From assembly GCA_016928395.1 (NCBI GenBank), contig JAFGKV010000072.1:1-43257 (forward strand): a stretch of 43,257 bases of DNA, written 5' to 3'. Of this stretch, positions 1 to 43,257 are shown piece after piece. The translations under genes and the position numbers were made by a program. The number at the start of each line of letters is the position of its first letter. The first letter of the stretch is position 1. Source of the stretch: Candidatus Fermentibacterota bacterium (GTDB lineage Bacteria > JAFGKV01). The notes below the pieces were generated by a model. That model was not told where the DNA came from and searched no databases. It saw nothing but the letters and a program-made list of their open reading frames with translations.

Positions 1-307
1 CCTCGGCTTCCTTCAAGAACCTGCGCACCGAACTCACGGCTCCTTTGTCCGTAACCCGCTGACGCGCACTTCCACCATTACTCCTAATGGCTTCCTGCCA
101 TCGGAATCCCGGTACTCACGCACAGATTCCGTCGAGGCGCCGGCAAGAATGGCCTGCATTCCTTCGCCAGGGGCACCCTCATTGCACGCCTCCATTCCGG
201 CTCGAGCCGCTACTCGGGGTGGGCATAGAGGCTCCGATACGTGCTCACAGGCTATCATGACCGCCCATGCGTTCGCCACGATAGGGATAGAGCCACCCGG
301 CGGGAGT
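1..307. other. gene-less left edge
   Basis: I see no gene I can support here. An open frame of 81 codons on the minus strand (34-279) has no recognisable domain, signal peptide or clear ribosome binding site, so I leave it uncalled. The stretch lies downstream of the gene ending at 308 and probably holds the 3' end of that transcript. Confidence 0.5.
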
Positions 308-1345
308 CTACCGAAGAACGACCAATGTCGTGGCCTGGCGCGTCGTGCGGACTGTCGATACCATCAGGTAGATGCCCGGGTCCACGCGGCTGCCATCCTT
401 GCCACGCAGATCCCAGACGACTTCGCCCAACGCAGGCAGCAACTCGTGTATTCTCCGGCCCGTGAGATCGTAGACATCCACCGAGGCTCCGTCGACATCA
501 CCTGCGATACCGGCGAGGCGCACCGTGTGCCGGCAGGGATTCGGTGATACGGTGATTCCCAGAGCGTTCGGCTTCCCGGCAGGCAGGGCGTCACCCGGCC
601 CAAACCTATTGACCAACTCCCTGACACGCGCGGCGCATGCGACGTTACCCGCCCGGTTCATGTGATTGTCGGGTTCCGAGATCTCATACTCCGCGCGGAG
701 GGTGTTCTCGTCTGCTTGCCCGGCCGGCCTGGCAGTAAGGGCGAAGGCATTGAATCCAATGACATTTCCCCCTGTCGCATAGGAGGTCAGCCCCGTGTCC
801 GTATCCTCGAGCCATGCACCCCAAGCTCTTCCGCGAGCGCGGACTGCTGGCGGTGGGCAATTCTCGCCCTCCCGGTGATGCGGCACCGACGAACAATAGA
901 CGAGCTTCTGCTCGGGGTGGCTGTTGAAGTAACCCACGATGTCAGCGATGGAATGATCCTTCCATCCCTGGAGCACGGCATCGCTGGTCAGGTATTCCGT
1001 GGGGTAGAAGCATGACTTGATGATGATGATGTCCGCCGCCTTCGCGTCATCTGGCAGGCGGGCACCGTCATTGATGAAGAGGGCGCACAATCCCAGCCAC
1101 TCAGGGTCCCACTCGCAGTAGGGCGCATTGTCATCATCGTGCCAGTTGTCAGTGACCGTATGGCCGTCGCTCACCAGATCGGCTCTGAGGTTCCCTCCGC
1201 CCCAGTCGGGATCCCACTCGTCGTAGTCACGCAGCCAATTGTCGCCGGTCGATTGGTGGATGAAGTGGACATGGGCCGCCTCAACGCTGAAGCCAAGGGC
1301 TGCCAGGGTCACAAAGGCGATCAGCGTGATTCTCGTCGTAGTCAT
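308..1345 (-). CDS. secreted SGNH-hydrolase-like protein with FlgD-like C-terminal sorting domain
   Basis: A 345-residue exported protein. The N-terminal signal peptide (about residues 1-24, ending VEA) is followed by a segment HFIHQSTGDNWL (27-38) that resembles the start of GDSL/SGNH-like hydrolases, and a possible catalytic Asp/His pair lies in PDNHMNRAG (D226, H228). The spacing is not the canonical DxxH, so the enzyme call is tentative. From about residue 265 there is an Ig-like FlgD/Por-type domain with YDLTGRR and a closing DPGIYL strand, a type found at the C terminus of exported proteins in FCB-like bacteria. The start is set by AAGGAGGT just upstream of the ATG at 1345. It is the last gene of the block beginning at 5125, 55 bp after the esterase gene. 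Confidence 0.75.
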   Translation of the reverse strand: MTTTRITLIAFVTLAALGFSVEAAHVHFIHQSTGDNWLRDYDEWDPDWGGGNLRADLVSDGHTVTDNWHDDDNAPYCEWDPEWLGLCALFINDGARLPDDAKAADIIIIKSCFYPTEYLTSDAVLQGWKDHSIADIVGYFNSHPEQKLVYCSSVPHHREGENCPPPAVRARGRAWGAWLEDTDTGLTSYATGGNVIGFNAFALTARPAGQADENTLRAEYEISEPDNHMNRAGNVACAARVRELVNRFGPGDALPAGKPNALGITVSPNPCRHTVRLAGIAGDVDGASVDVYDLTGRRIHELLPALGEVVWDLRGKDGSRVDPGIYLMVSTVRTTRQATTLVVLR

Positions 1346-1400
1346 TGCGGGGACCTCCTTCTACGATTGGGTTTGTTGCGCACGGGTTCTTCTCCACGGC

Positions 1401-3536
1401 CTAGCGCATTCGAATCACACGGGTCGTCGCAGTCGCACCGTCGGCGGTCTGCAGGCGAAGCGCATACACGCCGGCCGGAACGGGGACACCCGTGGCATCA
1501 GTGCCGTTCCATGTCGCGACATGGGCGCCTGAGCTGACAACACTCTGCTCCACAACGCGCATCTTCTCTCCAGCCAACGTGTAGACTCCCACCTCAATCG
1601 CGGTTGCCCGTGGCACCGAGTAGTGAAGTAGAGTCGTAGAGACAAACGGATTCGGTATGGGACGAGATAGCGTCGGTACGGCCGGCACGCCGTCAGTGTG
1701 CTCACCTGTCGGCGTCGAGGTGCTCATCACGAGACGATTCCCCGCCTTGTTCACCGTGAAGCCCGTGACCGTCACGATCCCCGTATCACTGGGGGTCGTC
1801 TGCCCGCTCTGGATGATCTCGTTGCCAGGGAGCTGGAGGTTGCGCCAGTAGCACTGCGTGCCAGGCGGTGGCAGGAACTGTTGGACCCGTCGCGTCGTCA
1901 CATCAACGGTGGCGCGATCCGGCACGGTCTCGAGTCCCGGCAACCCGGGATCGTACACGCGGAGCGTAACCTCCCAGCGGTCCGGCGTGTCGACGACGTC
2001 GCCCGCGAAATCGTTCCAGGGGCACGACCACTCCAAGCCGAAGTTGTAGTAGGCGAGGCTGTCGGGTACGACCAGGTTGAGAGAGGAGTTGGAAAAGGCC
2101 GGGAAACTGCGGTCTTTGCGGAAGGAAAAGCTGCCAAAAGTGAAGTTGGGGGTATCGAGGAAGCCCCACCAGGTGTGGTCGATGGGGAGGGCGGCGCCGG
2201 CCCACCCGTGGGTCCGACCCTCCATGATGTTGCACCACGGTTCTCCCTGGGTTTCCCAGTTGATAACGTCGTCGAGCGTGCCGTGGTAGGTCACGATGTA
2301 GGCCATATCGTCCCGCCACCGGTCCACCATGTTACCCTTATGGTTCATCCACTCCCAGACATTGGTGCCGTCGTAGTGCGCCAGATGGGCGGCATAGGAT
2401 CCCTCGTTGACGATTGGGAGGGCGTAAAACGGGATCCCCCATTTGGGCGCCACATCCGGGAACCACAACGCGCTGGTTACGAAGTCTGTCATGGGTTCGC
2501 TGCAGTAGACCGCGGCGAACACATTGGGGTAGCGCATGCCCAAGGCCAAAGCCCCGCTGCCTCCCATGGAGTGACCATAGGCATAGATGCGGTTCTCGTC
2601 CACGTTGAAGCGCGGGTCACGCATCACGTCGGGGATCGCCCTGAGCAGGCGCTGTTCCGTGAAGTTGCTGATGTGTCCCGATTCGGGCTGCGAGGAGAGC
2701 TCTCCCCAGACGTATTGCGGCCAGTCATCGCCCCATGAGTGATCTTTGGCGTAGCCATAGTACCAGGACTGGTGGGGATCGTCGCCCCAGACTTGAATGG
2801 CGGGCCATTCGTAGCCAGTGCCATTCGCATGATCTGTGAACGCATCGACGTATCGCGTGCCGTAGCCTTCGATGTGGAGATAGAGCGGATAGGCTGTTCC
2901 GGAATCATACCCATCCGGCAGGCTGAGGAAGTAGTTGTAGGCATAGCCGTCCATGGTGGGGTTCCAGTTCCGGAAGTCCATGAACTGGGTGAATACCATG
3001 GCGCGGCCGTTCGTTGACTGCCACACCATGACGGGCAGGGGATCGGCGACAGACTCCTGAATGCCCGTGGTCAGAGAGTTCTGCCCCGGTGTAATGGTGG
3101 CATCCTCTGATCCCTGATCGACGCTGGTCACCGCATAGAACGCCGACCCGGCCTCACCCTGATGAACGGTGAACACGAACAGTCCCTGAGTGTTCTCCAG
3201 CTCCGGGCCCAGATCGGTGAGAATGAAATTCTGCTGCATCGGAGTGAGGCCGTAGTCGCTCATCCACCGTTCCGTCAGATACATCGCCGAGGAGTCAGGG
3301 ATCTGCGCCACCTGGGTGGCGGACGCGAGGTTGGACGAGGTGATGGGAGACGTATGCCGGTAGACCCGGTAGTATTCGTTCCCCGCGCCGGGAAGCTCCC
3401 GCCAGGTCAGGAATGTCTGGCCGGATCGATGGAACGCAACCAGCTCGGTGGGTGTCTGGGCTGCAGCCTGTTGCAGAAGGGCCAGCAGGCCAAGGGCAGC
3501 CAGCGAGTTCAGGGTGGTCTTTCTTGTGCGGGGCAT
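1401..3536 (-). CDS. secreted alpha/beta-hydrolase (esterase) with FN3-like and FlgD-like domains
   Basis: A 711-residue exported esterase-like enzyme. After a signal peptide (about 1-26, ending AAAQ) comes an FN3-like region (TFLTWRELPGAGNEYYRVYR), then an alpha/beta-hydrolase domain with the nucleophile elbow GHSMGG (Ser323). A candidate acid lies in GTLDDVI and a candidate His in RTHGWAG, the order expected for this fold. The arrangement resembles PHB-depolymerase or feruloyl-esterase-type hydrolases; the substrate cannot be read. The C terminus is a FlgD-like sorting domain (WNGTDATGVPVPAGVYALRL). The open frame runs further upstream, but GGAGG followed by TTGCC sets the ATG at 3536, and the signal peptide begins there. 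It lies 32 bp after the FG-GAP gene, so it is probably co-transcribed. Confidence 0.85.
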   Translation of the reverse strand: MPRTRKTTLNSLAALGLLALLQQAAAQTPTELVAFHRSGQTFLTWRELPGAGNEYYRVYRHTSPITSSNLASATQVAQIPDSSAMYLTERWMSDYGLTPMQQNFILTDLGPELENTQGLFVFTVHQGEAGSAFYAVTSVDQGSEDATITPGQNSLTTGIQESVADPLPVMVWQSTNGRAMVFTQFMDFRNWNPTMDGYAYNYFLSLPDGYDSGTAYPLYLHIEGYGTRYVDAFTDHANGTGYEWPAIQVWGDDPHQSWYYGYAKDHSWGDDWPQYVWGELSSQPESGHISNFTEQRLLRAIPDVMRDPRFNVDENRIYAYGHSMGGSGALALGMRYPNVFAAVYCSEPMTDFVTSALWFPDVAPKWGIPFYALPIVNEGSYAAHLAHYDGTNVWEWMNHKGNMVDRWRDDMAYIVTYHGTLDDVINWETQGEPWCNIMEGRTHGWAGAALPIDHTWWGFLDTPNFTFGSFSFRKDRSFPAFSNSSLNLVVPDSLAYYNFGLEWSCPWNDFAGDVVDTPDRWEVTLRVYDPGLPGLETVPDRATVDVTTRRVQQFLPPPGTQCYWRNLQLPGNEIIQSGQTTPSDTGIVTVTGFTVNKAGNRLVMSTSTPTGEHTDGVPAVPTLSRPIPNPFVSTTLLHYSVPRATAIEVGVYTLAGEKMRVVEQSVVSSGAHVATWNGTDATGVPVPAGVYALRLQTADGATATTRVIRMR

Positions 3537-3568
3537 GGCAACCTCCATGTGTGTGGGACCGTCGCTCC

Positions 3569-5125
3569 TCAGGGAATGTTGCCGCCGAAATCGGTTTCGC
3601 CAACGATGTTGGATTCCGGGGAGACCTGACCGGCAGCGCCGGCGACGCCCCGGTAGTAGTAGTTGACGCTGGGATCTCCGATGCCGGTGCCGAACGTGTA
3701 CTGGGTGGCTGGCGCGAGAACCACCATCCAGGGAGTGGCGGCACCGGCGTGGAAATAGGGCACGGTGTTTCGGTGGAGATGGTAGGCGGTCGCGCCGGGA
3801 ATCGAATTCCACCAGAGGCGGGCGGACGAGGGGCTGAGCAGCTCTAGATGAAGTTCCATGGCCGGCAAGCCGGGCAGATCGTCCCACTCGTAGGCGTAGG
3901 CCGAGCCGGAGTACGTCCCGTTGGGATTGTCTTGCGGCGCTCCTGCAAGGATCCGCGTCGCGATGCTGACGGACATGCCGAAGCAATCCCCGGCAGCGCC
4001 GTCATTCGGTGTTCGTTTCGCGTGAGATGACCACGTCGAACCATCACGGGAGAAGGAGTAGATGGCTCCCGAGCCGTCACCATTGGCGTCTTCCCCGTGG
4101 GCACCAACGATGACGTGGGTTCCCAGCCCATCCATGCTGACTGACCAGCCGAACAGGTCCCATGCAGCGGCATCGGGGGCAGTGAGCTTCGCCTGCTGGC
4201 TCCAGCTCCCGGCGGAGTAGTAGTAGACAAACGCGGTGCCGGAACTGCCGCCGCCATCATCGTCACGGGGCGCACCGACGATGACGTGGGAACCGATGGC
4301 CGATACCGCCACCGCACGCCCGAACTCGTCGCTGGAGGTGCCATCAGAGGCCTGGAGCGCTCCCGATGGATTCCAGCTCGATCCGCTCAGCAAGAACACC
4401 CGGGCCGATCCCTGATCCTCATTGCTTCCGATGCGATCGCCGGGCGCTCCCACGATGGCCACGCTGCCCAACCCTGAGATGGCAACCGAATAGCCGAAGT
4501 GGTCGCCCTCGGCGGGGTAGGCATTGGAGAGCTCGGCTTCCTGGACCCAGGTGGTACCCGTGGTCCGTCGAAAGACGTAGGCCGACCCAGAATCCTCACC
4601 ATGCTCATCGTCATACGGCGCACCGATGAGCGCGTAGTCCACACCCGCGACAGACGAGATGGAGACCGAGGTGCCGAACTCGTCATACGCCTTCCAGGAA
4701 TCCGTGGGAATGAGCTTGGCCTGTTGACTCCAGGTGGTACCGCTCCGCTTGAATATGTACGCTGCTCCTGCTCCCGTCCCCGTGCTCCACTCCTGCGGCG
4801 CGCCGACAATAGCGTAGTCACCGCAGATGGCCACGGAATGGCCGAAAAGGACACCAGGCTCGCCATCGGAGGCGGTGAGTTTGGCCTGCTGAGTCCACGT
4901 GCCGCTGCCGCGGTAGTAGATGTAGGCCGAGCCCTGGTTGTTATTGCCGTTCACCTGATCTTGGGGCGCGCCGATGATGGCGTAGTCGCCGTTGGTCGCC
5001 ACTGACCAGCCGAACCGGTCATTCGCGGCGCCATCGCTGGGATCCAGCTTCTGCTCAACGGCGTGGGCCGCACCGACGAGGATCAGGGTGATGAGCACTG
5101 CGAGATACGAACGCGAGGCCTGCAT
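3569..5125 (-). CDS. secreted FG-GAP beta-propeller protein with FN3-like C-terminal module
   Basis: A 518-residue exported protein. The signal peptide (1-23, ending AAHA) is followed by about seven repeats of the type DxFGxSVAxxGDYAIVGAP...GSAYIF (about 28-410), the integrin-alpha-like FG-GAP propeller fold with its Ca-binding style DxDxDG loops. The last 100 residues form an FN3-like module (LELLSPSSARLWWNSIPGA to GETDFGGNIP) that recurs at the C termini of two other proteins in this window (10845-12422 and 12694-13311). The start has GGAGGAGA 5 bp before ATG. It is the first gene of a three-gene block and lies behind promoter element 5239-5280. Role: probably cell-surface binding; no enzyme motif is visible. 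Confidence 0.9.
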   Translation of the reverse strand: MQASRSYLAVLITLILVGAAHAVEQKLDPSDGAANDRFGWSVATNGDYAIIGAPQDQVNGNNNQGSAYIYYRGSGTWTQQAKLTASDGEPGVLFGHSVAICGDYAIVGAPQEWSTGTGAGAAYIFKRSGTTWSQQAKLIPTDSWKAYDEFGTSVSISSVAGVDYALIGAPYDDEHGEDSGSAYVFRRTTGTTWVQEAELSNAYPAEGDHFGYSVAISGLGSVAIVGAPGDRIGSNEDQGSARVFLLSGSSWNPSGALQASDGTSSDEFGRAVAVSAIGSHVIVGAPRDDDGGGSSGTAFVYYYSAGSWSQQAKLTAPDAAAWDLFGWSVSMDGLGTHVIVGAHGEDANGDGSGAIYSFSRDGSTWSSHAKRTPNDGAAGDCFGMSVSIATRILAGAPQDNPNGTYSGSAYAYEWDDLPGLPAMELHLELLSPSSARLWWNSIPGATAYHLHRNTVPYFHAGAATPWMVVLAPATQYTFGTGIGDPSVNYYYRGVAGAAGQVSPESNIVGETDFGGNIP

Positions 5126-5547
5126 GGGTCTCCTCCGTGTGGATGGATGCGACGTGGCACATGAGCGCCATCACCAGGCCCCACGCGCAGCCCTCGAACA
5201 CAATCGGGTTTCGCTTGAACAGAGCGGGGGCCACTACACTAAAGAATATTCGCCCCGCTCAGATTTTTCTCAGATTCCGCGCAGAAATGGGCGGGAAGGG
5301 GGAGAGAGGGCCTCCCAAGAGACGATGGCTCGGGCGCGTCCCCAGCGGTCGACCCAGTGGAGGTAGCCGGCCTTGGTCTCACGGAGCAAGGTGCGCGATG
5401 ACAGCAGTGACTGGCCTTTCATATAGGGCATGTCATATGTTGGACTAGCCCTCTACGGACGCGCGCGTCTCGCGCGAGAGTGGCGATGTGGCGCGGCCCG
5501 TCGCGCGGGCGGAGAACGGGCTAACGCTCGGCTCTGGTCGCCCGCTC
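5126..5547. other. intergenic region with a direct-repeat promoter element
   Basis: There is no gene here. It contains the promoter-like element at 5239-5280 for the leftward block. Near 5421-5440 there is a direct repeat of CATAT 12 bp apart. Near 5465-5520 there are GC-rich short inverted repeats just downstream of the stop at 5548, which could end the transcript coming from 9404. Confidence 0.6.
5239..5280 (-). promoter_or_regulatory. direct-repeat promoter element A
   Basis: Read on the minus strand: GCGGAA, then TCTGAG-AAAAA-TCTGAG (5274-5258), then 14 bp, then TTTAG (5243-5239). The two identical hexamers repeat with an 11-bp period, one helical turn. This is the arrangement seen for OmpR/PhoB-type response regulators, or for a composite -35 region. 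The start codon of the FG-GAP gene is 114 bp from the proximal box. Three similar elements occur in this window, all in the same orientation. Confidence 0.65.
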
Positions 5548-7200
5548 CTACTGCGACAGGATCAGCACGCTGGCGTCGGATGCGGAAGGCATGAGCCCCT
5601 GGGAGGATTCCAGGCTGCACAGATAGACTCCCGCTGAGACCGGGCATCCTTGCTCGTCTCTCCCGTCCCACACGGCCTCGTGCCGGCCACTGCTTTGAGG
5701 CAGCGGAAGGGCGCACAGCCTCCGGCCCCCCAGATCATAGATTCCTACCCGCGCATCCTCGTGTGCCGCAGGAAGCAAGCAGGAGATGGTGGTGGGGCCG
5801 CGGGATGGCACCGGATACGCACGCAGGTCCGGTGAGGCCTCCCCCAACTGGAAGTCCCGACAATCGAACTCCAGGGTCTGGAGGAGGATCATCCCGCCCT
5901 TGGCCTCAACGGTGACGGATCCGGAGACGGTCACGAAGGCCAGCGAGTCATTGAAGACGCCGTCTTCGCCGATGTCGATCTGAGGATCGTCGACCAGATC
6001 AGCCACGTCGATGGCGTGGTACTCGCAGTCCAAGGGCACAATGACGGGATTCCATGTCGGGTTCAACAGCACCCGGCCATTCTCGTACTGGCGCTCATAC
6101 ACGCCCAAAGACGGCACCCAGAGATCGTCGATGTCCAGCGGTATCCCGCTTTGGTAGGCGCCCAGCTCGACGGTGCACTCGGGAAAGAAGATGAGCCGCC
6201 CCCAGAAGCTCTCACCGAACACCAGGTTGTAGTAGGTTCGCTCGCCCTTGATCAGCAGATAGTTGGCCAGGCTGTACATCCGTTCGAGACCCGCCCATTC
6301 ATCCTCGACGATGGCCTGGCAGATCACGACCTTGTCCCGGCGCTCCAGGTCGAGCAGACGGTTCATCTGGAGCTTCCAGTCCTCGATGTCATAGAGATCC
6401 CACGGCCCGGGAGATCCGAACATCTCGACCATGACCCCGTCGACAAAGGCTCCGTAGTCGGTCGTGTCACGGGAGGTGATCCACGGCCCCACATTGGGCA
6501 CGTAGTAGAAATGCTCCGGCTGGTTGTGCAGGTGGGTCAAGGCGTGATTCCCGAAGACCTCCATGTGATGAATCCACACCACATCATCGGGCGGCAGCAA
6601 CCACGAGGGGGTGTAGTCCAGATTCCAGGGGAAGCAGTGCGAATCAGCGAACACACCGTCGCAGTTGGTGGAGCGAAGCTGATCAACCACGCTTGAGGCC
6701 CAGTACTCCTTCCATCCTGCGGTGGTGTTGCCGTTGGCCTCCCCCGAAATGTCCATCAGGTACCAGCCCCAGTCCTGCTGCATGATTCTTCCGCCGGGAT
6801 TGGGCGATGCGGCGTCGGTGATGAACCAGTCGGTATGCGGATCCACCACATCCCAATCATTGACCCAGTCATTGCCCACCAGGTACGCGGCCAGGTTTTC
6901 GTAGGTGCCGAAGGCCAGGCGGTAGTTGAGGACCATGAAGTCGTCGTTGTAGGCCCGGATCGCGTTGACCAGATCCAGGGGGATCTTCTGGCATCCGACG
7001 TAGTGGTTCGCCAGGAAGTCCCGCTGTTCCGCCGTCAGGCTATAGGGCGGCTGATCGTAGAAGATGTGGATGCCGTGGCGCGTATCGGGGAACTGCCGGG
7101 CTTGCCCATGGGCCGTCGCCCATGGGAACCCAATGAGTGTCATGAGCAGCAATGCTGAAAAGGCGCGGGAGCACGAGCGGAGGGTTGTTCGATTCTGCAT
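5548..7200 (-). CDS. secreted GHL15-like putative glycosyl hydrolase with FlgD-like C terminus
   Basis: A 550-residue exported protein. A signal peptide covers about residues 1-33 (ending AHGQ). The central region (about 35-450) resembles the hypothetical glycosyl-hydrolase GHL15 type: a TIM-barrel-like pattern with YLMDISGE, CDGVFADSH and VDGVMVEMFG, where Asp/Glu residues at strand ends are likely catalytic. The enzyme activity is inferred from family resemblance, not proven. The C terminus is a FlgD-like domain (YDLGGRRL, WDGRDEQGCPVSAGVYL). A longer upstream frame exists, but the signal peptide starts at the ATG at 7200, only 11 bp after the stop of the LVIVD propeller gene, with GAGG in place, so the two are probably co-transcribed. 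Confidence 0.8.
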   Translation of the reverse strand: MQNRTTLRSCSRAFSALLLMTLIGFPWATAHGQARQFPDTRHGIHIFYDQPPYSLTAEQRDFLANHYVGCQKIPLDLVNAIRAYNDDFMVLNYRLAFGTYENLAAYLVGNDWVNDWDVVDPHTDWFITDAASPNPGGRIMQQDWGWYLMDISGEANGNTTAGWKEYWASSVVDQLRSTNCDGVFADSHCFPWNLDYTPSWLLPPDDVVWIHHMEVFGNHALTHLHNQPEHFYYVPNVGPWITSRDTTDYGAFVDGVMVEMFGSPGPWDLYDIEDWKLQMNRLLDLERRDKVVICQAIVEDEWAGLERMYSLANYLLIKGERTYYNLVFGESFWGRLIFFPECTVELGAYQSGIPLDIDDLWVPSLGVYERQYENGRVLLNPTWNPVIVPLDCEYHAIDVADLVDDPQIDIGEDGVFNDSLAFVTVSGSVTVEAKGGMILLQTLEFDCRDFQLGEASPDLRAYPVPSRGPTTISCLLPAAHEDARVGIYDLGGRRLCALPLPQSSGRHEAVWDGRDEQGCPVSAGVYLCSLESSQGLMPSASDASVLILSQ

Positions 7201-7211
7201 GGAAAGCCTCG

Positions 7212-9404
7212 CTATCGCACGATGATGAGTGTGCCGTCGGTCTCGGCGGTGCCGACCGCGACGCGGTAATGATACGCTCCCGGCGGCAGATGCCCGACGT
7301 TCCATCGCAGGGTGTGCTCGCCGGCACCGTGTGAGCCGCTATCGAATTGGTCCACCAGCCGTCCCGCCACGTCATACGCATGCAGTGTCACGAGTCCGGA
7401 CACGCCGAGAGTGAGCGATAGCTCGGCCCTTTGCGTCGCAGGATTGGGGCTGCAGTGCTTCACCATCAGGTGGCATGGTTTGGCATTGCCGGACTCATCG
7501 ACCACGGTCGCATCATACTCGTAGATGGAAAGCCCGCCTGAGCCGTCAGCCATGTAGAGCATCGAACCGTCAAGCGTTACCCGGTAGCCGAAATCGGTAC
7601 CGGAAGCCGATGAATCCAACCAGGGGTCGAGCGGGTCAGACACGTCGATGACGAGAGGCCCTCCACCTGAGCCGACGAACAGTCTATCACCCACCAAAGC
7701 TACTCCGTAGCATGCGGAGATGCCCTCCAAGGAAGCAACCTCCCATGGCCGCTCGGGATCCGACACGTCAATGACGCGGATACCATCCATCCAGTCGGCC
7801 ACGAACACGAGCCCTTCCGCAACCGCCACACCGAAGGCAATGCCGGGGGTGTCGGCAATGCCGACGCAGTCAGGCGATGCCGGATCACTGACATCCACCA
7901 CCATCAACCCCGCTTCCTGCGCTGCCAGATACGCGAAGTCGCCCCTGAGCGAGACGCCCCAGGCAGTGCCGTCGACTTCGCAGACACCCACTTGGGCCGG
8001 GGCGGAGGGATCCGAAACGTCGATGATGCGCAGGTCTCCGCTTCCACATGCCAGGAAGGCCATCTCGTCCCTCATTACGACCTGATAGCCTCCGCCGCCG
8101 GGAAGATCCAATTGAGACAGCACCCTGGGGAGGACAGGGTTGGAGACATCGATGATCACGAAGTCCAGGTTCTCATCAGCGACGTAGAGGAGATCACCCG
8201 CGGCGAACACATCGTAGGCCCGGCCTCCGGTCGACACCTTACTCACACGCTCGGGCGCCCAGGGATCGGTTCGATCGATGACCCACACACCGCCCGGCCC
8301 GTCAGCCACGTATGCGTAGTCCCCCTGCACCGCCACCCCGATCGCCGTGCCGCCGGTCTCATGTCGCCCGAGAATCGTGGGGCTCGCGGGTTCCGTGACG
8401 TCCACGATGAGCCCGCCACCCTCCTCGCAGGATACGAACAGGCGGCTGCCGTCCACCGTGAGATCGCAGGCGACTCCCTGAGTGGCGATAGAGCCCACCA
8501 GGATCGGAGCGGTCGGGTCTGAAACGTCGACGGTCGTGAGTCCGACCCATCCGTCCGCCACGAACGCGTGGTCTCCAACCACCACGACGTCGTTCGCCCA
8601 GCTCTGAGTGCCGATCGCGCCGATCTGCTGGGGATCCGAGGGATCGCTCGCATCGAAGACCAGGAGACCCCCGGTGCCATCCGCGACGTAGAGGATCGAA
8701 CCTTCGACGGTGACCCCGAGGGGATAGCCCCCCGTTTCGATCTCCCGCACGATCTGCGGCGCGCTCGGGTTGCTGATGTCGAGCACAATCAGCGAATTCT
8801 CGCCCGCCAGGAACAGGCAGTCGCCAAGCGCCGCCATGTCGTCGATGTGTCCCGGAGCGCTGCAGGAGCCTATGATCGCCGGGTTCACGGGATCCGTCAC
8901 ATCCAGGACGTAGAGCGACCATGATGAGCCGATGAACACGTGGTCGCCGCGCGTCAAGATGCTGAGTGCATAGGCCGCAGCGTCGATCTGGCTCACGACC
9001 ACCGGAGCCACGGGATTGCTCGCGTCAACAACCAAGAAGCCGCCCTCATAGGCGGCGAGAAACACATAACCGTCATGCTGATCGATGGCGTTGACCACCG
9101 AGGGAGTCAATACGCGGCCAAGAAGGGCCGGATTGGCACCATCAGACACGTCCACCGCGTCCAGATAACCACCGTTGCCAACGTAGGCGATGTCTCCCGC
9201 GGTGGACATCGCATAGCACGGCCCTTCGGCCCATCGGCCGGCGTACGTCAAGGCGCCTTGCGGGCTCATCGCTCCTTTGCCGATCTCTTGCGAGACACTT
9301 CGCGGTGGCGTCGAGAAGCCTCGACTTGTGTCGCCAGGCGGAGGATCCGCCAGAACGGCAGCTGAAGCTATCGCAAGACCCATGATTGTCGATACCACGC
9401 GCAT
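7212..9404 (-). CDS. secreted LVIVD-repeat beta-propeller protein with FlgD-like C terminus
   Basis: A 730-residue exported protein. After a signal peptide (about 1-18, ending VLA) the bulk is a long series of repeats of about 43 residues of the form GxxAYVAxxxxGLxVIDVSDPxxPxxVG. This is the LVIVD repeat that forms beta-propellers on bacterial cell surfaces. The count of well over ten repeats suggests two propellers. The C terminus carries a FlgD-like sorting domain (YDVAGRLVDQF to PPGAYHYRV). The start at 9404 is supported by GGGAAGGAG six bases upstream; the frame itself is open to 9449. It is the first gene of a two-gene unit with the GHL15-like gene and lies 57 bp after promoter element B. 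Confidence 0.9.
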   Translation of the reverse strand: MRVVSTIMGLAIASAAVLADPPPGDTSRGFSTPPRSVSQEIGKGAMSPQGALTYAGRWAEGPCYAMSTAGDIAYVGNGGYLDAVDVSDGANPALLGRVLTPSVVNAIDQHDGYVFLAAYEGGFLVVDASNPVAPVVVSQIDAAAYALSILTRGDHVFIGSSWSLYVLDVTDPVNPAIIGSCSAPGHIDDMAALGDCLFLAGENSLIVLDISNPSAPQIVREIETGGYPLGVTVEGSILYVADGTGGLLVFDASDPSDPQQIGAIGTQSWANDVVVVGDHAFVADGWVGLTTVDVSDPTAPILVGSIATQGVACDLTVDGSRLFVSCEEGGGLIVDVTEPASPTILGRHETGGTAIGVAVQGDYAYVADGPGGVWVIDRTDPWAPERVSKVSTGGRAYDVFAAGDLLYVADENLDFVIIDVSNPVLPRVLSQLDLPGGGGYQVVMRDEMAFLACGSGDLRIIDVSDPSAPAQVGVCEVDGTAWGVSLRGDFAYLAAQEAGLMVVDVSDPASPDCVGIADTPGIAFGVAVAEGLVFVADWMDGIRVIDVSDPERPWEVASLEGISACYGVALVGDRLFVGSGGGPLVIDVSDPLDPWLDSSASGTDFGYRVTLDGSMLYMADGSGGLSIYEYDATVVDESGNAKPCHLMVKHCSPNPATQRAELSLTLGVSGLVTLHAYDVAGRLVDQFDSGSHGAGEHTLRWNVGHLPPGAYHYRVAVGTAETDGTLIIVR

Positions 9405-9460
9405 CGTTCGCTCCTTCCCGGTACGGTTTACGCATTCACGCCCGAACATTCAGGTGCATG

Positions 9461-9503
9461 CCCTCAAAGATACGTCGCTCGCTCAGATTTTTCTCAGACT
9501 CCG
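9461..9503 (-). promoter_or_regulatory. direct-repeat promoter element B
   Basis: Minus-strand reading: CGGAG, TCTGAG-AAAAA-TCTGAG (9498-9482), 13 bp, then TTTGAGGG. The proximal part reads TATCTTTG, which fits the TAnnTTTG box used by the primary sigma factor of Bacteroidota. The LVIVD gene start lies 57 bp downstream. This is the best-formed of the four copies. Confidence 0.7.
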
Positions 9504-9700
9504 CTCAACGTGTTTGCGGAGTCATCCCATTGCGCCGGCATCTCCCGTGGAGCCACGGCCGACCCTCTGTCGTGCCTCAGGGCCTTCCGACCCTTCCTTC
9601 TGTCGAGAACGGCATGACCCCGGCGTCGTTGGACACCGGCCCCAGCGTGGAGCCATTGTCGCCTCGGACGCGGAAGAAGGCAACCCCACCCGGCCACGGG

Positions 9701-9788
9701 GGGATGGACGACTGGATGAATGGATGGGTGGATGACTGGACTTACCCTCTCCCTCCATTCCACTATTCCAGTATTCCATCTTTCCAGC
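9701..9788. repeat. simple tandem repeats (GGATG-type and 8-bp ATTCCAnn)
   Basis: Two adjacent arrays. At 9703-9740 GGATG/GACTGGA words repeat (ATGGACGACTGGATGAATGG and onward). At 9757-9788 four 8-bp units follow each other: ATTCCACT, ATTCCAGT, ATTCCATC, TTTCCAGC. The 14-mer GGTGGATGACTGGA (9727-9740) recurs exactly at 30953-30966. Confidence 0.75.
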
Positions 9789-9872
9789 TCTCGGCTCCGA
9801 TTGCGATACCGCCAGCTGCCTGAAGGCCGCCGACCTGCAGCCACAGCCGACAGCCCGGAGCGTTCCAGCCCT

Positions 9873-9911
9873 CCCCCAAATCATGCATTCTCCCGTCAGA
9901 CTTTTCTTAGA
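9873..9911 (-). promoter_or_regulatory. direct-repeat promoter element D (orphan)
   Basis: Minus-strand reading: TCTAAG-AAAAG-TCTGAC (9911-9895), 14 bp, then TTTGGGGG (9880-9873). It is one to two bases off the consensus in each half-site but keeps the 11-bp period and the downstream box. Its middle, AATGCATGATTTGGG, closely matches element C (AATGTGCATCATTAGGG). No gene starts within 450 bp to its left, so it may be a distal promoter for 9404 or drive an RNA of unknown nature. Confidence 0.5.
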
Positions 9912-10032
9912 CCTCTCTCATAGTCTGCCAAGAGGCACTATTCTCATGAGGCTCTTGCAGAACTCCTCCGGACGACGCGGAGGCCGTCCCTCCATCCTTG
10001 GCATGTGGGCTGTTTCGCCTGTCTTCTGGAGG

Positions 10033-10058
10033 GGCGGGCTTCGTCCCGACCGCCCGCC
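10033..10058. terminator. GC-rich hairpin, possible terminator
   Basis: GGCGGGC (10033-10039) pairs with GCCCGCC (10052-10058) across a 12-base loop. It lies about 90 bp downstream of the stop of the membrane-protein gene at 10145. There is no T-tract, so the terminator role is weak. Confidence 0.3.
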
Positions 10059-10144
10059 ACGCCCGCCAGCAGGGACACCTCGAACAGGCCTCGGAGGAAG
10101 GAGTCAACGCGCACGCGTGCAGACCCCACAGTGCTCGCCGCTGC

Positions 10145-10528
10145 TCATGACCAAGGGAGATCCTTCCGAAGTCGGAGTCTCCATGCGACCGGCGATGAGC
10201 CGGGGCGTCTCCTCAGCCTTCTTCTCAGCGATAGTGCCGCGAATACTGTCAGTATCACCGGGGTGAACACCACGCCCATCGCCGTGGACACGAACCGCCA
10301 CGTCACCTCACGTTCGGTGTCTCCGTGGATGCACCATGCTTCGAGCACCAGCTCTCCGGGCACCGGGGACGCATTGCGGAGTTCGAGATCAGCGCCCGAT
10401 GGGCAGATCACCGGTCCGAGCGCAGTCAACCACTGGGGCCGGAACATGGCCGTGAGACTGAACGCCACGGTCGAAACCACCAAAGCGGTCATTGCGGCGG
10501 CGAACAGGTCGCTCAGTGCGCGCAGCAT
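10145..10528 (-). CDS. small two-helix membrane protein of unknown function
   Basis: A 127-residue protein I do not recognise. It has a hydrophobic segment at about residues 9-27 (AAAMTALVVSTVAFSLTAMF) and a second at about 80-97 (VSTAMGVVFTPVILTVFAAL). Between them lies a polar loop with two cysteines (VICPSGADLELR and LEAWCIHGDTER), probably outside the cytoplasm and possibly disulfide-linked. A basic tail RRRLRRRPG follows the second helix and suggests a cytoplasmic C terminus. The start at 10528 is chosen because AGGGA lies about seven bases upstream and the first helix follows; the frame is open further upstream. It is 316 bp after the preceding gene and may be transcribed alone. Confidence 0.65.
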   Translation of the reverse strand: MLRALSDLFAAAMTALVVSTVAFSLTAMFRPQWLTALGPVICPSGADLELRNASPVPGELVLEAWCIHGDTEREVTWRFVSTAMGVVFTPVILTVFAALSLRRRLRRRPGSSPVAWRLRLRKDLPWS

Positions 10529-10844
10529 GTCAGTCCCTGGAAGTCGCGGTGCAGGACTCTGTCGTGGGATCAGCCGCTTCTCTTGTGTCGATCTGCGAAT
10601 CGACGAATCGCTCCCCACGGGCGTCTCATCCCATCTTGACATTCGTCATAGAGCAAAGGATGCCGCAGGTGTGCGATTGTCATTGCGAGTCCGGCCGAGG
10701 CCGAAGCAATCCCGGTCACAGGGGAGATCGCCGCGTCCCCAGGAATTCATGCCGCCAGCGTGACCGCGGTCGGCCGGCAGGGGTTCTCGCGAAGACCGGA
10801 GTGTCTGGCGCATGAGACACTTCACGTTTGCCGTCGATATCGTA
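10529..10844. other. intergenic region with a REP-like palindromic element
   Basis: There is no gene in these 316 bp. The main structure is the palindromic repeat at 10682-10710. The stretch separates the stop at 10845 from the start at 10528 on the minus strand, so it should hold the promoter of the small membrane protein, but I see no clear -10/-35 pair. Confidence 0.55.
10677..10712. repeat. REP-like dispersed palindromic element (GTCATTGCGAG...GAAGCAATC type)
   Basis: The sequence GTCATTGCGAG (10679-10689) is followed by CGGCC-GA-GGCCG (10692-10703) and AAGCAATC (10704-10711). ATTGC pairs with GCAAT and CGGCC with GGCCG, giving an interrupted hairpin. Elements with these exact flanks, CATTGCGAG and GAAGCAATC, are a widespread family of short intergenic repeats in many bacterial genomes. 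I found only this copy in the window. Confidence 0.65.
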
Positions 10845-12422
10845 TTAGTCATGGGCCACTCGGCCACGGTCGAGTCTTTCGTTCAGGGAGAACTCATGCT
10901 CACCCACGGTGTTCGATGACACTGATTCCTCCGCGCCGCTCCTGGCCCTGGCGCGGAAGAAGAACGAGATGGCAGGGTCGCCGATTCCATCTGAGAACTG
11001 CAGCGAGGTGTCAGGCGCGGCGACGGTCTGCCAGGGCACGCCCGCGATGTCGAACTGGGCACTGCCGGACCGGTAGAGGTCGTAGTGGGTTGCTCCGAGC
11101 ACCGCCGACCAGGAGAGCCGTGCCAGAGCCGGTGTCAGCAGCTCGATAGACAGCGTCATCGAGCTCAACGGTGAGTTGATCCGCCACGCATGGACGAGAC
11201 ACTGGTCACCGTCGGCCCGGTGCTCGAGTACATACAGGATGCCCCGCTGCCGGTCGAAGCATGCCGCCCCAACCAGCGAATACTTCTCCCGGTAGGGATC
11301 ACGCTCGGCATCGAACATCACGGCATCGATATCCAGTGAGTCGTACGGTTGCGGCGCCCAGGTCGGCTGTTCCCCCCGCGCCACAGCCCCCAACTCCTCA
11401 GGATCGAAGAGGAGGATCTGAGTTTTCACGCTGTCCGACCAGTAGCCTCGGCCATCATAGGGCCAGCGCGGCACCGGAGGATACGGGGGTTCATCAGGCC
11501 ACACGGTACCATCCAGAAACCCGTACCACCATGACCCCATACCCTTGGTCCCCACAAACGCGACCGCGGACTTCTCCCCCGCCGTGACCCATGCGCCCCC
11601 ACTCCACTCGTCATCGGGGTTGAAGGTGCGCATCTTCATGGAGTCATCCACTGCGATCTCCGGGATGCCCGGCTGCTGGATGCCGTAGAGCAACAGCGGG
11701 GTCACCTGCGTCAAGGTCGCCCCAGACGGAGGCGGATTCCCTTCGTTCCATGGGCCATAGGCAAACAGGGCGGGGCCAAGTCCCGACCAGAAGCCCTCCC
11801 GGAATCGGCCCGTGGCCAGGCGTTGCCCCGGCGTGTTCGCCGAGGCCCACTCTGCAGGTATGTCGAACAGGTAGTCAGCGGCGGCATAAGGGGTGTAGCC
11901 GTCAAGCCGCCACGGCCCCGCCGGCTGCGGGCTGGAAAGGTCGAGTTCGCTCCAGCCGTGGGTCGGCACGAACTCCTGGAAGTGTTGGCTCCAGCAGAAA
12001 TGCAGCTTGCCCGATGCCTGCGCTCCTTGGGCCGGTAGGTAAGCAAGCCCCGCCTGCGGGATTTCCAGGTATCCGAACATGCCGCCGGTGATGTCGGAGA
12101 ACGGCTGCAACGTCGTGGCGGCGTTCAAATCGTCCAGGTTCTTCAACGGAGATATCACCGGCACCGGGATGCTAATCTCGGAGACCAATTGGAGTTGGTT
12201 GTGGCCCAAGGCGAAGAGGGACCCGGGGAAGCCGTCGGCAGGGCCGTCCAGGTCGCCGCCGGGATAGTAGGTTGCGGCGAAGCCCGACCAGTTCCAACCA
12301 TAGTCGCCCTCATCGGGCAGGCGAAACGCACCCAGGTACTCGAAGTCTGACGGATGGAGAAGCTCTCCGGAGAGCGAACCGAAGGTGATCATGACCCAGA
12401 CAATTGCAGATAGCACTGGCAT
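10845..12422 (-). CDS. secreted protein of unknown function with shared FN3-like C-terminal module
   Basis: A 525-residue exported protein. It has a short signal peptide (about 1-19) and a large central region beginning SDFEYLGAFRLPDEG. This opening is familiar from uncharacterised exported proteins, but I cannot assign a function. The central region is Trp/Tyr/Pro-rich and reads like a beta-propeller or sugar-binding scaffold. From about residue 420 there is an FN3-like module (LSIELLTPALARLSWSAVLG, ATHYDLYRSGS, VPWQTVAAP, SNTVGEHEF), clearly related to the C termini of the proteins at 12694-13311 and 3569-5125. The start at 12422 follows GGGAGG by about seven bases. It lies 271 bp after the preceding gene, with a GC hairpin between them. 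Confidence 0.8.
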   Translation of the reverse strand: MPVLSAIVWVMITFGSLSGELLHPSDFEYLGAFRLPDEGDYGWNWSGFAATYYPGGDLDGPADGFPGSLFALGHNQLQLVSEISIPVPVISPLKNLDDLNAATTLQPFSDITGGMFGYLEIPQAGLAYLPAQGAQASGKLHFCWSQHFQEFVPTHGWSELDLSSPQPAGPWRLDGYTPYAAADYLFDIPAEWASANTPGQRLATGRFREGFWSGLGPALFAYGPWNEGNPPPSGATLTQVTPLLLYGIQQPGIPEIAVDDSMKMRTFNPDDEWSGGAWVTAGEKSAVAFVGTKGMGSWWYGFLDGTVWPDEPPYPPVPRWPYDGRGYWSDSVKTQILLFDPEELGAVARGEQPTWAPQPYDSLDIDAVMFDAERDPYREKYSLVGAACFDRQRGILYVLEHRADGDQCLVHAWRINSPLSSMTLSIELLTPALARLSWSAVLGATHYDLYRSGSAQFDIAGVPWQTVAAPDTSLQFSDGIGDPAISFFFRARARSGAEESVSSNTVGEHEFSLNERLDRGRVAHD

Positions 12423-12649
12423 CAGGAAGCCTCCCAGGCTTTGTGGATTCGAGCATCCCCATAATTGGATGGGCCCTCAGTGCCGCACACGGCCGATTCC
12501 GGCCACGGAGTATCCCTAACCCCGATCACACCGCGACTGCAGTCGGTTGCCCGCGCACCGCTGGATGTTTGAGCTCCCCCGGATGGCGCAGCTCACGCCG
12601 CTCCAACAGCAGCGGCCTGTTCCCATGAGGGGCCTTGCTGATCCTCTGG

Positions 12650-12676
12650 CGGGGCGGGGACCGGGACCCCGCCCCG
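12650..12676. terminator. perfect 10-bp GC hairpin, candidate terminator
   Basis: CGGGGCGGGG (12650-12659) and CCCCGCCCCG (12667-12676) pair perfectly around a 7-base loop. The hairpin begins 17 bp after the stop codon of the gene ending at 12694, in the right place to end or attenuate that transcript. There is no U-run, so it may act with Rho, or partially. Confidence 0.5.
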
Positions 12677-12693
12677 TACGAGAACTCGGACTC

Positions 12694-13311
12694 CTACCGT
12701 TCGGCTCCGGACGACGCATCTGATTCACCTGCGCGTCCCATCAGCGGGATGTCGGCGCCGAAGTCGAATTCCCCGGCCGTGTTGGATGCCGGAGATGTCT
12801 GGGTCGCGTTCCGCGCTATGCCGCGGAAAAAGTAGTTGGTTGCCTCATTGCCGACACCGGCCGAGAAATCGTATTGGGTCGTTGGTACGGCAACCGTCTG
12901 CCATGGGACTCCCGACGGATTGAAGAATGCCCCGGTGCTCCTGTACAGATCGTAGAAGGTCGCACCCGTGACCGTGGCCCAAGAGAGACGCGCCGCGGTG
13001 GGGTTGAGCTGCACTATGTTCAGAACCATGGGCAGAAGGGCCCCTCCACCTCCGCTGGCGGCATGCCAGAACCCATGGTGAGTCTGGTAGGCGCCGCCTG
13101 CGGAGACGCCAACCGGCGAACTCTGCCCCGTAGTACCGGTGACGACGTACGCCCCTCCGGTCATGCGCGCACCGCCGCCGGCAATTACCGACGGCGACAC
13201 GACATACTGGGCCGCTGCCGGTGACGGGTACAACAGGAGTGTACCCGCGAAGAACACCGCCAGCAGCGCGAGCACTCCCGGGCCGGGTGTTCGCGCGCTC
13301 CTATCGCTCAT
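12694..13311 (-). CDS. small secreted protein: Gly-rich head plus FN3-like C-terminal module
   Basis: A 205-residue exported protein. The signal peptide (about 1-34, ending AAAQ) is followed by a Gly/Thr-rich segment ending in THHGFWHA, a pattern common in short exported proteins of candidate-phylum bacteria. The rest (about 90-190) is almost entirely the FN3-like module (LNPTAARLSWATVTGATFYD, VPWQTVAVP, FFRGIARNATQTSPASN, GEFDFGADIP). This protein is therefore nearly just a carrier of that module. The ATG at 13311 lies inside the end of the upstream gene (stop at 13301) with GGGAGGT six bases before it, so translation is probably coupled. Confidence 0.85.
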   Translation of the reverse strand: MSDRSARTPGPGVLALLAVFFAGTLLLYPSPAAAQYVVSPSVIAGGGARMTGGAYVVTGTTGQSSPVGVSAGGAYQTHHGFWHAASGGGGALLPMVLNIVQLNPTAARLSWATVTGATFYDLYRSTGAFFNPSGVPWQTVAVPTTQYDFSAGVGNEATNYFFRGIARNATQTSPASNTAGEFDFGADIPLMGRAGESDASSGAER

Positions 13312-15052
13312 CACTCACCTCCCGGGGATCACCGGCGAGACCTGGGCCCTGGCGATCCAGCGCCGTTTGCTTTGAAATGGCGTTGGGCTCGGCGGGTTCG
13401 TCCACGGCGAGTACCTTCGACGGGGTGAAGATGCGGTGATCTCTGCCTTCGGTCTCGGGGAAGCCATAGGCAACCGGGTAGAGCAGCTCGCCTCGGTCAC
13501 AGATGCTGCTCTCCGACCCCTTGGACTCTTCGACCGGGCGGGCGAGGGTTCGGATGACCGGATCATCCCGGTCTGCCATGGCCATCCACGCCACGATCCT
13601 GTCAGGATCGCCGTAGACGGTAAAGGCCGAGCCATCGGCGCGCCACCGGTACCCCGCGAGGAAAGGCATGCCCTCGGGCGTCAGATGCACCGATGCCTCG
13701 TCTTCCTTCGCCAAAGCCGTGAAGTACTCAGGCATCGTGACCACCGCTTCGCCATTGGAGCCGAGTTTCACCGTGCCCCTGTAGATGAGGAGATTCTCGG
13801 GCGATTCGACGAAGTTGTGCCGCAGGAGTTTGTTCTTTGGATCCAGCGGATGATCGATGAGGAACGAGCCGCTGCCCTTGCTGAGGGAGCCGGTGACATT
13901 GACATTGCCCGCGAACCAGCCAGCCCAGCCGGACGCGGACGACGAGGTCGCGCTGAGCCCATAGTTCGTGCCTGTGGCGGCGGTCGCTACGGCCCTGACG
14001 CCCACGGTCGCGCCTTGGCCTTCAACACCGGTGCCGCTGTTGGCATTGCTCTGGAAGTAGCCACCCGTCCCGAAGTTCGATGAAGCATTGCCCGCCAGGC
14101 CGTAGACGCCGACAGGCCGGGGATCGCCGGCGGATCCGGCATCGCCGTCGCTTCTGCCGTAAACCCCGTAGGTGCCCCCGTAGTTGTTGTTGTAGGACGA
14201 TCTTCCGTAGACGCCGATGGATCCGTCGTCGCTCGAATAGCTCCGGCCATACATGCCGAACGTGACGCCAGAGGTGGCGGTGGCGTATGCCCTGACGCCG
14301 GTTCCCGAGGTCGAGGCCGTCTCAAACTGGCCGCCATAGCAGGTCCCGGTGGTGGCGGCGGCGATCCCGTACACACCCCGTCCCGAGGGCGAATCGGTCT
14401 GGCCCATCACGCCGTTGCATGATCCCGTCGAAGCCACCGCCTGGCCCTTGACTCCTGAGCCATTGGGCGACCAGGAGAGGAAGAACCCGCCGTAGTTGTC
14501 GGTCCCCGTGGTGTGCAAGTTCCGGCCCAGCACCCCGGCCATGGTGCTGGAGGTTCCTGCCGCATCGAAGATGCCGCCGTAGACCCAGCCGGTGGTCCCC
14601 TGGTTTTGTGCCTTGATGGTCGCGCCGCCGTTGACGGCGCCGATTACCTCGGTGCCCGGCACTAGCCCGCTGGCCATGTAGGCGTAGCCGGTGGAAACGA
14701 GCCGCTGCCTGGGTGTCTGATCAGCACCGGCAAAGGTCACCAGAAGCCAGTAGTCGGCATCAAAGGCGAGGTTCAGAGCTGGCTGGGGGCTCTCGCCCAA
14801 GAGTACATTGAAGATGCCGCCCGAGAGGGCGATGGAGCGGGTGCCGCTGTCCCACAGGCTCGTACCGCCCGTAGCCACATTGTAGATGCGGAACCGCATG
14901 TTGTAGGTGTTGTCGGGAACGGGAGTTCCCGATGCATCGGTGACCTTGCCCTGATAGCTGATGAGAGTGGGGATCTCGGCGGACGCGGCGGTCGCCAGTA
15001 TCGCGAGACCAAGCGCAAGGAACACGCGCCATGAGGGAGTTCGGTGAATCAT
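13301..15052 (-). CDS. secreted mosaic repeat protein with tail-fibre-like repeats
   Basis: A 583-residue exported protein. The signal peptide (about 1-25, ending ASA) is followed by a conserved head domain (ISYQGKVTDASGTPVPDNTY to about residue 140), found at the N terminus of many exported proteins in environmental bacteria. Next are Gly/Tyr-rich repeats of about 25-30 residues (GVYGxxxxTTGTxYGGxF...S.SGxGV) that should fold as a beta-helix or beta-prism fibre. The C-terminal region starts near GSFLIDHPLDPKNKLLRHNF and includes FVESPENLLIYRGTV, a domain known from similar fibres. No FlgD-like domain is present. AAGGAG lies six bases before ATG 15052. Its head is nearly identical in DNA to the upstream gene at 15206-16378. 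Confidence 0.85.
   Translation of the reverse strand: MIHRTPSWRVFLALGLAILATAASAEIPTLISYQGKVTDASGTPVPDNTYNMRFRIYNVATGGTSLWDSGTRSIALSGGIFNVLLGESPQPALNLAFDADYWLLVTFAGADQTPRQRLVSTGYAYMASGLVPGTEVIGAVNGGATIKAQNQGTTGWVYGGIFDAAGTSSTMAGVLGRNLHTTGTDNYGGFFLSWSPNGSGVKGQAVASTGSCNGVMGQTDSPSGRGVYGIAAATTGTCYGGQFETASTSGTGVRAYATATSGVTFGMYGRSYSSDDGSIGVYGRSSYNNNYGGTYGVYGRSDGDAGSAGDPRPVGVYGLAGNASSNFGTGGYFQSNANSGTGVEGQGATVGVRAVATAATGTNYGLSATSSSASGWAGWFAGNVNVTGSLSKGSGSFLIDHPLDPKNKLLRHNFVESPENLLIYRGTVKLGSNGEAVVTMPEYFTALAKEDEASVHLTPEGMPFLAGYRWRADGSAFTVYGDPDRIVAWMAMADRDDPVIRTLARPVEESKGSESSICDRGELLYPVAYGFPETEGRDHRIFTPSKVLAVDEPAEPNAISKQTALDRQGPGLAGDPREVSDER
14672..14970 (-). repeat. duplicated head-domain segment, copy 1
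   Basis: This stretch matches 15994-16292 with only scattered substitutions, mostly at third codon positions. It encodes the YQGKVTDASG to ASGLVPGTEV head domain in both proteins. Outside the head the two genes diverge sharply. Confidence 0.85.
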
Positions 15053-15205
15053 CGCAGACTCCTTTCTCCATGAGTTCGATGGTCATGTCTGGTTGGGGCA
15101 GTGCCCCATATTGCTCGTACCGTGGCGACTGCCGAGTGCGAGACTTCCTCGTCAGAGAACCTTCGGAAGCCGATCATCGGCGAATACGAAGGCACGGTTC
15201 GCATC

Positions 15206-16378
15206 TTAGTATCGCCATATGCGGACGCGGAACTTCTCGCCCGGATACATGTTGCTGCCTTTCTTCACCTGGAGCGTTGTCGAGGTCAGACTGTGCCAGA
15301 AGAAGCCCCAGCCGCTCACGTCGGCGCCCGCGAAACGGTTCGTCACGCCCAGCCCACTCACGTCGTGCTGGATATCGACCACGTAGTCAGTGATGTTGCC
15401 GCCAACACTGTGGGTGAGGGTCACATCGCCTCCGACCGTGCCGGCCTGCCACCCGCTGTCATAGGCCGGAGCGGGGAAGGATGACCCCGAGACAGTCAGG
15501 TTCCCGTCTATATTGACGTCGCCCATGAAGTAGCCGGCCCATCCGCCGGCAAGGTTCTCGGAGTAGATCCCACACCCCTGAGAGGAGTACGAGACGAAGG
15601 ATCCTCCGTAGTGCTCGCCCGAAGTGGCCGTCGATCTGCCGTAGACACCGGTATGGGGCGCTTCGCCGTGTACGCCGCGGCCCGAGTTTGACAGGCTGGC
15701 GAAGTAGCCGCCGTAGCACAGCCCCGTCGTCGCTTCGACAGCCCCATAGACGCCATACCCCTGGGGCGAATAGGAGATGAACGACCCTCCGTACAGGGCG
15801 CCCGTCGTGCCCGTGGCCTTGCCGTAGACCCCGGTGTGAGGCCCCTCGCCATAGACGCCCTTGCCGGAGGTCGACTGGCTCATGAAGTACCCGCCGAAGC
15901 GCGTCCCAGAGCCGGAGGTGTTTACGGCCTTGATGGCGCCTGAGATGGACGAAGCAACCGAGCCCACTACCTCGGTGCCCGGTACTAGCCCGCTGGCCAT
16001 ATAGGCGTAGCCAGTGGAAACGAGCCGCTGCCTGGGGGTCTGATCAGCGCCGGCGAAGGTCACCAGAAGCCAGTAATCGGCATCAAAGGCGAGATTCAGC
16101 GCCGGCTGGGGGCTCTCACCCAGGAGTACATTGAAGATGCCGCCCGAGACGGCGATGGAGCGGGTGCCGCTGTCCCACAGGCTCGTACCGCCCGTGGCCA
16201 CATTGTAGATGCGGAACTGCATGGTGTAGTTGTTGTCGGGAACGGGAGTTCCCGATGCGTCGGTGATGCGGCCCTGGTAGCTGATGACCTTGGGTATCTC
16301 GGCGCCAGCCACGGTCGCCATCATGATGCCCAGTGCCGCCAGAGCCGCGGAGAAGGGAAGTCTCAAGGTGCGATGCAT
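15206..16378 (-). CDS. secreted mosaic repeat protein, paralogue with a DSGW-type C-terminal domain
   Basis: A 390-residue exported protein, a paralogue of the next gene downstream. The signal peptide (about 1-26, ending VAGA) and the head domain (residues about 30-150) are nearly the same as in 13301-15052. The middle has about five repeats of the GVYGxxxxTTGxxYGGSFxSYSxxGxG type. The C terminus (about 300-390) is different: DSGWQAGTVGGDVTLTHSVG and YVVDIQHD to KFRVRIWRY. This is an exported beta-sandwich domain type that often caps such fibres. The start at 16378 has AAGGAGGA seven bases upstream. It lies 45 bp after promoter element C and leads the block. Confidence 0.85.
   Translation of the reverse strand: MHRTLRLPFSAALAALGIMMATVAGAEIPKVISYQGRITDASGTPVPDNNYTMQFRIYNVATGGTSLWDSGTRSIAVSGGIFNVLLGESPQPALNLAFDADYWLLVTFAGADQTPRQRLVSTGYAYMASGLVPGTEVVGSVASSISGAIKAVNTSGSGTRFGGYFMSQSTSGKGVYGEGPHTGVYGKATGTTGALYGGSFISYSPQGYGVYGAVEATTGLCYGGYFASLSNSGRGVHGEAPHTGVYGRSTATSGEHYGGSFVSYSSQGCGIYSENLAGGWAGYFMGDVNIDGNLTVSGSSFPAPAYDSGWQAGTVGGDVTLTHSVGGNITDYVVDIQHDVSGLGVTNRFAGADVSGWGFFWHSLTSTTLQVKKGSNMYPGEKFRVRIWRY
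15994..16292 (-). repeat. duplicated head-domain segment, copy 2
   Basis: Partner of 14672-14970. The match covers the same coding segment and is much stronger than elsewhere in the two genes, which suggests a recent tandem duplication or gene conversion limited to the head. Confidence 0.85.
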
Positions 16379-16735
16379 GGGATTCCTCCTTCGGTGATGT
16401 GAATGGCTTCTCCCGTGTCACGCCCTAATGATGCACATTCCACCTCAGAGTTTTCTCAGACTCCGATTAAATCATTGCCGTACTTACCCCTGCACACGGG
16501 TCAGGAGGGTGCCACTGGATGCTCACGATACGACACAAAGGGAGCGACCGCTTCTCCGTGTGCGTGCGCGCACGCGAAGCACCCCATGCCAAAGATCATG
16601 CAGGAAGAGGACAGAAGGCGGCACGCTGTCAAGGCAGGACTTGGAGTGATTCACCCCGTCAAACGATCGGGCGATCCCCTGCGGTCCCGCACGCATTCCA
16701 GGGTCAGAATGGGCGCCGGGCGAGCAGAGTGGCTG
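16379..16735. other. intergenic region with a direct-repeat promoter element
   Basis: There is no gene in these 357 bp. It holds promoter element C and, at 16562-16575, a perfect 14-bp GC palindrome (GCGTGCG and its complement). The 3' end of the Ntn-hydrolase transcript also falls here, with no clear terminator. Confidence 0.6.
16423..16465 (-). promoter_or_regulatory. direct-repeat promoter element C
   Basis: Minus-strand reading: CGGAG, TCTGAG-AAAAC-TCTGAG (16460-16444), 15 bp, then TTAGGG. It has the same hexamers and 11-bp period as elements A and B. It lies 45 bp from the start of the mosaic repeat protein at 16378. Confidence 0.65.
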
Positions 16736-18268
16736 CTAATGGGCCAGCGGGGCCACCCAGAACCACCTACCGGAGGACGATACCGAGGATGAGTGAGCGG
16801 TGACCCGGCAGAAGAAGCCATCGAGGAACTGCCTCGGAGGGACACACCAGGATTGAGTCGTGACAATGGGCAGCTCCGGGCTATGGCCCGGCCAAGGCGC
16901 CCGGGCACAGATGACTTCGTACCTGTCAACTTGGAGGGGGGTGCCCGCCACGCTTCTGCTCACGGGCGCCCAGGTGATCACCAGCCCGCTGTCAGAGCGC
17001 GTCACGCACAACTTTTCCACCGGCTGGGCGGTCACCAGGGCCTCATACCCCGCCCGGAGTCCCGCCAGCGCCTGGGCGGACAGCCGGGCCGAAACATCCG
17101 ATGGGTCGGGCACCGCGGCACCGCGGCGACTCCACGCAGCGTCGAGTTGATCGGCAACCGCGAACAGCGAGTCTTCCACGGCAAAGGTAATCGGCCACAG
17201 GCCCTGGCCGGTCTCCTCACGCAGCTTGTAGGAATCGAGGTAGTCATCGTAGGGGCAGTCAAACAGAAGGTCACGTATGAGGTTCGCCGCATCGCACAGG
17301 GGCGCAGACGGCGAGCCAGACAAAGCTCTGGGAGGTGGCCCTACGGGCCAGACGGGCACAGCCATTGTGGACGCCGGTTGGCCAAGCATGGCCCACAGCG
17401 TGGTCTGCCAGGGCTCATGGCATGGCTCGATGCCCCGGATCACTACGCCGGAAACCGTCCCCGCACGGCAGATGCTTAAGTAGGTCCAGATGTAGCCATA
17501 CGGCACATCTGGGTTCCACTGCCCGGGATAGGGAATCGGAATGGGCTGGCTGGCATCATCAGAGAAATCCCGAGCATGGTACCTGAGGAGCGAGCGGTAG
17601 TCTAGGCTGTCGCCCACGCAGAACTCCGAGATCAAAGCGACGGACCTAAGGTACCGCGCCATTCCGTTCGTACCCCCACCGGCCATGGAGAAGTTCGTGC
17701 GCACTATGAATCCGGCAGGATTCTGCAGCGGGTCATCGGCGTCATACTCCCAGTGGAGAGAATCCTCCACCTCGAACATGACGGCAGCGCCAGCGGCGTC
17801 AATGACCCCGTAGGAGGCGTGGACATCCCGCATGCCGGATGCGCTCGTGCTCTCAAGAAAAAGCGAGAAATCCTCGACGGTCGCGCAGCGCCCCAGGGCT
17901 TCGTGCATGAGGGAGCCGTTGGTGAGATCAGACCTGCCGGTCAGGTCTAGGGAGTTGGCGTTCACAATGGCAAATCCGGCTTCGTTGACACCCATCCAGG
18001 CTAATGTGTCGCCGGCGTTTGCCACGGCGATGAAGCGGTACCGATTCACGGGGTTGTCGTTCCAGACCACGTGATTATCAGGATAGGCGCCTTGGTCACG
18101 GACTTTCCACACCAGGGGCCGTCCATCCGAAGTCGCGCGGCCCGCGGCCACGCCGATCGTGCAGGCATGGCTTGGGCCGCAGGCCGCCGCAGCCAGGATC
18201 AGCACGCCGCATACCGAAACATCGAGCACGGCCCCAAAAACCCATTGGATCACGCGGCGGTTGCGCAT
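16736..18268 (-). CDS. exported Ntn hydrolase (C45/acyltransferase-like) with N-terminal Cys and C-terminal FN3-like domain
   Basis: A 510-residue protein. The signal peptide ends SHA, and the next residue is Cys36 in CTIGVAAGRATSDGRPLVWK. The CTxxxxxGxxTxDGRPL pattern is the N-terminal nucleophile motif of the C45/penicillin-acylase-like Ntn hydrolases. Cleavage by signal peptidase would free Cys36 as the catalytic N-terminal residue. Supporting family segments are WMGVNEAGFAIVNANS, SYGVIDAAGAAVMFE and GFIVRTNFS. The usual KNRD is KVRD here. The last 90 residues look like an FN3-like domain. The start is placed at 18268 (AAGGGGATTGCC before ATG), because the open frame upstream has no hydrophobic start. 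The substrate is unknown. It follows the CsgG-FGE gene by 232 bp. Confidence 0.8.
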   Translation of the reverse strand: MRNRRVIQWVFGAVLDVSVCGVLILAAAACGPSHACTIGVAAGRATSDGRPLVWKVRDQGAYPDNHVVWNDNPVNRYRFIAVANAGDTLAWMGVNEAGFAIVNANSLDLTGRSDLTNGSLMHEALGRCATVEDFSLFLESTSASGMRDVHASYGVIDAAGAAVMFEVEDSLHWEYDADDPLQNPAGFIVRTNFSMAGGGTNGMARYLRSVALISEFCVGDSLDYRSLLRYHARDFSDDASQPIPIPYPGQWNPDVPYGYIWTYLSICRAGTVSGVVIRGIEPCHEPWQTTLWAMLGQPASTMAVPVWPVGPPPRALSGSPSAPLCDAANLIRDLLFDCPYDDYLDSYKLREETGQGLWPITFAVEDSLFAVADQLDAAWSRRGAAVPDPSDVSARLSAQALAGLRAGYEALVTAQPVEKLCVTRSDSGLVITWAPVSRSVAGTPLQVDRYEVICARAPWPGHSPELPIVTTQSWCVPPRQFLDGFFCRVTAHSSSVSSSGRWFWVAPLAH

Positions 18269-18500
18269 GGCAATCCCCTTGTTCGCATCATGACGCTTCA
18301 CCATGGATGCAGGCAAGAAGCAGCTACCGTCCGCACGAACCTTCATGCCCTCCACGGGGAGCCCGCGCCCCGAAGCCCTGGAAGAAGCCGGCGTATCGCA
18401 AGGGTCCTCAGTGAGAGCCTGAGGTTCAGTCGATGCTCCGAGGGCGTTGGGTGCCATTGCCACAGGGTTCTTACTTCACGAGAGGTGGCCCGGTCACACG

Positions 18501-20369
18501 TCACCGAGCCATCCGCACTACCCGGAATCCCAAGGATGAGCTCCGCTGGTTGGGCGAAGCACTCAGGCGCGCGGCTGATCTGCAGAACGTGGCTTTCGTC
18601 TTCCAGCTCCCTCCTCGCTGGACCCGCATCACCCCCTGAGAGGGACCGGCAGGGTCTTGCCCGGCGCGTGTGGCATACGGGCCATACCAATCCCAGCACC
18701 ATTCCGCCACATTGCCCGCCATGTCGAACAGACCCCAGGTATTGGCGGAAGTCTGCGCCACGTCACGGCTACTGCTGCCCGCATTGTCAGAGTACCAGCA
18801 ATGGCTCCGATCGGGAAGAGCGTTCCCCCACGGGTACGCAGTGGCCGTTTTGGCCCGGCAGGCATACTCCCATTCAGCTTCCGTGGGCAGGCGGTAGCCA
18901 GGCGTAGCACGATCCCAGTACACCGCCCCCGATTCGACCGGAGGAATACCCTCGAAGACCTTGGTTAGGTGTTCATCGGCGTAGTAACAGGGCTTCAGCC
19001 CCTCCTGCTGGGAGCGGCGGTTGCAGTAGACGATCGTGTCGAACCAGGTCACCTGGTCAACCGGGCGCTGCGGATTACGGAACCGCGAGGGCGCTCTTCC
19101 CATCACAGTCTCCCACTGGGCAACGGTCACTTCTGTCGCCTGCATGAAGAGCGGCATCGTGAGCGTGACCTGGTGGGGCGTCTCTTCTCCGTCGCGCCCC
19201 AGTTCCCCGGGAGGGGATCCCATGGTGAAGGTTCCCGAAGGGATGGCGACGAACCCTTCCGGAGCTTCCGCGGGAATGAGAGTCGTTCCGTCATCGAAGA
19301 CGAACTCGATCTCCTGCTCAATCCATGCCGACTCCGAGCCTCCGTCATCCACAACCTGGGCGTAGATCCGCTGCCTGCCGTCGGCAACATCGAAGGAGAA
19401 GGCGCCGGTCGTCTGCTCAACGGCCTCCTTCGGATCCTTCACCGCACACCGGTACCGGGCTACTGCCCCGTCATCGGAGCCCTCCAGAACGACCGTGAGC
19501 TTTGTCCCGCGCACCTTCTGGCCGCTGGAGGGCGACACGATGCGCACGGAGGGAGGCTCGTCGATGACACGGAACTCCATCCTCTGGGGGGGCGAGTAGT
19601 TGCCGTCACAATCCTTGGCCTGCACCTGAAACACATGGCTTCCCGTGGGGATGTCACTGAACTCGACCTGACCGCGCTTCGTTTCCACGGGATCACCATC
19701 ATTCATCTGATAGCGATAGCCATCGATGCACCGTTCATCTTCCCCCAAAAAGCGGAAGGCTACGCGGGCGGCATCACGGCGATTCATCACGGCTTTGGGG
19801 GCCTCAAGGAGGCGGACCCGGGGCGGCTTTCCCGTGGAAGCGGGAACCGGCAGGGGCGCGATGTACGGCCGGTCAGGTTCGATAGGCGGCAGGGCCTGCC
19901 CCGCTTCATCCGGCGTGCAACCCAGCTCGTGGGCGACCTGGGGCATATCCTTGAACAGGTCCTTCAGCTTCTGGCCCATCCGATTCACGGAACACCGCAC
20001 ATGCGCGGTCTGGACATCCACCAGCTCAGCGGTCATGAAGTACTCGCCGTCAACCTTTGACAGTGAGCCCAGCACGATCCATCTGACATTGAGAATCTCG
20101 CCCATCTGGATGGCGCACTCGGTTTCCGTGCAGTCGATGAGCTGCACCTGCTGCTCTTTGAGGATGGCCTCCATGTTCTTGCGGTCGACTACCACGAAGT
20201 CCCGCTGGTTCACGAACTCACTGCGCAACCGGTCCGAGATGATGTCGGCCTCTTCCGGCTTCACCAGGTTCGCCTTGAAGTACAGCACGGCCAGGCGTCG
20301 CTCGAGATCGCCGGCCCGGGCAAAGCCCGCCATGAAGGTGATGCACCAAAGGGCGACTATTCCACGCAT
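18501..20369 (-). CDS. CsgG-like domain fused to FGE-sulfatase-type domain, exported
   Basis: A 622-residue exported protein. After a signal peptide (about 1-17, ending ARA) comes a CsgG/FlgO-like domain (about 22-125: LAVLYFKANLVKPEEADIIS, FVVVDRKNMEAIL, RWIVLGSLSKVDGEYF). Two Ig-like regions follow (about 180-350), then a C-terminal FGE-sulfatase (SUMF1/C-type-lectin) domain (about 370-622: TFMGSPPGELGRD, EVTVAQWETVMG, YRLPTEAEWEYACR, WDMAGNVAEW-type segment, VQRGGSWKTKATFC). The two FGE catalytic cysteines are not at their expected places after RGGSW, so a binding or structural role is likelier than formylglycine formation. The ATG at 20369 is preferred because GAGGAG lies eight bases upstream; an ATG six bases earlier is too close to it. 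Confidence 0.85.
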   Translation of the reverse strand: MRGIVALWCITFMAGFARAGDLERRLAVLYFKANLVKPEEADIISDRLRSEFVNQRDFVVVDRKNMEAILKEQQVQLIDCTETECAIQMGEILNVRWIVLGSLSKVDGEYFMTAELVDVQTAHVRCSVNRMGQKLKDLFKDMPQVAHELGCTPDEAGQALPPIEPDRPYIAPLPVPASTGKPPRVRLLEAPKAVMNRRDAARVAFRFLGEDERCIDGYRYQMNDGDPVETKRGQVEFSDIPTGSHVFQVQAKDCDGNYSPPQRMEFRVIDEPPSVRIVSPSSGQKVRGTKLTVVLEGSDDGAVARYRCAVKDPKEAVEQTTGAFSFDVADGRQRIYAQVVDDGGSESAWIEQEIEFVFDDGTTLIPAEAPEGFVAIPSGTFTMGSPPGELGRDGEETPHQVTLTMPLFMQATEVTVAQWETVMGRAPSRFRNPQRPVDQVTWFDTIVYCNRRSQQEGLKPCYYADEHLTKVFEGIPPVESGAVYWDRATPGYRLPTEAEWEYACRAKTATAYPWGNALPDRSHCWYSDNAGSSSRDVAQTSANTWGLFDMAGNVAEWCWDWYGPYATRAGQDPAGPSQGVMRVQRGGSWKTKATFCRSAARLSASPNQRSSSLGFRVVRMAR

Positions 20370-20475
20370 GCGCATGTCTCCTCTTCCGCGTTTCTCGGGT
20401 CCAGGTATACGGCCACATCTGCGCACGGCCTGAGCCATCAGTGACCAGCCCTGAGGGAACGCGGATCTGTTTCCA

Positions 20476-22572
20476 TCACGGCCCCGGCGAGCTGTCCGTG
20501 AGATAGTCGCGCGGGGTGATCGCTCCGCTCTGAGAAAGATCGAACACGTACCACCACCTCCCCGTGCCCGACTGCGGCACGCTGAAGCTCGCCGTCACCT
20601 GGTTGCCCGAGTACACGATGACCCTCGCTTCTGAGGTCTTGATATCCGGCGTACCCGAGAAGTTGTACACACCATACCGGCAACCAGCGATGAGCTGATA
20701 GATGGTGATCGTCTCAGGACCTTCTCCGGATGTGTCGTCGACATCGAGTTGGACGAACGGCTCAGACGCTTGGCTGCCGCGCGAGGAGTAGTAGATGTGA
20801 TACTGGTCACCCACCCAGAGATGGCTATCGAGATCGTTGGGACTTGTACCCCACGTCAGCACGATGCGGTACTGACCCGCGGCCAGCTCCCGGCTCAATG
20901 AAAAGTTGGCCACCATAGGCTGCCCAGCCACGACGACGTCCCTACTCTCGGTGATATAGCCCGAACGTGTTGCCGTGAGCCTGTAGGTTCCGTCTGAAAG
21001 CGCGGGGAATTCATACCGCCCGTCAGCGCCGCTCGAGGTTGACCGGGTCACGGGACCGGTGAGATCAACTCGCGCGTCCGCCAAGGCGGACCCGGTTTGC
21101 GCATCGGTCACGGCTCCTGAGATGCCGACGGTCGCCACCACGGCGCGTACGACGACCGTTGGTTCGTCGGGATCATTGCTCAGGATGACAACGGTACCTG
21201 AGGAGACGGTGAGGTCGGCGCTGGTGTTGGCCGTGGCGGTCAGCTCCTGGGTCTCACCCGGCGCCAGGGCGAATGATGCGGGGCTCACTGACAGCCAGGG
21301 GAGATCGTCCGCCACGGTGTCGACTTGCAGGATAAGCGCGCCGGCGTTGCGCACCGTGATAGTCAGGGTGGTATTCTGGCCAGGCAGAAACGGAAAGGTA
21401 ATCTCCCGGGGAGAGACTTGGATGTCGGGCACGGCCGGCTCACCGAACCCGGGACGAACGGGCCGGAAGCCGCAGATGGATGCGGGCTGCACCGGCTCAA
21501 GTTGCGATCTCGCCGGAGAACGACAGGCGAAATCGGGGAAACTGTAAGCCCCTCCGCGTATCACACGGAAGGTGCCCGTCGAGGGGCCGCGGGGGCCTGC
21601 CGAGGGAGAAGCGGCATAGTAGTCGGGATCGAACCAGTCATTGCACCATTCGCTTACGTTGCCGTTCATGTCATGCAGGCCCCATGCGTTCGGCTGGCGG
21701 GTTCCGACGTCATGGGTCTGATTGCCCGAATTCCCCTCGAACCAGCAGTATCGGCCGTCTATGGCGTCGCCCCAACTGTACTCGGTGCTCGTTCCCGCCC
21801 GGCACGCATACTCCCACTCCGCCTCAGTGGGCAGCCGATACCCGGTCGCATCCCAGTTCATCCCCACGGTTTGGCGCTGGGCCGCGAGGTCTGCATCATC
21901 ATAGAAGGCATCATAGCCCTCGCGACGGCTCAGCGCATTACAGAATGCGGCCGCCTGGAACCAGTTCAGGCCTTCCACCGGCCTATTCGCCCCCTGGAAG
22001 ACCGCGGGATTATCCCCCATGACGGCGAGGTAGTACTGCTGACGCACTTCGAAGCGCGCGATGGAGAAGGGGCTCAGGGTTACCGGATGCACGGGCCGTT
22101 CGATGGATTCACCGACATTTGGAGAGCCCATGTTAAAGGCGCCGCCGGCCACGGCGACCATGTCCAGCATGGCACCCGCGCGGCTCATAGTCACCCTGGC
22201 GGTCTGGGTCGCCCCCAGAACCACAGTCACCGTCGTCTCCCCCCAACTCGAGAGCAGGCCACCTCGGAATGCTTCGACCCGAACCCTCAGTTGGCCGACC
22301 GGTACTTCCAGCTCCAACCTGCCTCGGGCGCCTCCCTCCAGGATTTCCATGGCGCGGCGGACGACGAGGTCTGGCCCTTGAAACACCATGACAAAGGCAC
22401 TGTCCACCAATGCCGGGCTTGCCATGCAATAGCCTGGCGCATCGGTCCATTCGAGCTGCAGTATGAGGCGGGCAATGCCCGGAGCGGCGGGATCGTGCTG
22501 GCTCGAGCAGCCCATGAGGCTCATGAGCAGGAGGACCGCACACCGGTTCATCCACAGCGTAGTGTGTGTCAC
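20476..22572 (-). CDS. FGE-sulfatase-domain lipoprotein with Ig-like and carboxypeptidase-regulatory domains
   Basis: A 698-residue predicted lipoprotein. The signal peptide ends in a lipobox LMGC (Cys22 from the GTG start). Domains in order: a beta-rich region (about 30-130); an FGE-sulfatase domain (about 140-375: AFNMGSPNVGES, YRLPTEAEWEYACRAGT, WGLHDMNGNVSEW, RGGAYSFPDFACR), again without cysteines at the catalytic positions; an ASH/BACON-like beta-sandwich (about 385-480); a carboxypeptidase-regulatory-like domain (ISGAVTDAQTGSALADARVD); and a C-terminal beta domain with VLTWGTSPNDLDSHLW. I prefer the GTG at 22572, with AGGGGGG six bases upstream, over the ATG at 22551. It follows the beta-barrel gene by 11 bp, so they are co-transcribed. 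FGE-fold lipoproteins such as GldK/PorK belong to type IX secretion, but equivalence is not shown. Confidence 0.8.
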   Translation of the reverse strand: MTHTTLWMNRCAVLLLMSLMGCSSQHDPAAPGIARLILQLEWTDAPGYCMASPALVDSAFVMVFQGPDLVVRRAMEILEGGARGRLELEVPVGQLRVRVEAFRGGLLSSWGETTVTVVLGATQTARVTMSRAGAMLDMVAVAGGAFNMGSPNVGESIERPVHPVTLSPFSIARFEVRQQYYLAVMGDNPAVFQGANRPVEGLNWFQAAAFCNALSRREGYDAFYDDADLAAQRQTVGMNWDATGYRLPTEAEWEYACRAGTSTEYSWGDAIDGRYCWFEGNSGNQTHDVGTRQPNAWGLHDMNGNVSEWCNDWFDPDYYAASPSAGPRGPSTGTFRVIRGGAYSFPDFACRSPARSQLEPVQPASICGFRPVRPGFGEPAVPDIQVSPREITFPFLPGQNTTLTITVRNAGALILQVDTVADDLPWLSVSPASFALAPGETQELTATANTSADLTVSSGTVVILSNDPDEPTVVVRAVVATVGISGAVTDAQTGSALADARVDLTGPVTRSTSSGADGRYEFPALSDGTYRLTATRSGYITESRDVVVAGQPMVANFSLSRELAAGQYRIVLTWGTSPNDLDSHLWVGDQYHIYYSSRGSQASEPFVQLDVDDTSGEGPETITIYQLIAGCRYGVYNFSGTPDIKTSEARVIVYSGNQVTASFSVPQSGTGRWWYVFDLSQSGAITPRDYLTDSSPGP

Positions 22573-22583
22573 GACATGCCCCC

Positions 22584-23687
22584 CTACCACGCCCGCACCA
22601 GCGTCGAGCGAACCTCATAGCCGGTGAGGCTCGTGTCGCCGGTGCCGGTCCACGCTGAGCCGCCGAGAACTCCCGCGGAGAAGGCGAGGCTGGTCCCCCT
22701 GCCCAGCCTGATCTTTGGCCCGACGGATAGGCCGAACACGTGGCCGCCTCCAAACCCATATCCGTTGTCGCCCTTGAATCGAACAAACCCGGATGTCTCC
22801 GCCTTCAGCCACGGGGCCACGCTATGCCCGACGCGCACCCGAAGGGCACCCTCGGGGCCGAAGGAGTTTTCGTCTTCGGCCACCAGTTTGTCGCCGTCGC
22901 TCACCATGCCCCTGGCCCGGAGGCGTACCCAGACGCTCACCTCCACCGGGTCGAATGAGCCCGGATACAACGCCAGCACGGAACGGACGTCCGTACGAGG
23001 CCCCAAGGCGCGCACCTTCTCATCCTCCCAGAAGTCGCTGCCGTAGAGCACCACGGCCGCGTCGGCCTTGAGCAAGGCGGGCGTGGCCCCCACCGAAATG
23101 CGACGGTACAACGCTGCGGTAAGCACCAGTTCCTCACCGGGATTCAGCTCCTCCTCGGCGTCATCGTACGGCTGGAAGGGCGCCCGAACCGAATACCCCG
23201 CGCCAGCGGCCAGGGTTGTCCCTCCCCACTGCCGGGCCACGGCAACGCCCACTGTAGCGCAGAGCCCGTCAACGGGGCTGTCCATGGTGAAGCCCAATTC
23301 GTCGCTGGCCACCAACGCCGCGATGGGAAGCTCATCCTCCTTCAACCGGGTGCTGGCCGTCGGTACGCTGACCCCGCCGCGCACCAACAGGCGCTGATCC
23401 AGGGCATACCACGATGTCTTGACCACCACATTGCCCAGGGCAGACAAGTCTTCCTCTGCGACGTCAAGCGTCGATCGGCCCGGGTTGGCCCGCAAGCTTA
23501 GGCCGAATCGGTCTCCCAGCGGCAGGTCAAGCCGCAGCGGTGCGGCCGTTTGCGATATGTCCAGACTTGAAGCGTCGGAGGATTCCCAGTGTCGTAGCGC
23601 GAGACCGATCTCTAGCCGTCCCTGCCGCCGCGCCTCGGTACTGCCCGCGATTGCGACGATCAGCACGAGGATGAGTGATGCGCGCAT
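22584..23687 (-). CDS. outer-membrane beta-barrel protein
   Basis: A 367-residue exported protein. The signal peptide (about 1-19, ending TEA) is followed by alternating hydrophobic and polar residues with many aromatic girdle positions and short turns throughout, for example LEIGLALRHWES, FGLSLRANPGRS, TTLAAGAGYSVRAPF and VEVSVWVRLRARG. It ends in STLVRAW. A terminal aromatic residue is the usual signal for the outer-membrane insertion machinery. I do not recognise a specific family. AGGAGGAA before the ATG overlaps the stop of the upstream gene (gap 9 bp), so it is translated with the TPR-CsgG lipoprotein. It may be the barrel partner of the CsgG-like and FGE lipoproteins. Confidence 0.75.
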   Translation of the reverse strand: MRASLILVLIVAIAGSTEARRQGRLEIGLALRHWESSDASSLDISQTAAPLRLDLPLGDRFGLSLRANPGRSTLDVAEEDLSALGNVVVKTSWYALDQRLLVRGGVSVPTASTRLKEDELPIAALVASDELGFTMDSPVDGLCATVGVAVARQWGGTTLAAGAGYSVRAPFQPYDDAEEELNPGEELVLTAALYRRISVGATPALLKADAAVVLYGSDFWEDEKVRALGPRTDVRSVLALYPGSFDPVEVSVWVRLRARGMVSDGDKLVAEDENSFGPEGALRVRVGHSVAPWLKAETSGFVRFKGDNGYGFGGGHVFGLSVGPKIRLGRGTSLAFSAGVLGGSAWTGTGDTSLTGYEVRSTLVRAW

Positions 23688-23696
23688 GGGTTCCTC

Positions 23697-25169
23697 CTAG
23701 GGAAAATCGATGTCGATGACGATGGTTGGCGGCCCCGATGAGCCTCCCACCGATGGTTCCCGTGACCCTTCGCCGGGATCGATCGGGCCCGTAGCCACAT
23801 CGGCCAGATCCTCCAGCGCCTCGGAGGCCAGGTCTTCGGATGCCTCCGAGGCTCGGTCCTCCGGGGCTTCCCACACCTGGTCCTCCGGCGTTTCCGCGGC
23901 CGGATCCACCATCGCTTCTGAGGCCTCCTCTTCATCCCCGCTACCCGCAGCCTCCCCCTCAACCACACCTGGGCTTTCTCCTGCTCCCTCATCTGGCCCG
24001 AACTGCCACCCCAGGAAGTCACGCTCGAAGTGGTCCACGCCCTCGGCCACACGGTCAGTCTCAGCCAGTTGCTGAGCCTTGTCGGCAGCTTCCTTGAACC
24101 CCGGATCGGCCTTCGCCGCCGCTTGGTAGTGTGTGTGGGCTGCAGGCCAGTCGCCCACATCCTCCGCCCCCAGACCGCGACAGAACGACATGAAGGCCAG
24201 GAGACTTCGAGTCGGCATGCGCGCGATGTCTTCACGCTCGATCTCGGTGAGTTCGACGCCAAGACGGGAGATTGCCTCGAAGACGATGGTCTTCTCAAGG
24301 TCGAAGACCTGATCGAGCGTGCCCCCCGCCGGCCTCAGATTGTCGAGCCGGCCCTTGGCCACGTCGGCCAGGGCGGTTTCGATCTTTACTCCGGCAGCGT
24401 GGTCGCGGTAGATCCCGTTGAGCACGGTGCCCGCACCGGTGATTCTGCCCATGCGCAGAGCGAAGCGATCATCGACCACACCGCTGGCTCCAAGCCCGAT
24501 CTCCTCCATCAGCGCTGCGATGCGGGAGCGCTCCAGAACCTGCAGAGTCTTCACCTTGGAGAGATCAGTTATGATGAACTCGGCCAATCCCCGGCCCAGC
24601 ACCTTCAGTTCCGACGACACGCCTATGTAGCGCAGAGGGAACACCCCGACGGTCATCCGGTCTCCTGAGATGCCGCGGGACGACTCTTCTCTCACCAATT
24701 GCGCCATCTCGTCTTGAATCCGTTGTCGAAGAATGAGCTGGATACGCCCCCGGATCTTGCGCTGGGCCTGGCGCGAGGGAACGGCGGCATAGCTTTGATA
24801 CACCCGAACAGCTCCGTCGATGTCGCCTGACCGCTCCCGCATGAGGCCCCGGTAGAGCACCCCCTCGGCAGACCAGAACCCACGGCTCTGGGCGTGTGCC
24901 AGCCTCACCTCGGCCTCCCCGAACCGACCCGATCGATAGTAGGCCTGGCCCAGGAGATCCAGGGCTTCGCCGTTGCTCGGGTCTTCACGGGCCAGTTCTT
25001 CAAGCAGCAGTAGGGCCTCAGTGAGCCTGTTATCCCTGACCAATGACCTCGCCCGGCCGATGCCGCTGGAGGCACAGCCCAGCACCAAGGCGAGGACGGC
25101 CAAGGATGCAGGGGCCACCCGGCACAGCAGTGCCGCAGTGGGAAATCGTGAGGGCGGTGTCGGCTTCAT
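23697..25169 (-). CDS. lipoprotein with TPR, CsgG/FlgO-like domain and acidic repeat tail
   Basis: A 490-residue predicted lipoprotein with lipobox VLGC (Cys32). Residues about 38-135 form TPR-like helices (LTEALLLLEELAREDPSNGE, LDLLGQAYYRSGRFGEAEVR). Residues about 165-300 form a CsgG/FlgO-type domain (MTVGVFPLRYIGVSSELKVL, LQVLERSRIAALMEEIGLGA). The segment EIGLGASGVVDD is shared with the CsgG protein encoded just upstream. A further TPR-like stretch precedes a long acidic tail (about 410-490) built partly of 8-residue repeats of the type SEAxEDxA, ending PPTIVIDIDFP. CAGGAGG precedes ATG 25169. It forms an operon with the barrel gene; the gap to the upstream gene is 116 bp. Confidence 0.85.
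   Translation of the reverse strand: MKPTPPSRFPTAALLCRVAPASLAVLALVLGCASSGIGRARSLVRDNRLTEALLLLEELAREDPSNGEALDLLGQAYYRSGRFGEAEVRLAHAQSRGFWSAEGVLYRGLMRERSGDIDGAVRVYQSYAAVPSRQAQRKIRGRIQLILRQRIQDEMAQLVREESSRGISGDRMTVGVFPLRYIGVSSELKVLGRGLAEFIITDLSKVKTLQVLERSRIAALMEEIGLGASGVVDDRFALRMGRITGAGTVLNGIYRDHAAGVKIETALADVAKGRLDNLRPAGGTLDQVFDLEKTIVFEAISRLGVELTEIEREDIARMPTRSLLAFMSFCRGLGAEDVGDWPAAHTHYQAAAKADPGFKEAADKAQQLAETDRVAEGVDHFERDFLGWQFGPDEGAGESPGVVEGEAAGSGDEEEASEAMVDPAAETPEDQVWEAPEDRASEASEDLASEALEDLADVATGPIDPGEGSREPSVGGSSGPPTIVIDIDFP
23803..23922 (-). repeat. 24-bp in-frame tandem repeat (five units)
   Basis: Five consecutive 24-bp units at 23803, 23827, 23851, 23875 and 23899 encode five 8-residue units of the form [SAW]EAxEDxA in the acidic tail of the TPR-CsgG lipoprotein. 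The units share GGTCCTCCGG- and TTCCGAG-like cores but are not identical. Confidence 0.75.
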
Positions 25170-25285
25170 GGCGCCTCCTGCCGTCGGTGAGCGATGCTCA
25201 GCGACCGGTCATGCAACCTGAGTACTCGGATTCACAAGCACGAGTACATGTTCTCCCATCGCCACGCCGCCCCTCGCCGTTTCTT

Positions 25286-27052
25286 CTAGTTCTCGATCCG
25301 TGCGCGAATCATCCCAAGGCTGCTTTCCTCAACGATCACCCTGAGGTTGCCAAACGACACCCGGTTTATGTCGCGGGCCAGCGCCGAAGGATGGCCCTCA
25401 AAGCTGATCTCGAATCGTGCAAGCTCCCGTTCACGGGATCGCTGGATAACATTCTGCACGCCGTCAACCTTATCGCGGAGCACGCGTTCGATGACTGCAA
25501 GATCGGCCTGGCTTCTGATCCCCCTAACTTCAAATCCCACGATCCGCCGGCCGTAGACCTCCTCGCGGGCCACACGGAGCAGCTCCCGAGCCAGGCTTGG
25601 CCCCGCCGAATCACACATCTTCTGAATGGCCACGAGTCCCGACTGGAGCGCCTGAAGGTCTGCGCCAACGCCCCGGCCTTGCACGGTGCCGACCACCTGT
25701 CCGTTGTCGGCGCGCACGATCTGGAAGCTCCCCTCAGCGGTGCTCGACCGCATCTTGTCGATCCCGTAGGAACCGATTGCGCCCCCTCCAGACAGGGCAA
25801 CTCTGCCCATCACTACCAGGTCTCCTCCCTGGGTCAGCGCATAGGTCGTGAGGACCTCGCGCGGCAGGTCCGCAGTCTCAGCCTGGAGGGTTCTCCGGTA
25901 CTGGGCGACGTCGATGACGCGAAATCCCGCCTCGACAAGCATGCCCTGGAGCCGCACTTCCGTGTAGGTCGGTTCCCGGCCCCCGCCCGGGACCCCATAC
26001 TCGGCCCCGCCGGCATCCTCCTCCACCGCGACCATGACCCGGGGATGGGCCCACGCCGGCTGCAGCACGCCCAACGCAATCAGGTCATCCTCCAGCACTC
26101 CCTGGGCCACCTGTGCGGTGATCTCAACAACCAGTACGCCCGAGGAGTCGCTCTCACTGCTCACCGCGAAATCGCGTACATAGGCCCGGGCACGCGTCAG
26201 CACGTCGGCCTGGATGGTGGCGCCGTAGAAGAAGAGGCTGTCCGGCCCCATCATCCGCTCCGCTGCACGGCAGACCGCATCTCGGAGGGCATCCGCGGTC
26301 GCCGTATCGCGAGCGGCGCCGATCCCGACGCTGGCGTCATGCCTGCCCTCTGCCCGCACCATCCGCACCCTCGTAGCGCTTCGCAGGCGGGACTGTGCGT
26401 GTTCATGGGCCGCAGCCGCAACGGCGAACCCTGGTGCTATGCTCACGGCTTCGGCGAACTCCCGCAGCGCCATCTCGATGTCACCGGCATCTTCCAGACG
26501 TACACCCATGCTGTAGTGTGCGAATGCAGCCTCGGAGATGCCACTGTCCCGCGGTGCCTGCAGCTTCTTACCCAGCCGATTGGCGAAGGTAGCGGCGAGC
26601 GTGCCGATGAGATCAAGGAATTTTCCCGTCGTGCCGCTGACCGACTCGGCCTTGATCAGCCGGGTGGTCTCCGTCTCGACCATGCGGACATCGATGCGCA
26701 CCTTCTTTCCCATCACCATGTAGTTCCCCAACAGAAGATATCGGGCGCCCACGATTCGGCCGATCCGCCCGGCGGTGCCGTCATCTACCACGCCGCTGGC
26801 CCCAAGCCCGATCTCCTGAACAACCTGTGCTATCCTGGATCGTTCGACGATCTCAAGGCCTTCGACCATAGAGAGCTGAGTGGTGAGAGCGGCTGAGAAG
26901 CCCTGGCTTAGTGGTTCATACGTGGCTCGGTCTGTCAAGCTGTTGTTGAGGAAATCTAGGACTGCCACCGTGGCAGGAGGTTCCGCTGCGGCTACTTGCA
27001 TCCAGCACGCGGAGAGAATGGCTGCAAGGCGAAGGGCACGCGGCGGGTGCAT
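25286..27052 (-). CDS. CsgG-domain protein with FlgT/LPP20-like region, exported
   Basis: A 588-residue exported protein. After a signal peptide (about 1-23, ending VAAA) comes a CsgG-type domain (about 28-135: TVAVLDFLNNSLTDRATYEP, LEIVERSRIAQVVQEIGLGA, ARYLLLGNYMVMGKKVRID). A TPR-like helical pair (about 170-215) follows, then an LPP20/FlgT-like region (about 225-330: GRHDASVGIGAARDTATADA, ARAYVRDFAVSSESDSSGVL) and a second CsgG-like/FlgT middle part (PRVMVAVEEDAGG, GFRVIDVAQYRRTL, LVVMGRVALSGG). The start at 27052 is set by GGAGGTGCCC before ATG and the signal peptide. It is the first gene of the cluster and lies 49 bp downstream of a perfect palindrome. CsgG folds form outer-membrane secretion rings, but no curli subunit genes are nearby. 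Confidence 0.85.
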   Translation of the reverse strand: MHPPRALRLAAILSACWMQVAAAEPPATVAVLDFLNNSLTDRATYEPLSQGFSAALTTQLSMVEGLEIVERSRIAQVVQEIGLGASGVVDDGTAGRIGRIVGARYLLLGNYMVMGKKVRIDVRMVETETTRLIKAESVSGTTGKFLDLIGTLAATFANRLGKKLQAPRDSGISEAAFAHYSMGVRLEDAGDIEMALREFAEAVSIAPGFAVAAAAHEHAQSRLRSATRVRMVRAEGRHDASVGIGAARDTATADALRDAVCRAAERMMGPDSLFFYGATIQADVLTRARAYVRDFAVSSESDSSGVLVVEITAQVAQGVLEDDLIALGVLQPAWAHPRVMVAVEEDAGGAEYGVPGGGREPTYTEVRLQGMLVEAGFRVIDVAQYRRTLQAETADLPREVLTTYALTQGGDLVVMGRVALSGGGAIGSYGIDKMRSSTAEGSFQIVRADNGQVVGTVQGRGVGADLQALQSGLVAIQKMCDSAGPSLARELLRVAREEVYGRRIVGFEVRGIRSQADLAVIERVLRDKVDGVQNVIQRSRERELARFEISFEGHPSALARDINRVSFGNLRVIVEESSLGMIRARIEN

Positions 27053-27100
27053 GGGCACCTCCGATGCGAGGGGTAACACGTTCGCGCACACCTCGTGGCC

Positions 27101-27124
27101 CAGTATCCGCCCGGGCGGATACTG
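27101..27124. promoter_or_regulatory. perfect 24-bp palindrome, candidate operator
   Basis: CAGTATCCGCCC (27101-27112) is followed directly by its exact reverse complement (27113-27124), without a loop. It lies 49 bp upstream of the CsgG-FlgT-like start at 27052, inside the divergent region shared with the DUF6150-like gene. Its uninterrupted two-fold symmetry suits a dimeric repressor. As RNA it could also fold into a leader hairpin. A TTGACG at 27176-27171 might be the -35 of the leftward promoter, but I see no good -10. Confidence 0.6.
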
Positions 27125-27206
27125 AAGGCTAACTGACTCTGCCGCATAGCTTTGCGACGCCACACCGATCCGTCAAGCGTCTTTGATTCCGGGGGCAACA
27201 TCGCAA

Positions 27207-27242
27207 CCACGGAAAGCCGTGATTGCGCGGGCCCAGCAGGGG
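27207..27242 (+). promoter_or_regulatory. weak sigma70-like promoter for the DUF6150-like gene
   Basis: A rightward TTGCGC, an 18-bp spacer and TATGTT lie within GATTGCGCGGG and GCTATGTTGTAC, roughly 100 bp ahead of the ATG at 27347. Both boxes are imperfect. Confidence 0.3.
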
Positions 27243-27346
27243 TCGCTATGTTGTACAGATAGTTCGGATCCCACTCATGCCTGTGTCTGCGCGAGTCCGA
27301 AGTCCGAACGCGACGCTGTGAATTGAACCAATAGGGAGGGTATGTC

Positions 27347-27622
27347 ATGCCGAAACTGTACCGAACCGATGTCGCCTCCGAGGCCGATCTCAAAGTGTAT
27401 GTTACGGACATTCGCTCGGATGCTGACCTCTCGATCTATGAGACCGGGAGCTCCTGGGACGCGACCGAAAGCGGGGTCTGGTACTATACGGATATCCGCT
27501 CCGACGCCGAGAAGATTGTGTTCTTCACGGACATTCGCTCGGACGCCGACCTCGTGATCTACAAGACCGACTCACAATGGGATGCGGGCTGGGTCAACAA
27601 GGACAAGGCTGGATTGCTGTAA
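27347..27622 (+). CDS. small repeat protein, DUF6150-like
   Basis: A 91-residue protein with no signal peptide. It consists of four to five short beta-strand repeats of the form YxTDIRSDADLxIY (KVYVTDIRSDADLSIY, WYYTDIRSDAEKIVFF, TDIRSDADLVIY), interrupted by GSSWDATE and DSQWDAGW. This matches the DUF6150-type small proteins, whose function is unknown; the Asp-rich turns could bind metal. The DNA repeats too: ACGGACATTCGCTCGGA occurs at 27404 and 27527. AGGGAGGG lies six bases upstream of ATG 27347; a closer ATG at 27342 is out of frame. It stands alone, facing away from the CsgG cluster, and is followed by a strong hairpin. Confidence 0.8.
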   Translation: MPKLYRTDVASEADLKVYVTDIRSDADLSIYETGSSWDATESGVWYYTDIRSDAEKIVFFTDIRSDADLVIYKTDSQWDAGWVNKDKAGLL

Positions 27623-27648
27623 CTGATGAATAGCCTTATCCGCCGCCC

Positions 27649-27686
27649 TGTGCCTGATCCGGCCGTGTCCGCGCGGATCAGGCACA
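27649..27686 (+). terminator. perfect 12-bp hairpin after the DUF6150-like gene
   Basis: TGTGCCTGATCC (27649-27660) pairs perfectly with GGATCAGGCACA (27675-27686) across a 14-base loop. It lies 26 bp after the stop codon at 27622 and 44 bp before the MscS start. No T-run follows, so it may be a Rho-assisted terminator, an RNA stabiliser or a protein site. Confidence 0.55.
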
Positions 27687-27729
27687 TCGTGGGGGCACTG
27701 GCCCCGATGCCCCGTGCGAGCCGCTCTTG

Positions 27730-28647
27730 ATGAACGGGCTGCTTCGGTCAACCGGTTCGGATGGGGCGGTCGCAATCGGTTCCCTCGACCAGAGCAGGCT
27801 CCTGATCTCGCTCGTCACGGTGCTGCTGCTGTGGCTTCTGCGTTCTCTCATTCTCCGGGCAGTCCTTCGGCAAACCACCGAACCCAGGACACGCTATGCC
27901 TGGCAGAAGGTCTCAGGCTATGTCGCCGTTGCAGTCGGCTTGACCTTTCTCGCCTTGCTGTGGGTGGAGACATTCCGTTCGTTCGCCACCTTCGTGGGCA
28001 TTCTTGCCGCTGGTCTGGCGATTGCCCTCAGGGATCTCGTCGCCAACTTTGTCGGATGGCTGTTCATCATCTGGCGGCGTCCGTTCGGATTGGGGGATCG
28101 CATACAGATCGGCACGTTCCGCGGGGATGTCATCGATATCCGGCTGTTCCAGTTCACCATCCTGGAGATAGGCAACTGGGTCGAGGCAGATCAGAGCACT
28201 GGCCGGATAATCCATGTCCCCAACGGCATGATCATGAACGCCCCGCTGGCGAATTACAGCAAGGGGTTCAAGTACATCTGGAACGAATTGCCAGTTCTGG
28301 TCACCTTCGAGAGCAACTGGCAGGACGCCAAGAGGATCCTCCTACAGGTCGTCGAGGCCCACGCTGAACATCTCACCGAGGAGGCACGGCGCCAGGTGAT
28401 TGAGGCCAGCAGCCGTTTCATGATCTTTTACCCGAATCTTACCCCGATCGTGTACACATCGGTGAAGGACAGCGGCGTGCTCCTCACCATGCGCTACCTC
28501 TGCGATCCCAGACAACGCCGCAGCAGCGAACATGCGATCTGGGAGGATGTCCTTAAGGAGTTCGCGGGCAGGGGCGACATCGAGTTTGCCTATCCGACCT
28601 GGCGGGTCTTCGCCCCGGATCGCGAGGCGCCTCCTTCAAACCCCTGA
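27730..28647 (+). CDS. MscS-type mechanosensitive ion channel
   Basis: A 305-residue inner-membrane channel. Three hydrophobic segments (about 22-47, 60-80, 88-115) are followed by the MscS pore helix and beta domain: FVGILAAGLAIALRDLVANF, VGWLFIIWRRPFGLGDRIQI, then the RGDVIDIRLFQFTIL and VPNGMIMNAPLANYS segments typical of the family. The C-terminal alpha/beta region (about 200-300) forms the cytoplasmic cage. It releases solutes during hypo-osmotic shock. The start at 27730 is an ATG preceded by TTG; no strong ribosome binding site is visible, so the start is uncertain by a few codons. It converges with the acyl-CoA synthetase gene. Confidence 0.9.
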   Translation: MNGLLRSTGSDGAVAIGSLDQSRLLISLVTVLLLWLLRSLILRAVLRQTTEPRTRYAWQKVSGYVAVAVGLTFLALLWVETFRSFATFVGILAAGLAIALRDLVANFVGWLFIIWRRPFGLGDRIQIGTFRGDVIDIRLFQFTILEIGNWVEADQSTGRIIHVPNGMIMNAPLANYSKGFKYIWNELPVLVTFESNWQDAKRILLQVVEAHAEHLTEEARRQVIEASSRFMIFYPNLTPIVYTSVKDSGVLLTMRYLCDPRQRRSSEHAIWEDVLKEFAGRGDIEFAYPTWRVFAPDREAPPSNP

Positions 28648-28708
28648 CACGACGATACATAGAGACGTGGTGTGCCCGTGCCTCAGGCATCGGACCGAGT
28701 CTCGCCTG

Positions 28709-30610
28709 CTACTTCTGGAACATTCCCATGATGACGCGGCGGTATTTCTGCTGGATGACGTTTCGGCGTTTTTTAAGGGTATGGGTCAGTTCGTCGCCAA
28801 CCTTGAATTCCTCACATATCAACCGGAACTGCGAGATGCGCTCGAAGGTCTTGAACCCGTTGGCAGGTGAGATGAGATGCTTGACCTCATCCTGGAATAA
28901 CTCGATAACCTTGCGGTTGCCGATCATCTCATCCGGTGTCGTGGGGAAGCCCTTCTCTGGGGCGATCTTGGTCAGGGCATCGAAATCAGGCACCAAGATG
29001 GTCGCCAGGGCCCGCTGATCCTGCCCGACCACCACCGCTTGCGAGATGAACTGGCTTTCCTCCAGCTTGGCCTCAATGGGATAGGGCTCGACGTTTTCAC
29101 CACCCAGGAGCACGATGGTGTCTTTCGCCCTGCCCAGGAGCTGGATGTCGCCATGAACGGTCAGCCTCCCTATGTCGCCGGTGTTGAGCCACCCATCTTC
29201 GCTGAGCACTTCTGCGGTAGCCTCGGCGTTCTTGTGGTATCCCCGCATCACTTGGGGTCCTTTGACGAATACCAGGCCTTTGTGGCCTTGCAGCACCTGC
29301 TTGGACGGGTTCTCCAGGCTCCGGATCTCGACCTTGGTGAACGGTATGGGCGGGCCGACCGTTCGGAACATTGACTTGCGGGGGAGCCGCGCCGAGATCA
29401 CAGGTGACGTCTCGGTAAGACCATACCCCTCCACTATACGAAGCCCGACGGTATCAAAGAACTCATCAACATGCTGGGGCAAGGCGCCTCCGCCCGAGAT
29501 GGGGAGGATCATCCGGCCGCCCATTCTCCCACGAATTGTGGAGAAGACCTTGTGATTGGCGAAGCGGTAGAGGGGGGCCAGAGCGGTTACGACCAGCACA
29601 GCCTTGGCCAGGCGGAGGAACTGCGCCCAGGGTGGCAGCGGCGAGAATTGCGGGTCCCGACCCTCAATGACGCGCCATGACCGGCAGTACCACATGGAGA
29701 GCCGGAGCAGCGTGAAGAACAACCGTTGCTTGGACGCGGATTGCTGCCGCACATTGTTCAGGATCCCCTTGTACAGGCCTTCCCAGACGCGGGGCACGCT
29801 GGCAATGTAATGGGGCCGTAAGAGCTCAAAATCCCGCAGGAGGACCTGACGCAGTGGCTTGGAGTAGGCCAGGCTGACGCCGCTGGCCAGGATGATGTAC
29901 TCTACCGTGCGCTCGAACACATGCCAGGGAGGGAGGATGGAGAGGAAGATGTGCCCAGGCTTGATGCCGAAGTAGTCGGGCAAGACATCGACATTGTGCA
30001 TCACATTGGCATGGGTGAGCACCACGCCTTTGGGCACGCCGGTGGTGCCGGAGGTATAGATGATGGTTGCGACGTCGGCCGGTTTCACCTCGGCGGCGAA
30101 ATCCAGAAACTTTCGGGGGCTGATGGCCCGCTCTCTCCGACCGTTCTTCAACAGCACATCCAGTGGAATCGCATTCTCGGGGCCTCCGTGGTACTCCTCA
30201 TCCAGCACCACGATGGTCTTGAGATCCGGAAGCTCATCCCTGATCTTGAGCACCTTGGAGAGCACCGACGCATTTTCCACCACAACGACCTTGCACTCGG
30301 CGTGCTGGAGGATGTACGCCAGCTCCTGAACAGTGGTGTCGCTTCCTCGAGGCACGTCAGCGGCGCCGATGCCCAGGATCGCCAGATCTGTGAGAATCCA
30401 CTCGAGACGGTTGTCGCTGATGAGCCCGACATGATCGCCCGGCTGCACGCCGATGGACAGCAGACCGAACCCCAGGGCCTCGACATCCTCGCCGAACTGC
30501 CGGTACGTCAGGGAGGAGAATTCCTCCGCATCCTCCCGCACCATGAGAGCAGAGTATTTGGCGTGGGTTGTACAGGCGCCCAGGAACATTCCGATGATTG
30601 TACCTGCCAT
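28709..30610 (-). CDS. long-chain acyl-CoA synthetase (AMP-forming)
   Basis: A 633-residue ANL-superfamily enzyme that activates fatty acids to acyl-CoA through an acyl-adenylate. The motifs are clear: the P-loop-like TIIYTSGTTGVPKGVVLTHA (about 185-205), the adenylate-binding YGLTETSPVISA, and DGWLNTGDIGRL. The second motif region includes LGGENVEPYPIEAKLEES. The length of about 630 residues and the insert pattern (LFFTLLRLSMW, RGRMGGRMILPISGGGALP) fit the FadD15/FAA1-like long-chain group. No signal peptide or membrane helix is obvious. It has its own transcript, with the MscS gene converging on its 3' end (61 bp apart). The start at 30610 has only a weak upstream GACGGG. Confidence 0.9.
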   Translation of the reverse strand: MAGTIIGMFLGACTTHAKYSALMVREDAEEFSSLTYRQFGEDVEALGFGLLSIGVQPGDHVGLISDNRLEWILTDLAILGIGAADVPRGSDTTVQELAYILQHAECKVVVVENASVLSKVLKIRDELPDLKTIVVLDEEYHGGPENAIPLDVLLKNGRRERAISPRKFLDFAAEVKPADVATIIYTSGTTGVPKGVVLTHANVMHNVDVLPDYFGIKPGHIFLSILPPWHVFERTVEYIILASGVSLAYSKPLRQVLLRDFELLRPHYIASVPRVWEGLYKGILNNVRQQSASKQRLFFTLLRLSMWYCRSWRVIEGRDPQFSPLPPWAQFLRLAKAVLVVTALAPLYRFANHKVFSTIRGRMGGRMILPISGGGALPQHVDEFFDTVGLRIVEGYGLTETSPVISARLPRKSMFRTVGPPIPFTKVEIRSLENPSKQVLQGHKGLVFVKGPQVMRGYHKNAEATAEVLSEDGWLNTGDIGRLTVHGDIQLLGRAKDTIVLLGGENVEPYPIEAKLEESQFISQAVVVGQDQRALATILVPDFDALTKIAPEKGFPTTPDEMIGNRKVIELFQDEVKHLISPANGFKTFERISQFRLICEEFKVGDELTHTLKKRRNVIQQKYRRVIMGMFQK

Positions 30611-30996
30611 ATGCCCGTCACTTCAGGTTGTCTGCCACCCATCTCCATAATGTGCACCCCAGTGGTTGTGCGCAAGACCGCAATGGTGGACAGGACACAG
30701 GGAATGGCTCCGAGGGGTCAGAGTTTATTCGGGCCCCTGAGGGCGCACGCCGTCAGAGGCTTCGGGATTGAGAGCGTATGCGATGACGCTCTGCCGTCGT
30801 AGGGGCGACCGTCTCCCTTCGCCCGCAAGGGGCTCGGGGACGCCATCGCTCTCGAAGACGATCATCCGCCTATTCGACCAGGAGACAGATTGCGATGGCG
30901 AGTGCCGTGGCATCGCAGTACTGCCAACGCTCACGCACGCCGGGCGTGGCATGGTGGATGACTGGAGGATTGGATGACTCGACCGATGGAGGGGGT
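30611..30996. other. divergent intergenic region with a shared simple repeat
   Basis: There is no supported gene in 386 bp between the acyl-CoA synthetase start and the lytic transglycosylase start. At 30953-30966 it repeats the 14-mer GGTGGATGACTGGA seen at 9727-9740, followed by another GGATGACT at 30972-30979. I see no convincing promoter, although both flanking genes should start here. Confidence 0.55.
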
Positions 30997-33141
30997 ATGA
31001 GAAGAATGAGATCGGGGGTTCAGGGGTTGATCCTGCTGATAGCCGCCGAGGGCCTCCTGGGGCATGCAGCCGCGGCTGCCCGTGATGAGGTCCGACGCTG
31101 GCTATGGCTCGGCGCGCGGCCGGATATCTTTCTGGCAGCATCTTCACTCTTGCCGACCCACGATGACAGCGTGCTTATGGTCTCGGTTCATCTTGCCACC
31201 GGAGACAGTGCCGCCGCCATGGGGTGGCTTCCCGCCCGCACCGACACCTCCCTGCCCGCGTGGGAGATTCTGGAAGCGCGGCGGCTTCTGCTGCTTCGTG
31301 CTGCGGGGGTTCAGGCCGGTGCCCAGCTCATGGCCCTGTGGCGACGGTTCCCCGCGACATCCGTCGGCCGCCAGTGCGCCTTGGCGGCTTTGGAGGATGC
31401 GCCCGGCCTTGAGGCGGTCGATGCCGTACGAGAGCAGACGGGTCGTTGGCCGGCGACCTACCGGGCCCGGGCCTGGCGTCTCATCGCTGCCGGCTATGAC
31501 GGGGCGGGTATGCAGGACTCGGCGGCAGCCGCCCTGTGGAGAGTGGTGGATACGGAGGCGGCTCCCCACGCAGGGGTCGCGGCGGAAGACCTGGCTAGAA
31601 GAATCGAAACCAGATCGCTGACGCCATCACGACGGTCGACTCTGGCCACTGCCCTTCTGTCTGGCGGAAAGCCCCAGGCGGCTCTGAGTGTCTTGCCGGC
31701 CTCTCCCGCCACCGATGCCGAGCATCTGCTCAAGGCGCGGTGTCTCCTGGCCGCGGGTCGCCGCAGCGAGGGGGTGGCCGTTTTGGGCCGGCTTTCTCGG
31801 CGCGGCACGCCCATTGCCGCCGATGCCTTGTGGTATCTGGCCACCCACCAGAAGCGGGTTGACGACGACAGCCTGGCCGCAACGACGTACTATACGCTGG
31901 TTCAGAGGTTTCCGAGCCACGCCCGGGCGCAGGCAGCGGCGTGGGAAGCCGCGTGGGCCTTCGAGCGCACGGGTCAGCTTGAGAAGGCGGGGTCAGTCTA
32001 CCGTGAGGGGATTAGGCGATGGCCGAGGGGGTTCAATGCCGACAATAGCCGGTTCCGCTGGGGTCTGGTAGCCTGGCGGTCGGGTGACGTTCGCGGTGCT
32101 CTGCAGCGTTGGACCACCACGTGGCCCTACCTCCGGGACGAGCGGGCCAAGGCGGCCGTCGCCTATTGGCGGGGAAAGGGTGATTTCGCACACGGGCGCC
32201 TCGATGAGGCGCGCCAGTGGTGGCGAGCCGCAGAAGAGGCGGGACCAGGCTCATTCTACGGGCTACGGGCTCAGCGTCGCCTCAGGGCCGGCGACATGCG
32301 AACCCGCGCTCCTCTGGTCTCGCCGCGACCTCCCAGGAATCTTGGCACATGGCTGCGCACCTGGACTGCCGACACACTGGCCGTTGCCTCGTCCGCGATG
32401 ATACGGGCGCGCACCCTCTACGCTGTCGGCTTTGCGCAGGACGCGGCAGAGGAGCTCTCCAAAGCCCTGGACGCGGCAGGGCGGTCGCCCGGCGCCATTG
32501 CTTCCGTGCTGGAACAGGCGAAGGACTGGGGGAGCCCCGCTATCGTAGCGGTTGCCGCGTCGCGCCTTGGCGAACGGTATCGATCGGCCACGGGCCAGGA
32601 TCCCCCGCGATGGATGGACCGGCTCTGCCTACCGGTGCCATTCCGCGAGACGCTGCTGCCCATCGCGAGAGAAAGCGCCCTAGATCCGTCTCTGGTCTCG
32701 GCGCTCATCCGCAAGGAGAGCTTCTATGACCGATCTGCGGTGTCCCGCGCCGGGGCGGTTGGCCTCATGCAGCTCATGCCTCGTACCGCTGAGGAAACGG
32801 CCCGGCTCGCGCCGGGGCTGGATCCCGAACGACGAACCGAGGTCGAGACTAATCTCAGGCTAGGATGCCTGCACCTGCGCTGGGTGCTGGACAGACACGA
32901 CGGCAACGTGGTTCATGCGCTGGGTGCCTACAATGCGGGGCCGGACCCCCTTCGCCGCTGGATGAGGGACCTTCCCTCCGGTGACGAAGAGCTTTGGGTG
33001 GAGTGCATCACCTACGGCGAGACCAGGTACTACATCAAGACCGTGCTCGCCTTCGCCTGGCGCTATCGCGAGACATGGCCCGAACTGAGGGGGAGTAATC
33101 CTTTCGAATCACTCCGTGTCAAAGAGCTGCACGGTTCCTGA
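30997..33141 (+). CDS. Slt70-like soluble lytic murein transglycosylase
   Basis: A 714-residue exported enzyme that cleaves peptidoglycan glycan strands to 1,6-anhydro ends. After a signal peptide (about 1-26, ending HAAAAA) there is a long alpha-superhelical region with TPR-like repeats (about 40-540), as in the Slt70 doughnut domain. The catalytic SLT domain (about 555-700) follows, with IRKESFYD (catalytic Glu574), the GLMQLMPRTAEETARL segment and LGAYNAGPDPLRRW. The protein is somewhat longer than E. coli Slt. GGAGG lies upstream of ATG 30997; an ATG nine bases later (31006) is also possible. It leads an operon-like run with CotH, zf-HC2 and DUF4097 genes (next start 40 bp on). Confidence 0.92.
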   Translation: MRRMRSGVQGLILLIAAEGLLGHAAAAARDEVRRWLWLGARPDIFLAASSLLPTHDDSVLMVSVHLATGDSAAAMGWLPARTDTSLPAWEILEARRLLLLRAAGVQAGAQLMALWRRFPATSVGRQCALAALEDAPGLEAVDAVREQTGRWPATYRARAWRLIAAGYDGAGMQDSAAAALWRVVDTEAAPHAGVAAEDLARRIETRSLTPSRRSTLATALLSGGKPQAALSVLPASPATDAEHLLKARCLLAAGRRSEGVAVLGRLSRRGTPIAADALWYLATHQKRVDDDSLAATTYYTLVQRFPSHARAQAAAWEAAWAFERTGQLEKAGSVYREGIRRWPRGFNADNSRFRWGLVAWRSGDVRGALQRWTTTWPYLRDERAKAAVAYWRGKGDFAHGRLDEARQWWRAAEEAGPGSFYGLRAQRRLRAGDMRTRAPLVSPRPPRNLGTWLRTWTADTLAVASSAMIRARTLYAVGFAQDAAEELSKALDAAGRSPGAIASVLEQAKDWGSPAIVAVAASRLGERYRSATGQDPPRWMDRLCLPVPFRETLLPIARESALDPSLVSALIRKESFYDRSAVSRAGAVGLMQLMPRTAEETARLAPGLDPERRTEVETNLRLGCLHLRWVLDRHDGNVVHALGAYNAGPDPLRRWMRDLPSGDEELWVECITYGETRYYIKTVLAFAWRYRETWPELRGSNPFESLRVKELHGS

Positions 33142-33181
33142 TTGAACTAGCTCTACTCGGCACCCCAGCGTGAGGTTCCCC

Positions 33182-36100
33182 ATGCGGCTGGTCATCGTTG
33201 CGCTTCTCGTGAGCGGCCCGCTTGCGGCATACGAGCTTCACCTGAACTGCGGAGGCCCCGGGTTCACTTCGCCGTCTGGGGTGCAGTTTTGCGCCGATGC
33301 AGACTACACGCCCGGCGGCGCCGGTTTCACGGGCGGGGAATGCCTGCCACCCGCGTGGGATCCCATCGGCGGCACGCCCATGCCGGAGCTGTACGCCACA
33401 GGCCGGACCGGCTTCGATGCCTTCCTCGCCGATGTGCCCAACGGCCTCTATGTCATGACCCTGCATCTGTGCGAACTGGAGAAGTTCGGCCCAGGGCTTC
33501 GCGTGATGGGTCTTGTGGCGGAAGAGTCGTTTCGTGATACCGTCGACGTGTTCGCCGCGGCGAACCATGCCTATGCCCTCAGACTTTGCGATACGGTGAC
33601 CGTGGCCGACGGGCAGCTTACCCTGCGTCTGGAAAGCCTCTACCGACCGAACATCCTTTCCGGCTTGGAACTGGTGTCGTGCAGCCCGGACACCAGTGCG
33701 CCTGCGATCCCCCAGGGGTTCCTCTCTCGCAGCAGCTACAGATCAGCCCTGCTCACGTGGGACCTGCCTCCCGAGGGCGACGCGGCGGGCATTCTGGTCT
33801 ATCGGCGGCATAGTGGCCAGGAGCAATGCATCACGGCGGCGCCTGTACCGGTTCCGTTACTGCTCGACCATGCCATGCCGGGTCCCGCGAGCTATGCTCT
33901 CTGTGCCGTGGATGTCTTCGGCAATGCAAGCTCTGCGACGGCATGGATGGATGCCCAGCCCATGCTTCCGGAAGACTCTCCACTTCCCGTGTTCGGGATT
34001 GAAGTGGATCCGGCAGATCTCGCCATTCTCCAAGACGATCCGTGGACCGACACCTATGTCCCGGCTTCGTTTGTAGCGGAGGGGGCCATCTATGATCCCG
34101 CGGGGCTCCGCTTCCGGGGCAATGTCGGGAGGCGGTTCACGAAGAAGTCATACAAGATCCGCCTGGAAGATGAGTTGTTCCAGGGTCGGGGAATCGTGAA
34201 TCTGAACGCCGATTACGCCGATTGGTCCCTGCTTCGCAGTGCATTGTCGTTTGACCTCTTTTGGCGCGTGGCCGTTCGGCCGCCAGAAGCACAGCATGTG
34301 CACCTCGAACTGAACGGCCGCTTCGCCGGGGTGTACCTTGACGTGGAACAGCCCGACGAGCGATTCCTCATCCGCACGGGGCGCGATTCCACCGCCAGTA
34401 TCTACAAGTGCAACGGCAACCTTGGCCTGCTGCCAACACTCGGGGACTATCAGCGCTGCTATGACAAGAAGACGAACACGGGCACGGGGCATGATGACCT
34501 GATCGCCTTCATTGAGGCGATCAACCTGAGCTCCACCCAGGCTCTGCCTCCACTGCTGCTGCGCGGCGTGGATGTAGCCAGTTATCTTCGGTACTATGCG
34601 GTGATCGTGGCAACGGCCAACAATGACTTCACGGAAAGAAACTACTACCTGGTCCACGACGGCTCGCGGGACCGCTGGGAGGTTATTCCCTGGGACCTGG
34701 ATCTGACCTTCGGCCTGGGGTTTCCCTTCGCCTTCGAGGAGATCTGCAACCCGCCCATCGATGTCGGCACCCTGGCCAGCCCCCAGTGCATCGGCGGTGC
34801 CAACATGCTGCTGGACCGGGTGCTGGCCGTGCCCGCCTTCAAGAGCTTCTACGCGCGGCAACTGGAGCACTTGCTTTCGACTGACTTCACTCCCTCCGCC
34901 ATGGCAGCCAGAATCGAGTCTATCCACGGTCTCGTCGCCCCGGATGCCATGCTCGATGTGCTGAAACTCGGCAGGGAGGACAGTACCCTTTTCACAGGGT
35001 CGAAAGAGGAGCTGGTAGACTTCGTGGCCATGCGCCATGGCTACCTTCTGGGAGAACTGGCGATCTTTGCCCCCCCGGAGACTCTCTATGTGTTCCTGAA
35101 CGAGGTCCAGAGTGACAATCACGCTACCGCGGCAGATGAGGCCGGCGAGTTCGACCCCTGGCTGGAGCTATGGAACATGAGCCCCGGCGCCGTGAGCCTG
35201 GCCGGATGGGAGCTTCGTGTGGACGACTCCCCATGGATTCTTCCCGACACTGCCGTCGGGCCGGGGGGCCACCTGATGGTGTGGTTGGACGGCGAGCCTT
35301 CCGAGGGAGCGCTCCATTGCCCGTGGCGGCTTCAGGCCTCCGGAGGCCACATCCGCCTGGCACGCCCGGGCGGTGGGGCTGTGGATACCGTCACCGTCGG
35401 GGGGGTCGGGCAGGACCTCTCGCTGTGCCGCACGCCCGATGGGGCTTCCGTCTGGCGGGTGGGTTCACCCACGCCCGGCAACGCCAACCCGCTGGTCACG
35501 GGCATGCCGCCTCTGGTGAGCGACCTCATTCATTCCCCGGAGGTTCCCCTCCCTAACGGCTCGGTGACCATCTCAGCCCGAGTCACCGATCCCGATGACG
35601 ACCTCGCCTCCGTGCAACTTCTCCTGGATCACGGCGCCGGATTCTATCCCTCACCCATGTACGATGACGGCGCCCATGGTGATGGAACCGCAGGCGACGG
35701 CATATTCGGTGCAATCATGGATGTGGTGGAGGAGGGACTTCTCGTACGCTATGTCGTTCGCGCCGAGGATAGTTCCGGAGCGGTCACTGTCTACCCGTCT
35801 TCCCAGGCTCCCGCCATGTTCGTAGTCGGATTCCCGGTGCCCGTGCTCCGACTGAACGAGTTCATGGCCAGCAATGCCGGCACCGTAGTCGATGACCGGG
35901 AAGAGTATGATGACTGGGTCGAGCTCCACGCCCCGGGTCCGGCCGGCATCGGGGACCTCGCCCTCTTCCTGACCGATGATTTGAGCAGGCCAGACAAGTG
36001 GCATCTCCCGCCTGAAACTGAGGTGGGACCCGGCGGATTCCTGCTCTTGTGGGCGGATGGTCAGCCCGAGCAAGGCCCCCTCCATATGCCGTTTCGGCTT

Positions 36101-36616
36101 GATGCCGCGGGTGAGGAGCTGGGGCTCTTCTTCGAGGCGCGGGGGATCTTCGTGCAGCTCGATGGCCTCACCTTTGGATCCCAGACGACCGATGTCTCCT
36201 TCGGCCGGTTTCCCGACGCCACCGGTCCGTGGGGCCAGACTGTGACCCCGACCCCGGGCGCTGCCAACGCACCCTTGGATGCTGGCCCACCGGGTGACAG
36301 CGTACTTCCGGTTAGCCTGTCCCTGGAGGCTGTGTGGCCCAATCCTGCACGGTCACTGCTGTCTCTTTGCGTCGGCGTGCCTCAGACGGGTCAGGTCTCG
36401 CTCCGTTTCTACGATCTTGCGGGCAGGGTAGTCTCCCGGCCATGGGACGGCGAGTTAGCCGCAGGCCGGCATACGCTGGTGGTTCCGGTGAACCTGCCGT
36501 CCGGGCTCTATGTGGCGGCGGTGCAGGGATCGGGAGGCCGTAGCTCGCGAAGGGTCGTCGTCGCCCCGGAGGCCGGGTTCCAACCTTTCGCGTCGTCTAA
36601 CCGTCTTACCCGGTGA
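33182..36616 (+). CDS. secreted CotH-type protein with malectin-like, lamin-tail and FlgD-like domains
   Basis: A 1144-residue exported protein. The signal peptide (about 1-16) is followed by a malectin-like region (about 17-160: LHLNCGGPGFTSPSG to GLELVS), an FN3-like region (about 175-250), and a CotH kinase-like domain (about 275-540: RFRGNVGRRFTKKSYKIRL, LELNGRFAGVYLDVEQPDER, and the metal-binding WDLDLTFG at 504-511). Two lamin-tail-like domains follow (FLNEVQSDNHA and RLNEFMASNAGTVVDDRE), then a FlgD-like C terminus (FYDLAGRVVS). CotH proteins phosphorylate or otherwise bind surface proteins; activity here is inferred. The ATG at 33182 is preferred over an upstream GTG because TGAGGT lies five bases ahead of it. 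It follows the transglycosylase gene by 40 bp. Confidence 0.88.
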   Translation: MRLVIVALLVSGPLAAYELHLNCGGPGFTSPSGVQFCADADYTPGGAGFTGGECLPPAWDPIGGTPMPELYATGRTGFDAFLADVPNGLYVMTLHLCELEKFGPGLRVMGLVAEESFRDTVDVFAAANHAYALRLCDTVTVADGQLTLRLESLYRPNILSGLELVSCSPDTSAPAIPQGFLSRSSYRSALLTWDLPPEGDAAGILVYRRHSGQEQCITAAPVPVPLLLDHAMPGPASYALCAVDVFGNASSATAWMDAQPMLPEDSPLPVFGIEVDPADLAILQDDPWTDTYVPASFVAEGAIYDPAGLRFRGNVGRRFTKKSYKIRLEDELFQGRGIVNLNADYADWSLLRSALSFDLFWRVAVRPPEAQHVHLELNGRFAGVYLDVEQPDERFLIRTGRDSTASIYKCNGNLGLLPTLGDYQRCYDKKTNTGTGHDDLIAFIEAINLSSTQALPPLLLRGVDVASYLRYYAVIVATANNDFTERNYYLVHDGSRDRWEVIPWDLDLTFGLGFPFAFEEICNPPIDVGTLASPQCIGGANMLLDRVLAVPAFKSFYARQLEHLLSTDFTPSAMAARIESIHGLVAPDAMLDVLKLGREDSTLFTGSKEELVDFVAMRHGYLLGELAIFAPPETLYVFLNEVQSDNHATAADEAGEFDPWLELWNMSPGAVSLAGWELRVDDSPWILPDTAVGPGGHLMVWLDGEPSEGALHCPWRLQASGGHIRLARPGGGAVDTVTVGGVGQDLSLCRTPDGASVWRVGSPTPGNANPLVTGMPPLVSDLIHSPEVPLPNGSVTISARVTDPDDDLASVQLLLDHGAGFYPSPMYDDGAHGDGTAGDGIFGAIMDVVEEGLLVRYVVRAEDSSGAVTVYPSSQAPAMFVVGFPVPVLRLNEFMASNAGTVVDDREEYDDWVELHAPGPAGIGDLALFLTDDLSRPDKWHLPPETEVGPGGFLLLWADGQPEQGPLHMPFRLDAAGEELGLFFEARGIFVQLDGLTFGSQTTDVSFGRFPDATGPWGQTVTPTPGAANAPLDAGPPGDSVLPVSLSLEAVWPNPARSLLSLCVGVPQTGQVSLRFYDLAGRVVSRPWDGELAAGRHTLVVPVNLPSGLYVAAVQGSGGRSSRRVVVAPEAGFQPFASSNRLTR

Positions 36617-36664
36617 AGACCCTCGGGCACCCTCAGGGGCCCGAACTCACCGGAAGGACTGATC

Positions 36665-37300
36665 ATGCACGGCGATTGCGAACCCCTCAACCTGAACGAC
36701 TTCGTGGACGGCGCGCTGCCGCGCGAAAAGCGGCGGGAGATAGCGCGACATCTGCGGGTATGCGCCGAGTGCCGTGCTGAGGTGGGCTGGCTGAGATCCC
36801 TGCGCGCAGAGGTGCGGAGCATGCCAACGGCCCTGCCTCCCCGGCATGACCTCTGGCAGGGAATCCGAGCGCGCACTGCTGCAGCGCCACGGCGGCGGGC
36901 TGCGAGCATTCGTCTCGAGCGGCGGGTCATTCTCCACCCGGCGTGGGCATGGGCGTTCAGTGTCGGGGTCTGTGTGCTGTTCACCCTTATCGCCCCATGG
37001 AGCCAGGCCCCAATGATGGCATCCCGCCTCGTGGGCTGCGACGGCGGGAGCTTGGCCGGCTACGAGCCGGCGAGCGTCCTGGGCAACCGGCCTGCGGTTG
37101 AAGTCAAAGCGGTCATGTCCCGTCACATCGATATGGTGGACGACGCCATCGGCCAGCTCTTTGCCGCACTCCGGGAAGATCCGACGGATCTGAGACTCGT
37201 CCGCATGCTCCGCCAGGAGTTCCAACGCAAGGTCTCTCTCGTTCGAAACACGGCACGGCTCATGGATGAGATGGATGCCGCAGTACCCACCACCAGTTAG
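36665..37300 (+). CDS. zf-HC2 anti-sigma factor
   Basis: A 211-residue single-pass membrane protein. The N-terminal zinc-binding anti-sigma (ZAS) motif is His29-x3-Cys33-x2-Cys36 in ARHLRVCAECRAE, with Cys5 as a likely fourth ligand. A transmembrane helix spans about 92-111 (PAWAWAFSVGVCVLFTLIA). The C-terminal part would be periplasmic and sense envelope state. Such proteins sequester an ECF sigma factor on the inner face of the membrane. No sigma factor gene is adjacent, which is unusual; the upstream neighbour is the CotH protein (gap 48 bp) and the next gene is a DUF4097 protein (gap 10 bp). GGAAGGA precedes the ATG. Confidence 0.85.
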   Translation: MHGDCEPLNLNDFVDGALPREKRREIARHLRVCAECRAEVGWLRSLRAEVRSMPTALPPRHDLWQGIRARTAAAPRRRAASIRLERRVILHPAWAWAFSVGVCVLFTLIAPWSQAPMMASRLVGCDGGSLAGYEPASVLGNRPAVEVKAVMSRHIDMVDDAIGQLFAALREDPTDLRLVRMLRQEFQRKVSLVRNTARLMDEMDAAVPTTS

Positions 37301-37310
37301 GAGGATTCCG

Positions 37311-38189
37311 ATGCACTTCAGAACCAGCCTCGCGGCCTTCGCCATTCTCGGCGTGTGGGGGTGCGCCGCTATGGCGGCTGACACGCCGGTCAACCTTAGC
37401 AAGCCAGCCTCACCAGACGGATCGGTGAAGATCGAGAATGTGGCGGGGTCCATCCGGGTTGTCGGGTGGGACATGAAGGAAATCAAGGTCACCGGCACGG
37501 CCGGCGAGGGAGTCGAGGCGGTCGACTTCACCGTCAGCGGCAGCCGGGCCACCATCGAGGTGAAGCTCAAGAAGGGCTTCAAGGGGAGCCGGGGCAAGGC
37601 CGATTTGGAGATCAGCATTCCCAAGGCCAGCGCGGTAGTGGTCGAGACCGTGAGCGCCGACATCGATGTGTCTGGGCTCGAGCGATCGGTGGATCTGGAG
37701 AGCGTTAGCGGGAGCGTCACCCTATCGGGGCGAGCTCGCGATGTGAAGGTCGAAACGGTGAGCGGCAATGTGACACTCAAGGGCGCCATCGAGAAGGTGA
37801 AGGCGGAATCGGTGAGCGGCACCCTGCGGCTGCAGGAGGTCGCGGGAGAGGTTGATGCCTCCACGGTGAGCGGCGCCATCGAGGTGTTGGGACGGGAGAT
37901 CACTGGCGCATCGTGCGAATCAGTATCGGGTTCGGTGGTGTTCGCCGGTCCGCTGACCCGCGGCAGCCGTTACTCCTTCGACTCTTTCAGCGGCAATGTC
38001 ACGCTCCGGCTCCCTGCAGACACCGATGCCGATGTGTCCATGTCGACGTTCAGCGGCAAGGCGGTAAACGAGATTCAGGGAACCAGAGTCTCCGGCAAGG
38101 ACGCCTCGTTCGTGCTGGGCGACGGCGGCGCCAAGGTGACCATCGACACCTTCAGCGGCAATGCCCTGATCGAGCCACTGACCCAGTAG
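37311..38189 (+). CDS. DUF4097-type exported beta-repeat protein
   Basis: A 292-residue exported protein. The signal peptide (about 1-23) ends AAMA; GVWGC could be read as a poor lipobox. The rest is a series of short strands around VSGxV, for example LESVSGSVTLSGRA, VETVSGNVTLKGA, VSGTLRLQEVAG and FDSFSGNVTLRLPAD, which is the DUF4097/LiaG-like right-handed beta-helix or stacked-strand pattern. Function is unknown; members often lie next to envelope-stress regulators, as here after the anti-sigma factor. TTAGGAGG overlaps the stop of the preceding gene, so the two are translated together. A strong hairpin follows. Confidence 0.88.
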   Translation: MHFRTSLAAFAILGVWGCAAMAADTPVNLSKPASPDGSVKIENVAGSIRVVGWDMKEIKVTGTAGEGVEAVDFTVSGSRATIEVKLKKGFKGSRGKADLEISIPKASAVVVETVSADIDVSGLERSVDLESVSGSVTLSGRARDVKVETVSGNVTLKGAIEKVKAESVSGTLRLQEVAGEVDASTVSGAIEVLGREITGASCESVSGSVVFAGPLTRGSRYSFDSFSGNVTLRLPADTDADVSMSTFSGKAVNEIQGTRVSGKDASFVLGDGGAKVTIDTFSGNALIEPLTQ

Positions 38190-38202
38190 TCCTGTCGGCA
38201 CA

Positions 38203-38233
38203 GGAGGCTGGGAGCATTAGGCTCTCAGCCTCC
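38203..38233. terminator. bidirectional terminator between convergent genes
   Basis: GGAGGCTGGGAGC (38203-38215) pairs with GCTCTCAGCCTCC (38221-38233) across ATTAG, with one G-U pair. It lies 14 bp after the DUF4097 stop and 12 bp before the stop of the facing gene at 38245. A further 16-bp perfect palindrome (CGGGCCGATCGGCCCG, 38249-38264) overlaps the end of that gene. Confidence 0.75.
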
Positions 38234-38244
38234 GACCTCTCTCG

Positions 38245-39975
38245 TCACCGGGCCGATCGGCCCGACGCCGATGGCGGGGTGCTCTTTCTCGACCTGTCTC
38301 CAGGGAAAGGCGGTAGCCTCCGTCGTCGGAGGCGGCCATCGATCATGCTGAGTCTATCGGCATGGGCGAAGGTATGCACTCCCACGATACGCGGATTCCA
38401 CCGGGGCTCGATCATGTCGACTTCCCGCTCCTCATACTCCTCTTCGTCTAACCTGACGATCTTGTTCATTCTGATGCCGTAGCCATAGCCCATGCTGCCG
38501 TCCTGGGAGGGGCGGTAGAGCTGGCCGTCGTACAGGAAGATCCTGCCTGCCGGCCGGGCTCTTCGCACGTCGGACACAATGGGATTTTGGGGATGCGGAG
38601 TCCACTCCTCGCTGAGCGGCGTGTCGGCGCTGAAGAGGAACAGCTCGTCTTCGATCGATGCTCCCCGGTTTTCTTTCATGTTCGCGAAAAGCCACCACCT
38701 GGCGCCGTGGTGCAGCAGCGTGGCATCCACCGCCTCCACTCCTGTCATGAGATTCGCGCAGAACTCCCACTCACGGGGAAACTGGACGCATCGGTATGCT
38801 TCGATGGTCCCGTTCTCCATGGATTCTGGAATCATGTAGTACTGTCCCCGCCACTCGAATACGAAGGGGTATGACAAGTGATACGGCCTCTCCAGAACCC
38901 GAACAGGATCTCCATATGCCCCATGTTCGTCCATCACCATGACTGAGACATGCCCCTTGCCGCGGCCGTAGAGGAACTCCTCGAAGAAGATGTAGTAGTT
39001 GCCATCTCTGTGAATGACGTGGGGGTCTGCCCAGAACCTGTCCCGCGGCGGGACTATGGGCCGGTACCGGCGAAACGACGTCGAGAGGTCGTCTCGAAGG
39101 TCGCACAGGAGAATCCACTGCTCATACGAGAGCCATTCCTTGAGCTTGGATCTCGCATACCCACACCAATGCCTCAGTAGGAGAGGGAGGAACTCGGCAT
39201 TGCTCGGCTGCACGTAGAGGGGATGAGAGTAGAAGGCCAGGCTCCGGTTCTCGGCCCTTACGCGTGCCCGAAAGCGTTCCGGTCCCCGGCGCAGCTCTTC
39301 CAGGAGCCTGGGCACAAGCGACAGCGACTTCCAGTAGTAGTTATTGCAGTTGCGGTTCACCGAGAGCTGATCCGTGGCCGAGTATGACCGGCATAGGACC
39401 ACGCCATTGTCCAAATCCGGCGTCAGTACTTGCACCACCGAGCCGGTGGTCGGATGGTGCTCCATGACTTCCCAGAACCCGGGCGGGGCACCCCGGTTGA
39501 TTCGATTGTCCCCATGATGGAAAGACCAGATACCGTGCTGTGCGCTCTGGAGGATTCTCCCCTTCAAGATCCTGAACCCGAAGCGGAGGAATACATCGAT
39601 GCCGTGAGGCTCGATCCGGGCGTTGTCCTCATCGGAGATGGTGTCGCAGAACCGTGTCTGCCGGGGAGTGACCGTCATTCGGGCAACCCCGGTCAGGAGG
39701 GGTTCGGCATCCATGGGTTCGAAGGCCTCGGGATTCTGCCGGAACAGGCGCCGATCAAGACGTTCATAGGCCATGTAGAGCAGGAAGCGCCGGTTGCGCC
39801 AGAATTTGGCCAGAATGCTTTGCCTGGGTTTCTCGGCCCCGTTGAGCACGATGAGGCTCACGGCAGCATAGTCTGAGTTCACTATCCTCTTGAGCATCTC
39901 GAATGCCCAGGCAGGCAGCTCGGTGGAGTCCATCAGGAGCCCGACTTTCAGGGGCTTGTTGTGCTCGTTGTCCAC
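38245..39975 (-). CDS. formyltransferase-like domain fused to GINT1-type glycan domain
   Basis: A 576-residue protein without a signal peptide. The N-terminal part (about 8-260) resembles the methionyl-tRNA-formyltransferase fold (VGLLMDSTELPAWAFEML, GIWSFHHGD, NRGAPPGFWEVMEHHPTTGS, LTPDLDNGVV). The catalytic His and Asp have counterparts, but the catalytic Asn is replaced by Ser in GIWSFH. The C-terminal half (about 300-550) has the five-bladed pattern of glucosamine inositolphosphorylceramide transferase N-terminal domains (RFWADPHVIHRDGNYYIFFE, SYPFVFEWRGQYYMIPES, DATLLHHGARWWLFANM). A role in formylating a sugar for a surface glycan is plausible. The start is a GTG at 39975 with AGGAGG six bases upstream; the longer frame lacks a signal. 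It has a good sigma70-like promoter at 40062-40090. Confidence 0.8.
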   Translation of the reverse strand: MDNEHNKPLKVGLLMDSTELPAWAFEMLKRIVNSDYAAVSLIVLNGAEKPRQSILAKFWRNRRFLLYMAYERLDRRLFRQNPEAFEPMDAEPLLTGVARMTVTPRQTRFCDTISDEDNARIEPHGIDVFLRFGFRILKGRILQSAQHGIWSFHHGDNRINRGAPPGFWEVMEHHPTTGSVVQVLTPDLDNGVVLCRSYSATDQLSVNRNCNNYYWKSLSLVPRLLEELRRGPERFRARVRAENRSLAFYSHPLYVQPSNAEFLPLLLRHWCGYARSKLKEWLSYEQWILLCDLRDDLSTSFRRYRPIVPPRDRFWADPHVIHRDGNYYIFFEEFLYGRGKGHVSVMVMDEHGAYGDPVRVLERPYHLSYPFVFEWRGQYYMIPESMENGTIEAYRCVQFPREWEFCANLMTGVEAVDATLLHHGARWWLFANMKENRGASIEDELFLFSADTPLSEEWTPHPQNPIVSDVRRARPAGRIFLYDGQLYRPSQDGSMGYGYGIRMNKIVRLDEEEYEEREVDMIEPRWNPRIVGVHTFAHADRLSMIDGRLRRRRLPPFPGDRSRKSTPPSASGRSAR

Positions 39976-40032
39976 TGATGGGCCTCCTGGGCGGTTCACA
40001 AACGGCGAATCCCGTTCTGGGTCGGCGGGTTG

Positions 40033-40055
40033 CCGCGTCCGGTCACGGGACGCGG
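40033..40055 (-). promoter_or_regulatory. 5' leader hairpin of the formyltransferase transcript
   Basis: CCGCGTCC (40033-40040) pairs perfectly with GGACGCGG (40048-40055) across 7 bases. It begins about 7 bases downstream of the -10 box of the promoter at 40062-40090, so it should sit at or next to the 5' end of the RNA. Confidence 0.45.
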
Positions 40056-40061
40056 GCGTCA

Positions 40062-40090
40062 AGTATAGGCATTGGTATGGCCTCAATCAA
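40062..40090 (-). promoter_or_regulatory. sigma70-like promoter of the formyltransferase gene
   Basis: On the minus strand, TTGATT (40090-40085), a 17-bp spacer and TATACT (40067-40062). The boxes and spacing are near the classical sigma70 form. The leader to the GTG start at 39975 is about 80 bases. This differs in kind from the direct-repeat elements before the secretome blocks. Confidence 0.6.
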
Positions 40091-40142
40091 CCGCCGGGAC
40101 TCAACCCGTCCCACGCAGCGCCGCCGCATCGATTGTACCGCG

Positions 40143-40169
40143 TAGGTCTCATAGGTCCCATGCGACGTA
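40143..40169. repeat. 9-bp tandem repeat (TAGGTCYCA)
   Basis: TAGGTCTCA (40143-40151), TAGGTCCCA (40152-40160) and the degenerate TGCGACGTA (40161-40169) follow each other in the gap between the methyltransferase stop and the formyltransferase promoter. Short arrays of this type, with a TAGGTCC core, are seen in intergenic DNA of diverse bacteria. Confidence 0.5.
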
Positions 40170-40231
40170 TGCAGGCTACATCCCCCTCTTCTGCCTCTAC
40201 CTCGGCGCGGCCCCACTGAAGCCTCCGCTCC

Positions 40232-40993
40232 TCATACCTCGGCAGCCCTGCTGCTGCCGCCCCTGGCCAAGACCGCGCACAGGCTAAGGGTGCCTTCCCT
40301 TCCGCCGGCCCTGGTGGCGAACGCGACCTTCAGCGCGGCGCCTCCGGCAAGATCCGCCAGTTCGGTCGTGTCGATCCAGTGACAGTAGCGGTATGCGCCG
40401 CTTCCTCGCCAACCCAAAAGCGCATCGTTGGGATCCACGTCGCCTTCGTCGATCCCGGCGACGCTCCACGAAACGAGCTTCCTCCGCATCCGCTCGTTGT
40501 CCAGGAATTGCCATGTAGACACCAGGATCCTGCCCGCCGGCGCCATCAACCCTTCCGCGCGCCCAAGCATGGCCTGACGAGCCTGGGCCGTGGGTATATG
40601 ATGAAGGAGGGCCAGAAGCAGTACCGTGTCGAAGAGGGGGGCGATGCCTGCCTGTCGCAGCACGGCTGATGGGTCGGCATTCACCACATCGCACTGCAAG
40701 AACGAGACGGATCCCGCCCCGGGCGTGGTCATGCCTTCCCGCGCCTCATCGAGAAGTGTTGCTGATGCATCTACTCCCACATAGCTGCCGCCCCACCCCC
40801 GTGCCGCGAGCAGCCGTGCCACCCTTCCGTTCCCACACCCAAGATCCAGCACCCTTGCGCGGGCCGGGACCCACGGTATAATCCACTCAAGCTCAGAGCC
40901 TGAGGGCGAACGGGTGTCGCTGAACTCCCGGGCGTGATCTTCATAGAAAGCCCTGTTGATCTCCAGGAGACGCCGAGCCGTATCGGGGCTCAT
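40232..40993 (-). CDS. Trm9/ALKBH8-like SAM-dependent methyltransferase
   Basis: A 253-residue class I methyltransferase. Motif I is VLDLGCGNGR (48-57); the acidic loop after strand 2 is YVGVDAS (71-77); motif IV/post-I includes LLALLHHIPT (His131, His132). The N-terminal FYEDHAREFSDTR (16-28) resembles the HFSxTR signature of Trm9 and the ALKBH8 methyltransferase domain, and later segments (ILVSTWQF, LLGWRGSGAYRYCHW, ELADLAGG) match that family's layout. Trm9 methylates carboxymethyluridine at tRNA position 34. The gene is divergent from an Elp3 gene across 86 bp, the enzyme that makes that very substrate. The start at 40993 has AGGGG seven bases ahead; an upstream GTG at 41023 is less likely. 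A general small-molecule methyltransferase is the alternative. Confidence 0.75.
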   Translation of the reverse strand: MSPDTARRLLEINRAFYEDHAREFSDTRSPSGSELEWIIPWVPARARVLDLGCGNGRVARLLAARGWGGSYVGVDASATLLDEAREGMTTPGAGSVSFLQCDVVNADPSAVLRQAGIAPLFDTVLLLALLHHIPTAQARQAMLGRAEGLMAPAGRILVSTWQFLDNERMRRKLVSWSVAGIDEGDVDPNDALLGWRGSGAYRYCHWIDTTELADLAGGAALKVAFATRAGGREGTLSLCAVLARGGSSRAAEV

Positions 40994-41079
40994 CGCCGAG
41001 CCCCTGGTCGGGCGCAAAGCCACGATTCTGCGGGCGTCGATGGCGCCAGGAACCCCGCGCCGATGGGAACGAGGACACG

Positions 41080-42756
41080 ATGACTCACCATGAGAACCTC
41101 CGGGAACGGTGGGCAGAGTGGACAGCCCGGCATGAAGATGGGGGCAGTGCCCTCTCCGACGCCACTCTTGTCACGCTCATGGACCGGTTGACGGCCGTGG
41201 ACACGCCGACGCACCAGAAGGTTAGAACCCTGATCCACCGGATCGCGGGGCCGACCGTGTCAAAGGTCGATGTGTTGCGGGCATACCGGGCCCTGGTGGC
41301 GCGGGGGCTGGCCGAGGAACGCCCCGAGCTCCTCTCCGCGCTTTGCCTGAAGCCGACTCGTACCATCTCAGGCGTGACCCCGGTGGCGGTCATGACCGAG
41401 CCGCACCCATGCCCTGGGTCGTGCATCTTCTGTCCTGATTTCGACGATATGCCAAAGTCCTACATCACGGATGAGCCTGGCGCCCTTCGGGGCCTTCAGC
41501 TTGATTTCGATCCGTATCGCCAGACCAGACATCGAATCCAGGCCCTGACCACCATCGGCCACGCGACTGACAAGATCGAACTCATCGTCTTGGGGGGCAC
41601 GTGGTCAGCGTACCCCCGGGAGTATCAGGAGCGGTTCATTCGGCGCTGCTTCGACGGGATGAATGAGTCTGATTCTACGACACTGGGAGACGCCCAGCAG
41701 CGAAATGAACGCGCGCAACACCGCAATGTGGGCCTCGCGGTTGAGACCCGGCCGGATCTGGTGACGCTTGACGAGGCGGCGTGGTTGCGCAGGCTCGGCG
41801 TCACCAAGGTGCAGGTGGGCGTGCAGAGCCTCGATGACCGGATTCTGTCGCTGAACCGTCGCGGGCACACGGCTGATGACACCCGCCGGGCCTTCGCTGT
41901 TCTGCGGGCTGCCGGATTCAAGATTCACGCCCACTGGATGCCCAACCTCTTGGGTGCGACGCCTGAGTCTGACCTTGTGGATTTCGCCCGGCTCTGGGAC
42001 GATCCGGCCATCCGGCCCGACGAGCTGAAGATCTACCCGTGTTCCCTCATCGCGGGCACGGAGCTGTACCGGCTCTGGGAAGGGGGAGAGTATGTACCCT
42101 ATTCGGATGACGAGCTGATCGAACTCCTGGCCCGATGCAAGGCGATAATCCCGCCGTACTGCCGGGTGACGCGCCTCATGCGGGATATCCCGGTGCATCA
42201 TATCGAAGCAGGATGCCGGATTCCCAATCTCCGGCAGACCGTGCGTCGTAACATGGGGGAGCGCGGGCTTCGCTGCCGATGCATCCGCTGCCGCGAAGTG
42301 CGCGTGAGTGATGTTGATCCACAATCGATAGTTCTCGACGACACGATCTATGAGACACCGACCAGCACCGAGCATTTTCTCTCGTTCGTCGCTGCCTCGA
42401 CATCTGCTGAGCCGTCGCGGCTTGCAGGCTTTCTCCGGCTTTCACTGCCCACACAGGCTGCCGACGTGCGCGGGATCGTCCTGCCGGAGCTCAGGGGTGC
42501 GGCGCTCATCCGTGAAGTCCACGTCTATGGCCCCTCGCTGCCCCTGGGAACCCGTGCGCCCCATGCCCAGCATCGCGGCCTCGGGACAAGGCTCCTTGAG
42601 GAGGCCGCGCATATCGCCCGCAACGCCGGTTTCCGCCGCCTCTCAGTCATCTCGGCCATCGGCACGCGTGCCTATTATCGAGCCCGGGGCTTCAGGCTGG
42701 GCGAGCTGTACGTGCATCAGGACCTCGACTCACGGCGGTGTGAGCCCAGCCATTGA
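41080..42756 (+). CDS. elp3: Elp3-family tRNA uridine(34) acetyltransferase (radical SAM/GNAT)
   Basis: A 558-residue Elp3, the enzyme that builds the carboxymethyl group on wobble uridine of tRNA from acetyl-CoA with a radical-SAM mechanism. The N-terminal helical part (1-85) is followed by the radical-SAM core with the FeS cysteines 111, 115 and 118 in CPGSCIFCPDFDDMPKSY. GGTWSAYP, GLAVETRPDL and VQVGVQSLDD are typical. The zinc-binding RCRCIRCREV lies before the C-terminal GNAT domain, whose acetyl-CoA loop is QHRGLGTRLLEEA, followed by RRLSVISAIGTRAYYRARGF. Length and order match bacterial and archaeal Elp3. GAGGACACG precedes ATG 41080. Eukaryotic Elongator needs Elp1-6, but the bacterial enzymes act alone. 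Confidence 0.95.
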   Translation: MTHHENLRERWAEWTARHEDGGSALSDATLVTLMDRLTAVDTPTHQKVRTLIHRIAGPTVSKVDVLRAYRALVARGLAEERPELLSALCLKPTRTISGVTPVAVMTEPHPCPGSCIFCPDFDDMPKSYITDEPGALRGLQLDFDPYRQTRHRIQALTTIGHATDKIELIVLGGTWSAYPREYQERFIRRCFDGMNESDSTTLGDAQQRNERAQHRNVGLAVETRPDLVTLDEAAWLRRLGVTKVQVGVQSLDDRILSLNRRGHTADDTRRAFAVLRAAGFKIHAHWMPNLLGATPESDLVDFARLWDDPAIRPDELKIYPCSLIAGTELYRLWEGGEYVPYSDDELIELLARCKAIIPPYCRVTRLMRDIPVHHIEAGCRIPNLRQTVRRNMGERGLRCRCIRCREVRVSDVDPQSIVLDDTIYETPTSTEHFLSFVAASTSAEPSRLAGFLRLSLPTQAADVRGIVLPELRGAALIREVHVYGPSLPLGTRAPHAQHRGLGTRLLEEAAHIARNAGFRRLSVISAIGTRAYYRARGFRLGELYVHQDLDSRRCEPSH

Positions 42757-42973
42757 CGAAGGGCACGGCCCGCGATATCCTCAGTGCATTCAGTGACACG
42801 ACGGGCCATGCGCCCGCGGGACGGTCAACCCCAAAGGGAGTAGTTCCATGGGGCCATCCTCACCAGACCTCCGTGCCCTGCCTTCTCTTAGGCCTTATTC
42901 GTTCTTCCGTGGCTCACCCACTGCCCGTGTCGTAACTGTCCCCTCCTTCTTACCCCGTCCCAAGGAGCCTGTC

Positions 42974-43257
42974 ATGCGCCGCACAAGCTTTGGCCGTTCT
43001 GTGGTCGCCGCCCTCATCACCCTCTTCGCCTCAGTCGCCTTCTGCGAAGATCACAGCGGCACCATCGGCACCGAGACGTGGACCCTGGCCAATAGCCCCC
43101 ACCACATCACCGGGAATGTGACGGTCGGCAATGGCGCCACACTGACAATTGAGCCGGGTTGTGATGTTCGGTTCAACGGCAACTACAAGCTCAGGGTAGA
43201 CGGAGTGCTCATTGCCGATGGCGATCCCGCGAACCACATCACCTTCACGTCGAATCA
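42974..43257 (+). CDS. secreted parallel beta-helix protein, partial (cut by window edge)
   Basis: The first 94 codons of a gene that runs off the right edge. AAGGAG lies six bases upstream of ATG 42974. The signal peptide (MRRTSFGRSVVAALITLF to AFC) is followed by ETWTLANSPHHITGNVTVG and GATLTIEPGCDVRFNG. This is the standard entry of right-handed parallel beta-helix proteins, whose strands repeat with IEPG and VRFxGN. The length and C-terminal domains are unknown; a FlgD-like tail would be expected from the genome's style. It lies 217 bp after elp3. Confidence 0.8.
   Translation, partial: MRRTSFGRSVVAALITLFASVAFCEDHSGTIGTETWTLANSPHHITGNVTVGNGATLTIEPGCDVRFNGNYKLRVDGVLIADGDPANHITFTSN

Follow-up and report, generated by a model that had tools for sequence, protein, structure and literature searches.

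We analyzed a 43,257-nucleotide stretch of DNA from a Candidatus Fermentibacterota bacterium (here called the window), which terminates with a divergent pair of genes coding for a methyltransferase (MT) and for Elp3. Table 1 lists the features of this locus along with genes of interest found elsewhere. The original prediction of a methyltransferase with an FSDTR motif near its start, located 86 bp from a full-length Elp3, was borne out by the coordinates, the TIGR01211 match of Elp3, and the location of FSDTR at residues 24 to 28. The MT reading frame extends from an ATG at 40993 to the stop at 40232; a longer version initiating at the GTG at 41023 was not supported, since the methionine at 40993 aligns with the start positions of relatives. 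We found no sigma-70-like consensus site in the intergenic region. MT is adjoined by a gene for a GINT1_N-domain protein that is missing from the corresponding site in the genome G001, where a DUF4097-like gene comes after MT.

Table 1. Features of the MT-elp3 locus and of further loci mentioned in the text; positions refer to the window unless a record handle is given.
Feature	Position	Strand	Basis
GINT1_N-domain protein	38245-40086	-	
MT, Trm9-like class I SAM methyltransferase, 253 aa	40232-40993	-	Motifs, profile matches, predicted fold
Divergent intergenic region, 86 bp, between both start codons	40994-41079	.	ORF boundaries
Elp3 (558 aa), radical SAM and acetyltransferase enzyme predicted to carboxymethylate U34 of tRNA (cm5U)	41080-42756	+	TIGR01211, 5l7j alignment
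CysH-like gene between elp3 and MT	L118 5232-6014; L122 5352-6104; L126 4214-4966; L131 5196-6005; L133 5128-5880	elp3 strand	One Pfam-checked
Site-2-protease-like membrane protein gene between elp3 and MT	L127 5083-6243; L129 4691-5842		By eye
Trm112-methyltransferase fusion, same genome as the window	L001 1438-2517		

The features that characterize the window Elp3 are the following. (i) It scored 500.3 bits against TIGR01211, for which the curated cutoff is 350. (ii) It contains the Pfam domains Radical_SAM, Radical_SAM_C, and Acetyltransf_1. (iii) It matched the Elp3 of Dehalococcoides mccartyi (DmcElp3; PDB code 5l7j) with an E value of 7e-112, and the alignment shows that the Fe-S cysteines in CPGSCIFC and CRCIRC are kept. 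(iv) Also kept are the equivalents, hand-counted on the 5l7j alignment, of K77, K193, E386, and Y441, which are key residues of the Dehalococcoides enzyme (PMC6367351). The window protein thus resembles DmcElp3 in being a bacterial Elp3 with the same key residues, and it would be expected to make cm5U34 on tRNA.

The nature of MT was less evident from individual searches, as the window sequence alone retrieved just generic class I methyltransferase matches in single-sequence, Pfam, and NCBIfam searches and exceeded no NCBIfam cutoff. Apart from FSDTR, of which F24 and R28 are invariant in the 25 members of the MT family, it contains the motifs DLGCGNGR, LLHHIP, and STWQF and a lid with NDALLGWRG..YRYCH. 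The family is sharply bounded: among 251 Chloroflexota genomes there were 24 matches with E values of 1.6e-105 to 1.0e-67, and no other genome gave a match below 1e-20. An actinomycetotal candidate (L043) was rejected as a member because its match was confined to the core. PHROG 4752, annotated as tRNA methyltransferase, matches MT at 7e-9, likewise over the core.

Profiles built from the family were then compared with solved structures. The Trm9 of Yarrowia (5cm2) was the top match of a 3-member profile (E value of 3.1e-10), was tied first with the uncharacterized protein 3sm3 for a 12-member profile (1.7e-13), and ranked first for the 25-member profile (1.4e-14). The alignment with 5cm2 extends from the TR motif to the lid (profile positions 25 to 223), whereas most other matches end near position 155. 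With hhalign, MT aligned with Trm9 over 174 columns (98.9%, E value of 1.9e-17) and with the Escherichia coli tRNA cmo5U34 carboxymethyl ester synthase CmoM over 116 columns (96.3%, 1.7e-9), the latter restricted to the Rossmann core; a full-length profile match to CmoM was absent. The Trm9 lid segment scored better against the C-terminal MT profile than all of 2,000 shuffled versions, and in a full-length comparison with the shuffling confined to the lid, the real sequence was third of 2,001, with 2 of the 2,000 shuffles scoring higher. A PDB search with the C-terminal lid of MT by itself failed to recover Trm9. The original prediction had called for such a comparison between Trm9 and other class I families; the best profile match is Trm9, and neither an enzyme of the CmoM type nor a named enzyme acting on small molecules. 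The predicted fold of MT (pLDDT of 91.9, pTM of 0.90) ranked Trm9 fourth in Foldseek, whereas in VIA-align 2 METTL6 came first and Trm9 was not among the best 50 rows listed. Many kinds of class I enzymes score alike in these fold comparisons, which fail to separate the methyltransferase families.

In yeast Trm9, residues R29, H115, R241, Y243, and N271 were reported to be important for tRNA binding and activity (PMC5372719). The equivalents of R29, H115, and R241 in the window MT are R28, H131/H132, and R202, with the yeast-to-Yarrowia mapping inferred from motifs, and R28, H132, and R202 are invariant in the 25 family members. The position of Y243 is not conserved, being C204 in the window MT and mostly C or V in its relatives. 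That of N271, as judged by motif, lies outside the profile alignment and is probably S in the window MT and N in several relatives. Since an equivalent of Y243 is absent, we refer to MT as Trm9-like and not as Trm9; as judged from these residues, it is a predicted Trm9-like enzyme with a partly different pocket.

We surveyed the co-occurrence of both genes, as had been suggested in the original prediction, and found the pair conserved across phyla, namely, in the phylum of the window, in Chloroflexota, and in Myxococcota. Each of the three genomes that represent the phylum of the window in the genome collection contains both MT and elp3; they are divergent neighbors in G000 and G002, whereas in G001 they are found on two contigs, but the N-terminal 20 residues of a divergent Elp3 are encoded at the beginning of the MT contig, abutting MT. 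The divergent pair was also observed in the public Chloroflexota genomes L035, L036, L038, and L040 and in Myxococcota (CP070734; L041). In a sample of 251 Chloroflexota genomes, in which presence and absence rest largely on metagenome-assembled genomes, MT was found in 24 and Elp3 in 45. All 24 MT genomes contain Elp3 (Fisher P value of 2e-21, relatedness ignored), and in 20 of them the two genes are divergent within about 2.2 kb. This arrangement, together with the presence of both genes in 3/3 genomes of the phylum of the window, indicates that the pairing is not due to chance. Outside the sample, Elp3 was found in seven of eight further MT genomes (five above the cutoff and two partial matches), and there was no Elp3 match in the remaining one (G006). 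The 21 sampled Elp3 genomes without MT (L082 to L101) are mostly small and have a separate Elp3 clade.

The two genes are not always immediate neighbors. In one group of Chloroflexota, probably including L120, elp3 and MT are separated by a CysH-like (PAPS/APS reductase-like) gene with the orientation of elp3; in L126 it overlaps the start of elp3. In two other Chloroflexota a site-2-protease-like membrane protein is encoded at this place.

In the tree of Elp3 sequences, the MT-associated proteins split from 19 MT-less Chloroflexota Elp3s with a support of 100/100; a single MT-less protein (G204) is placed among the former. Groupings common to the MT and Elp3 trees include the window with G001 and G009 with G010. 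The latter unites Chloroflexota and Myxococcota, and in the MT tree also includes G011. These shared groupings, compared by inspection of the trees, suggest that the pair seems to have been inherited or transferred as a unit.

The canonical bacterial pathway for the modification of the wobble uridine is that of MnmE and MnmG, which leads to cmnm5U. Profile searches of the three genomes of the phylum of the window did not detect MnmE or MnmG. Matches to MnmE were limited to the GTPase region of the profile, and weak MnmG matches, far under the cutoff and covering about 100 residues or less, were rejected; the one in the genome of the window corresponds, by eye, to a TrmFO-like frame beside an XerC-like gene. 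At an E value of 1e-40 or better, MnmG was present in 100 of the 251 Chloroflexota genomes. None of the 45 Elp3 genomes contained it, compared to 100 of the 206 genomes without Elp3 (P value of 6e-12, relatedness ignored), and in 106 genomes neither Elp3 nor MnmG was found at this threshold. No MnmG exceeded the cutoff in the eight further MT genomes, which include the holder of the 3.67-Mb chromosome record CP070734. MnmA was found in the phylum of the window and was above the cutoff in 15 of 18 pair-bearing genomes; since it is mostly present, a thiolated product is possible.

Eukaryotic Trm9 acts with Trm112. It had been stated beforehand that the window contains no Trm112 gene, and both Trm112-domain matches of the genome are indeed located on other contigs. 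The search of the genome for a Trm112-like zinc protein returned these two matches. One is a Trm112-like stretch of approximately 87 amino acids in which the typical zinc cysteines are absent; it can be translated in frame with a domain lying upstream. The other is a fusion with a methyltransferase, adjoining a glycosyltransferase-like gene (Table 1). Among Chloroflexota, a Trm112p match was present in 20 of 24 MT genomes versus 125 of 227 others (P value of 0.008, and of 0.30 within the Elp3 genomes). The 15 Trm112p proteins from MT genomes that we inspected have 72 to 97 amino acids, and nearly all contain CPxC and CxxC motifs. A Trm112-like partner for MT is thus possible. The function of bacterial Trm112 proteins was called unknown in a review.

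The presence of the two proteins, their conservation and linkage, and the lack of MnmE and MnmG were computed from the genomes. We infer from the sequences the cm5U product, the methyl esterification, the set of tRNAs modified, and any Trm112-like partner. In the proposed pathway, Elp3 would use acetyl-CoA and radical SAM chemistry to add a carboxymethyl group to C5 of U34 in certain tRNAs, giving cm5U34, and MT would then methylate the carboxylate of cm5U34 with SAM as the donor, yielding mcm5U34, a methyl ester. In some tRNAs, the additional action of MnmA would lead to mcm5s2U34. Elp3 and MT would stand in for MnmE-MnmG, which were not found in these genomes. In known systems, the product of Elp3 is methylated by Trm9. 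The initial proposal that the pair carries out a two-step wobble modification in a bacterium has gained support from the Trm9 profile match, the pairing across phyla, and the absence of MnmG from the pair-bearing genomes tested. With good confidence, we consider Elp3 and MT to be a bacterial two-step wobble-uridine module (cm5U to mcm5U34) that replaces MnmE-MnmG.

Several other functions of MT were considered. MT may act on the Elp3 product without forming the simple methyl ester; it may, for instance, methylate a further derivative of cm5U or a different position of the same tRNA. Such an activity would agree with the strict dependence of MT on Elp3 in the sample and with the lack of conservation, in the window MT, of the Y243 position and probably of N271; however, MT shares with Trm9 the lid and the equivalents of R29, H115, and R241, and we regard such an activity as unlikely, with a small but appreciable chance of being correct. 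A more distant role, in which MT would methylate a small molecule or a protein and have no relation to tRNA, would be in line with the generic Pfam and NCBIfam matches noted above, but it is difficult to reconcile with a sharply defined family that falls wholly within the sampled Elp3 set and is mostly divergent to elp3 in several phyla. This role appears very improbable. CmoM, in turn, is a class I enzyme that also makes a methyl ester on the U34 side chain and has the same fold as MT (Z score of 19.3), which raises the notion of a CmoM-like methyltransferase acting on cmo5U next to elp3 by coincidence. The core-only alignment with CmoM, as opposed to the longer and stronger one with Trm9, and the confinement of the sampled MT to Elp3 genomes render this notion very improbable as well.

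The preferred reading, in which MT esterifies the Elp3 product, has counterparts in other domains of life. Systems of the Elp3-Trm9 type are known in eukaryotes and have been proposed for some archaea (PMC2584109, PMC7694415). The window pair resembles eukaryotic Elongator with Trm9-Trm112 or ALKBH8 in having the Elp3 catalytic subunit and a Trm9-like enzyme with an FSxTR-type motif, HH, and an R-Y-x-H lid. Unlike the eukaryotic system, it is bacterial and apparently takes the place of MnmE-MnmG; MT differs from eukaryotic Trm9 in lacking Y243 and probably N271, and no Trm112 gene adjoins the pair. Judging from published descriptions, it is also similar to the Sulfolobus cluster of elp3 and trm9-like genes and to Haloferax Elp3/Trm9; in these archaeal systems, Elp3 occurs without the other Elongator subunits (PMC2584109, PMC5372719). 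In contrast to these, the present pair is found in Bacteria (Chloroflexota, Myxococcota, and Eisenbacteria/Fermentibacteria records). Reviews assign mcm5U to archaea and eukaryotes, and one review from 2017 stated that no bacterial Trm9 had been found. Our literature searches, whose coverage left out most subscription journals and all preprints, retrieved no paper on a bacterial Trm9, and a conserved bacterial Elp3-Trm9-like pair is not described in the literature found.

Taken together, the data suggest that bacteria of several phyla have probably exchanged MnmE-MnmG for an archaeal/eukaryotic-style Elp3-Trm9 system and carry mcm5(s2)U34, by way of a two-gene divergent module whose parts are passed on together, whether by inheritance or by transfer. 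Should this be confirmed, mcm5U would cease to set bacteria apart from the other domains. Bacterial Elp3 would be provided with a pathway, which would explain how these bacteria manage without MnmE-MnmG, and small systems would become available in which Elp3 and Trm9 could be studied as enzymes. A role for bacterial Trm112 proteins might also emerge.
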